From assembly GCA_009930325.1 (NCBI GenBank), contig RZYO01000010.1, forward strand, positions 1 through 41,985: 41,985 bases of DNA. The letters run 5' to 3'. Under the pieces are notes generated by a model. The model had not been told where the DNA came from and did not search any database. It saw only the letters and a list, made by a program, of their open reading frames with translations. Positions 1 to 41,985 of the stretch are shown here, piece after piece. A program made the position numbers and the translations under genes. How positions within the stretch are numbered: the first letter of the stretch is position 1; each line of letters opens with the position of its first letter. This DNA comes from Spirochaetia bacterium (GTDB lineage Bacteria > Spirochaetota > Spirochaetia > Sphaerochaetales > Sphaerochaetaceae).

Positions 1-43
1 TTTTGTAAAAAAAATAAATAAATTCTTACAACATAACAATTTA

Positions 44-101
44 GACAAAAAAAGAACCGCTGCTAGTCATTTATGACTTTTGCAACGGCCCCTTTTTTTT
101 T
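44..101. terminator. Bidirectional rho-independent terminator
   Basis: A stem-loop at 57-88 pairs CCGCTGC with GCAACGG (one mismatch) and, inside it, AGTCAT with ATGACT. It has a run of A on its left and a run of T on its right, so it can terminate transcripts in both directions. It closes the sigma factor gene that ends at 117 on the minus strand. Nothing else is seen in bases 1-43. Confidence 0.85.
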
Positions 102-116
102 GTTAGTATATATCCA

Positions 117-989
117 TTATGCACTATAACTTTCTAGGCTTTTATGAATTTCTGTGTTTTGTAATTTTTGAATAGCTCTTTTTTCAATTTGTCTAATTCT
201 TTCTTTTGTTAAATTATAAATTTCACCAATTTCTTTTAGACTCATTTGATATTTATTATTCAAACCAAATCTGTGCTCAATTATATCTTTTTCTTTTTCA
301 CTTAATTGATTTAAAGCTTCATTAATATCTTCTTTTAACAAAGTTGTCATAACTTGTTGATCAGGACTGGCAATATCTGATTCTATATAATCACCAATAT
401 TGCTTGTTTCATTATCTTTAAATACTGGAGCATCTAAACTTACCATATCTTTAGAAACAGAAAGAAGTGTTTTTACAATTTCTAAATCCAAGTTTGTATC
501 ATCTGCTATCATTTGTTCTGTAGGGTCTTCGCCTAATTTATGCATCAAAGATTTTTGAGATTTTTGTATTTGTAATAATTCATTTGATCTATTTAAAGGA
601 AGTCTAACTGCTCTAGATTTTTCATTTATGGCTTTCATTATTGCTTGTCTAATCCACCACACTGCATAAGAAATAAAATGATATCCTTTATCTACATCAT
701 ATTTTTCAATTGCTGTCATTAAACCTATATTTCCTTCATCAATTAAATCGGCAAGAGGTAAACCTTGGTTTTGATAATTCTTTGCTATTTTAACAACAAA
801 TCTAAGATTAGATTCAATCATTTTATTTCTAGCTCTTAAATCACCTTTTTTTATTTTTCTAAATAATTCAACTTCTTCCTCATGAGTAATTAAAGGTAAC
901 TTATTTAACTCTTTCATGTACATTGATAAAACTGTAGCATCTTCATTTAAATTATCGTTATTATTAAGCATATCATTATTTTTTTTCAT
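117..989 (-). CDS. Sigma-70 family RNA polymerase sigma factor (RpoS/short-SigA type)
   Basis: A 290-residue sigma factor that directs RNA polymerase to a promoter class. Region 1.2 starts near residue 20. Region 2 (about 61-120) contains DLIDEGNIGLMTAIEKYD and SYAVWWIRQAI, and region 3 follows. Region 4 ends with the helix-turn-helix TKERIRQIEKRAIQKL. Region 1.1 and the long insert of housekeeping RpoD are absent, so a group 2 (RpoS-like) factor is more likely than the primary sigma, though sequence alone does not settle it. GGAGG lies 10 bases before the ATG. It is a single-gene unit ending at the terminator near position 60. I recall an alternative sigma gene next to groES in treponemes, which fits. 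A sigma-54 promoter directly upstream (1021-1037) suggests RpoN control. Confidence 0.93.
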   Translation of the reverse strand: MKKNNDMLNNNDNLNEDATVLSMYMKELNKLPLITHEEEVELFRKIKKGDLRARNKMIESNLRFVVKIAKNYQNQGLPLADLIDEGNIGLMTAIEKYDVDKGYHFISYAVWWIRQAIMKAINEKSRAVRLPLNRSNELLQIQKSQKSLMHKLGEDPTEQMIADDTNLDLEIVKTLLSVSKDMVSLDAPVFKDNETSNIGDYIESDIASPDQQVMTTLLKEDINEALNQLSEKEKDIIEHRFGLNNKYQMSLKEIGEIYNLTKERIRQIEKRAIQKLQNTEIHKSLESYSA

Positions 990-1020
990 TTAACCATTTC
1001 CTCCAGGTTGAAAATTAATA

Positions 1021-1037
1021 TGCAATATCTGTGCCAA
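1021..1037 (-). promoter_or_regulatory. Sigma-54 (-24/-12) promoter of the sigma factor gene
   Basis: The minus strand reads TTGGCACAGATATTGCA. This matches the RpoN consensus TGGCAC-N5-TTGCA, with the invariant GG (-24) and GC (-12) separated by exactly 10 bases. Transcription would begin near 1011, giving a leader of about 22 nt that contains the GGAGG at 1004-1000 and the ATG at 989. Spacing to RBS and start are therefore all consistent. No comparable sigma-70 promoter was evident between the gene and the terminator at 1108-1126. Confidence 0.85.
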
Positions 1038-1101
1038 ATAAAGAAACCGGCTTTCTCCTGTATAAAAATGATGCAATAAAAATAAATTACTAAAAATAAA
1101 T

Positions 1102-1126
1102 AAAAAAACAGGTCAAAATGACCCGT
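1102..1126 (-). terminator. Terminator of the small unknown gene
   Basis: On the minus strand, ACGGGTCA and TGACCTGT pair (one mismatch) around a short loop and are followed by a T run (complement of 1102-1107). It lies about 95 bases past the stop of the gene at 1219-1659 and before the sigma-54 promoter, so it insulates the sigma factor gene from read-through. Confidence 0.75.
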
Positions 1127-1149
1127 TAAATAATTTATAATAAAATAGT

Positions 1150-1166
1150 GTAGCATTTTGATACAA
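1150..1166. promoter_or_regulatory. Candidate enhancer-binding-protein site, copy 1
   Basis: Plus strand GTAGCATTTTGATACAA, a dyad with arms GTAGC and GATAC (one mismatch) around 5 bases. It differs at only two positions from the copy at 1191-1207. Its centre is about 146 bases upstream of the start predicted from the sigma-54 promoter, the usual range for upstream activator sites. Confidence 0.6.
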
Positions 1167-1190
1167 AACCAATTAATTGCTAACATTTCA

Positions 1191-1207
1191 GTAGCGTTTT
1201 GCTACAA
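1191..1207. promoter_or_regulatory. Candidate enhancer-binding-protein site, copy 2
   Basis: Plus strand GTAGCGTTTTGCTACAA, with a perfect dyad GTAGC/GCTAC around GTTTT. It begins exactly 41 bases from copy 1, about four helical turns, so both would face the same side of the DNA. Its centre is about 187-189 bases upstream of the predicted sigma-54 start. It has no T run, so it is not a terminator. Confidence 0.6.
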
Positions 1208-1218
1208 TGGAAGCTAAA

Positions 1219-1659
1219 TTATGCAAAAAAAGATTCTTCAAACAACATCCAAGGGAAATCAATTTCTACTGTTTTATAAAATGTTCTTCTATTTTCATCC
1301 TTTATTCTAAAAGGACTATCTTTCAAATCCTCTTCTATATTTTTAAAAGTATCTTCAATTAAATCAAAGATCATATCACCTTCACTTAATGCTACTTTTA
1401 TTTTCTTTTTTCCTAATAGATATACTACAAATTGAATTTTAAAGAATTCTAAAAATTCATCATTCAATGTAGTAATATCTACATTTCTTAATAAAAAAGT
1501 ATCACAAATGCAATCTAAACCTTTTACCAAATCTTTTTGGTCAAGAAATGAATTTGCTAATTTATAGAATGTCTGAGCTAAAGATAGTTGTGAATTATTA
1601 TTTGAAAAATAAAAATTTGACAACATCTTAGGATTTAACAATTTTGTGCATTCTTCCAT
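1219..1659 (-). CDS. Small protein of unknown function
   Basis: A 146-residue protein I do not recognise. It is rich in Lys, Phe, Leu and acidic residues, looks mostly helical and soluble, has no signal peptide or membrane segment, and ends in a hydrophobic FPWMLFEESFFA. The open frame extends upstream to a GTG at 1683. AAGGAG sits 6-7 bases before the ATG at 1659, and the predicted promoter (1688-1716) would start transcripts near 1681, so 1659 is the better start. It is a monocistronic unit between the groES promoter region and the sigma factor's control region, with its own terminator at 1102-1126. It may be a lineage-specific protein. Confidence 0.7.
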   Translation of the reverse strand: MEECTKLLNPKMLSNFYFSNNNSQLSLAQTFYKLANSFLDQKDLVKGLDCICDTFLLRNVDITTLNDEFLEFFKIQFVVYLLGKKKIKVALSEGDMIFDLIEDTFKNIEEDLKDSPFRIKDENRRTFYKTVEIDFPWMLFEESFFA

Positions 1660-1687
1660 TTCTTTCTCCTTCATACATTTCACTTAA

Positions 1688-1716
1688 AATATAATTATAA
1701 AGATATAAAAAGGCAA
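1688..1716 (-). promoter_or_regulatory. Sigma-70-type promoter of the small unknown gene
   Basis: On the minus strand, TTGCCT (1716-1711), 17 bases, then TATATT (1693-1688). These are the same hexamers and spacing as the divergent groES promoter. The predicted start lies about 10 bases before the AAGGAG of the ATG at 1659. Confidence 0.5.
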
Positions 1717-1751
1717 ATAAATTTTTGCTTAATTTTTTTTAAATTATTATA

Positions 1752-1780
1752 TTGCCTCTTACATTTTATATTGTTATATT
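1752..1780 (+). promoter_or_regulatory. groES promoter
   Basis: TTGCCT at 1752-1757, a 17-base spacer and TATATT at 1775-1780. The predicted start is near 1787, at the left edge of the inverted repeat 1788-1812. Confidence 0.6.
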
Positions 1781-1787
1781 TATAAAT

Positions 1788-1812
1788 ATGCAAAGAGTAA
1801 TCACCTTTGCAT
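1788..1812. promoter_or_regulatory. CIRCE-shaped inverted repeat before groES
   Basis: Perfect 8-base arms ATGCAAAG and CTTTGCAT are separated by 9 bases. The classic HrcA operator (CIRCE) has 9-base arms and the same 9-base gap, but its arms are TTAGCACTC/GAGTGCTAA, so the sequence differs. Placement on the predicted transcription start suits an operator, or a stem-loop at the 5' end of the mRNA. Confidence 0.6.
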
Positions 1813-1845
1813 TACGATTAAGTACAGTTTAAGGAGATTATAAAA

Positions 1846-2112
1846 ATGACAGTAAAACCTTTAGGTGACAGAATTCTAGTTAAAATGGATGAAGTAAAAG
1901 CACAAACAGCTAGTGGTTTATTTATTCCACAATCAGCACAAGAAAAAACACAAATTGCATCAGTTCTTGCTGTTGGCGATGATAAAGAAGCTATCACAGT
2001 AAAAATTGGCGATAAAATCTTACATGACAAATATGCAGGTACTCAAATAAAAATTGATGGTGAAGAGTTATTAATTATTAATATGAGCGATGTACTTGCT
2101 GTAGTAGAATAA
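1846..2112 (+). CDS. groES: GroES co-chaperonin (Cpn10)
   Basis: An 88-residue co-chaperonin that caps the GroEL ring and assists ATP-dependent folding in the cytoplasm. The start MTVKPLGDRILVKMDE is the family signature, followed by the mobile-loop segment around QTASGLFIPQSAQEK and the C-terminal strand ELLIINMSDVLAVVE. The GDDKEAITVKIGDKILHDKYAG region aligns with the roof hairpin and second half. AAGGAGA precedes the ATG. groEL does not follow: a terminator comes straight after the stop. As I recall, a solitary groES is typical of spirochaetes such as Treponema and Borrelia. A sigma-70-type promoter and a CIRCE-like inverted repeat precede it. Confidence 0.96.
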   Translation: MTVKPLGDRILVKMDEVKAQTASGLFIPQSAQEKTQIASVLAVGDDKEAITVKIGDKILHDKYAGTQIKIDGEELLIINMSDVLAVVE

Positions 2113-2134
2113 TAATTATTAGTTAATTATTAAT

Positions 2135-2173
2135 AAAAAAGCTATTTAGATAAATTTCTAGATAGCTTTTTTC
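2135..2173. terminator. Bidirectional terminator between groES and dinG
   Basis: AAAAAAGCTAT-TAGA pairs with TCTA-ATAGCTTTTTT around a 6-base loop, with A and T runs on opposite sides. It ends groES on the plus strand and the dinG operon on the minus strand. Confidence 0.88.
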
Positions 2174-2205
2174 ATGTTAAAGAATATTTTTTAAAAAATT
2201 GTTTA

Positions 2206-4359
2206 CTAATCTTTTCGAGAATATAAAAAATCTTCGATTTTATCACAAACGCCTGAACTACTAGTCTCAGGATGAAAGCAATTTGGTAATGCTCGTAACA
2301 TATATTGACCATAACTTTTTTGACTAATCCTACTATCAAGCAATAAAACAACACCATAATCAGCTGTAGATCGCATCAATCTACCAAAACCTTGTTTTAA
2401 CTTCATGGTAGCTAAAGGTAAAGATAAATTAAAAAATCCACTTTCGCCTCTTTTTTCATAATCCATAGTTCTTGCTTTTACAACAGGATGGGAAGGAACT
2501 TGAAATGGAAGTTTTACAATAATTACAAGTCTCAAAGTATTTCCAGGAGCATCTACACCTTCCCAAAATGAGGAGAGCGCAAACAAAGAGGAATTATCAT
2601 CATTTTTAAATTCTGTTATTAATTTATGCTTAGATGAATTTCCTTGAATTAACAAAGTTAAAGAGGCTTTTTCAAATTTGTCTTCAACAATTTTATAAAC
2701 CTTATTCATTATGTCTTTTGAAGTAAATAAAACTAAAGCTCCACCATTAGACGAATTAATACTATTAAATATCATTTCGCTAATATATTCTAAATATTTA
2801 TCTTCATTTTCTTTTTTCATCAATAAAGCTTTTTTATCTGATTCTGCACAATAAGCCGGAGGTGGTAAAGCATCAAGTGGTGTTAATAATAATAATTTAT
2901 TTTCATAATCAAAAGGTGATAAAAAACTTGATTTTAAAAATGTCCTTTTTTGATCATAAGGCAAACCAATCCGCGAAGTCCAGAATTTAAAATCATCACT
3001 TAAATCCAAAGTTGCACTTGTCAAAACAACAGTACTAAGTTCTTTGAAAATATTCTCAACCAATTCGTTAGAAATATCTAAAGGCGTAATTATTGTTGAA
3101 ATATCAACCACACTTGATCTTCGCCATTCTGCATCAAACCAATGAATCTCATCTTCACTCCAAGAAGCAAAATCTATAAACATTTTTAATACATTTACAC
3201 TTGCAACTATTCTAAAATGAGAGGTTTCAACCTCTTTTTCTAATGCTAATGAATTATCATCAATTTCAACTTGCTTAAGAAATTGTTCCATTAATTTATT
3301 ACATTCTTCTGTTTTTTTAATAATTTGGGTTGATGCTTCAATAAAATTGCTTAATCTTTTTTCTTGGGATTTTACTACATATACACTTTTATAATTTTGT
3401 TTTTCAAAAGTCTGTAATAAATATTGATTTAAAGTAGTAACTAAATTTTTTAACTCTTTATATTTTGAAATCAAAATTTGATGATCAAAGCCTTGCGTGG
3501 AAAATTTACCAAGTTTTTCAACTAAATTCTTCCCTTCACCTTTTTTAACAGAAGATAATAAATTCTCTATTTTTTTTAAAACAAAATAATTACTATATTC
3601 AATTGAAAAAAATTCTGAAGCGGTATCTTCTATATTATGTGCTTCATCAATTATTAATCTATTAAAAGCAGGCAAAATATTATCTTCAGCATATGTTAAA
3701 TCATTTTCTTTTCGACTTTTTGAATCAGTAAACAATAGATGGTGATTGCTTACAATTATCTTTGCTTTTTGTAATTTTATTTTACTTTTTTGAAAAAAAC
3801 ATTCTTTATAATATGGACATTTAAAATTTAAACATAATTCTCCATCACTATTAATTTTGCTTCTATCAAAAGGAATAGATAAATGATACTCAGTCAATAG
3901 ACCCGTTTCTGTTTTCGCACTCCATTTTTTAAATAAAGATTCTTTAGAATCAGGGTCCACTAAAAATGCTGGAGATTTTGCAATTTCATCACTAAAGCGC
4001 CTCAAACAAAGGTAATTACCCCGCCCAATTGCTAATGCTACATTGCAGTCCACATTGAGAATATCTAATATTGTTGGTATATCTTTTTTAAACAACTGAT
4101 CTTGAAGGTTTATAGTGGCAGTAGAAATTACAGTCCGTTCATCGCCATTTTCAATTGAATTATATATTGCAGGAACTAAATAGGCATAACTTTTGCCGAT
4201 ACCTGTACCAGCCTCAATTATAGCAATTGAATCATTTTTATAGGCTTCAGTGATTAATTTAACCATCTGAATTTGCCCTTCCCTAATTTCATAAGTTTTT
4301 AACTTAGTTGATAAAAGTCCACCTTTATCAAAAATATCTTCTATTTGTTCATTTGTCAT
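2206..4359 (-). CDS. dinG: DinG/XPD-family ATP-dependent DNA helicase
   Basis: A 717-residue superfamily 2 helicase of the iron-sulfur DinG/XPD group, expected to unwind DNA 5' to 3' in repair and in resolving unusual structures. Walker A is EAGTGIGKS (about 49-57). Four cysteines at about 118, 176, 181 and 187 (CPYYKEC) are placed to hold a 4Fe-4S cluster. The DEAH box is at 238-241 (IIDEAHNIEDTA), and motif VI is QGFGRLMRS near the C terminus. There is no N-terminal exonuclease domain, unlike some Gram-positive DinG proteins. Its ATG overlaps the atoC stop by one base (TAATG), so it is translationally coupled as the last gene of the murG-cvpA-holB-atoS-atoC-dinG operon. Confidence 0.93.
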   Translation of the reverse strand: MTNEQIEDIFDKGGLLSTKLKTYEIREGQIQMVKLITEAYKNDSIAIIEAGTGIGKSYAYLVPAIYNSIENGDERTVISTATINLQDQLFKKDIPTILDILNVDCNVALAIGRGNYLCLRRFSDEIAKSPAFLVDPDSKESLFKKWSAKTETGLLTEYHLSIPFDRSKINSDGELCLNFKCPYYKECFFQKSKIKLQKAKIIVSNHHLLFTDSKSRKENDLTYAEDNILPAFNRLIIDEAHNIEDTASEFFSIEYSNYFVLKKIENLLSSVKKGEGKNLVEKLGKFSTQGFDHQILISKYKELKNLVTTLNQYLLQTFEKQNYKSVYVVKSQEKRLSNFIEASTQIIKKTEECNKLMEQFLKQVEIDDNSLALEKEVETSHFRIVASVNVLKMFIDFASWSEDEIHWFDAEWRRSSVVDISTIITPLDISNELVENIFKELSTVVLTSATLDLSDDFKFWTSRIGLPYDQKRTFLKSSFLSPFDYENKLLLLTPLDALPPPAYCAESDKKALLMKKENEDKYLEYISEMIFNSINSSNGGALVLFTSKDIMNKVYKIVEDKFEKASLTLLIQGNSSKHKLITEFKNDDNSSLFALSSFWEGVDAPGNTLRLVIIVKLPFQVPSHPVVKARTMDYEKRGESGFFNLSLPLATMKLKQGFGRLMRSTADYGVVLLLDSRISQKSYGQYMLRALPNCFHPETSSSGVCDKIEDFLYSRKD

Positions 4360-5708
4360 TATTTATATTCTTCTAATTTTCTATGAAGAGTTTTTCTTCC
4401 TATCTTTAAGACTTCAGCAGTTTTACTTTTATTTCCATTTAAGCTATTTAAAGTTGATAAAATTACCTTTTTTTCTACTTCGGCCAAACTTAAACCAACT
4501 TCAATATTCAATGATTGAGATTCATGATCTTGCGTGATTTGAGGAGGTAAATCTTTAACATCAACAAATTCATTTCTACACATAACAATAGAAGCTTCTA
4601 TACAATTTCTTAACTCTCTAATATTGCCTGGCCAATCATATTTATATAAAGCGGCTTTTGCATCAGAGGTAAACCCTTTCACCTCAGTATTATTTTCTTT
4701 ATTTATTTGGTCTAAGAAAGATGCCATTAATAAAGGAATGTCTTCTTTTCTCTCTCTAAGAGGAGGAACTTCCACATGTACTACATTTAATCTATAATAC
4801 AAATCTTCTCTAAAGTTTCCTTTTTCAATTTCTTTTAATAAATTTTTATTTGTTGCTGTAACTATTCTTACATCAACGGTTATAGTTTTTTCTCCACCAA
4901 CTCTTTCAAATTGTCGCTCTTGCAAAACTCTTAGGATTTTTATTTGAGTAGCTAAGTTTATTTCACCTATTTCATCTAAAAAAATAGTTCCTCCATTTGC
5001 AAGCTCAAATCTTCCTTTTTTTGCTGATATTGCTCCTGTAAAAGCTCCTTTTTCATGTCCAAACAATTCACTTTCTAATAAACTTTCACTTAATGCAGCA
5101 CAATGAACTTTAATAAATGGCCCATTTCTTCTATTTGATATTTGATGAATTGCATCAGCAACTAATTCTTTACCAACGCCACTTTCTCCTGTAACTAAGA
5201 CAGAAGCTTTTGTTGGTGCTACTTGGTTTATAGTCTCTAATAATTTTCTTATTTGAGAACTATTGCCTATCATTTTACCATAATTATTTGATGCTTTTAA
5301 TGCAGCTAATTCTTCTTTTATTTTTATATTTTCATCAATTAAATCTTTATGTTTTAAAGATTTTTTAACTAGCAATAACAATCGATCTAAATCTAAAGGT
5401 TTTGTGAAAAAATCAACAGCCCCATCTCTCATAGCATTTACAGCAGTTTCAATTGTTCCATGCCCTGTTAAAATTACAACAGGAATATTAGGATATGTTG
5501 ATACAACTTTTTTTAACAACTCTTGACCATTCATCTCATCCATTCTTAAATCAGTTATCACTAAATCAACATCATTTTTATTAATTAAGGACCAAGCAAC
5601 TTTACCATTTTCAGCTGTTAATACATTATAATCTTCTAATTCAAAAGCTAAAGCTAAGCCTTCTCTAATATTTTTTTCATCGTCACAAACTAAAATTGTT
5701 CTATTCAT
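4359..5708 (-). CDS. atoC: AtoC/NtrC-type sigma-54-dependent response regulator
   Basis: A 449-residue bacterial enhancer-binding protein that activates sigma-54 promoters when phosphorylated. The receiver domain (1-120) has the acidic pocket CDDE, phosphoacceptor D53 (ITDLRM) and K103. The AAA+ domain has Walker A GESGVGKE (174-181), an intact GAFTGA loop (221-226) that contacts sigma-54, and Walker B GTIFLDEIGEI. The C-terminal Fis-type helix-turn-helix ends GRKTLHRKLEEYK. The start at 5708 is preferred over an in-frame ATG at 5729 because GGGAG lies 7 bases before it; it overlaps the atoS stop. It is the obvious candidate to act at the sigma-54 promoter at 1021-1037. It resembles treponemal AtoC and Borrelia Rrp2. 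Confidence 0.93.
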   Translation of the reverse strand: MNRTILVCDDEKNIREGLALAFELEDYNVLTAENGKVAWSLINKNDVDLVITDLRMDEMNGQELLKKVVSTYPNIPVVILTGHGTIETAVNAMRDGAVDFFTKPLDLDRLLLLVKKSLKHKDLIDENIKIKEELAALKASNNYGKMIGNSSQIRKLLETINQVAPTKASVLVTGESGVGKELVADAIHQISNRRNGPFIKVHCAALSESLLESELFGHEKGAFTGAISAKKGRFELANGGTIFLDEIGEINLATQIKILRVLQERQFERVGGEKTITVDVRIVTATNKNLLKEIEKGNFREDLYYRLNVVHVEVPPLRERKEDIPLLMASFLDQINKENNTEVKGFTSDAKAALYKYDWPGNIRELRNCIEASIVMCRNEFVDVKDLPPQITQDHESQSLNIEVGLSLAEVEKKVILSTLNSLNGNKSKTAEVLKIGRKTLHRKLEEYK

Positions 5709-6885
5709 CAAAACTCTCCCTAGAATCATCTATTGCAAGTCTTTCACTATGAGGTACTGGTAGAGTTATAGTAAACTCACTTCCTTTATCTAATTCACTT
5801 TTAACTCTAATATCACCTTTATGTTCTTTTATTACTTTATAAACTACTGTTAAACCTAATCCTGTACCACTAGCCTTTGTGGTAAAATAAGGTTCAAATA
5901 TTTTATTAACTGTATTTTGATCCATTCCCTTTCCAGAATCTTTAACTACTATTACAACTTCATCGCCCCTTAATTTTACACAGATATTAATTGTACCTTT
6001 TTTATCAATTGCATTCATTGCATTTTTAATAATATTCAATAAAGCCTGTCTAAATAGATTAGTATCTAATTCTACTTTAGGAGTACTTTTTATATCTCTA
6101 ATCAATTTTACATGATTTTCTTTTAATTCAGGTTCAATAAAATTACATATTTCATTAATTGCTCTTGATACACTAGTTAACTTTAATTTAGTATCCATAG
6201 GTCTTACAGCAAAAAGAAAATCGACAACAATAGAGTTTAACCTTTCAATCTCTTCAGATAATACATTAATATATCTTGAGGCATCATCAATTGTTAAAGT
6301 TTGTTTTTTTTCAAAAGCCTTATTTAATAATTGTAAGTGAATACTCATTGCAGCTAAAGGATTTTTTATTTCATGTGCTACCCCTGCGGCCATAGTTGTC
6401 ATGCTTGCTAAATTTTCACTTCTTCTTAATCTTGTTTCATTTCTTTTTTGTATTGTTATATCTTTAAAAACTAATAAGAAACCATTTTCATCAATTTCTT
6501 TTTCATCAGTTAATTTAATCACATTCAACAAAATAGTTCGAATCTCTTCTCCCCATTGATAATTAAATTCATTTTCTTCTTCATTATATCCAATTTTAGT
6601 TAACTCAGCTTGTATATATGCGATAACATTTTTATCTTCGATAATACTATAAATACTATCTCCCTCATAAGTTTTCTTTCTAATAATAGGAGGTAGTAGT
6701 TTTGCAACTTTATTAATATATACTAATCTTTTTCTATTATCTAATAATATTATACCTTGTGCTAAATTATCTAATACTTGTTCTAAAATGGATATATATG
6801 AATCTTCTCTTTTTATTAATTGTTCAATTTGAATAATATCAAGTTGTTCAAGTTTTTCTAAAGCTCTTTTTACAAAATTATGCAT
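5701..6885 (-). CDS. atoS: AtoS/NtrB-type cytoplasmic sensor histidine kinase
   Basis: A 394-residue kinase, partner of the adjacent AtoC. It has no membrane segment, so it should sense a cytoplasmic signal. After an N-terminal helix, a PAS-like domain spans about 30-145 (LAQGIILLDNRKRLVYIN to FLLVFKDIT). The HisKA domain carries the phosphoacceptor H171 in GVAHEIKNPLAAM. The HATPase domain has the N box NIIKNAMNAI, the G1 box VKDSGKGMD and the G2 box ASGTGLGLTVV. GGAG stands 7 bases before the ATG at 6885; another ATG two codons upstream is too close to it. It overlaps the holB stop by 8 bases. All catalytic boxes look intact. The ligand cannot be read from the sequence. Confidence 0.92.
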   Translation of the reverse strand: MHNFVKRALEKLEQLDIIQIEQLIKREDSYISILEQVLDNLAQGIILLDNRKRLVYINKVAKLLPPIIRKKTYEGDSIYSIIEDKNVIAYIQAELTKIGYNEEENEFNYQWGEEIRTILLNVIKLTDEKEIDENGFLLVFKDITIQKRNETRLRRSENLASMTTMAAGVAHEIKNPLAAMSIHLQLLNKAFEKKQTLTIDDASRYINVLSEEIERLNSIVVDFLFAVRPMDTKLKLTSVSRAINEICNFIEPELKENHVKLIRDIKSTPKVELDTNLFRQALLNIIKNAMNAIDKKGTINICVKLRGDEVVIVVKDSGKGMDQNTVNKIFEPYFTTKASGTGLGLTVVYKVIKEHKGDIRVKSELDKGSEFTITLPVPHSERLAIDDSRESFDE

Positions 6886-8068
6886 TAACATTCTCCATCA
6901 TTTTTCTATAAACATTTTCGTACATATTTTTCTTAGGAAGATTAAAAACTCTCTGATTATTATACAAAACGCTAATATCTTGAATGATTCTTTTACATGT
7001 TTTAGTATCAATTTTTTTATTAAGATATTCATTTTTTACTTTGTTTAATAATTCTTGAAGGATATATTCATCTTCAGTTGAAGAATCTAAAACTTTAATA
7101 ATTGAAGCTAACATATTACTATTCATTTCTCTTTTATTAATAACGGATAATACAAGAGAATCTAAAGCATTATTTACTTCATTCATTTTTATTCCACTTG
7201 CACTTAAAAAGAATTTTTCAAAACTATTAATTGAAGAATCATCTAAAGTAAATGGGGCCAATATTTTAACTTGTTTTTCAATAGGTATTTGAGAAAAATT
7301 ATATCTTCTTACCCTAGATAAAATAGTTTTCATTATTCTTGAAGGATTATTACTTAATAAAATAAAATATACATTTTCATTAGGTTCTTCTAAAATCTTT
7401 AATAGACTATTTCTGACACTATCATTACTTTTTTCAATTGCTTCAATGACAACTATTCTAGCCCTTTCATTTACTAAAGTATTGGATAACCAAGTTTGCA
7501 TTGCTCTAACACCATCTACACTTATTGATGTTAGATTTTTATTACTTACTGTAATTAATGGTTTAAGTTTTTGTTGCAACGACTTTGTAAATCTCTGTGC
7601 TTCTCTTAGCTTTAATTCAATAGGGTTTTTTGCAAATTCATTTATTAATTCGCTTACTTCATAAGCAGTCTCAAACAAAGTCTTATTTTTATCTGTATAT
7701 ATTGCATTATGATAAGATAGTAAAAAAATTCTTACACTCTCAATTAAATAATTTTTTGTAAAATCAGTTCTATTTTTTGAATATTGTTGTATTGCCACAT
7801 CAATTCTATTTTCAAAATCCCTGTTAGAAATAACAACTAAATTTTGCATTATATATTTATCGTATGCTATGCATGAAGAGCAGTTACAATTAACTCCTTT
7901 TTTTTCACTTAAACAAGATAACGTTTTTGCAACTTCAATAGCAGCAGTCATTTTTGAGGAATATTGAGGGCCACAAAAAAGTGAAGAATTACTAAATGTA
8001 TTCTTTTCTATTTCTAATTCTAATATATTTGATAACTCAGGTTGAGTTTCTCTTAATTTATTGAACAT
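6878..8068 (-). CDS. holB: DNA polymerase III delta-prime-like clamp-loader subunit
   Basis: A 396-residue clamp-loader AAA+ protein, expected in the complex that loads the beta sliding clamp. The zinc-binding motif is recognisable as CNCSSC with an earlier Cys. The most conserved segment is NSLLKILEEPNENVYFILLS followed by RIMKTILSRVRRYNF, the SRC-like arginine motif of the family. The P-loop is degenerate (FCGPQYSSKMT in place of GPxGxGKT), so it should not bind ATP, as in E. coli delta prime rather than DnaX. The frame opens at a TTG at 8089, but the ATG at 8068 is preferred, with GAGGA about 12 bases ahead. It overlaps the cvpA stop and is fourth from the end of the murG operon. Confidence 0.82.
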   Translation of the reverse strand: MFNKLRETQPELSNILELEIEKNTFSNSSLFCGPQYSSKMTAAIEVAKTLSCLSEKKGVNCNCSSCIAYDKYIMQNLVVISNRDFENRIDVAIQQYSKNRTDFTKNYLIESVRIFLLSYHNAIYTDKNKTLFETAYEVSELINEFAKNPIELKLREAQRFTKSLQQKLKPLITVSNKNLTSISVDGVRAMQTWLSNTLVNERARIVVIEAIEKSNDSVRNSLLKILEEPNENVYFILLSNNPSRIMKTILSRVRRYNFSQIPIEKQVKILAPFTLDDSSINSFEKFFLSASGIKMNEVNNALDSLVLSVINKREMNSNMLASIIKVLDSSTEDEYILQELLNKVKNEYLNKKIDTKTCKRIIQDISVLYNNQRVFNLPKKNMYENVYRKMMENVNA

Positions 8069-8570
8069 TCTTAATAAAGTCCTCAGCAACGGGGATTATG
8101 GGCTCAAATAAATTTTTATATAAATAAGATTGATTTATTAAATCATTTAAATCAAATAATTTTTGATAACTTAATAACATTAATGCTACAGCACTCAAAG
8201 CTAGGACAAATACAACAGCCCAAACAAAACCCAATAATGAATTAATAGCACCTAAACCAACACCTTCAAAAACTTCTGAGAGCAAATTCCCAAGGATTAA
8301 TGTAATAATATATCCAATAAAAAAGCATAACATATAGCTTAAAAGAGAATTAATTATTAAAGGTAGTTCAAATCTCGATAATAATTGTTCACTAGCTAAA
8401 TCACTAAACATTAGCCCAACTATTAAGCCAACTAGAACAGCTGCTTTAGATGCAAAGCTTTTTGCAAAACCTTCAAAAGCCCCAGCGATCCCAGCAATTA
8501 AAACAATTGCAATTATTATTATATCAATAATATTCAAAACACTAGATCCAATACTAACTGTAAAATCCAT
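8058..8570 (-). CDS. cvpA: CvpA family membrane protein
   Basis: A 170-residue inner-membrane protein with about four hydrophobic segments (roughly 14-34, 40-58, 72-95 and 108-130), matching the CvpA/colicin V production family in length and layout. Typical features are the N-terminal NIIDIIIIAIVLIAGIAGAFEGF with its Gly-rich turn and the later GAINSLLGFVWA. Family members are linked to envelope homeostasis and bile or stress resistance, but the biochemical role is not established. AGGA precedes the ATG by about 4 bases. It sits 9 bases after murG and overlaps holB. I recall CvpA-like genes close to atoS in treponemes. Confidence 0.82.
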   Translation of the reverse strand: MDFTVSIGSSVLNIIDIIIIAIVLIAGIAGAFEGFAKSFASKAAVLVGLIVGLMFSDLASEQLLSRFELPLIINSLLSYMLCFFIGYIITLILGNLLSEVFEGVGLGAINSLLGFVWAVVFVLALSAVALMLLSYQKLFDLNDLINQSYLYKNLFEPIIPVAEDFIKNVQ

Positions 8571-8579
8571 CTTTTCCTC

Positions 8580-9704
8580 TCACTTTTTATATTCTCTTAT
8601 CTGATTATAAATCTCTTCATTAGCATCTTTTAAAATAAATTTTGAGAATACTAACTCCCTTTTCTCTATATTATCATTATTTAACATATTTTCTATGACG
8701 TCCATTAAATTCATTTCACTTTTATAAACTTCAAGCAAATTCAATTTCTTATAAAATTCTGCATTTAATACTTGCTCACCTCTACTTGTTTTATTTTCTA
8801 AAGGAATAGCTAATATATTTTTTCTAAATTGTATTAATTCATTTAAAGTATTTGCACCACATCTTGATATTACTAAGCTAGCTTTCTTATAAAGATACCC
8901 AAGCTCTTTTCCAATATGTCTAACACAAATATAACCAAATTTTGAATTATCTTGGTATGTTTTTTCACCCATTTGATGATAAATATTATATTTTGATAAA
9001 AGCAAATCCAAATTATCTTTTATTAATGTATTGATTTGCAAAGCACCAAGAGATCCTCCAACAACTAAAATTATTTCTTTATTTGAATCAAAGTTCTTTT
9101 GAATATTTAAATAAGTTGTTTTTACTTCATCTTTATATTTTAAATTATTAAATTGTAAAGAACTTTCTATTTCTTTTATATCTTTTGCTTTAAAATAATT
9201 TAAATCGCTTCGTAAAGGATTCCCACTATAATAGTATTTGGAAGAACTTTTTTCTAAATCTGTTAAAGCAAAGCCTTTTAATATTTTTGAGGCAACTCTT
9301 GAATTTAGCTTTGTAGCAAGGCCAAGAGTAATATCAGACTCATGTGTAATTATTTTTATTTTTAATTTATGAGCAGCATAAACAACAGGAACAGAAACAA
9401 AGCCCCCTTTAGAAAAGATCAAATCTGGCCTATTTTTCTTCAATATTGATTTAGCTTGATAGTAACCAATGATAATTCTAAAGATATCAATAATATTTTT
9501 TATTGAAAAATATCTTCTAAACTTGCCACATGTAATTCCATAAAATAAAATATTATTATTTTCTATAAGTGTCTTTTCAATTTCATTGTTCCTTCCAATC
9601 CAAATTGAATCAATTGAGGTATCACATTCTCTTATGTAGTCAATAATAGCTAAAGCTGGGTAAATATGTCCAAGTGTACCGCCACCTGTAAATGCAATCT
9701 TCAT
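8580..9704 (-). CDS. murG: MurG, lipid II-forming N-acetylglucosaminyltransferase
   Basis: A 374-residue GT28 enzyme that transfers GlcNAc from UDP-GlcNAc to lipid I at the inner face of the membrane, making lipid II. The N-terminal glycine loop FTGGGTLGHIYPALAI, the acceptor-domain motif FSKGGFVSVPVV, the ITHESDITLG block and the donor-domain GGSLGALQIN are all present. The usual TPG in the HESD block is TLG, a mild change. It leads the operon that ends with dinG. No Shine-Dalgarno is visible; a TATGAT hexamer lies only 11 bases before the ATG, so the leader is probably very short. MurG is separated from the main mur/fts cluster, as I recall in treponemes. Confidence 0.94.
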   Translation of the reverse strand: MKIAFTGGGTLGHIYPALAIIDYIRECDTSIDSIWIGRNNEIEKTLIENNNILFYGITCGKFRRYFSIKNIIDIFRIIIGYYQAKSILKKNRPDLIFSKGGFVSVPVVYAAHKLKIKIITHESDITLGLATKLNSRVASKILKGFALTDLEKSSSKYYYSGNPLRSDLNYFKAKDIKEIESSLQFNNLKYKDEVKTTYLNIQKNFDSNKEIILVVGGSLGALQINTLIKDNLDLLLSKYNIYHQMGEKTYQDNSKFGYICVRHIGKELGYLYKKASLVISRCGANTLNELIQFRKNILAIPLENKTSRGEQVLNAEFYKKLNLLEVYKSEMNLMDVIENMLNNDNIEKRELVFSKFILKDANEEIYNQIREYKK

Positions 9705-9863
9705 ATAATCAAAATATCATATGGTATTAAAATAAGCAATAATAGAATCAAAATGACACATAACTAGATTTTTTTTTTATTAATTTTGCATCTAATATTT
9801 ACAAGATTACAAATTATTATTATTTTTTTTATAATGTAAATAAAATATATTCTTTTGAGATTA

Positions 9864-9904
9864 GAAAAATACTCCTTTTCTAGAAGTGTTTTTCAATGTA
9901 TAAT
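9864..9904 (+). promoter_or_regulatory. secA promoter with overlapping inverted repeat
   Basis: TATAAT at 9899-9904 lies 37 bases before the secA ATG. The -35 position (9876-9881, TTTTCT) matches poorly. An inverted repeat with 10-base arms (GAAAAATACT at 9864-9873, AGTGTTTTTC at 9885-9894; one G-T pair) covers the -35 region, so a regulator bound there would block or replace -35 contacts. The rest of 9705-9940 is AT-rich spacer between divergent genes. Confidence 0.45.
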
Positions 9905-9940
9905 AACGGATATAGCCAAAAAATACGTTTGGAGAAATAA

Positions 9941-12718
9941 ATGGCCAAATCAATATTCAGAGCCCTTTTCGGTTCAAAACAGGACCGAGATGTAAAAGCG
10001 CTCATGCCCATAGTAAAAAAAGTTAATGAACAAGAGAGTTGGGCAAAATCTCTAAAAAAAGAAGATTTTTTAAATCAAACTCTTGAATTTAAGAAACAAA
10101 TTCAATCTAAAGAAAAAACATTAGACGATTTATTACCTCAAGCATTTGCTCTTGCAAGAGAAGCTGCTTATAGAGTATTAGGTCAAAGACATTATGATGT
10201 TCAGATAATGGGTGCAACAGTTTTACATCAAGGTAAGATTCTTGAAATGAAAACTGGTGAAGGTAAAACTTTAACTTGTGTACCTGCTGCTTATTTGAAT
10301 GCACTTGAAGGAAAAGGTGTACATGTTGTTACAGTTAATGACTATTTAGCTGAACGTGATGCAAAGTGGATGGCTCCTGTTTATAATTATTTAGGCCTTG
10401 ATGTTGGTGTTATTATTTCATCATTAGACAATGAGTCAAGAAAAATTAATTATAGTAGAGACATTACTTATGGAACAAACAATGAATTTGGGTTCGACTA
10501 TTTAAGAGACAATATGAAATGGTCTATGGATGATAAAATTCAACCTAAACATCATTATTGTATTATTGACGAAATTGACTCTATCTTAATAGATGAAGCT
10601 AGAACTCCATTAATTATTAGTGGGCAAGCAGAAGATGACTCAGAACAAGTTATTGGTGCTCAAAAGATTGTATCTTCATTAATTGAATGTGAAAAAGACC
10701 CATCAACTAATGATTATTATGAAATGGACCCTTTAGCTAGATTTGATAAGAACTCAGCTCCTTTTGATGAAAAAGGTGATTACAAGATTGATGAAAAAAG
10801 AAAATCTGTATCATTTACTTCTCAAGGTATGACTCATATTGAAGAATTACTTCAAAAACTCCATATAATTTCTGGCAGTTTATATGAAGGTTCTAATTTT
10901 GAATTTGTTCACTATGTAACTCAAGCTGTAAAAGCTCAAAGATTATTCCATATTGAAGTTGATTATGTAGTTCAAGATGGACAAATACAAATTGTTGATG
11001 AATTTACTGGACGTATTTTACATGGAAGACGTTATAGTGATGGTCTTCACCAAGCTATTGAAGCAAAAGAAAAGATTAAAGTTCTTGGACAAAATAAAAC
11101 TCTTGCAACAATTACTTTCCAAAACTTCTTTAGAATGTATGATAAACTTTCAGGTATGACTGGTACTGCTGAAACAGAAAGTACTGAGTTTATGAAAATA
11201 TATAAACTTGACGTTGTTGTTATTCCAACAAACAACCCAATAGCAAGAATAGATAGTCAAGATTTAATCTATTATAATGAGAAATTTAAACTAGATGCTA
11301 TTGTTACAGAGATTAAAAAAATTCATGAAACCGGGCAACCAGTATTAGTAGGTACTGTTTCAATTGAAATGAGTGAAATTATTTCTACGCTTCTTAGAAA
11401 AGTTGGAATTAAGCATGAAGTTCTAAACGCTAAAAACCATGCAAGAGAAGCTTTAATTATCGAAGAAGCTGGTGCTGTTGGAGCTGTTACTGTTGCTACT
11501 AACATGGCTGGTCGTGGTACTGACATAAAACTCGGTGGTAGCATCGAAAATATGGCAAGAAAAATTTGTGGTACTGAAGCAACTGCTGAAGAATTAGCTT
11601 TAGCTATTGAAAAAGTTAAACCACAATGGACAGTTCAATATGAAAAAGTTAAATCACTTGGTGGTTTATACATTTTAGGTACTGAACGCCACGAATCAAG
11701 ACGTATTGATAATCAGTTAAGAGGTAGATCAGGAAGACAAGGGGATCCAGGTTATAGTAAATTCTTTGTTTCTCTAGATGATACTTTAATGCGCTTATTT
11801 GCAAATGATAATCTAAAAAATATGCTTGGTAAAATAGGTATGAAAGATGGAGAACCATTAGAGCATAAAATGTTAACTGGTTCAATTGAAAGAGCACAAA
11901 AGAAAGTTGAAGAAAGAAACTTTGAAATAAGAAAACATTTATTAGAATATGATGATGTATTAAATGAACAAAGAAATTATATTTATGATAGACGTGATGA
12001 AATTCTTAGCAATGAACATTTACTTTATAAAGTTTTAGATATTTGTCATACATTAATTGATGATTTAGTTGATGAAGCTTTTAGTAAAAAAGATGGAAAA
12101 GAAATAATTAACATTATTGAATTTTCCAAAAATGATTTATTCTATGATGTAGTCCCTCTCGAAAAGAATTCTACAAGAGATCAATGGAAAGAATATCTTA
12201 AAAAATCAATTGATGATGAAATTAATTCTAAGGTAGAAATCACAACAGAAAAACCTTTCAATGATTTCTTAAGATTCCATTATTTAAGACAAATTGATTT
12301 AAGATGGCAAGACCATTTATCTATGCTTGAAGAATTAAGAGAAGCTGTAGGCCTTAGGACTTTTGCTCAAAAGAATCCTTTAGTTGAATATAAATTAGAA
12401 GGCTTTGATATATTTAATGATATGTTATTTAACATTGATAAATTTATGGCTCAGACTTTGATTAGAGTTCAAATTAAAGAGAATACTGAATCTTATCAAA
12501 AAAGAAGACCAACTAAAACTATTGAAAGACATTCTAAAGCAGCAGCATTCCAAGAACAAGCAAGTAATGCAGCTCAACAAACAAGAGCTAATAGAAATTC
12601 TAATAATAATGAAGCTCCTGTTACTGTTAAAAGGAATACTCCAAAAGTTGGAAGAAACGATCCTTGTCCTTGTGGTTCTGGCAAGAAATATAAAAATTGT
12701 TGTGGAAGACATGTTTAA
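9941..12718 (+). CDS. secA: SecA preprotein translocase ATPase
   Basis: A 925-residue motor ATPase that drives unfolded preproteins through SecYEG. Walker A is MKTGEGKTL, the DEAD-type Walker B is [21 protein letters not shown], and the second nucleotide-binding fold has [15 protein letters not shown] and [12 protein letters not shown]. The preprotein cross-linking and helical scaffold domains follow ([19 protein letters not shown]). The C-terminal zinc tail [18 protein letters not shown] has all four metal ligands, implying SecB-like or lipid interactions. GGAG precedes the ATG. It is a single-gene unit between its own promoter and a strong terminator. Length and motifs are normal for the family. 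Confidence 0.98.
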
Positions 12719-12733
12719 CAACAATAATTAAAA

Positions 12734-12769
12734 CAAAAAAAGATGAGCTAAAAACTCATCTTTTTTTTA
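12734..12769. terminator. Bidirectional terminator between secA and the LytM gene
   Basis: GATGAG and CTCATC pair around a 7-base loop, with seven A on the left and eight or nine T on the right. It serves secA on the plus strand and the gene 12785-13879 on the minus strand. Confidence 0.9.
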
Positions 12770-12784
12770 TATTTTTTGATTTAA

Positions 12785-13879
12785 TTAAAAGAAAGACTCC
12801 GGATCTAGCGGAATTCCACCTTGAATTATTGCAAAATATAAAATGTTGTCTGAAGGGGAAACTGTTCCAACCTCAGAATTAATATCCACATCATCACCAA
12901 TAGATAATTGGGTAGTCTCTAAATTTCCATAAATTGTAACATAACCACCATCATGTGCAATTTTAACATTCTTCTTTCCATTTTTATTCAAAATATCGAC
13001 AACAGAGCCTTTTGCAGAAGCAACAATAATAGAGTCTGTACGAATCAAAATACCGTCTAATGTAATATCATCATTATAAAGATTATCTTCCATAAATTGC
13101 CCATATTTAGCAATTATAGTACCATTTGATGGCTTTACAAACTTATTTAAAGAAGTGTTTATCGCAGGATTAGTATTTATCTCACTCATATCTGGAATAA
13201 AAATCTTATCACCAACATCTAATCTTGTATCTGTTAATCCATTTATTTCTTGAAGAGTTTTCCAACCTAAATTAGGACAATATTCATTGGCAATAGTGGA
13301 AAGCATATCTCCCGATTGAACAACATAAAATCTTCCATTTCTATCTGGGATTGATAAAACAACACCTTCTGTTACACCACTAATATTTTTTATTTCATTA
13401 ATACTTATTAAAGTTTGTAGCTTTAATCCATATAATTTTGCAATACTATTTAAATCTTCATTTGCTTGAACAATATGATCAATAAATTGTACAGCTCCTT
13501 CTTTTGCTTTATCGCTTTTTACTTTTGAAATGTCTAAAGCTATAGTATCATTTTCTATATTTTCAATTCCTAAATTAACTTTTGTATCAGTTATATTAGT
13601 GGAAGGTATTTCTGTAGTTGGTAAAGCTGTTTCTGGCTTTACAGGATTCTCATTTTCAATAGTTTCAATACTAGTTTGTTTTGTACTAGGATTACTTTTG
13701 TTCGTATTATCATTTTTAAATTCTTTTATATATAAATATCCAGCAATTGCACTAAAAATTATTAATAAGATTAATATAAAACTCATTATTCGTGCACTTT
13801 TATTTTTCTTATTGTTTTTATTGGATGTGTTATCTTCAATATCTAAAGAACCATCCATATCAAAATTTTCTCTATTCAT
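12785..13879 (-). CDS. Membrane-anchored LysM/degenerate LytM (M23-like) protein
   Basis: A 364-residue envelope protein. A basic N terminus and one membrane segment (about 31-51) anchor it with the bulk outside. A low-complexity Thr/Asn/Glu linker follows. Two LysM peptidoglycan-binding repeats come next (about 131-178 and 184-228, the second with YVVQSGDMLSTIANEY). A LytM/peptidase M23 fold spans about 246-360. The usual zinc ligands are gone: the HxGxD motif reads LDGILI, the active-site His before the GD loop is Asn (VTIYGNL), and HLHFE reads ILYFA. It is therefore probably not a peptidase but an EnvC/NlpD-like factor that activates amidases or scaffolds at the septum. It is divergent from ftsI, which supports a division role. 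AAGG lies about 10 bases before the ATG. Confidence 0.85.
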   Translation of the reverse strand: MNRENFDMDGSLDIEDNTSNKNNKKNKSARIMSFILILLIIFSAIAGYLYIKEFKNDNTNKSNPSTKQTSIETIENENPVKPETALPTTEIPSTNITDTKVNLGIENIENDTIALDISKVKSDKAKEGAVQFIDHIVQANEDLNSIAKLYGLKLQTLISINEIKNISGVTEGVVLSIPDRNGRFYVVQSGDMLSTIANEYCPNLGWKTLQEINGLTDTRLDVGDKIFIPDMSEINTNPAINTSLNKFVKPSNGTIIAKYGQFMEDNLYNDDITLDGILIRTDSIIVASAKGSVVDILNKNGKKNVKIAHDGGYVTIYGNLETTQLSIGDDVDINSEVGTVSPSDNILYFAIIQGGIPLDPESFF

Positions 13880-13880
13880 G

Positions 13881-13918
13881 TCGACATTACCTTATTCATA
13901 CTGTACTATAAATATATC
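13881..13918 (+). promoter_or_regulatory. ftsI promoter giving a leaderless or near-leaderless mRNA
   Basis: TCGACA (13881-13886), 17 bases, then TACTAT (13904-13909). An overlapping TATAAA (13907-13912) ends exactly 6 bases before the ATG at 13919. No Shine-Dalgarno is present. On the other strand the same bases read TATAGT (13910-13905), a possible -10 for the LytM gene, so the divergent promoters may overlap. Confidence 0.45.
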
Positions 13919-15538
13919 ATGGATTCCACAAAAAAAGATAAAATTTTTAATTATGCCTTTCTATTTATAGTAATATTATTTATTTCAATTTTAATTAAAA
14001 TAGCACATCTTATGATAAGTGAAAAGGACAAAAGAGTAACATATAACGACCCAATTGTAGCACAAACAATTATTAGAGGAACAATATACGATAGAAATTC
14101 AAATATCTTAGCAATTGAAGTACCTTATTATAGCTGTAGTCTCCGTGTAGACAAAATTCAAGATTTAGAAAAAATCGCTTACATGTGTTCTCCTTATTTA
14201 AACATGAGTGTTGAAGAAATTAAATCTGTAGCATCAAATTATACTTATCAAGCTTTAATAAAAGAAAGAATTAATGATAGTAAAGTAAATTCATTTATTT
14301 CATTTATTAATGATAATAATCTACAAAATGTTGTTAAAATTGAAAAAAAATACGGAAGAGATTATCCATATAGATTCCATGCAGCTCAAAGTATTGGTTT
14401 TGTAGGTTATGATAACAATGGATTAGAAGGATTAGAAAATTCCCTTAATGAAACTCTATACCCAGGACCAGGATTAAATGAAATCATTACTTATGGAAAT
14501 GATGTATATTTAACATTAGATATGAATATACAATATCTATGTGACTTAGAAGTCCAGAGAGTTAATGCTGAATTCGAACCTGAAAGCATAGTAGCAATAG
14601 TTATGGATGCAAAAAATGGTGAAATTTTAGCTCTTTCAAGCTACCCTTGGTATGATCCAAATAACTTTAAGAACAGTAGTATAGAAGATAGAAAAAACAA
14701 TACAATATCAATGTTATATGAGCCCGGCTCGGTTTTTAAAATCTTCTCATTTGCAGCCCTTTTAGATATTAATAGTGCTAATTTTGATGAACCCTTTTAT
14801 TGTGATGGTTCATATGATTTTGAAATAAATGGACAAACTTTTACCATAAACTGTGCGCATGAACATGGAAAGGTTACAAAAGATACTATGCTAAAATACT
14901 CGTGTAATGGAGCAATTAGTAAATGGGCCTTAGAAACTGATTCTAATGAATTCTATAATAAGCTATTAGACTTTGGTTTTGATTCAAAAATTGATATACC
15001 AATGAATGGTATTGCCAGATCTAGAATTCAAAATCCAACGCTGTGGTCATTAAGATCGAAACCAACAATTGCTTTTGGACAAGAATTATTAACTACAGCA
15101 ATAAATATATCAACGGCTGCAACAGCAATAGCAAATAAGGGAATCCTTTTAGAACCTAAAATTATTAAACAAATTGAAGACAATCCTAATGATGAAGTAA
15201 ATACTAAAAGAATTATAAAAGAAAGCACTGCTCAAACTGTACTAGAATCAATGGTGAGAGCAACTGAAGAGGATGGCACTGCTGTAAAAACAAGAGTAAA
15301 TGGAGTAACAGTTGCAGCTAAGACAGGGACTGCTCAATTATTAAATGAAAAGTCGAAAAGTTATGCTGATGGTAAATCTTTAGCATCAACTATTGCAATA
15401 GTTGATGCAACTGATCCCAAATACATAATTTACTTTGCAGCAAAAGCTCCGACAATTAATTCAATTTGGGGAAGTAATGTAGCCTCCCCTGCAATAAAAA
15501 ATATAATTGAAGGACTGACTTCTCAAAATAAACTATAA
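13919..15538 (+). CDS. ftsI: FtsI-type class B penicillin-binding protein (septal transpeptidase)
   Basis: A 539-residue monofunctional DD-transpeptidase that cross-links septal peptidoglycan. It has one N-terminal membrane segment (about 11-32), a class B dimerisation domain starting at RGTIYDRN (53-60), and the transpeptidase domain with all three motifs: S271-V-F-K274 (the nucleophile, in EPGSVFKIF), S328-C-N330 and K468-T-G. Length is typical of FtsI/PBP3. It is not in its usual slot between ftsL and murF; here it is a separate single gene, divergent from the LytM factor. The start has no Shine-Dalgarno and follows a -10 hexamer by 6 bases. Its TAA abuts the stop of the convergent flhF-like gene with no bases between. 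An elongation PBP2 is less likely given the context. Confidence 0.88.
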   Translation: MDSTKKDKIFNYAFLFIVILFISILIKIAHLMISEKDKRVTYNDPIVAQTIIRGTIYDRNSNILAIEVPYYSCSLRVDKIQDLEKIAYMCSPYLNMSVEEIKSVASNYTYQALIKERINDSKVNSFISFINDNNLQNVVKIEKKYGRDYPYRFHAAQSIGFVGYDNNGLEGLENSLNETLYPGPGLNEIITYGNDVYLTLDMNIQYLCDLEVQRVNAEFEPESIVAIVMDAKNGEILALSSYPWYDPNNFKNSSIEDRKNNTISMLYEPGSVFKIFSFAALLDINSANFDEPFYCDGSYDFEINGQTFTINCAHEHGKVTKDTMLKYSCNGAISKWALETDSNEFYNKLLDFGFDSKIDIPMNGIARSRIQNPTLWSLRSKPTIAFGQELLTTAINISTAATAIANKGILLEPKIIKQIEDNPNDEVNTKRIIKESTAQTVLESMVRATEEDGTAVKTRVNGVTVAAKTGTAQLLNEKSKSYADGKSLASTIAIVDATDPKYIIYFAAKAPTINSIWGSNVASPAIKNIIEGLTSQNKL

Positions 15539-16564
15539 TTATATTAATGTATTTTTATTTGCTGACTCCCACATTGATTTAAAATCAATTGAAAAGCCGT
15601 GGAACAAACTCATTATGTAAGAACTATTAGCAGGATATATACCACTTTCAATTTCTTTACCATTGCTAAAAAACATTAAAGGAATGTCTATTTCATTACA
15701 GAAAGATAAAACATTACCAATAGAAGAAGCTTCATCACACATAGTAACAATAACACTTCTTAAATCATATTCATCCTTTAATTGAGTATATGTATGCTTT
15801 AACTCACTTAATTTGTATCTCGCATTAATACATAAAAAATGACCAATATTCTCTTTTTTAATAACATCAAGCATCATATACTTCAAATCTTTTTCAATAT
15901 CACCGATGTCAACTAATATTAAATCATATTTATTAGATTCAGATTCAACAAATTGCCTTAATGCATTAGGGTCTCCAACATGATATACATCTATTTCATA
16001 TAGTTCACATATAGAATTTAATTTTGAGGAACCACCTAAAGAAAGAATTGCAACCTTTCTTCTAGATGATTCTTCAATATCTGTGGAATATAATAATGAT
16101 AGTTTTAACAAAGAAACTGTCTTACCAACTGCAGAAGAACCATGTAAAACAAAGAATTTAGGCGGATTTAACATATTATCTCTGTCAATTTTTGCACTGT
16201 CAATCAAATTATTGACAAGACTTAACTCCATGTCAGTAATATCTTTTACATCATTCCAAATTAAATTTCCAATAACATAATCAATTAAAGGTAATGAAAA
16301 ATCATTAAGTTCTAAAACTTTACGCATTTTAGAAATAACTTCACTAGGTGCCTCAATGCTTTTTGGTTTCTCAATATCGGAGTTCTCACTATCTTCAGGT
16401 ATTTTATCATCTACGAGATAACAAGTAATGGTACAAGAACTTTTTTTTGCAAAAGAAGCTTGATTATTAGTTAATGAATTAATCCTCACAGCTCCTCCAT
16501 ATCTTTGTCTTGCAATTTTTATTGCTTGATCATAATCCTTTGCTTCAATAGTAAGAAACTCCAT
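15539..16564 (-). CDS. flhF: FlhF-like SRP-family GTPase with altered G motifs
   Basis: A 341-residue SRP-GTPase relative, closest to FlhF, which places flagella in many bacteria. The N terminus MEFLTIEAKDYDQAIKIARQ and the end (ASSIGNVLSF, IPLMFFSNGKEIESGIYPAN) align with FlhF. The P-loop GSSAVGKT (142-149) is intact, but G3 DTAG reads DIGD (219-222) and the G4 TKxD reads TMCD (274-277), so guanine recognition and switching are doubtful. It is the last gene of the division operon, 12 bases after hslU. In Borrelia the flagellar operon starting with flgB follows hslU, as I recall. Here only this gene occupies that spot, with no flagellar neighbour in view. Confidence 0.78.
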   Translation of the reverse strand: MEFLTIEAKDYDQAIKIARQRYGGAVRINSLTNNQASFAKKSSCTITCYLVDDKIPEDSENSDIEKPKSIEAPSEVISKMRKVLELNDFSLPLIDYVIGNLIWNDVKDITDMELSLVNNLIDSAKIDRDNMLNPPKFFVLHGSSAVGKTVSLLKLSLLYSTDIEESSRRKVAILSLGGSSKLNSICELYEIDVYHVGDPNALRQFVESESNKYDLILVDIGDIEKDLKYMMLDVIKKENIGHFLCINARYKLSELKHTYTQLKDEYDLRSVIVTMCDEASSIGNVLSFCNEIDIPLMFFSNGKEIESGIYPANSSYIMSLFHGFSIDFKSMWESANKNTLI

Positions 16565-16576
16565 ATGATACTCCCT

Positions 16577-17935
16577 CTATAATATAAATCTTGATAAATC
16601 TTGATCCTGAACAACATCAGAAAGTCTCTGATCAACATATTCTTTAGTTATAGTTATTGTTTGACCACTACATTCATCAGCACTAAAACTTAATTCTTCA
16701 AGTAATTTTTCCATTACTGTATATAATCTTCTTGCCCCAATATTTTCATTTGTAGCATTTACTTCATAAGCTATTTCACTAATTCTTCTTATTGCTTCTC
16801 TATCAAACTCAATATCTACACCTTCGGTTTTTAATAATTCATGATATTGCATTGTTATAGCATTTTTTGGTTCAACAAGGATTCTTTCAAAATCATCAGC
16901 AGTTAATTCTTCTAATTCAACTCTTAAAGGGAATCTTCCTTGTAGTTCAGGAATTAAATCACTAGGTTTTGAGACATGAAAAGCTCCACTTGCAATAAAT
17001 AGAATATGTGTTGTATCAATAATACCCCATTTTGTGCTTACTTGAGTACCTTCTACAATTGGTAAAATATCTCGTTGAACACCTTCCCTTGAAACATCTT
17101 GCCCATTTCTTTGACCTTCTGAAGAAGCTATTTTATCAACTTCGTCAATAAAAATAATACCCATCTGTTCAACACGTTCTTTTGCTTCATCTTTTGCTTT
17201 ATCAGGATCAACCATTTTTTGAGTTTCTTCTTCTCTCAAAAGATCTCTTGCTCTTTTTATTGAACAAGTTCTTTTTTTTGGCTGTTGGAAAATAGAGCCT
17301 AATGAATTCATTGCATTTTGCAAATCATCCATACTTGTAGCACCAACCATTTCAATACCTATATTTGCTTTATTATTTACAGCAATTTCTACTTCTTTTT
17401 CTTCGAATTTGCCATCTTTTAACATTTGTCTAAATTTTTCTCTTGTTGCCTTAGAACTCTCAGCAATTGAACTTGAAGATATTTCTGTTGTTGATACATT
17501 GTTTAATGGTAGAAGTAAATCTAATAATCTTTCTTCAACTTTTTTCTCTACTTCTTCTTTATGAGATTCACTCATTTCTTTAGTAACCATTTGCATGGAT
17601 ATTCCCATAAGATCTCTCACCATTGACTCAACATCTCGTCCAACATAACCAACTTCAGTAAATTTTGTTGCTTCTACTTTTATAAATGGAGCATTACTTA
17701 ATTTACTAATTCTTCTAGCTAATTCTGTTTTACCACAACCTGTTGGTCCAATTAATATCATATTCTTTGGAGAAACCTCATCCCTAATTTCATCAGGTAA
17801 TCTTTTTCTTCTAGTTCTATTTCTAATTGCAACTGCTATAGTCCTTTTTGCTTGTTTTTGTCCAATAATATATTTATCTAACTCTTCAACAATTTGTGAA
17901 GGTTTCATTTCATCTAGTAATGGAATTTTGTTCAT
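16577..17935 (-). CDS. hslU: HslU (ClpY), ATPase of the HslUV protease
   Basis: A 452-residue AAA+ unfoldase that feeds substrates to HslV. Walker A is GPTGCGKT near residue 60, followed by the pore loop in FTEVGYVGRDVESMVRDL. An acidic/basic I-domain insert spans about 110-240. Walker B is GIIFIDEVDKIA, and the sensor region and LQGRFPLRVEL arginine segment follow. The C-terminal tail ending SRFIL docks into HslV. AAGGA lies 6 bases before the ATG. It follows hslV by 13 bases in the same operon. Length and motifs are standard. Confidence 0.96.
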   Translation of the reverse strand: MNKIPLLDEMKPSQIVEELDKYIIGQKQAKRTIAVAIRNRTRRKRLPDEIRDEVSPKNMILIGPTGCGKTELARRISKLSNAPFIKVEATKFTEVGYVGRDVESMVRDLMGISMQMVTKEMSESHKEEVEKKVEERLLDLLLPLNNVSTTEISSSSIAESSKATREKFRQMLKDGKFEEKEVEIAVNNKANIGIEMVGATSMDDLQNAMNSLGSIFQQPKKRTCSIKRARDLLREEETQKMVDPDKAKDEAKERVEQMGIIFIDEVDKIASSEGQRNGQDVSREGVQRDILPIVEGTQVSTKWGIIDTTHILFIASGAFHVSKPSDLIPELQGRFPLRVELEELTADDFERILVEPKNAITMQYHELLKTEGVDIEFDREAIRRISEIAYEVNATNENIGARRLYTVMEKLLEELSFSADECSGQTITITKEYVDQRLSDVVQDQDLSRFIL

Positions 17936-17948
17936 ATTGTTTCCTTAT

Positions 17949-18491
17949 TTATTTTGATAATTCTTCAACGATAATTGAGTTATTTGTATAAATACAAAGA
18001 GAAGCTGCTATTTCAACACTTTTTACAGCTATTTCTTTTGCATTTAAATCTACATTTGAATCTAAATATGCTAGGGCTGCTGAAAGTGCATAATTTCCAC
18101 CAGATCCAATACCTATTACATCATTTTCCGGTTCTACTACATCCCCAGCTCCATTTATTAAAAAGATCTTATCTCCATCGGTAACTATTAGCATAGCTTC
18201 TAATTGTCTTAGAGATTTATCAGTTCTCCACTGTTTTGCTAAATCTACAGCTGCTCTTGTCAAATCACCATTAAATTGTTTTAGCTTTTTTTCAAATAAT
18301 TCAAAAAGAGTAAAAGCATCCGCAGTAGTTCCTGCAAAACCTGTAATTACTTTGCCATTAAACAAATGACGAATTTTATGTGCATTTCCTTTCAATACAG
18401 TATTACCTTGAGTAACTTGGCCATCACCTGCGATAGCAACTTTGCCACCCTTTCTAACTGCAACAATTGTTGTTCCTTTAAATGATCCCAT
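17949..18491 (-). CDS. hslV: HslV (ClpQ), peptidase of the HslUV protease
   Basis: A 180-residue N-terminal-nucleophile peptidase that forms the HslV double hexamer. The catalytic threonine is the first T of [11 protein letters not shown], so a short MGSFKG propeptide must be removed; similar short extensions occur in Borrelia and Thermotoga Hsl[10 protein letters not shown] and [17 protein letters not shown] are family hallmarks. AAGGA is 6 bases before the ATG at 18491; an in-frame ATG at 18506 has no such signal and would overlap xerC. The gene begins one base after the xerC stop, which implies coupling. Confidence 0.95.
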
Positions 18492-18492
18492 T

Positions 18493-19401
18493 TTATTTCC
18501 TTCCATGAGGATGTGATTTTAAATAAACATCTCTCATTTTCTTTTGTGATACGTGTGTGTAAATTTGAGTTGTGGCTAAACTTGAATGCCCTAGCATTTG
18601 TTGAACCATCCTTATAGATGCACCATTATTTAATAAGTGCGTTGCATAAGTATGTCTGAGAACATGTGGGCTAAAGTTCTTTTGCCAACCAAAATCAACA
18701 CGTTGTTTATCAAAAATACTCTCAACAGAGGAAATCGACAAGGGTTTTCCTAAATTTGTTACAAATAATTTATCCCTAATCGATTTTTCTCTAATTTGAT
18801 TATCAATTTGTATCTTAGTTTTTTCTTTAATATATTTATTTAATAAATTTTTAGTTCTATCTGTAAAAAAAACAATTCTTTCTTTATTGCCTTTTCCAAA
18901 TATTACAAAATTATTTTTATTTAAATCAATATCTCTTACACTTAGATTTAGAGCTTCACTTATTCTCATTCCAGTATCATATAATAAACTATATAAAACT
19001 TTATTTCTAAGAGAATTAAAATCAGTAATTTCTATTGATAAAAGAGTTACTATTTCATCTTCACTTAAAAAAGTTGGTAATTTTCTCTCACCTTTTCTCT
19101 GAGATATTGAACTAAAAATATCATTAGATAAAATATTATGTTTTCGACAATATTTTATAAAACCCCGTTGACTACTTATTTTTCTAGATATAGTACTCTT
19201 ACTTAGGTTTTTCTTATTAAGAAATTTTACATAATCTAATGCTATATCTTGTTGCATTGAAAAAAAATCAATGTTTTTATCTATTAAAAAATTATAAAAT
19301 TCTAATATATCTTTTTGATAACTAATTAAAGTCTTTTGACTTAAATTTCTGATATTTTTTAAATATTTAATATAATTATCAATTATTATTTCTACTTGCA
19401 T
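18493..19401 (-). CDS. xerC: Tyrosine recombinase XerC-type
   Basis: A 302-residue tyrosine recombinase with an N-terminal SAM-like core-binding domain and a catalytic domain. The catalytic set is complete: R146 (GMRISEAL), K170, H246 and R249 ([12 protein letters not shown]), H272 (LGHSSLATT) and Y281 (IYTHVS). With the second recombinase at 20275-21150 it likely forms the XerCD pair that resolves chromosome dimers at dif at the septum. Assignment as XerC rather than XerD rests on resemblance to XerC/CodV and on hslV directly downstream, as in the Bacillus codV-hslVU order. AAGG lies 6 bases before the ATG. No sign of a mobile element surrounds it. Confidence 0.85.
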
Positions 19402-19463
19402 ATATTACCTTTATTAATATAAATATAGCATGTATAAGAGAAATAATTCAAATAATAAAATAA

Positions 19464-20228
19464 CTAAAAAGATAAATCATAAATTGAATTAATTGTTTCA
19501 CAGCCATCATTAAAAAGTGAAAAGCTAATCTCATTTATTTTTTTATTTATTGTCGCACTTTTATGAATATAAAAATTTGTTCCTGTATCAATTATTGAGG
19601 TTATCCCATCTTTACAATAATCGCCTATTCCACATTGAAATAATACTAATACATCAATTAATGCTCCATAGATTCCATAATTTAAGTAATAAGTATTCCT
19701 TGTAGGTTTTATATCCATCTCAAAGGGAGAAAGGAATATGACGTTATCAATGCTTGAAAAAACATTTAATCCAGCGGGGATAAGACAATATATAGATTTA
19801 TTTTTTTCTAAATATCCTTGTGAAATTTTTTTTGATATTCCATTATAATTACAAAGAATTAAACCCAAATTATTTTTTGATAATTCGAACCCAAAATTCT
19901 TATAACTATTAATATCTTCTTGAGCATAATTAGAAGATCCTAATACTCCAATATTATATATAAAAGGAGATGGAAAATCGTATGTTGATGCTATTCGAAA
20001 AGGAGGAATAGTTACTTTTTTTAAATCCAAAGGATAGAAAAAATCATCAACAAAAGCACATTTATAATCTTTGAATGAACAATATTTAAATTCTAAATTT
20101 TTTGTTGAATACAATTTATGTAAATTTAAGATTTCCTTTAAACAAAGATTTTGTTTTAAATATTTTATTTTAGATGCTTCGGATAAATTGTTAACCAATG
20201 ATAATAGTAATTTATTTTCATACTTCAT
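19464..20228 (-). CDS. Divergent DprA/Smf-like Rossmann protein
   Basis: A 254-residue protein that I place, with moderate confidence, in the DprA/Smf family. In order it has an N-terminal helical part, PPFRIASTYDFP where DprA has its PPLVLYVRG-type strand, IGVLGSSNYAQ in place of VGSR, CNYNGISKKISQGYL in place of GLARGIDAAAHRGAL, IPAGLNVF in place of LGCGLDRVYP, and TRNTYYLNYGI in place of RRNRLIAGLS. Many invariant residues are changed and the C-terminal winged helix is missing. DNA and RecA loading may therefore be lost or altered. Its place between ftsZ/xerD and hslV matches where I recall smf/dprA in Borrelia. No Shine-Dalgarno is seen. No frameshift or stop interrupts it, so it appears maintained. 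Confidence 0.6.
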   Translation of the reverse strand: MKYENKLLLSLVNNLSEASKIKYLKQNLCLKEILNLHKLYSTKNLEFKYCSFKDYKCAFVDDFFYPLDLKKVTIPPFRIASTYDFPSPFIYNIGVLGSSNYAQEDINSYKNFGFELSKNNLGLILCNYNGISKKISQGYLEKNKSIYCLIPAGLNVFSSIDNVIFLSPFEMDIKPTRNTYYLNYGIYGALIDVLVLFQCGIGDYCKDGITSIIDTGTNFYIHKSATINKKINEISFSLFNDGCETINSIYDLSF

Positions 20229-20274
20229 ATTATATTAACTTAATTACATATAAATTTGCTTTAAAAAATAAAGC

Positions 20275-21150
20275 TTATTTATGATATTTTTTATAAGTTT
20301 CTTCTAAGTCTTTATTATCAATATGAGTATAAATTTGAGTTGTTTGAATATCACTATGCCCTAATAGCTCTTGAACTATTCTTAAATCAGCCCCACCTCT
20401 AAGTAAATGAGTTGCAAAACAATGCCTTAAAGTATGAACATGTATGTGTACATTAGAATCAAAACAATATTGTTCTAATCGCTTATTTATTGCTTGTCTT
20501 GTAAGTTTATTACCTCTTCTCCCTAAAAAAATATACTGTGTTTTTCTTTTTATCAAATTTTGCCTTGCATTATTTAAGTAAAATTCCAACTTTTCTTTTG
20601 CAATATCTCCTATAGGGACATATCTCATTTTATCCCCTTTTCCTTGAACAATTAGAAAATCATTTTGATAATTACTTAATTCTAAATTTATTACTTCACT
20701 TACCCTTAATCCACAGCTATAAATTAATTCAAATAAAGCATAATCTCTTATTGCAAGGTCATCCTTTAATTCAATTGAATTTAATAGTTTATTTATTTCT
20801 TCTTCACTAACAACATCAGGAATAGATTTGTTTATTTTGATTGAATCAAATACATCTAAAGGATTATCTTCCCTATACCTTCTAATTATTAAAAATTTTA
20901 TAAAATTTCGAATTGAACTTAAATTTTTTGCTTGAGAACGTGCACTTAAGGCTCTATCTTCTTTACTAGAAGAAAAATATGATTCAACATCATCGATAGT
21001 AAAATTTTCTACTTTTAAATCATTGTTTTCAAGAAAATTTAAAAAATATTTTACTTCTGTTTTATAAACATCGACGGTCGCATATTGCAACCGTCTTTGA
21101 TATAGTAAATAATCAATATATTCTTTTTGAATTAAAGAATTATCTATCAT
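20275..21150 (-). CDS. xerD: Tyrosine recombinase XerD-type
   Basis: A 291-residue tyrosine recombinase. Catalytic residues are R149 ([11 protein letters not shown]), K171, H239 and R242 ([12 protein letters not shown]), H265 (LGHSDIQTT) and Y274 (IYTHID). The block [25 protein letters not shown] is closer to XerD than to XerC. Its ATG overlaps the ftsZ stop (ATGA), so it is translated in coupling with ftsZ, fitting a role in resolving chromosome dimers at division. The partner is xerC, two genes downstream. A dif site is not visible here and would be expected near the terminus. Confidence 0.85.
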
Positions 21151-22373
21151 TTTTTATTAGAATCCCTTCTTTTTTGATATCTCAACACAGCCGGAATATT
21201 ATAATCATCTGGCTCTCCACCATTGGCTTGTGTACCTATTCTTTGTTGTAAATCTTGCCATCTATTTACAGTTATTGTTGACATATTAGAATTTTCATCT
21301 TTCTCATTTACACTTTCTTGATTTGTAGTATCTTCAACTTTCTTTGATTTTTCACCTTGGGCTGTAAATAAATGTTCACCTACATTGTCATTAGCTCTTT
21401 CAAAACCCGTTGCTACTACAGTAACTTTAACTCTATCTCCAAGATCAGTGTTAAATGATTGTCCAGCAATAATTAAAGCATCTTCAGCACAATTTTCTGT
21501 TATTAATTCTACTACATCTTGATATTCTTGAATTGTTAAAGAATCAGAACCAGCTAAATTAACTAAGACACTCTTTGCTCCATTAATTGATGCATTTGCT
21601 AATAATGGATTACTAATAGCTTGTCTTGCTGCATCTACAGCTCTATTAGCACCTTCTCCAAAGCCAATACCCATTAATGCATCACCTTTGCCCTTCATAA
21701 CTGTTCTAACATCAGCAAAATCAATATTTATTTCACCAGGTTCAGTAATTAATTCAGAAATACCTTGAACACCCATATATAATACTTCATCAGCCATTAA
21801 AAAGGCCTGTTTTATTGGTGTATTATTTTCTACAACATTTAATAAATATTGATTTGGGATAATTATTAATGTATCAACTTGTTCTCTTAATTTATCTATT
21901 CCCTGTTGGGCTAAAGCTAATTTCTTTTTCCCTTCAAATGAAAAAGGTGTTGTAACAACCGCTACTGTTAATGCATTAGATGATTTTGCAACTTCAGCAA
22001 CAATAGGAGCTGCTCCAGTTCCTGTTCCTCCGCCCATTCCAGCGGTAACAAAAACCATATCACAATCTTCTACTTCACTTTTTATATCTTCTTTACTTTC
22101 TAAAGCAGCTTTCTCACCAATTTCAGGAATCCCACCAGCACCTAAACCTTCAGTTAATGCCTTTCCTAAAGTAATTCTTGTTTGCGCATTAGATCTTTGC
22201 AAAGCCTGCATATCTGTATTCATTGCAACAAATGAAACTTTTTTTAAGCCACTAGCTATCATACGATTTATCGCGTTCCCACCTGCACCACCAACTCCAA
22301 CAACTTTAATATTGGTTTCTACAGCTTGGTCTCCTGAAATCATATCTTGTACTTCAAACATTCCAACATCCAT
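21147..22373 (-). CDS. ftsZ: FtsZ, tubulin-like division ring GTPase
   Basis: A 408-residue GTPase that polymerises into the Z ring. The nucleotide site begins at [16 protein letters not shown]. The tubulin signature is GGGTGTG (114-120). The T7 synergy loop is [12 protein letters not shown]. After an acidic linker the C-terminal peptide [16 protein letters not shown] is the docking site for FtsA and other anchors. The start at 22373 is supported by AAAGGAT about 7-9 bases upstream. It follows ftsA by 19 bases. All motifs look functional. Confidence 0.97.
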
Positions 22374-22392
22374 AAATTCTATCCTTTAATTA

Positions 22393-23628
22393 TTACAATA
22401 AAGATTTGAAAAAACTCAAAACTTTATTTCCAAATGATCCATTTTTCTTATTATTTTTTCTTCTACCTGAAGAAGTCTCAATATGTTTTTTAGCATTACT
22501 TTTTAGCAAACCTAAGACTGTTGTATATTGAGGGTTAATATAATTTCTATCTAAACCACCTAAAGCTTCTGGAAAGCCCACTCTACATGGTAATCTAAAA
22601 ATTTCACTTGCTAAATCAGTTACTCCCGAAAGAAGAGCTCCACCACCAACTAAAACAACACCACCACCTAGATTTCCTAAATTAGGTATTGTTAACAATT
22701 CATTTTGTAATCTAGAAAAAATTTCAGCCATTCTTGCTTCAATAACCTTTGCCAATTCTTTTTTTGGCATTTGGATTGCTGGCAAAGAGCCAACACTAGG
22801 TATTGTAAACAATTCATCAATAGAAACTGATGGGACATATGAATGACCTGAATCTATTTTTAATTGTTCTGCTACAGCTTTTGGCTTACTAAAAATTAAG
22901 GCAATATCATCAGTAACAGAATTACCGCCTAAATTAACTCCACCTGTATACATAGGAGTACCATTACTATAAACAATCATATCAGTAGTTCCAGCACCAA
23001 TATTAATTAATACTGTACCCATTTCTTTTTCTTCTGAAGAGAGCGTTACATCAGCATCTGCTAAGCTTTCTAAGGTTGTCCTTCGAACATTTAAACCTAG
23101 ACGTTGAACACATTTTCTATGTGTTTGACATAAAATAGAACTCGCTGTTACAACTAGTACCTTTGTTTCAAGTCTTCGTCCTAACATATCAATAGGATCT
23201 TTAATTCCCGATCTTCCATCAATTTTAAAATCTTGTACTAATAAATGTACAACTTCTCTATCAGAAGGCAATTCAAAAGCTTTTGCAACTTCCATACTTC
23301 TAATAACATCATCTTTTTTTATTTCTTGATCAGGATCACTAATTCCTACAACACCTTGACTAATGGTCCCTTTTATTGATTCTCCACCAACACCAATTAC
23401 TACATCAGTAATTTCAGTGCCCGCAAGTAATTGAGCTTCATTAATCACACTGTTTATTGCACGAACTGCTTGTTCAATATTTATTATTGAACCGTGCAAG
23501 ACACCTTCACTGGCTCTCTCACAAATACTGTCGACCATAAATTGTTCGTCTCGGCCAATAGATCCTATTACACAACGAATAGTTCCAGAGCCAATATCTA
23601 AACCCATCAACACTTTTTCTGCTGCCAA
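22393..23628 (-). CDS. ftsA: FtsA, actin-like membrane anchor of FtsZ
   Basis: A 411-residue actin-family ATPase that tethers FtsZ filaments to the membrane. The phosphate-1 loop is GLDIGSGTIRCVIG. The 1C (SHS2) domain follows, phosphate 2 is VLINIGAGTTDMIVYSNG and the adenosine motif is VVLVGGGALLSGV. A C-terminal amphipathic helix (NKVLSFFKSLL) should insert in the membrane. The start appears to be TTG: GGAGG, formed by the end of ftsQ, stands 8 bases before it, and no ATG lies nearer than codon 8. Position between ftsQ and ftsZ is standard. Confidence 0.95.
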   Translation of the reverse strand: MAAEKVLMGLDIGSGTIRCVIGSIGRDEQFMVDSICERASEGVLHGSIINIEQAVRAINSVINEAQLLAGTEITDVVIGVGGESIKGTISQGVVGISDPDQEIKKDDVIRSMEVAKAFELPSDREVVHLLVQDFKIDGRSGIKDPIDMLGRRLETKVLVVTASSILCQTHRKCVQRLGLNVRRTTLESLADADVTLSSEEKEMGTVLINIGAGTTDMIVYSNGTPMYTGGVNLGGNSVTDDIALIFSKPKAVAEQLKIDSGHSYVPSVSIDELFTIPSVGSLPAIQMPKKELAKVIEARMAEIFSRLQNELLTIPNLGNLGGGVVLVGGGALLSGVTDLASEIFRLPCRVGFPEALGGLDRNYINPQYTTVLGLLKSNAKKHIETSSGRRKNNKKNGSFGNKVLSFFKSLL

Positions 23629-23632
23629 TTAC

Positions 23633-24376
23633 TCACCCTCCGAAAGAACTATTTCGTTCAATTATAGCTCTATGGTATACATCTAATACTTTTTTATTAT
23701 TAGTTGCTCCATTCAGTGCTAACTCAATTGCAGTTTTTAGTAGTTGAGTATTTACTTCCTCACGGACCCTAATTATTGTATTAGTGTTTTTAAATTCTAG
23801 CCTAAAAAAGCCAAAACTATTATTAACATTATTATCGTATTTTACACTACTTATCAAGTAAGAAGAATCATTTAATAAATCAAGGTTATCAATAAATTTG
23901 TTAAATCGACTTAAATTTGACTCTTTAAGCAGTGAATTTAATACATTTTCATCCATTTCAATTTGAATTAATTGATTATCAATTATTGAATTATCATTAT
24001 TATTTATTCTATATAACCCTTTATTACTCAAAATAGCATATTCGTCTTTTCCAATTATCCTAATTATAGCATCAACTTGAGTTTTTTTTAAGCTAATTCT
24101 TAATTTTTTTGATAAGGTTATTTTTACTTTTGCGCTAGCAATAAAAGGATTATTTTCAATTTGCTTTTGTATTTTTTCACAATTAATTCTAAAAATATTT
24201 TTATCATTATAATTATTTAATATTATTTTTAAAGAGGGAGGGATTTCTCCTTGATCAATTGTAACTTCTATTGAATTTATATTAAGGTATTGAGAATTAA
24301 ATAGAGCAAAAAAGATAGAAGAAATAGCCATTAAGATGATAATTGAACTTAGTAATATTTTTTTAGATTTAGTCAA
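23633..24376 (-). CDS. ftsQ: FtsQ/DivIB-like division protein
   Basis: A 247-residue bitopic membrane protein of the FtsQBL subcomplex. A basic N terminus (TKSKK) and one membrane segment (about 7-27) precede a periplasmic part starting with a POTRA-like stretch (YLNINSIEVTI, then FRINCEKIQKQIENNPFIASAKVKITL) and the beta domain. Sequence conservation is low, as usual for FtsQ; the call rests on layout and position between ftsW and ftsA. In-frame ATGs exist at 24415 and 24391, but GAGGAG lies 7 bases before a TTG at 24376 that overlaps the ftsW stop, so TTG is preferred. Confidence 0.85.
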   Translation of the reverse strand: MTKSKKILLSSIIILMAISSIFFALFNSQYLNINSIEVTIDQGEIPPSLKIILNNYNDKNIFRINCEKIQKQIENNPFIASAKVKITLSKKLRISLKKTQVDAIIRIIGKDEYAILSNKGLYRINNNDNSIIDNQLIQIEMDENVLNSLLKESNLSRFNKFIDNLDLLNDSSYLISSVKYDNNVNNSFGFFRLEFKNTNTIIRVREEVNTQLLKTAIELALNGATNNKKVLDVYHRAIIERNSSFGG

Positions 24377-25571
24377 AATACATCTCCTCATAATCAGTTT
24401 TATACTTACTTTCATTTAATAATTTTGAATTATCATTCTCAACAATTTTATTTTTCGATTTAGTATTTGAGGTTTCATAAATTATTTTATGAACAATTGA
24501 TACTAAAATAATAGTGAAAAATAGATTTGTTCCACCTTGAGAGAAAAAAGGAAGTGGAATCCCTGTAGGTGGAAGCAAGGCTGTTACTACCATCATATTA
24601 ATTATTGCTTGTAAAACAATAGAAGTAGTAATACCAAAAGATACAAATGAAAAAAATTTATTACTATTATAATTTGTTTTTGCGACTTTGTAGCCGATTT
24701 GTGTAAATAATAAAAATAATATAATTAATAATAATATACCAAGAAACCCCGCTTCTTCTCCTAAATGTGCAAATATAAAATCATTTTGAACTTCAGGAAG
24801 AATTCCTTTTTTATAATACCCTGCTCCAATAGATTTTCCAAAAAACCCACCACTTGCTATTGCACTTAATGAATTGTTAATTTGATAATTCAAACCAGAA
24901 GGATCTAAGCTTGGGGAAAAAAAAGAAATTATTCGTTTTATTCTATATCCTTGAGAAAATAAGGCTAGAAAGGCAGGCGGCACTAAAAATAAAGCAATAA
25001 CTGACATTATTTTAAAGTTACATCCACAAATTAAAAGGAGTGAAAATGATGTTACTAAATATACAATAGTTGTTGAATAATCTTTTTGTAATAAAATTAA
25101 TGCAGAATTTAATAAGACTAAAGCAATAGGAATAATATCCCTTTTATTATCATCTTTATAATATTTAGCAATAAACAATATAGTTGAAACTTTAACAAAC
25201 TCAGATGGTTGAAAACTTGGAATTGGACCAATAGCTAGCCATCGTTTAGCCCCTAAAATTGTAACTCCAAAAGGAGTAAATAAAGTCATTAACATAAGAA
25301 TAATGGAGACAATTGATAAGGGATAACTCATAATTTCTATAAATTTAAAATTAATAAAATGAATTATTATTCCTACAAAAAAAGCCATTAAAGCAAAAAT
25401 TAATTGCCTTTTTAGAAAATAATCGTGAGGTAAAGAATGAAGTAAAGCCTCATAATATGAGGCACTATACATTATGGTTAACCCGTATAAAACTAAAGAA
25501 AATAGAACAAGAAAGTACACAAAAGGAGATAAGAACAAATCTTCTTCACGCCTTATATGTTTATTTCTCAT
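24369..25571 (-). CDS. ftsW: FtsW, septal SEDS peptidoglycan polymerase
   Basis: A 400-residue polytopic SEDS protein with about ten membrane segments. It polymerises lipid II at the septum together with a class B PBP, here presumably FtsI at 13919. Family signatures include MYSAS near the N terminus, IGPIPSFQPSEFVKVSTI, the loop NDFIFAHLGEEAGFLGILLL and the C-terminal LPPTGIPLPFFSQGGTNL. The upstream TTG/ATG codons at 25601 and 25580 lack a spaced Shine-Dalgarno, while AAGGA is 8 bases before the ATG at 25571. The last 50 residues form a charged cytoplasmic tail. Confidence 0.94.
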   Translation of the reverse strand: MRNKHIRREEDLFLSPFVYFLVLFSLVLYGLTIMYSASYYEALLHSLPHDYFLKRQLIFALMAFFVGIIIHFINFKFIEIMSYPLSIVSIILMLMTLFTPFGVTILGAKRWLAIGPIPSFQPSEFVKVSTILFIAKYYKDDNKRDIIPIALVLLNSALILLQKDYSTTIVYLVTSFSLLLICGCNFKIMSVIALFLVPPAFLALFSQGYRIKRIISFFSPSLDPSGLNYQINNSLSAIASGGFFGKSIGAGYYKKGILPEVQNDFIFAHLGEEAGFLGILLLIILFLLFTQIGYKVAKTNYNSNKFFSFVSFGITTSIVLQAIINMMVVTALLPPTGIPLPFFSQGGTNLFFTIILVSIVHKIIYETSNTKSKNKIVENDNSKLLNESKYKTDYEEMYFD

Positions 25572-25629
25572 TTTACCCATCCTTAAAAAGGAATTATTCA
25601 ACTCCTCAATTCCATTTTTTTACAAATGT

Positions 25630-26601
25630 TCATATATTCCAAGAACAAAATACTAATAGTGCAATTATTGAAAATAAAGTAGAAATCCTAGTAAATTGTA
25701 AAACTATTTTTGTTTCACTATCACCTTTTTTTTCATATAAATGATGAATAGGTGCAATAGAAAACACTTTTTTATTAAAAATTCTTATTGATAAAATCTG
25801 AATAAGAGAAGTAAAGAGTTCAATACTCAACATTAAAGAGGCAATAAGGAATATTATTGAGACCTTTAATGATAAAGAAATCATTAATAATGTTACTCCT
25901 AAAGCCATAGAGCCACAATCACCCATAAAATATTTTGCTGGGTACTTATTAAAATGTAAAAATGCAATTAATGAAGCGCTAATACTTATTGTTATTACAG
26001 TAATAGCTCCATTATTAGGTAGGATCATTGATACAAGTATTAATAAAACACAAATTGGTAAACTCACATAACCAGCCAAGCCATCAAGTCCATCAGTAAT
26101 ATTAAAAGCATTTACAAAATAAACCATTAAAAAAATTAACGCTACATTCTCAATAATTTTTTGAAATAGAGTTTCTCCATTTAAATAAGATATTCCACTT
26201 GAAATATAATTATTTTTTGTTCCGTAAACTACAAAAACAATTGCGATGATAAATTGCCAAACTAGTTTTGTTAAGCTCTTAATTCCATCACCATTATCAC
26301 TTGACCTCTTATAGAAATCATCAACAAAACCTAATAGAGAAAAGCTTAAAATCGATGATAATAAGTATATTAAAAACTTACTTATTGGAGCAAAAATAAA
26401 AGTTGCAACTAAAGTTGCAAAAATGAAGGCAATACCACCCACATTAGGAATATTATCTTTATCTGAATGGAATTCAATTAGTTCAGGTTTATTTTTACTT
26501 ACTAAGTTTGATAAAGTTTTAATCACCAGAATTGAAGTTAAATATGTTAATATATAACTTGTAATAAAAGGAAGCAAAAATAATGAGATAAAATTATTCA
26601 T
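25630..26601 (-). CDS. mraY: MraY, phospho-MurNAc-pentapeptide translocase
   Basis: A 323-residue integral membrane enzyme, about ten segments, that joins UDP-MurNAc-pentapeptide to undecaprenyl phosphate to form lipid I. Recognisable are NVGGIAFIFATL (usually MGG), LLGFVDDFYKR with the catalytic Asp pair, NAFNITDGLDGLAGY, and YFMGDCGSMALG with the active-site Asp. The HH motif near the end is APIHHLYEKKG. The ATG overlaps the murF TAA by one base (TAATG), so it is coupled. Slightly shorter than the usual 350-360 residues. Confidence 0.95.
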   Translation of the reverse strand: MNNFISLFLLPFITSYILTYLTSILVIKTLSNLVSKNKPELIEFHSDKDNIPNVGGIAFIFATLVATFIFAPISKFLIYLLSSILSFSLLGFVDDFYKRSSDNGDGIKSLTKLVWQFIIAIVFVVYGTKNNYISSGISYLNGETLFQKIIENVALIFLMVYFVNAFNITDGLDGLAGYVSLPICVLLILVSMILPNNGAITVITISISASLIAFLHFNKYPAKYFMGDCGSMALGVTLLMISLSLKVSIIFLIASLMLSIELFTSLIQILSIRIFNKKVFSIAPIHHLYEKKGDSETKIVLQFTRISTLFSIIALLVFCSWNI

Positions 26602-27971
26602 TATAAAACTCCTTGAAGTGTCGGCAATAATCTTTCAATTGCCATAGCTCTTGAACCTTTTAATAAAAACAAATCACCTTGCTTTTTATTTTTGTTTACT
26701 GCATAAGTTAATTCTTCAAAATCATCACTATAAAAAAGAGTATCTCGATAATTTTCTTTTTTTAAATATTTATAAGCATTCTCCATTTCTTTTCCATAAA
26801 GAAATGTGCTTTCTAATTTATTATTAAATATATTTTTTGCAATTTGAATATGCGCTTTTTTTGTACTCCTTCCAAGTTCTTTCATAGAACCTAAAACGAC
26901 TTTTTTCTTACCTGACCAATTAATTCTTCTTAAATAACTTAGTATAAAATTTGTTGATATGGGAGAAGCATTATAACAATCTTCAATTACAGTAATATCC
27001 CCATCAACAATTGACCCTCGTCCTCTCATTGGTTCAAAACGAGATAAGCCTTCTAAAATTTGATTATTATCTAAACCTAATTGCTTTGATACAGTAATAG
27101 CCCCAACAATATCTTCTAATAAATGTTCTCCAATAATTGGAAGCTTTACTTTTTGATTATCTATAATTATTTCAATACCAAGTAAGCCTTTATCATTATA
27201 TTTTATATCAGATAAACTATATTCTATCACTTGATTTTTCAAATTTTTACTCAATAATCTCTTATAATTACAATCTTTTGAAATAAAACCTAAATCTAAA
27301 TCTTTATGAAATATTTTACCTTTTTCTTTAGCAATTTTTCTTCTTGAACCAAACTTTTCAATATGTGAATTCTCAATTGTTGTAATTAAAGCTTGATCAG
27401 GTTTTAACATAAAAATATGTTTGTCCATTTCACCAATATGATCTATCCCCATCTCAAAAACACCATACTCGGTAGTCCCATCAATTTGTAAAAGAGATAA
27501 AGGTAATCCAATTTCACTATTATAATTATTTGGTGTATATACGGTATTTCCTTTTGTAGAAAGTAATGCTGCTAAAGCTTGTTTTGTTGTACTTTTTCCA
27601 ACTGAACCTGTAATAGCACTATAATTAATATTTGGAAATTGAGAAATATAATTTTTAGCTAATAATTGCAAGCCTTCAAGAGGAGAGACAACACCAAGGA
27701 TACCAATATCATAATTTTTATATTTAGACAAAATCTCGTTTGCTTTTTCTTTTTTAATCATAATAGCACTGGCACCATTATTAATTGCATCTATAATAAA
27801 TGAATGACCATCAAAATTTTGTCCATCTAAACAAATAAATAGACTATTTTTAGTAATTTTCCTTGAATCAATAACAACATCTAATATTTTTTTAGATGTT
27901 TGTTTTATAACAACTGCTTGTGCAAATCTTGCTATACTAAAGATTCCATATTTATATGTTGAAAAAGCCAT
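26601..27971 (-). CDS. murF: MurF, UDP-MurNAc-tripeptide--D-Ala-D-Ala ligase
   Basis: A 456-residue Mur ligase that completes the cytoplasmic pentapeptide precursor. The N-terminal domain has DSRKITKNSLFICLDGQNFDGH. The ATP loop is TGSVGKSTTK (about 121-130; the usual TT is ST). The central domain holds NNYNSEIGLPLSLL and FEMGIDHIGEM. The C-terminal domain has MRGRGSI and the DCYNASP block. GAAGG precedes the ATG. It is flanked by ftsL and mraY. No murE lies in this window. Confidence 0.95.
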   Translation of the reverse strand: MAFSTYKYGIFSIARFAQAVVIKQTSKKILDVVIDSRKITKNSLFICLDGQNFDGHSFIIDAINNGASAIMIKKEKANEILSKYKNYDIGILGVVSPLEGLQLLAKNYISQFPNINYSAITGSVGKSTTKQALAALLSTKGNTVYTPNNYNSEIGLPLSLLQIDGTTEYGVFEMGIDHIGEMDKHIFMLKPDQALITTIENSHIEKFGSRRKIAKEKGKIFHKDLDLGFISKDCNYKRLLSKNLKNQVIEYSLSDIKYNDKGLLGIEIIIDNQKVKLPIIGEHLLEDIVGAITVSKQLGLDNNQILEGLSRFEPMRGRGSIVDGDITVIEDCYNASPISTNFILSYLRRINWSGKKKVVLGSMKELGRSTKKAHIQIAKNIFNNKLESTFLYGKEMENAYKYLKKENYRDTLFYSDDFEELTYAVNKNKKQGDLFLLKGSRAMAIERLLPTLQGVL

Positions 27972-27983
27972 TTTAACCTTCTT

Positions 27984-28262
27984 TTATTCATTTTTTGCCA
28001 TTTGCAAATCTAAATCTTGTAAAAGTGCCATTTTATAAACACTTTCAGGGGTTTTTAAGGAACTAATTAAACTTAATTCCTTATTTCTTCTTTCAACTAA
28101 TATTTCTCTTTCTTTCATTAACAAAGAATGTTCATTCATTGCACTTTGATTTAATCCACTTAAATAAGCGGGTGTAAAAAGACTTGTAAAGGTTGTAGCA
28201 ATAGTAAATATTGTTAATGCATGAGAAAAGTTTAACTTTATGTTTTCATTTTTTCTTAACAT
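27984..28262 (-). CDS. ftsL: FtsL-like bitopic division protein
   Basis: A 92-residue protein. After a short polar N terminus there is one membrane segment (about 14-36, ALTIFTIATTFTSLFTPAYL), then a coiled-coil-like stretch (MNEHSLLMKEREILVERRNKELSL, written here across its heptads) and an SSLKTPESVYKMA ending that resembles the conserved end of FtsL. Sequence identity in FtsL is always low, so position between rsmH and murF carries much of the weight. GGAGG is 5 bases before the ATG at 28262; the frame extends to a TTG at 28274 that overlaps this signal. Confidence 0.75.
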   Translation of the reverse strand: MLRKNENIKLNFSHALTIFTIATTFTSLFTPAYLSGLNQSAMNEHSLLMKEREILVERRNKELSLISSLKTPESVYKMALLQDLDLQMAKNE

Positions 28263-28302
28263 TTCAACCTCCAAGGTTTTTAAATCAAAATTTTACAATT
28301 TA

Positions 28303-29232
28303 TTATATTCTTTCAATCACTCTTAACTTTGCACTTCGGCTAGGAGGATTTATTTTATTTTCTTCATCTGTTGCGACTATTGGTTTTTTTGTAAGTATTT
28401 TAACCATAGGTTTCGATCCACAAGTACACCTCATTGCTTCAGGAGGACAGGTACATCCTTTTTCCAAATTTTTGAATGTCCACTTGACAATTCTATCTTC
28501 TAAAGAATGAAAAGAAATAACAGCCATTCTTCCACCAACTTTTAAAGATTTAACAGCATTTGTTATTGTACTTTCAATTCTATCAAGCTCATGGTTTACT
28601 TCAATTCTTAAAGCTTGAAAGGTTCTAGTAGCAGGATGTATTCTTCCATGTTTATATCCTTGCGGAACACTTTTAAAAATAATGCTCTCTAGCTCACTTG
28701 AACTTGTTATTTCATTAAGTTGCCTAGCTTCACAAATGGCCTTCGCAATCCTTCTAGAATATCTCTCCTCACCATATTTAAAAATAATATTAGCTAGATC
28801 ATCTTCCTTATAGGTATTTACTACCATTTGTGCAGTTAGCTCACTTTTTTCATTTAATCTCATATCAAGTTTTTCTTCTTTTTTAAAAGAAAACCCTCTA
28901 TTAGACTCTTCATAATGAAAAATACTAATCCCCAAATCAATTAAAACTAAATCCAATAATGGTCCATCATATTCTTTAAAGTAATCATCAAACCACGTAT
29001 GGACAGGAATAAAACGGTCTCCAAATTCTTTCATTCTGAATTTAGCTTTCTCTTGAATATGTTCATCACAATCTAATCCAATTACAGTTAGATTTGGATG
29101 AGTATTAAGCATCATAAATGTATGACCACCCTCACCGGTGGTACAATCAACCATTAGTGGATTACTCTCATTTATTGGTATTAAGAATTCTTTTACTTCT
29201 TTTGCCATTACTGGATAGTGTACAAATTCCAT
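28303..29232 (-). CDS. rsmH: RsmH (MraW), 16S rRNA m4C1402 methyltransferase
   Basis: A 309-residue SAM-dependent methyltransferase that modifies C1402 in the 16S rRNA decoding centre. It opens with FVHYPVMAKEV, then the SAM-binding VDCTTGEGGHTFMML, the LIDLGIS block, RGFSFKKEEKLDMRL, and the late motifs GGRMAVISFHSLEDRIVKW and LTKKPIVATDEE. A Cys-rich stretch CTCPPEAMRCTCG is family-typical. GGGAG is 5 bases before the ATG at 29232; the frame extends to a GTG at 29244 that overlaps the mraZ stop. It lies second in the division operon. Confidence 0.96.
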   Translation of the reverse strand: MEFVHYPVMAKEVKEFLIPINESNPLMVDCTTGEGGHTFMMLNTHPNLTVIGLDCDEHIQEKAKFRMKEFGDRFIPVHTWFDDYFKEYDGPLLDLVLIDLGISIFHYEESNRGFSFKKEEKLDMRLNEKSELTAQMVVNTYKEDDLANIIFKYGEERYSRRIAKAICEARQLNEITSSSELESIIFKSVPQGYKHGRIHPATRTFQALRIEVNHELDRIESTITNAVKSLKVGGRMAVISFHSLEDRIVKWTFKNLEKGCTCPPEAMRCTCGSKPMVKILTKKPIVATDEENKINPPSRSAKLRVIERI

Positions 29233-29243
29233 TTTTTCTCCCA

Positions 29244-29687
29244 CTACTGATTCATTTTACTAAATAGTTCAGCACTTGCTTCTTCAATATCTGCTCTTTC
29301 ATTTATTGCTTGATAGTTAGATAAACTCCAAATTTCAATAAATGGTCCAGCATTAATCAATATGCCTTCACTTTTATTATCTAAACCAACATCTTCTCTC
29401 AAAGCTCTTGGTAAACTTATCCTATTTACCTTATCAATCTTTATATCCATAGCAGGAGCTATAAATCGTCTTAATAACATTCTGCTATTTCTATCAAACA
29501 TTGATGCCGCACTTTTATTTATGGTATCTTTAATTAATTGGAAGTCTTTTATTGTAATTATTTGTAAACAGTTATCAACACCATATGTTAGAATATAAGG
29601 TTCACTTTCTAGCGTTTCCCTAATTTTTGAGGGAACTAAAAAGCGTCCTTTTTCATCTATAGTAATTTTAAAGATTCCTGTATCCAC
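29244..29687 (-). CDS. mraZ: MraZ, DNA-binding regulator of the division cluster
   Basis: A 147-residue double AbrB-fold DNA-binding protein that usually represses its own operon by binding repeated boxes at the promoter. The two half domains are marked by TIDEKGRFLVPSKIRETL and DKVNRISLPRALREDVGL, with the DFQLIKDTINK and SRMLLRRFIAPA helices between. GGAG lies 9 bases before a GTG at 29687, which gives the usual N-terminal length (VDTGIFKITIDEKGR); an in-frame TTG at 29702 overlaps the Shine-Dalgarno. It leads a long operon down to 15539. Four phased repeats upstream (29726-29764) are likely its own operator. Confidence 0.94.
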   Translation of the reverse strand: MDTGIFKITIDEKGRFLVPSKIRETLESEPYILTYGVDNCLQIITIKDFQLIKDTINKSAASMFDRNSRMLLRRFIAPAMDIKIDKVNRISLPRALREDVGLDNKSEGILINAGPFIEIWSLSNYQAINERADIEEASAELFSKMNQ

Positions 29688-29725
29688 TTTAAAAAACTCC
29701 AATAATTAACAATTTTGTATAAATT

Positions 29726-29764
29726 TACCACTATTCAACCCTAATATTACACTAAATACCACTA
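29726..29764 (-). promoter_or_regulatory. Four MraZ-box-like direct repeats in the mraZ promoter region
   Basis: Minus-strand units TAGTGGTA (29764-29757), TAGTGTAA (29754-29747), TAGGGTTG (29743-29736) and TAGTGGTA (29733-29726) begin 10, 11 and 10 bases apart, one helical turn each. MraZ of other bacteria binds G-rich direct repeats with a period near 10. A weak promoter (TTGTTG, then TGTAAT after 18 bases) would overlap them. Confidence 0.65.
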
Positions 29765-29861
29765 TATTACAACAAAAATAATTATTAAAAATTTTTTCGT
29801 AAAATGTAAAAAGAAAAATACTTAAATTATGTATAGTTTATTTATTTATACTCTTTATATA

Positions 29862-29889
29862 CAAAAAAACCTAGAGAGGACCTCTAGGT
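29862..29889 (-). terminator. Terminator of the GH57/DUF4912 operon
   Basis: ACCTAGAG and CTCTAGGT form a perfect 8-bp stem around 5 bases (29869-29889), followed on the minus strand by seven T. It lies 27 bases past the stop at 29916 and separates this operon from mraZ. Between it and the MraZ boxes only AT-rich sequence is seen. Confidence 0.88.
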
Positions 29890-29915
29890 GTTATAAGTGT
29901 AGATATTTTTTAATA

Positions 29916-31523
29916 TTATATATTATTACAATTCTTTATTTCAAATATATTATAATCAATATTGGGGAAAATTGAATCTCTAGATTCACTTTTTACTAGC
30001 CACTCAGTATTAACTGCATTTTTACACATATTTGAATAAACAACATTAAAATTAGCTAAATGAGAAATTAATTGATTCTTTGCAAATTGAGAATTTGTAT
30101 CATTAAAAATCATATAAGGCCAGTCACATGCCATAGACAATAAAACTTCTCTAGCAGCCTGATCTAAAAATCTTTTCTTTAAGCTTTGCTGATTTGGGAA
30201 ACGTTCAGCTAACTCAACCATTCTCTCAATTGCTTTATGGGTATGACGATAAATCCAATTATTTGAACCATCTAACCAAATTTTAGCAAATCCACCTTCA
30301 CTCCAAGAAGATAAACAAGGTTTAAGAGTTTGGAAATTCTTATATTCATTATTAATAAAATCTTTTGGACTAATTAATGAAACTGAAGAACATTCACTAT
30401 TTTGTTCAGTAATAATCGTTTCTAGCCATTTAAGACCTTCATACCACCAATGCCCAAATAATTCAGCATCAAAACAAAGTGTAAATAAAGGATCTTGTCC
30501 ATTCAAATTTGGTCTTACAGCTCTTCCTTTTTGAGCAATATTATAAATATAATTTAAAGCATGTTGTTCAGCAACTTTCATTGCTTTATCTCTATTATAA
30601 TAATTTTTGTCTGGACCTTTTTGTGTAATTGCCCAATATTTAAATCCAGTAAAGACTCTTACCTCAGGTTCATGAATATATGGGCCAATGTAATCAATTG
30701 GTAAATCATAGCCAATATCTCTATAGAATTCACGATATTCTTTAGAAGAAGGATATCCATCATTTGACCAAACTAATGAAGTTGTTTGATAATCTCTTGG
30801 AAAAATAGAAACACCATTATCAGTTCTAACAGGTCTATATACACCTGTATCGCAACGTGTTTCACTAAATAAAACAGATTGGGAAGAAGCTGGGAAATAA
30901 GAAATATTATGCTTAGCTAAAATTTTTTCTACACCAGGATAATAACCACATTCTGGTAACCAAAACCCATCTGGTTCGTAGCCAAAGACTTCTATAAAAG
31001 TTTGAATACCAACCTCAATTTGGGCATTAATAGCAATAGGATATTCACTATAAACTGGGAAAAAAGAATTAGTTGCAGCACTTGCTAAAAGTTCAAGATA
31101 CCCTTGTTCTTTTAATTCTTTAAAACCGTTTAGTATATTCATAGAATAAACATCAACATATTCTTTATAATTTAATTCGAGAGAGGCTAAATATGTTTTA
31201 GCCATATCTAAAGCTTCAACTTGTTCCTGAGAACAACGCTTAACTTCTTTTTTACCTAATTCAATATGTAATTTTAAATAATTTATGTAGCGTTTTTGTA
31301 GTAATGGATCAATTAACATAGAAATTAAAGTAGGTGAAAAACACATACTAATTTTATAATTAATATTACTATTTCTAAGTTTTTTAAGCATTCTTAATAA
31401 TGGTAAATAAGATTCATTAATAGATTCAAATAACCAATCCTCCTCTAAGAATCTTTCATGTTCGGGATGTCTAATAAAAGGCATATGAGCATGCAGTACG
31501 AAATTAATATTAGTATTTGCCAT
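29916..31523 (-). CDS. GH57 family 1,4-alpha-glucan branching enzyme-like protein
   Basis: A 535-residue GH57 enzyme with the branching-enzyme layout: a (beta/alpha)7 barrel and a C-terminal helical domain (DUF1957). It should act on alpha-1,4-glucans, probably adding alpha-1,6 branches to glycogen. Conserved motif 1 is HAHMPF (11-16). The nucleophile is E191 in GFWLPECGYYPG, and the acid/base is D352 in CFDAELFGHWWYEG. GGAG lies 6 bases before the ATG at 31523, four codons inside the longest frame. It overlaps the end of the DUF4912 gene by 14 bases, implying coupling. Branching versus hydrolysis cannot be decided from sequence alone. Confidence 0.88.
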   Translation of the reverse strand: MANTNINFVLHAHMPFIRHPEHERFLEEDWLFESINESYLPLLRMLKKLRNSNINYKISMCFSPTLISMLIDPLLQKRYINYLKLHIELGKKEVKRCSQEQVEALDMAKTYLASLELNYKEYVDVYSMNILNGFKELKEQGYLELLASAATNSFFPVYSEYPIAINAQIEVGIQTFIEVFGYEPDGFWLPECGYYPGVEKILAKHNISYFPASSQSVLFSETRCDTGVYRPVRTDNGVSIFPRDYQTTSLVWSNDGYPSSKEYREFYRDIGYDLPIDYIGPYIHEPEVRVFTGFKYWAITQKGPDKNYYNRDKAMKVAEQHALNYIYNIAQKGRAVRPNLNGQDPLFTLCFDAELFGHWWYEGLKWLETIITEQNSECSSVSLISPKDFINNEYKNFQTLKPCLSSWSEGGFAKIWLDGSNNWIYRHTHKAIERMVELAERFPNQQSLKKRFLDQAAREVLLSMACDWPYMIFNDTNSQFAKNQLISHLANFNVVYSNMCKNAVNTEWLVKSESRDSIFPNIDYNIFEIKNCNNI

Positions 31524-32253
31524 CATTATCTCCATGAGCTAATTTTGTGATAACTGATTTAACAACTAGAGTATCCTTATATTCACCTTGCTTTGTTATA
31601 ATAGATGAAAATGAAGAATTAAATAAAACAGGATTTTTTTCTAATTCTTGAGAATGTTTAAACCAATATGGAAGAGGAACGCTAATTGCAATAGATTGAG
31701 CTAATGCAACAATAATTCCAGCATTATTTTGAACACATAGAGAAACTTGATATGTACAACCTAACTCTGCCAAATTAATACTCCAACAAGTATCATCTTT
31801 ATCAACAGATATATCGTAATAAGTGGTTTCTTGTGTTTCGTTATTTGTGGAAGTTACCCTTAAAAATACATTAGATAAATAAGTTTCATCTTCTTCAAGT
31901 AATTTTGCTTTACTAAGTGGGGATATAGACCAATATGCAAAACCCCAGCTCAAATCAGATAACATGAAATGAATTGATGTTTCCATATACAATTCAGTTA
32001 ATTCTTCTACTCCTGGGAGATCTTGAACATCTCTTGTAGTAGCTGAATCACTTAATGCATTTACATATCTTTGTCCACTTGTATTTTGTAATCTATTGTT
32101 TAATTGAATAGTGCCATCAACTATATCAAAAATATCACTTAATTCATCTATCAAGTCATCTTTACTTAAACTATCGTAATCTTCAACGCCTTCTTGTTTA
32201 GCAAGATATTTTAATTCTTGAAAAGATAAATTACCAATATCAACAAGTATCAT
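31510..32253 (-). CDS. DUF4912 protein with N-terminal Rho-N/SAP-like motif
   Basis: A 247-residue cytoplasmic protein. The first 40 residues (LSFQELKYLAKQEGVEDYDS and LSKDDLIDELSDIFD) look like a Rho-N/SAP-type helical motif. A low-complexity linker follows, then about 90-215 a DUF4912 domain, whose SWGFAYWSIS and CWSINLAELGCTYQVSL strands suggest an Ig or carbohydrate-binding-like sandwich. No catalytic residues are recognisable. It is the first gene of the unit with the GH57 enzyme, a pairing I recall from treponemes, so it may bind glucan or bring the enzyme to it. GGGG lies about 10 bases before the ATG. Confidence 0.78.
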   Translation of the reverse strand: MILVDIGNLSFQELKYLAKQEGVEDYDSLSKDDLIDELSDIFDIVDGTIQLNNRLQNTSGQRYVNALSDSATTRDVQDLPGVEELTELYMETSIHFMLSDLSWGFAYWSISPLSKAKLLEEDETYLSNVFLRVTSTNNETQETTYYDISVDKDDTCWSINLAELGCTYQVSLCVQNNAGIIVALAQSIAISVPLPYWFKHSQELEKNPVLFNSSFSSIITKQGEYKDTLVVKSVITKLAHGDNDGKY

Positions 32254-32287
32254 AAATAGATAACCCCTTTATACTCAACTTTAAGTT

Positions 32288-32316
32288 ATGGTAAATAAAA
32301 CTGATGTTTTGGTCAA
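32288..32316 (-). promoter_or_regulatory. Promoter of the DUF4912-GH57 operon
   Basis: TTGACC (32316-32311), 17 bases, then TACCAT (32293-32288) on the minus strand. The perfect dyad AACTTTAAGTT (32277-32287) lies at the predicted start and could be an operator. Confidence 0.45.
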
Positions 32317-32375
32317 CAGTATTTAAGAGTAAAATCAGTATATAGCCTAGCTTCTACACAAAAAAAAGTATTTAT

Positions 32376-32389
32376 GCTATATTCCCATT
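32376..32389 (+). promoter_or_regulatory. Extended -10 promoter giving a leaderless GH57 mRNA
   Basis: TGC followed by TATATT (32378-32383) is an extended -10 element ending exactly 6 bases before the ATG at 32390, so the first transcribed base should be at or within a base of the A of ATG. No Shine-Dalgarno is present and the -35 region is weak. Confidence 0.5.
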
Positions 32390-34717
32390 ATGAATAATAT
32401 AAGCAATAAAAAACTAATTCTCCATGGACACTTTTATCAACCACCAAGAGAAAACCCATTTACTGGAATAATTCCAAAACAACATTCAGCTTCCCCGTTT
32501 ATTAACTGGAATGAAAAAATATTACACGAATGTTATGCTTCAAATACTAGCAGTAGATATTTAGATAAATACGGTAAAATAATTTCATTAATTAATAATT
32601 TTGAATATATATCATTTAATTTTGGTCCAACGTTATTATCTTGGATTGAAACTAATCATAAAGATGTTCATCAAAAAATAGTTGATGCAGATAAAGCAAG
32701 TTTAAGAAGATTGGGCCACGGTAACGCTATCGCACAAGGATTTAATCACACAATTCTTCCTTTAGATAACTTAGATGATGCTAGATTACAAATAAAATGG
32801 GGAATTGAAGATTTTAAATATCGTTTTAATAGAATGCCTGAAGGTATGTGGCTTCCAGAAGCTGCTGTAAATGAAAAGATAATTGATATTTTAGTTGAAG
32901 AAGGAATAAGTTTCATTATTCTATCTCCTTGGCAATGCAAAGCAATAGAAGATGAAAATAATAATATAATCGAATTAAAAAATACACCTGCTCCATACGA
33001 TACTAGTTTCTATATTTACGGAGAGAAGGGAAATAAAATTAATGCTTTTTTCTATAACCCACAACTAGCGGAAGGGATTAGTTTTGGACATTTATTGAGA
33101 GATGCTGACAATTTATATAATGTAATTAAAAATATTTCTGACAAAGATAATACAAATTTTATTCATACTGCTACAGATGGAGAAATTTATGGACATCATG
33201 AACCATTCGGAGATATGGCCCTTGCCGCTCTTGTTAGAAAAGTGATAGAAAGAAAAGAATTTGAATTCACAAACTATGCGACTTTCTTAGAAGAAAATCC
33301 ACCAACAAAGCGTGCAATCTTACACTCTGGAGAAGACAACAAAGGAACAAGCTGGTCTTGTTTTCATGGGGTTAGTAGGTGGTATAAAGATTGCGGATGC
33401 CATACTGGAGGAGAACCTAACTGGAACCAGAAATGGAGACTTCCTTTAAGAATTGCCTTCAATAATAATTCAACAAAACTAAAAGAAATTTATAAAAATA
33501 GAATTTTAGAGATTTTTGATTCAAAATTGGATCCAATGAAATTACTGATGGATTATTCACTTGTTGTATGTGGTTCTATTAAAATGGAACAATTTATTGA
33601 TAATCTAGTAGCTTCTTATAATGAAGCAAAAGGTTTTGAAACTGAAATAGCTTCGCTTTTAGTAGGAATAAAAAATACGCATTTCTCTTTTACTTCATGT
33701 GGTTGGTTTTTCAATGATCTTGCAGGAGTTGAACCTGTTCAAAATATTCGATACGCACTTTATTCAATTAATTTATTTCAAAAATATAGCAAAGAAAGCC
33801 TCTTAACACCATTTTTAAAAGATTTAAAACTTGCAAAATGTAATAATAAAAGTGATGGTGATGGTATGACCATTGCTCAAAAATCTTTAAACTTATTACC
33901 CGGAGAAGTTGAAGCTTCCTTATTTTTTATTTTAAATAGATTAATTGCAAAGATAGAACTTTACGAAAATAGCTATGGAAGATTTTTATTAACTAAATAT
34001 ATGATTGTCGAAGAAAATATAAAATTTGAAATTTTTGACTCTTTTTCTTTAAGAGAGTTCAAAGGAGAAGCTGTATTTGACGAAAATTCTGGAGATACTG
34101 GTTTTGAATTATATTTAACATTGCTAGACAAATTAACAAAATCAACAAATCATTATACTATTAACAATAAAGATGTAAATGAAAGAATTGTTGATTTAAC
34201 TTATAATTGGATTGAAAGATCTTTAAGCGTTGTAGATGATATTGAATTAAAACAAATTGCTAAAAATATTGATAACTATTCTATGATTTCAAAAGGAAGT
34301 AAATTCGTACCTAATGATGCAATTTTTATTGAAAATATTGGTACTTGTCTAAGAGCGCTAAGGTCACTCTTTATTACACCAAACACTTTAACTTGGGAAT
34401 CAAAGAAGCAAAGTATTTCTCATCTTATTGATTTCATTATGATCCAAGGCCGAAAAAAAGAAAAAGATACTGTAAAAAATATATTCAATGAAGAAGCAAA
34501 ATCAATTGCTTATAGAATTGAAGAAGATGGATTACATAATAATTTAATTGAATACACAATAGATTTTTTGACCATGGCGCATGAAGAAAAATTAAATCTC
34601 GAAATGAAAGCTTTACAAAATATTGTATATAGTTACATTGATAAAGATTTAGATAAATTAAATATCAATAAAATATTATTTACACAAATGAAAGAATTAT
34701 TAAATTTTGTAATTTAA
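32390..34717 (+). CDS. Large GH57 family glycoside hydrolase with DUF3536 domain
   Basis: A 775-residue protein of a distinct GH57 subgroup. Motif 1 is LHGHFYQPPRENPF (11-24). The nucleophile is E157 in GMWLPEAAVN, and the acid/base is D263 in HTATDGEIYGHHEPFGDMAL. CGCHTGGEPNWNQKWRLPLR marks the start of the DUF3536 region, which fills the C-terminal half with helices. Substrate is not known for this subgroup; alpha-glucans are expected. It is divergent from the DUF4912-GH57 pair, suggesting shared glycogen-related use. The gene seems to be expressed from a leaderless transcript. Confidence 0.85.
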   Translation: MNNISNKKLILHGHFYQPPRENPFTGIIPKQHSASPFINWNEKILHECYASNTSSRYLDKYGKIISLINNFEYISFNFGPTLLSWIETNHKDVHQKIVDADKASLRRLGHGNAIAQGFNHTILPLDNLDDARLQIKWGIEDFKYRFNRMPEGMWLPEAAVNEKIIDILVEEGISFIILSPWQCKAIEDENNNIIELKNTPAPYDTSFYIYGEKGNKINAFFYNPQLAEGISFGHLLRDADNLYNVIKNISDKDNTNFIHTATDGEIYGHHEPFGDMALAALVRKVIERKEFEFTNYATFLEENPPTKRAILHSGEDNKGTSWSCFHGVSRWYKDCGCHTGGEPNWNQKWRLPLRIAFNNNSTKLKEIYKNRILEIFDSKLDPMKLLMDYSLVVCGSIKMEQFIDNLVASYNEAKGFETEIASLLVGIKNTHFSFTSCGWFFNDLAGVEPVQNIRYALYSINLFQKYSKESLLTPFLKDLKLAKCNNKSDGDGMTIAQKSLNLLPGEVEASLFFILNRLIAKIELYENSYGRFLLTKYMIVEENIKFEIFDSFSLREFKGEAVFDENSGDTGFELYLTLLDKLTKSTNHYTINNKDVNERIVDLTYNWIERSLSVVDDIELKQIAKNIDNYSMISKGSKFVPNDAIFIENIGTCLRALRSLFITPNTLTWESKKQSISHLIDFIMIQGRKKEKDTVKNIFNEEAKSIAYRIEEDGLHNNLIEYTIDFLTMAHEEKLNLEMKALQNIVYSYIDKDLDKLNINKILFTQMKELLNFVI

Positions 34718-34718
34718 T

Positions 34719-34765
34719 TAAAAATACACCTTTCAAAATATTTTTTTGATTGGTGTATTTTTTTT
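34719..34765. terminator. Bidirectional terminator between GH57 and recN
   Basis: AAAAATACACC pairs with GGTGTATTTTT, with an inner TCAAA/TTTGA stem, flanked by A and T runs. It serves both convergent genes. The remaining bases to 34843 are AT-rich without further signal. Confidence 0.82.
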
Positions 34766-34843
34766 ATATCTAAATAATATTAAAATTATATTGTTATATT
34801 ATAAAATATTATAGTTTAAATATAATAATTATTATAAATAAAT

Positions 34844-36505
34844 TTAATCGAGCAATGACTTAGCATGATCAATAGAAACCTTTGAATTAACATCACCTGA
34901 TAGCATTCTTGAAATTTCAGAAACTCTTTTTTCTGAATCTAACTCAACAATAGTAGTAAAACTTTGGCCTTCATTAACATATTTTTTTACAAGTAAATGA
35001 TTATTAGCTTTACTAGCAATAGAAGCTAAATGGGTTATTGTAATTACTTGAGAAGTTGTTGCCAACTCTTGTAAAGATTGTGCGACATTTGTTGCAACTT
35101 CACCACCAATACCAGCATCAATTTCATCAAAAACTAATGTTGAAACATGATCTTTTTCACTCAAAGTAGCTTTAATTGCCAACATTACTCTTGAGAGTTC
35201 TCCACCACTTGCTATCTCCTTAATACTTCTTTTTTCAATTCCTGGATTTGCACTCATTATAAATTCTATGCTATCGTAACCTGCTAAATGATAATCTTCT
35301 TTTGTAAAATCTATTGCAAAGGTAGCATGAATCATACCCAATTTTCTTAGTGTTTTTTCGATAGAAGACGATAGCTTTAATGCTGCTTTTTTTCTTTCTG
35401 TGCTCAATTGTTCAGCTTTAGCTTTCAATTCTTGCCTTGACTTATTTAATTTTTTGTCAATAAATATAATATCATCTTGCCCATTTGTTAAAGCATTAAG
35501 TTTTGAATCAATTGATTCTTTAAAAATCAAAACATTATCTAAAGATGGTCCATATTTTTTCTTAATTTTTTGTAATTGAGATAAACGACTTTGCATCTCA
35601 TCAAGTTCAACTTGACTATATTGCATATTATCAACATAATCTTTTAAAGTTTCATAAATATCTTCAACCTCAATTACACAACTTTTCATTCTATCTTTCA
35701 AATTTCCAATAGAATCATCTTTTTGACTAATTTTATCTAACATTTGAGTACAATTTTCTAAATTATTAATTGTACTTGAACCTTCATAGGAATTATTTAA
35801 TACTTCTAATATATAACTTACATTATCATGAATTTGTTCAAACTGACTTATCCTTCTAATATTATCAGATAATACCTCATCTTCATTTTCCCTTGGATCA
35901 ATAGAATTAATTTCATCAAAAGCATATTTGAGATAATCCTCTTGTTGCCTTGATGAATTAATTATATTTTCTATCTTTATCTTCTCTTTCTCTAAGTCCT
36001 TAACATCTTGATAATTTTTTTTATATTCTTCTAATAATAGAAGAGTATCTCCAAAATTATCTAATAAACTTAATTGTTTTGAACTTTGCATAATTGATTG
36101 ATGTGCATGCTGGGCAGAAATATCAATCAAATAAGTTGACAATTGAGCAAGCAAAGTTCTATTTACAGCTTCATTATTGATATAGCTCAAGGTTCTCCCA
36201 TTTGATTTAATTACTCTTTTAATTATTAAAGTATCATCAACACATTCAACATTATTTAATTTTAAAAAATCTAATAAATCAGAATCTCTATTATCAATAA
36301 AAAACTGGCCACTAACAGAAGCACTTTCATACCCTTTTCTAATTGCAGAAGAATCTGTTTTACCCCCTAATAATAAAGAAAGTGCAGATAACATAATTGA
36401 TTTACCAGCGCCTGTTTCCCCAGTAATAACACTAAATCCTTCTTTAAAATCTATATGAATATCTTCAATTAGTTTAAAAGCGTGTATATCTAAACACTCA
36501 AGCAT
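34844..36505 (-). CDS. recN: RecN, SMC-like DNA repair ATPase
   Basis: A 553-residue SMC-family ATPase of recombinational double-strand break repair. The Walker A is GETGAGKSIML near residue 30, the two coiled-coil arms span about 150-380, the signature motif is SGGELSRVMLA and Walker B is TLVFDEIDAGIGGEVA. The His switch follows in ITHLASIASKA. GGAGGAAGAGGTA directly precedes the ATG, which overlaps the nadK stop by 8 bases. It ends the DegT-like-nadK-recN unit; nadK-recN adjacency is common in bacteria. Confidence 0.95.
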   Translation of the reverse strand: MLECLDIHAFKLIEDIHIDFKEGFSVITGETGAGKSIMLSALSLLLGGKTDSSAIRKGYESASVSGQFFIDNRDSDLLDFLKLNNVECVDDTLIIKRVIKSNGRTLSYINNEAVNRTLLAQLSTYLIDISAQHAHQSIMQSSKQLSLLDNFGDTLLLLEEYKKNYQDVKDLEKEKIKIENIINSSRQQEDYLKYAFDEINSIDPRENEDEVLSDNIRRISQFEQIHDNVSYILEVLNNSYEGSSTINNLENCTQMLDKISQKDDSIGNLKDRMKSCVIEVEDIYETLKDYVDNMQYSQVELDEMQSRLSQLQKIKKKYGPSLDNVLIFKESIDSKLNALTNGQDDIIFIDKKLNKSRQELKAKAEQLSTERKKAALKLSSSIEKTLRKLGMIHATFAIDFTKEDYHLAGYDSIEFIMSANPGIEKRSIKEIASGGELSRVMLAIKATLSEKDHVSTLVFDEIDAGIGGEVATNVAQSLQELATTSQVITITHLASIASKANNHLLVKKYVNEGQSFTTIVELDSEKRVSEISRMLSGDVNSKVSIDHAKSLLD

Positions 36506-37364
36506 TACCTCTTCCTCCTGACCAATTCAATTTGTCTCTTAATATATCAAAATTTGTTCTATTATTTGTAACAAGTAAAATAGCTTTTGTTCTAGATTTT
36601 CTTATTTCAACAATATCATTTTCGAAGACTTCTGTATTTACCTGACCATCCAAATTAACCATTACTTCTGTTCTTTGATTTTCTAAAATTTTAAGAGATA
36701 TTCGTCTTTCACTTGAGACAACTAAAGGTCTATTTGATAATGTAAAAGGACAAATTGGAGTACATACTAATGCAGATAAATCATTATCAACAATAGGACC
36801 ACCAGCAGCTAAAGAATAACCTGTGCTCCCAGTTGGTGTTGATACAATCATCCCATCTGCTCTAAAACTACCTAAAAAAGTATTATCAACACTCATATCT
36901 AAAGTGATAACTTTACTCAATCCATTAGAAGTAACAACTACTTCATTTAATGCAGTGCCTCCAAAGACAATATCGCCTTTTCGAATAATCGTAGCTTTTA
37001 TTGTAGAGCGCTTATGAAGTAAATGCTTGTTACCCCCATTAATGTATGAATTTAAGGTATCTTTCCACTCATTAACAGAAACTTCAGTAATATAACCAAA
37101 GGTACCCATATTAACAGGTAAAATGGGTACACCTAAATCTTGAAGGTGTCTTACACAGTATAACACTGTTCCATCTCCTCCTAATGAAATAACTAAATCA
37201 ATATGACCATCATAATCAATTTGAGAAGAGTTGGAATTTGTAATAAATAAAGTTGAATTTATATTTATTTGTTTTAAATAATTTATTATTTCATTTGAAA
37301 TTTCTTTAACATTATTTTTTTGCCAATTTGCAACAATCAATATATTTTTCAATTTTTTAGCCAT
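36498..37364 (-). CDS. nadK: NAD kinase
   Basis: A 288-residue ATP-NAD kinase that makes NADP. The GGDG phosphate motif is in ISLGGDGTVLYCVRHL, followed by LPVNMGTFGYITEV with the conserved NxGxxG block and TPTGSTGYSLAAGGPIV. GGAG lies 8 bases before the ATG. It is 11 bases after the DegT-like gene and overlaps recN. Normal length and motifs. Confidence 0.95.
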   Translation of the reverse strand: MAKKLKNILIVANWQKNNVKEISNEIINYLKQININSTLFITNSNSSQIDYDGHIDLVISLGGDGTVLYCVRHLQDLGVPILPVNMGTFGYITEVSVNEWKDTLNSYINGGNKHLLHKRSTIKATIIRKGDIVFGGTALNEVVVTSNGLSKVITLDMSVDNTFLGSFRADGMIVSTPTGSTGYSLAAGGPIVDNDLSALVCTPICPFTLSNRPLVVSSERRISLKILENQRTEVMVNLDGQVNTEVFENDIVEIRKSRTKAILLVTNNRTNFDILRDKLNWSGGRGNA

Positions 37365-37375
37365 TAATGAAACTC

Positions 37376-38413
37376 CTATGGTAAATGAGAGATAACTTTT
37401 ACTAAGATATCAATTTCGCCTGTTTTTAAAAAGGGATAGATAGGAAAAGCCACTGCTCTTAATAATGAAGAGCTAGCAATAGGAAAAAGACTATATTGAT
37501 TTAAGTAATCACTACCTACACTATCTGTGAACATTTTCTTACAAGTTACACTATATTTTTTTGCAAACTTCAGTGCTTCTTCAGGATTAGAATCTAAAAT
37601 TACTGGGAAACACCATCCATTCGAAAAAAAACTAATATCTTTAATTCCAAAAAGTTGATGATCTGTCTTTAATAAAGCTTTTTTAAACATATCAAAAATT
37701 TCATTTCTTTTTATTAAATGATGATCAACATCATGAAGCTGAATTATTCCAAGTGCAGCATTCAAATCTGGCAATTGTTCATATTTTGAAATAAATTGAT
37801 ATTGTTTTTTCAATAAATCTTTATATTTTTTCTCATCATCATAAAGAATTGCTGCGCCACCACCACATGAAACCACATGTTCTTGTTCAAATGCACAAAT
37901 AACAATATCTCCAAAACAACCTGCATAATAATCATCAAACTTAGACCCAAAGCTTTGTGAAATATCTTCAATTATTGGAATATTTAATGATGAAAAATCT
38001 TCATTAAATGGAATTTGACAATAAGGTTCATTTAATAAAACGGCACAAACATTTTCATCTATGTTGTCCAAAATATTTTTTACTGATAGGCAACAAGTCT
38101 CCTCGTCTATATCAAGATATTTTAGTTTAACATTTAATGACTTTGCTGCAATTTTATATATTCTCGGAGCTAAAACAGAGGTTATAACAATACTTCCTTC
38201 TTTAACCCCAGAAAGTTTTAATGATGAAAGGATTGCATCATAATAACTTCTGATTGCTATTCCACCTTTTTTATGAAGTTTTTCACATAGCAAATTTAAA
38301 AATTCTTGTTTTTTTACACCTGGTCCAATCTTTTCATCAACCATTGTTTGCAACACAGATTGCATATCTTTTCTTCTAAGGGTTGGTTTATAAAATTCAA
38401 TATTATCTGCCAC
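37376..38413 (-). CDS. DegT/DnrJ/EryC1-like protein with His in place of the PLP lysine
   Basis: A 345-residue protein with the fold signatures of DegT-family aminotransferases. IIEDISQSFGS carries the Asp (about 150) that contacts the pyridine nitrogen, and CFGDIVICAF aligns with SFGDIAIFSF. The Schiff-base lysine that should follow is histidine (about 179, in FEQEHVVSCGGG). Transamination is therefore unlikely. In the dehydratase ColD a His also replaces this Lys while PLP is still used, so a dehydratase or a non-catalytic role is possible. No sugar-nucleotide genes are nearby; it leads a unit with nadK and recN. The start is GTG at 38413, with GAGG 5 bases upstream. Confidence 0.75.
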   Translation of the reverse strand: MADNIEFYKPTLRRKDMQSVLQTMVDEKIGPGVKKQEFLNLLCEKLHKKGGIAIRSYYDAILSSLKLSGVKEGSIVITSVLAPRIYKIAAKSLNVKLKYLDIDEETCCLSVKNILDNIDENVCAVLLNEPYCQIPFNEDFSSLNIPIIEDISQSFGSKFDDYYAGCFGDIVICAFEQEHVVSCGGGAAILYDDEKKYKDLLKKQYQFISKYEQLPDLNAALGIIQLHDVDHHLIKRNEIFDMFKKALLKTDHQLFGIKDISFFSNGWCFPVILDSNPEEALKFAKKYSVTCKKMFTDSVGSDYLNQYSLFPIASSSLLRAVAFPIYPFLKTGEIDILVKVISHLP

Positions 38414-38562
38414 AACTACCTCAATTTATTTATTTATATATATAATATATACGATTATTTAAGAATATTCTTTAATTATTTATTATTTTTATTAATTCTA
38501 CTTATTTTTCTTATAATTCTATTTTACAATAAATTATTGTTCAAAGCTATAATAAAATATGA

Positions 38563-38574
38563 TATGATATTTTT
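38563..38574 (+). promoter_or_regulatory. -10 element giving a leaderless CdaR-like mRNA
   Basis: TATGAT (38563-38568) ends exactly 6 bases before the ATG at 38575, and no Shine-Dalgarno is present. A TATAAT at 38548-38553 is an alternative -10. The rest of the 161-base gap is extremely AT-rich and contains the 12-base palindrome AAGAATATTCTT (38461-38472), a possible operator between the divergent units. Confidence 0.4.
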
Positions 38575-39699
38575 ATGGAAATATCAAAAACAGATGCTGT
38601 AGAAATAGTTAAAGAAATTTCAAATTTACTTCATAAAAAACTCAATATAATGAATAATGAAGGCATTATTATTGCTAGCTCTGATCCCTCTAGAATCAAT
38701 ACTTTTCATGAAGGTGCTTACAAAATAATTAATGAAAAATTAATTGAACTAGAAATACAAGAAAATGATTATGATTTAAAAGGGTCCTATATTGGATTAA
38801 ATTTTCCAATTGAAATAAATAATGAGATTATAGGGGTTGTTGGTATTACTGGAAATAGTGATGAAACAAGAGCATTTGGCAATATAGTAAAGAAAATGAC
38901 AGAAATTCTTATTGAAGGAAAAATAAGAGAAGAAAACTATAGAAATAAAGAAAAAGTCAGAGAATATTTTTTAATCGATTGGGTTTCAACAAATAATACT
39001 TTATTCAATTCCCAGCTGATTCAAAGAGGATTAGAATTTAATATTGATGTTCAAAAACAAAGAAGAATAGTTTGTATGGATATTTCAATTATTGAAAAAG
39101 ATAAAATCTTAATGTTAGAAAAAAGAATAAAAAACAAACTTTTATCATATGATTCTTCAAATTTAATATTTAGAGAATCTAACTCAATAGTATTAGTTAC
39201 ACAAGAATTAAACAGGGAGAAAATAAATACTCAATTAAATTCAATAATTAATTTAAGCAAAAAAGATAACGCAAAAGTATTTTTTGGAATTAGTAAAATT
39301 GTTACTGAATATTATAATATTCATAATTATTTTGAAAATGCAAAACATGCCTTAATTATTCAAAAAAGCAAAAATGTAAGTGGAATTTTATATTATAGTG
39401 ATTTAAATATTGAACTAATCTATGAACAGATTCCAACACTTACTAAAAACCAAATAATAAACAAAATCTTTTCTAATTATGACGAAACTGAAAAAGGTAG
39501 AATTATCAATATTTTAACAATTTACTATGAAAATAATTGCTCGATAAAGAATGCTTCTAATCTATTAAACATGCACCCTAATACACTTCAATATCATTTA
39601 AATAAAATAAAAAATATCACAAATCTTGATCCTAGAAACATTAAAGATTCTATGCTTTTTCAATTATGTATTGATTTCTATAATCAAATCAAAAATTAA
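38575..39699 (+). CDS. CdaR-type sugar diacid regulator
   Basis: A 374-residue transcription regulator. The N-terminal half matches the sugar-diacid recognition domain (INTFHEGAYKIINEK, then GSYIGLNFPIEINNEIIGVV and GITG). A middle GGDEF-like/PucR-type domain is followed by the C-terminal PucR helix-turn-helix (CSIKNASNLLNMHPNTLQYHLNKI). CdaR of E. coli activates garK and gar/gud genes in response to glycerate or sugar diacids. Here glycerate kinase follows in the same direction after 103 bases, so the regulator very likely controls it. No Shine-Dalgarno; probably leaderless. Confidence 0.87.
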   Translation: MEISKTDAVEIVKEISNLLHKKLNIMNNEGIIIASSDPSRINTFHEGAYKIINEKLIELEIQENDYDLKGSYIGLNFPIEINNEIIGVVGITGNSDETRAFGNIVKKMTEILIEGKIREENYRNKEKVREYFLIDWVSTNNTLFNSQLIQRGLEFNIDVQKQRRIVCMDISIIEKDKILMLEKRIKNKLLSYDSSNLIFRESNSIVLVTQELNREKINTQLNSIINLSKKDNAKVFFGISKIVTEYYNIHNYFENAKHALIIQKSKNVSGILYYSDLNIELIYEQIPTLTKNQIINKIFSNYDETEKGRIINILTIYYENNCSIKNASNLLNMHPNTLQYHLNKIKNITNLDPRNIKDSMLFQLCIDFYNQIKN

Positions 39700-39802
39700 A
39701 CTTTATTTGTTCTAAACACCAATAAACATAATATTTTTTTATTATACAAAACAATATATTCCAGCAAATATCTATGATATTCTCATTGTAATGGAGGACT
39801 AT

Positions 39803-40927
39803 ATGAAAGTAGTTATTGCATCAGATTCTTTTAAAGGAAGTGCTACATCTTTAGAAGTGGCAACAGCAATTGAAAGAGGTATTTTAAAAGCGGATAAGAA
39901 TGTTAAATTTGTAAAATTCCCTGTTTCTGACGGAGGGGAAGGGTTAATAGAAGTTATAGAAAGTTTAAGTGGATATACTAAAAAAACAATAATTGTAAAT
40001 GATCCTTTATTCAATAAAATTCAAGCTAGCTATGCTAGTAACACTGATACAGCCTTTATAGAAATGGCAGCTGCTAGTGGATTACCTCTTGTTCCAATGA
40101 ACAAAAGAAACCCATTAAATACTACAACATTTGGTACTGGAGAATTAATAAAAGATGCACTTGAGAATGGAGCTAAAAAATTAGTAATTGGAATTGGAGG
40201 AAGTGCAACTAATGATGGTGGTATTGGAATGTTATGTGCTTTAGGTGCTAAATTCTATGATTCAGATAATAATGAATTATCTCCAATCGGAAAAAGTCTA
40301 AATCTAATTAGCAAAGTTGATTTTTCCTCTTTTTACAAAAATTTAAAAGATGTTGAAATTTCTGTTGCATGCGATGTAGATAATCCTTTATGTGGTGAAA
40401 ATGGAGCAAGCTATATCTATGGGCCACAAAAAGGTGCTGATGAAGAGACTGTTGAATTCTTAGATAAGAGTTTAAAAAAGTTTTCAAAAGTAGTTTGTAA
40501 AGAAAAGGAAGCACTTGAAGCAGGCAGTGGAGCTGCTGGTGGACTTGGTTTTGCACTTAAAGCATTTTTAAATGCAGAACTAAAAAGTGGTATCGAATTA
40601 GTTTTATCAGCAATAGGTTTTGAAGAAGCTGTTTCAGATGCTGATTTAGTAATTACGGGTGAAGGGAAAATTGATGGACAAAGCAAAAGAGGAAAAGTAC
40701 CAGTTGGAGTTGCAAAACTAGCTAAAAAGTTCAATGTCCCAGTTATTGCTTTAGCTGGAGATATCGGAAAAGGGACTGAAAGTTTATATGATTTAGGAAT
40801 AGATGGAATAGTCTCAACAACAAGCAGAGCAATGCCTCTTGAAGAAGCTATGAAGCATTCACTTGAATTAACAGAAGATGAAGCATTTAGATTATGGAAA
40901 ATACTTCAAATTCAATTAAAACATTAA
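39803..40927 (+). CDS. garK: Glycerate kinase (GarK/GlxK family)
   Basis: A 374-residue ATP-dependent kinase that phosphorylates D-glycerate to a phosphoglycerate entering glycolysis. The N terminus KVVIASDSFKGSATSLEVA and the motifs FPVSDGGEGLIEVI, IGGSATNDGGIGM, GSGAAGGLGFALKAFL and VITGEGKIDGQSKRGKVP are all family hallmarks. GGAGG lies 5 bases before the ATG at 39803; the frame opens four codons earlier at an ATG that overlaps this signal. A TATGAT at 39773-39778 could be its own -10. It is followed by a strong terminator. It is paired with the CdaR-like gene upstream. Confidence 0.94.
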   Translation: MKVVIASDSFKGSATSLEVATAIERGILKADKNVKFVKFPVSDGGEGLIEVIESLSGYTKKTIIVNDPLFNKIQASYASNTDTAFIEMAAASGLPLVPMNKRNPLNTTTFGTGELIKDALENGAKKLVIGIGGSATNDGGIGMLCALGAKFYDSDNNELSPIGKSLNLISKVDFSSFYKNLKDVEISVACDVDNPLCGENGASYIYGPQKGADEETVEFLDKSLKKFSKVVCKEKEALEAGSGAAGGLGFALKAFLNAELKSGIELVLSAIGFEEAVSDADLVITGEGKIDGQSKRGKVPVGVAKLAKKFNVPVIALAGDIGKGTESLYDLGIDGIVSTTSRAMPLEEAMKHSLELTEDEAFRLWKILQIQLKH

Positions 40928-40946
40928 TTAAATATTTATTAAATTT

Positions 40947-40971
40947 TCCCTCTATTTATAGAGGGATTTTT
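40947..40971 (+). terminator. Terminator of the glycerate kinase unit
   Basis: TCCCTCTA and TAGAGGGA form a perfect 8-bp stem around TTTA, followed by TTTTT. It works on the plus strand; on the minus strand there is no T run. It touches the last codon of the convergent HAD gene. Confidence 0.9.
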
Positions 40972-41794
40972 ATAAAATTTGAGTATATTCTTTGATAAAA
41001 TATGCAATTCCATCCTCATTATTTGATTTTGTTGTATATTTTGCACTTTTCTTTATTTCTGAATTTGCATTCCCCATTGCTACAGTATGTGGAAATTTAC
41101 TTAACATCTCAAGATCATTATGACTATCACCAAAAACTATAATTTCATCATCATTAATGTTTAATAGATTCAAAACTTTTTTAATCCCAAAATATTTATT
41201 TGCTTTCTTATTTAAAATTTCTAAATAATTAACATGCGCTGAAGTTATGTATAATTCTTCGATGATATCTTTCTGTTTATCTAAAACCAAATCTTGTAAA
41301 TCTTTGTTTATACCTTGATTTTTGCCAAAAAACTCACATTTAACAGCCATTTCTTTTTTACTATCATAAAGATCTTGATTAATTAAATTTTTTCTATCAT
41401 CTGCAGAGTCGATAATATATGAATCTATTTTATCCTCTTCTAAATATATACATTCTGGTGTATATATATTTAAACTAACTTTTATCTCTTTAGATAAAGA
41501 AATAAAATAATCTATTGTCTTTGAGCTTATTGGAATACTATCGATTATATTGTTTTTTTGAGGATCAAAAATTAAAGCACCATTTGCTAATATCATTGGT
41601 TCTTTTATATTTAAGGACTTAGTCATTGGTATACTAGTTTGTGGAGTCCTACCAGTAGCTATAATAATTTTTATACCTTTATCTTTCAACTGAAGTAACA
41701 CTTTTTTTGTTTCTTCCAAAATATTTAATTGAGGACTTAATAAAGTTCCATCTAAATCTAAAATAATTGCTTTTATATTTGTAATTTTATTCAT
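40970..41794 (-). CDS. Cof-type HAD-IIB phosphatase
   Basis: A 274-residue haloacid dehalogenase superfamily hydrolase of the Cof/IIB subgroup. Motif 1 is ILDLDGTLL with nucleophile and acid Asp, motif 2 is IIATGRT, the type IIB cap domain fills about 85-195, and motifs 3-4 are GDSHNDLEML with VAMGNANSEIKKSAKY. These enzymes dephosphorylate sugar phosphates or cofactors such as FMN or PLP; the substrate cannot be predicted. The start has no clear Shine-Dalgarno. It is a single gene between the glycerate kinase unit and the rRNA terminator. Confidence 0.9.
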   Translation of the reverse strand: MNKITNIKAIILDLDGTLLSPQLNILEETKKVLLQLKDKGIKIIIATGRTPQTSIPMTKSLNIKEPMILANGALIFDPQKNNIIDSIPISSKTIDYFISLSKEIKVSLNIYTPECIYLEEDKIDSYIIDSADDRKNLINQDLYDSKKEMAVKCEFFGKNQGINKDLQDLVLDKQKDIIEELYITSAHVNYLEILNKKANKYFGIKKVLNLLNINDDEIIVFGDSHNDLEMLSKFPHTVAMGNANSEIKKSAKYTTKSNNEDGIAYFIKEYTQIL

Positions 41795-41885
41795 AATTTT
41801 AGAATTAGATTAATTGTATTTATTTTAATAATCAACAGGTTATAAACACTTAAATATAAATATTTAATATTATTTTCAATAAAGC

Positions 41886-41910
41886 AAAAAAAAATACACC
41901 ATAAGGTGTA
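41886..41910 (-). terminator. Terminator of the rRNA operon
   Basis: On the minus strand TACACC and GGTGTA pair around TTAT and are followed by nine T. It lies 13 bases past the 5S rRNA 3' end. The same TACACC/GGTGTA stem is used in the terminator at 34719-34765. Confidence 0.85.
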
Positions 41911-41922
41911 AAAAATAAAAAA

Positions 41923-41985
41923 GGCCCGGCAGCTACCTACTCTCCCACAAAAATGTAGTACCATCGGCGTAAGAGCGCTTAACTG
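41923..41985 (-). rRNA. rrf: 5S ribosomal RNA, 3' half (partial, runs off the window)
   Basis: The minus strand reads from AGCGCTCTTACGCCGATGGT to the highly conserved GTGGGAGAGTAGGTAGCTGC and the closing GCCGGGCC of helix I. About 63 bases are present; the 5' half lies beyond the window end. It implies that an rRNA operon ends here, transcribed towards the HAD gene. Confidence 0.93.

Follow-up and report, generated by a model that had tools for sequence, protein, structure and literature searches.

A phased array of four short direct repeats stands directly upstream of mraZ in a Spirochaetia bacterium of the family Sphaerochaetaceae, and it is very probably the operator through which MraZ, encoded by the next gene, represses mraZ and the dcw genes. 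We analyzed the whole 41,985-nucleotide stretch that contains it, referred to here as the window. The preliminary description had placed four octamers at positions 29,726 to 29,764, with starts 10, 11 and 10 bases apart, and all four are present there on the minus strand (Table 1). It had also read them as phased direct MraZ boxes immediately in front of mraZ, which their positions bear out. The array ends 38 bases before the mraZ start; on its other side stands a terminator-like hairpin that belongs to the GH57 gene upstream. Its make-up is that of a three- or four-repeat MraZ operator, with a GTG-containing core repeated at steps of about 10 bp directly upstream of the mraZ/dcw cluster and with two of the four boxes degenerate.

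Table 1. Features of the array and its surroundings, in positions of the window
Feature	Position	Strand	Remarks
Co-directional genes: rsmH, 96-aa frame (ftsL position), murF, mraY, ftsW, ftsQ-like, ftsA, ftsZ, two xerC/D-type recombinases with a 254-aa frame between, hslV, hslU, SRP54-type GTPase	15539..29244	-	
mraZ, likely GTG start, 147 aa, predicted cognate regulator	29244..29687	-	PF02381 68.3 bits; DxxxR in both halves
GGAG, putative ribosome-binding site of mraZ	29697..29700	-	equivalent position in G001
Putative MraZ box 4, TAGTGGTA	29726..29733	-	strongest; 11.6 bits, outgroup-trained motif
Box 3, TAGGGTTG	29736..29743	-	degenerate; core identical in G001
Proposed -10, TAATAT	29744..29749	-	weak match, overlaps box 2; TTG-N20-TANNNT register; best -10 near same register in 32/64 family members
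Box 2, TAGTGTAA	29747..29754	-	degenerate; GTG abuts proposed -10; core identical in G001
Putative MraZ box 1, TAGTGGTA	29757..29764	-	strong; 8.6 bits, outgroup-trained motif; core identical in G001
Proposed -35, TTGTAA	29767..29772	-	weak match; TTG-N20-TANNNT register, box at +18 in 4/4 genus members
Terminator-like hairpin parting the upstream GH57 gene from mraZ	29869..29889	-	

The gene that follows the array encodes a recognizable MraZ. Its start is likely the GTG at position 29,687, nine bases after the GGAG; in the alignment to the nearest congener, these two fall opposite an ATG and a GGAG. The protein contains two PF02381 stretches that score well above the cut-off of 23 bits, and residues D11, R15, D85 and R89 of its DxxxR motifs are invariant in 19 aligned MraZ sequences, the window's included. 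Its score against the TIGR00242 equivalog model is 81 bits, below the cut-off of 98.35, and it is also below the cut-off of the remaining named MraZ models; judged by these scores, it is a divergent member of the family. No PF02381 match other than its two repeats occurs in the 3.5-Mb assembly. Among the 80 loci retained from 394 confirmed ones, the MraZ of Pleomorphochaeta sp. isolate JB015 is the closest named one (L083, 76% identity), followed by that of a 'Spirochaetaceae bacterium' at 51% and then by uncultured Spirochaetales and Sphaerochaeta-type records. Querying with the MraZ alignment retrieved named relatives, and RsmH as the lone query found none. By sequence, the protein also matches the structure-bank MraZ entries 9qlr, 9qlg, 9sx6 and 1n0e. 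Our literature search found no paper on spirochaete MraZ or on a structure of MraZ with DNA.

We learned a binding motif from 100 nonredundant spirochaete mraZ upstream regions, thinned from 117, with the four members of the window's genus set aside and with L160, L048 and a region that contained ambiguous letters left out. The motif that emerged from this outgroup set, AAAGTGG[GT]AA, is phased at 10 bp: same-strand sites peak at a spacing of 10 bases (71 pairs, compared to 0.2 in shuffles), with further peaks at 20-21, 30-31 and 41 bases. When both strands of the 42-kb window were scanned with it, the array ranked first at 16.2 bits, and the runner-up, at 16.0 bits, falls within the ftsA coding frame. 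An equally good array arose somewhere in the 84 kb of both strands in 7/100 shuffles of the whole window and in 1/5000 shuffles of the 213-nt intergenic region. The whole-window result means that the score alone is no proof and that position carries much of the case. Additionally, TAGKG occurs 85 times on the two strands (24 + 61), and four copies at a spacing of 10-11 occur once. Boxes 1 and 4 supply the array score, and boxes 2 and 3 fall below 0 bits with the outgroup-trained motif. A spirochaete MraZ motif is now available from these 100 regions.

Conservation of the array follows mraZ. From 202 loci we obtained 146 distinct upstream regions, counting identical regions once and dropping L004, L048 and L160 as too short for the comparison. 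With a score of at least 12 bits as the threshold, arrays were called in 141/146 of the mraZ upstream regions, in 0/137 distal controls taken 400-600 bases upstream, and before rsmH in 0/3 genomes that have rsmH and no mraZ match. These three usable mraZ-less genomes belong to families other than the window's. Six mraZ-less genomes come from the window's own family, and they look like assembly gaps because rsmH was not found in four of them and is cut short in two. The array is thus found with mraZ and missing without it, with the congener G003 failing by score. Within the genus, scores are 13.7 for the window, 14.8 for G001 and 22.1 for G002, compared to 0.4 for G003, where a 10-base rhythm of GTGG/ATGG repeats is visible by eye only. 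Comparing the repeats in related genomes, the check that the preliminary description had called for, was therefore positive by score in two of three congeners, and across the regions overall. The array also stands out from its surroundings in the alignment to the nearest congener (G001, Pleomorphochaeta sp.), with 36/41 positions identical compared to 37/78 and 20/39 in the flanks.

This alignment also defines the core of the repeats. The preliminary description had given it as TAGKGK, which does not hold: in the nearest congener, neither the leading T nor the A after it is fixed (AAGTGG, ACGTGG, AAGGG). The window and G001 agree in all 24 core letters, whereas the letters preceding the cores differ. 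Because of this pattern, we take the conserved core to be (A)GTGGKA. One base separates it from the GTGGG of the E. coli boxes, and it agrees with the AAAGTGKN3 motif stated for Mollicutes in PMC5282649. In many members of the window's family, the upstream-region comparison finds GTGTA in slot 2, and slot 3 is ATGG-like in Sphaerochaeta-type relatives. If box 3 is placed by homology to the Sphaerochaeta-like arrays, its start may lie one base earlier, and the spacing would be 10-10-11 instead of 10-11-10. In other spirochaetes (for example L003, L011, L014 and L129), boxes 1, 2 and 4 are strong and slot 3 is regularly TAGG- or TAGA-like, not GTGG, which reads as a conserved degenerate third box.

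The array closely resembles operators described in distant bacteria. In E. coli K-12, the mraZ operator likewise consists of same-strand direct boxes in 10-bp steps just before mraZ. Its boxes TCAGTGGGAA, ATTGTGGGGC, AAAGTGGGAA and TAAGGGGTGA are spaced 10-10-10 and score 32.8 with the spirochaete motif. The core there is GTGGG, compared to GTGGT in the window, and the array is downstream of a -10-like TAAACT, whereas the window's proposed -10 lies inside the array. The dcw operator of Burkholderia cenocepacia, as presented in PMC7761207, has four 7-nt repeats with 3-nt spacers and a shared GTG motif and is specifically bound by MraZ; its repeats follow the -10 and cover the start site, unlike the register proposed for the window. 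The Mollicutes site, given as (AAAGTGKN3)3 in PMC5282649, has the same AGTGK core and 10-bp period, and box 2 of the window (AGTGT) fits its K = T. The dcw cluster of Mollicutes is described as short, unlike that of the window (PMC5282649, PMC8475190). Closer to the window, Sphaerochaeta-like arrays (L025, L069, L097) share its layout: box 1 falls in the proposed -35/-10 spacer, and slots 2, 3 and 4 read GTGTA, ATGG and GTGG. These arrays carry an extra TCCCA half-box shortly after the last GTGG, which 0/4 members of the window's genus have.

MraZ, an AbrB-like regulator, forms ring-shaped oligomers. It has been described as an octameric toroid (PMC7761207). Boxes one turn apart would present one face of the helix, and neighboring MraZ subunits could grip successive boxes together. 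Once MraZ has accumulated, its ring would cover the mraZ promoter or start region and block RNA polymerase. Such negative feedback would hold mraZ and the dcw genes at a set level, through ftsZ and possibly through hslVU. Assigning the array to MraZ follows from its motif rank, its association with mraZ and its footprint against G001. The preliminary description had considered autoregulation by MraZ likely, and the association of array and mraZ supports this; that MraZ binds here, that it represses instead of activating, where the promoter lies and how far the operon extends are each something we infer. The element is of a familiar kind, and it places a spirochaete genus, a Pleomorphochaeta relative, within the scheme by which MraZ controls the division genes.

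The most serious competing explanation concerns the sign of regulation. MraZ is described as an activator in mycoplasmas, and it might bind here and activate transcription as well. The same AAAGTGK box type occurs in Mollicutes (PMC5282649), and MraZ overexpression in M. gallisepticum is reported to go with raised FtsZ (PMC8475190). However, E. coli K-12 MraZ is annotated as a repressor and is called one in PMC8475190, and the boxes overlap the proposed -10/start region in the family, a position that is usually repressing. We therefore consider activation unlikely.

Whether MraZ is the protein that recognizes the repeats is a separate matter, as similar repeats serve other regulators, such as HsdC with (GTGTTAN5)2 in Mollicutes (PMC5282649). 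The array, however, tracks mraZ (141/146 with the gene, 0/3 without), and the outgroup and E. coli arrays before mraZ share its motif; a different direct-repeat regulator is accordingly most improbable. Smaller still is the chance that these are fortuitous repeats in A+T-rich DNA. Whole-window shuffles do yield an equally good array now and then, but the position of this one, its rarity in intergenic shuffles, its conservation across the family and, for one genome pair, its conservation above the flanks all speak against chance. Repression by MraZ remains the reading that we favor.

Where the promoter lies relative to the array is a more tentative matter. A weak pair of hexamers, TTGTAA and TAATAT, is separated by a 17-base spacer that contains box 1. 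Box 2, whose GTG merges with the proposed -10, would owe its GTGTAA form to this overlap. We compared best-scoring -10 elements, using sigma-70 weights, in nonredundant sets of 64 regions from the family and 20 from outside it, with 46 to 52 named regions that were unsorted by family excluded. Outside the family, 13/20 regions have the best -10 upstream of box 1, at 43-47 bases before the box-4 G. For the family without the window's genus, 32/64 regions have it inside the array, at 15-18 bases before this G. The pattern TTG-N20-TANNNT occurs in 45/64 family regions, in 2/20 outside the family and in 4/4 members of the genus, each of which has a box at +18; it was picked after seeing the data, and its reversed control occurs in 2/64 regions in the family, but in 9/20 outside. 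Among the family regions with this pattern, a box lies 13 bases before the start of the -10 in 26, and 17 or 18 bases after it in 22 and 14, respectively.

These counts suggest a family-specific arrangement in which the array is inside the core promoter: the -35/-10 spacer would hold box 1, the -10 would be fused to box 2, and boxes 3 and 4 would cover the start. In other spirochaetes, E. coli and B. cenocepacia, by contrast, the whole array follows the -10. Most members would also have added an in-phase inverted half-box (TCCCA) that is missing from the window's genus. In this scheme, MraZ and RNA polymerase would be rivals for the promoter itself, with slot 2 double-coded. We regard this scheme as possible, and give it slightly less than an even chance. 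For the window itself, an embedded promoter likewise falls somewhat short of even. The TTGTAA/TAATAT pair is outside the window's top five promoter scores, and a competing pair, TTTACA-18-AATAAT at 29,810-29,781, scores better with a 10/12 match. It would place the array downstream of the -10, and its register differs in G001. Should the embedded register prove correct, nature would provide two operator placements of one regulator for comparison, which could help explain why MraZ has been reported as a repressor in some bacteria and as an activator in others.

The inverted half-box has the form RTGG-N8-CCC (mostly GTGGKANNNNWTCCCA) and occurs in 55/64 nonredundant family regions and 1/20 outside (examples are L025, L042, L051 and L069). 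As it is found in 0/4 members of the window's genus, it is not part of the finding for the window. It stays in 10-base phase and could represent either a further binding element or an extension of the MraZ site specific to this lineage. On the reverse strand of the outgroup regions, sites of the full motif are hardly more frequent than in shuffles (10 compared to 7.05), and we rejected inverted boxes as ordinary MraZ boxes there.

We also searched the assembly for a second operator. GTGGTA-N23..26-GTGGTA occurs once in 3.5 Mb, as does its reversed-pattern control. Apart from the array, a single AGTGGTA-AGTGTAA pair occurs (C224, L204); it falls within a repetitive coding frame, and we took it as chance. 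This frame, at positions 1-492 of L204 in the same genome, is situated at a contig start and contains about six PVVQE repeats. Because the array occurs once in the assembly, MraZ probably has one main target in this genome, with the reservation that degenerate arrays would escape the patterns used.

Downstream of the array, all genes from mraZ to position 15,539 run in one direction, and no gap between them exceeds about 62 bases. Judging by this co-directional gene order only, a single 14-kb transcript is possible. Two of the frames (19,464-20,228 and 27,984-28,274, minus strand) have no Pfam or NCBIfam match, the second being at the place expected for ftsL. Between 13,000 and 30,000 there are nine terminator-like sites, compared to 4.2 in shuffles, some of them on the minus strand inside the cluster. 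One such hairpin, at 21,095-21,073 on the minus strand in the recombinase gene just after ftsZ, has 10 pairs, 6 of them G-C, and a poor T tail. At the far end, a penicillin-binding transpeptidase gene on the plus strand (13,919-15,538) faces the end of the cluster.
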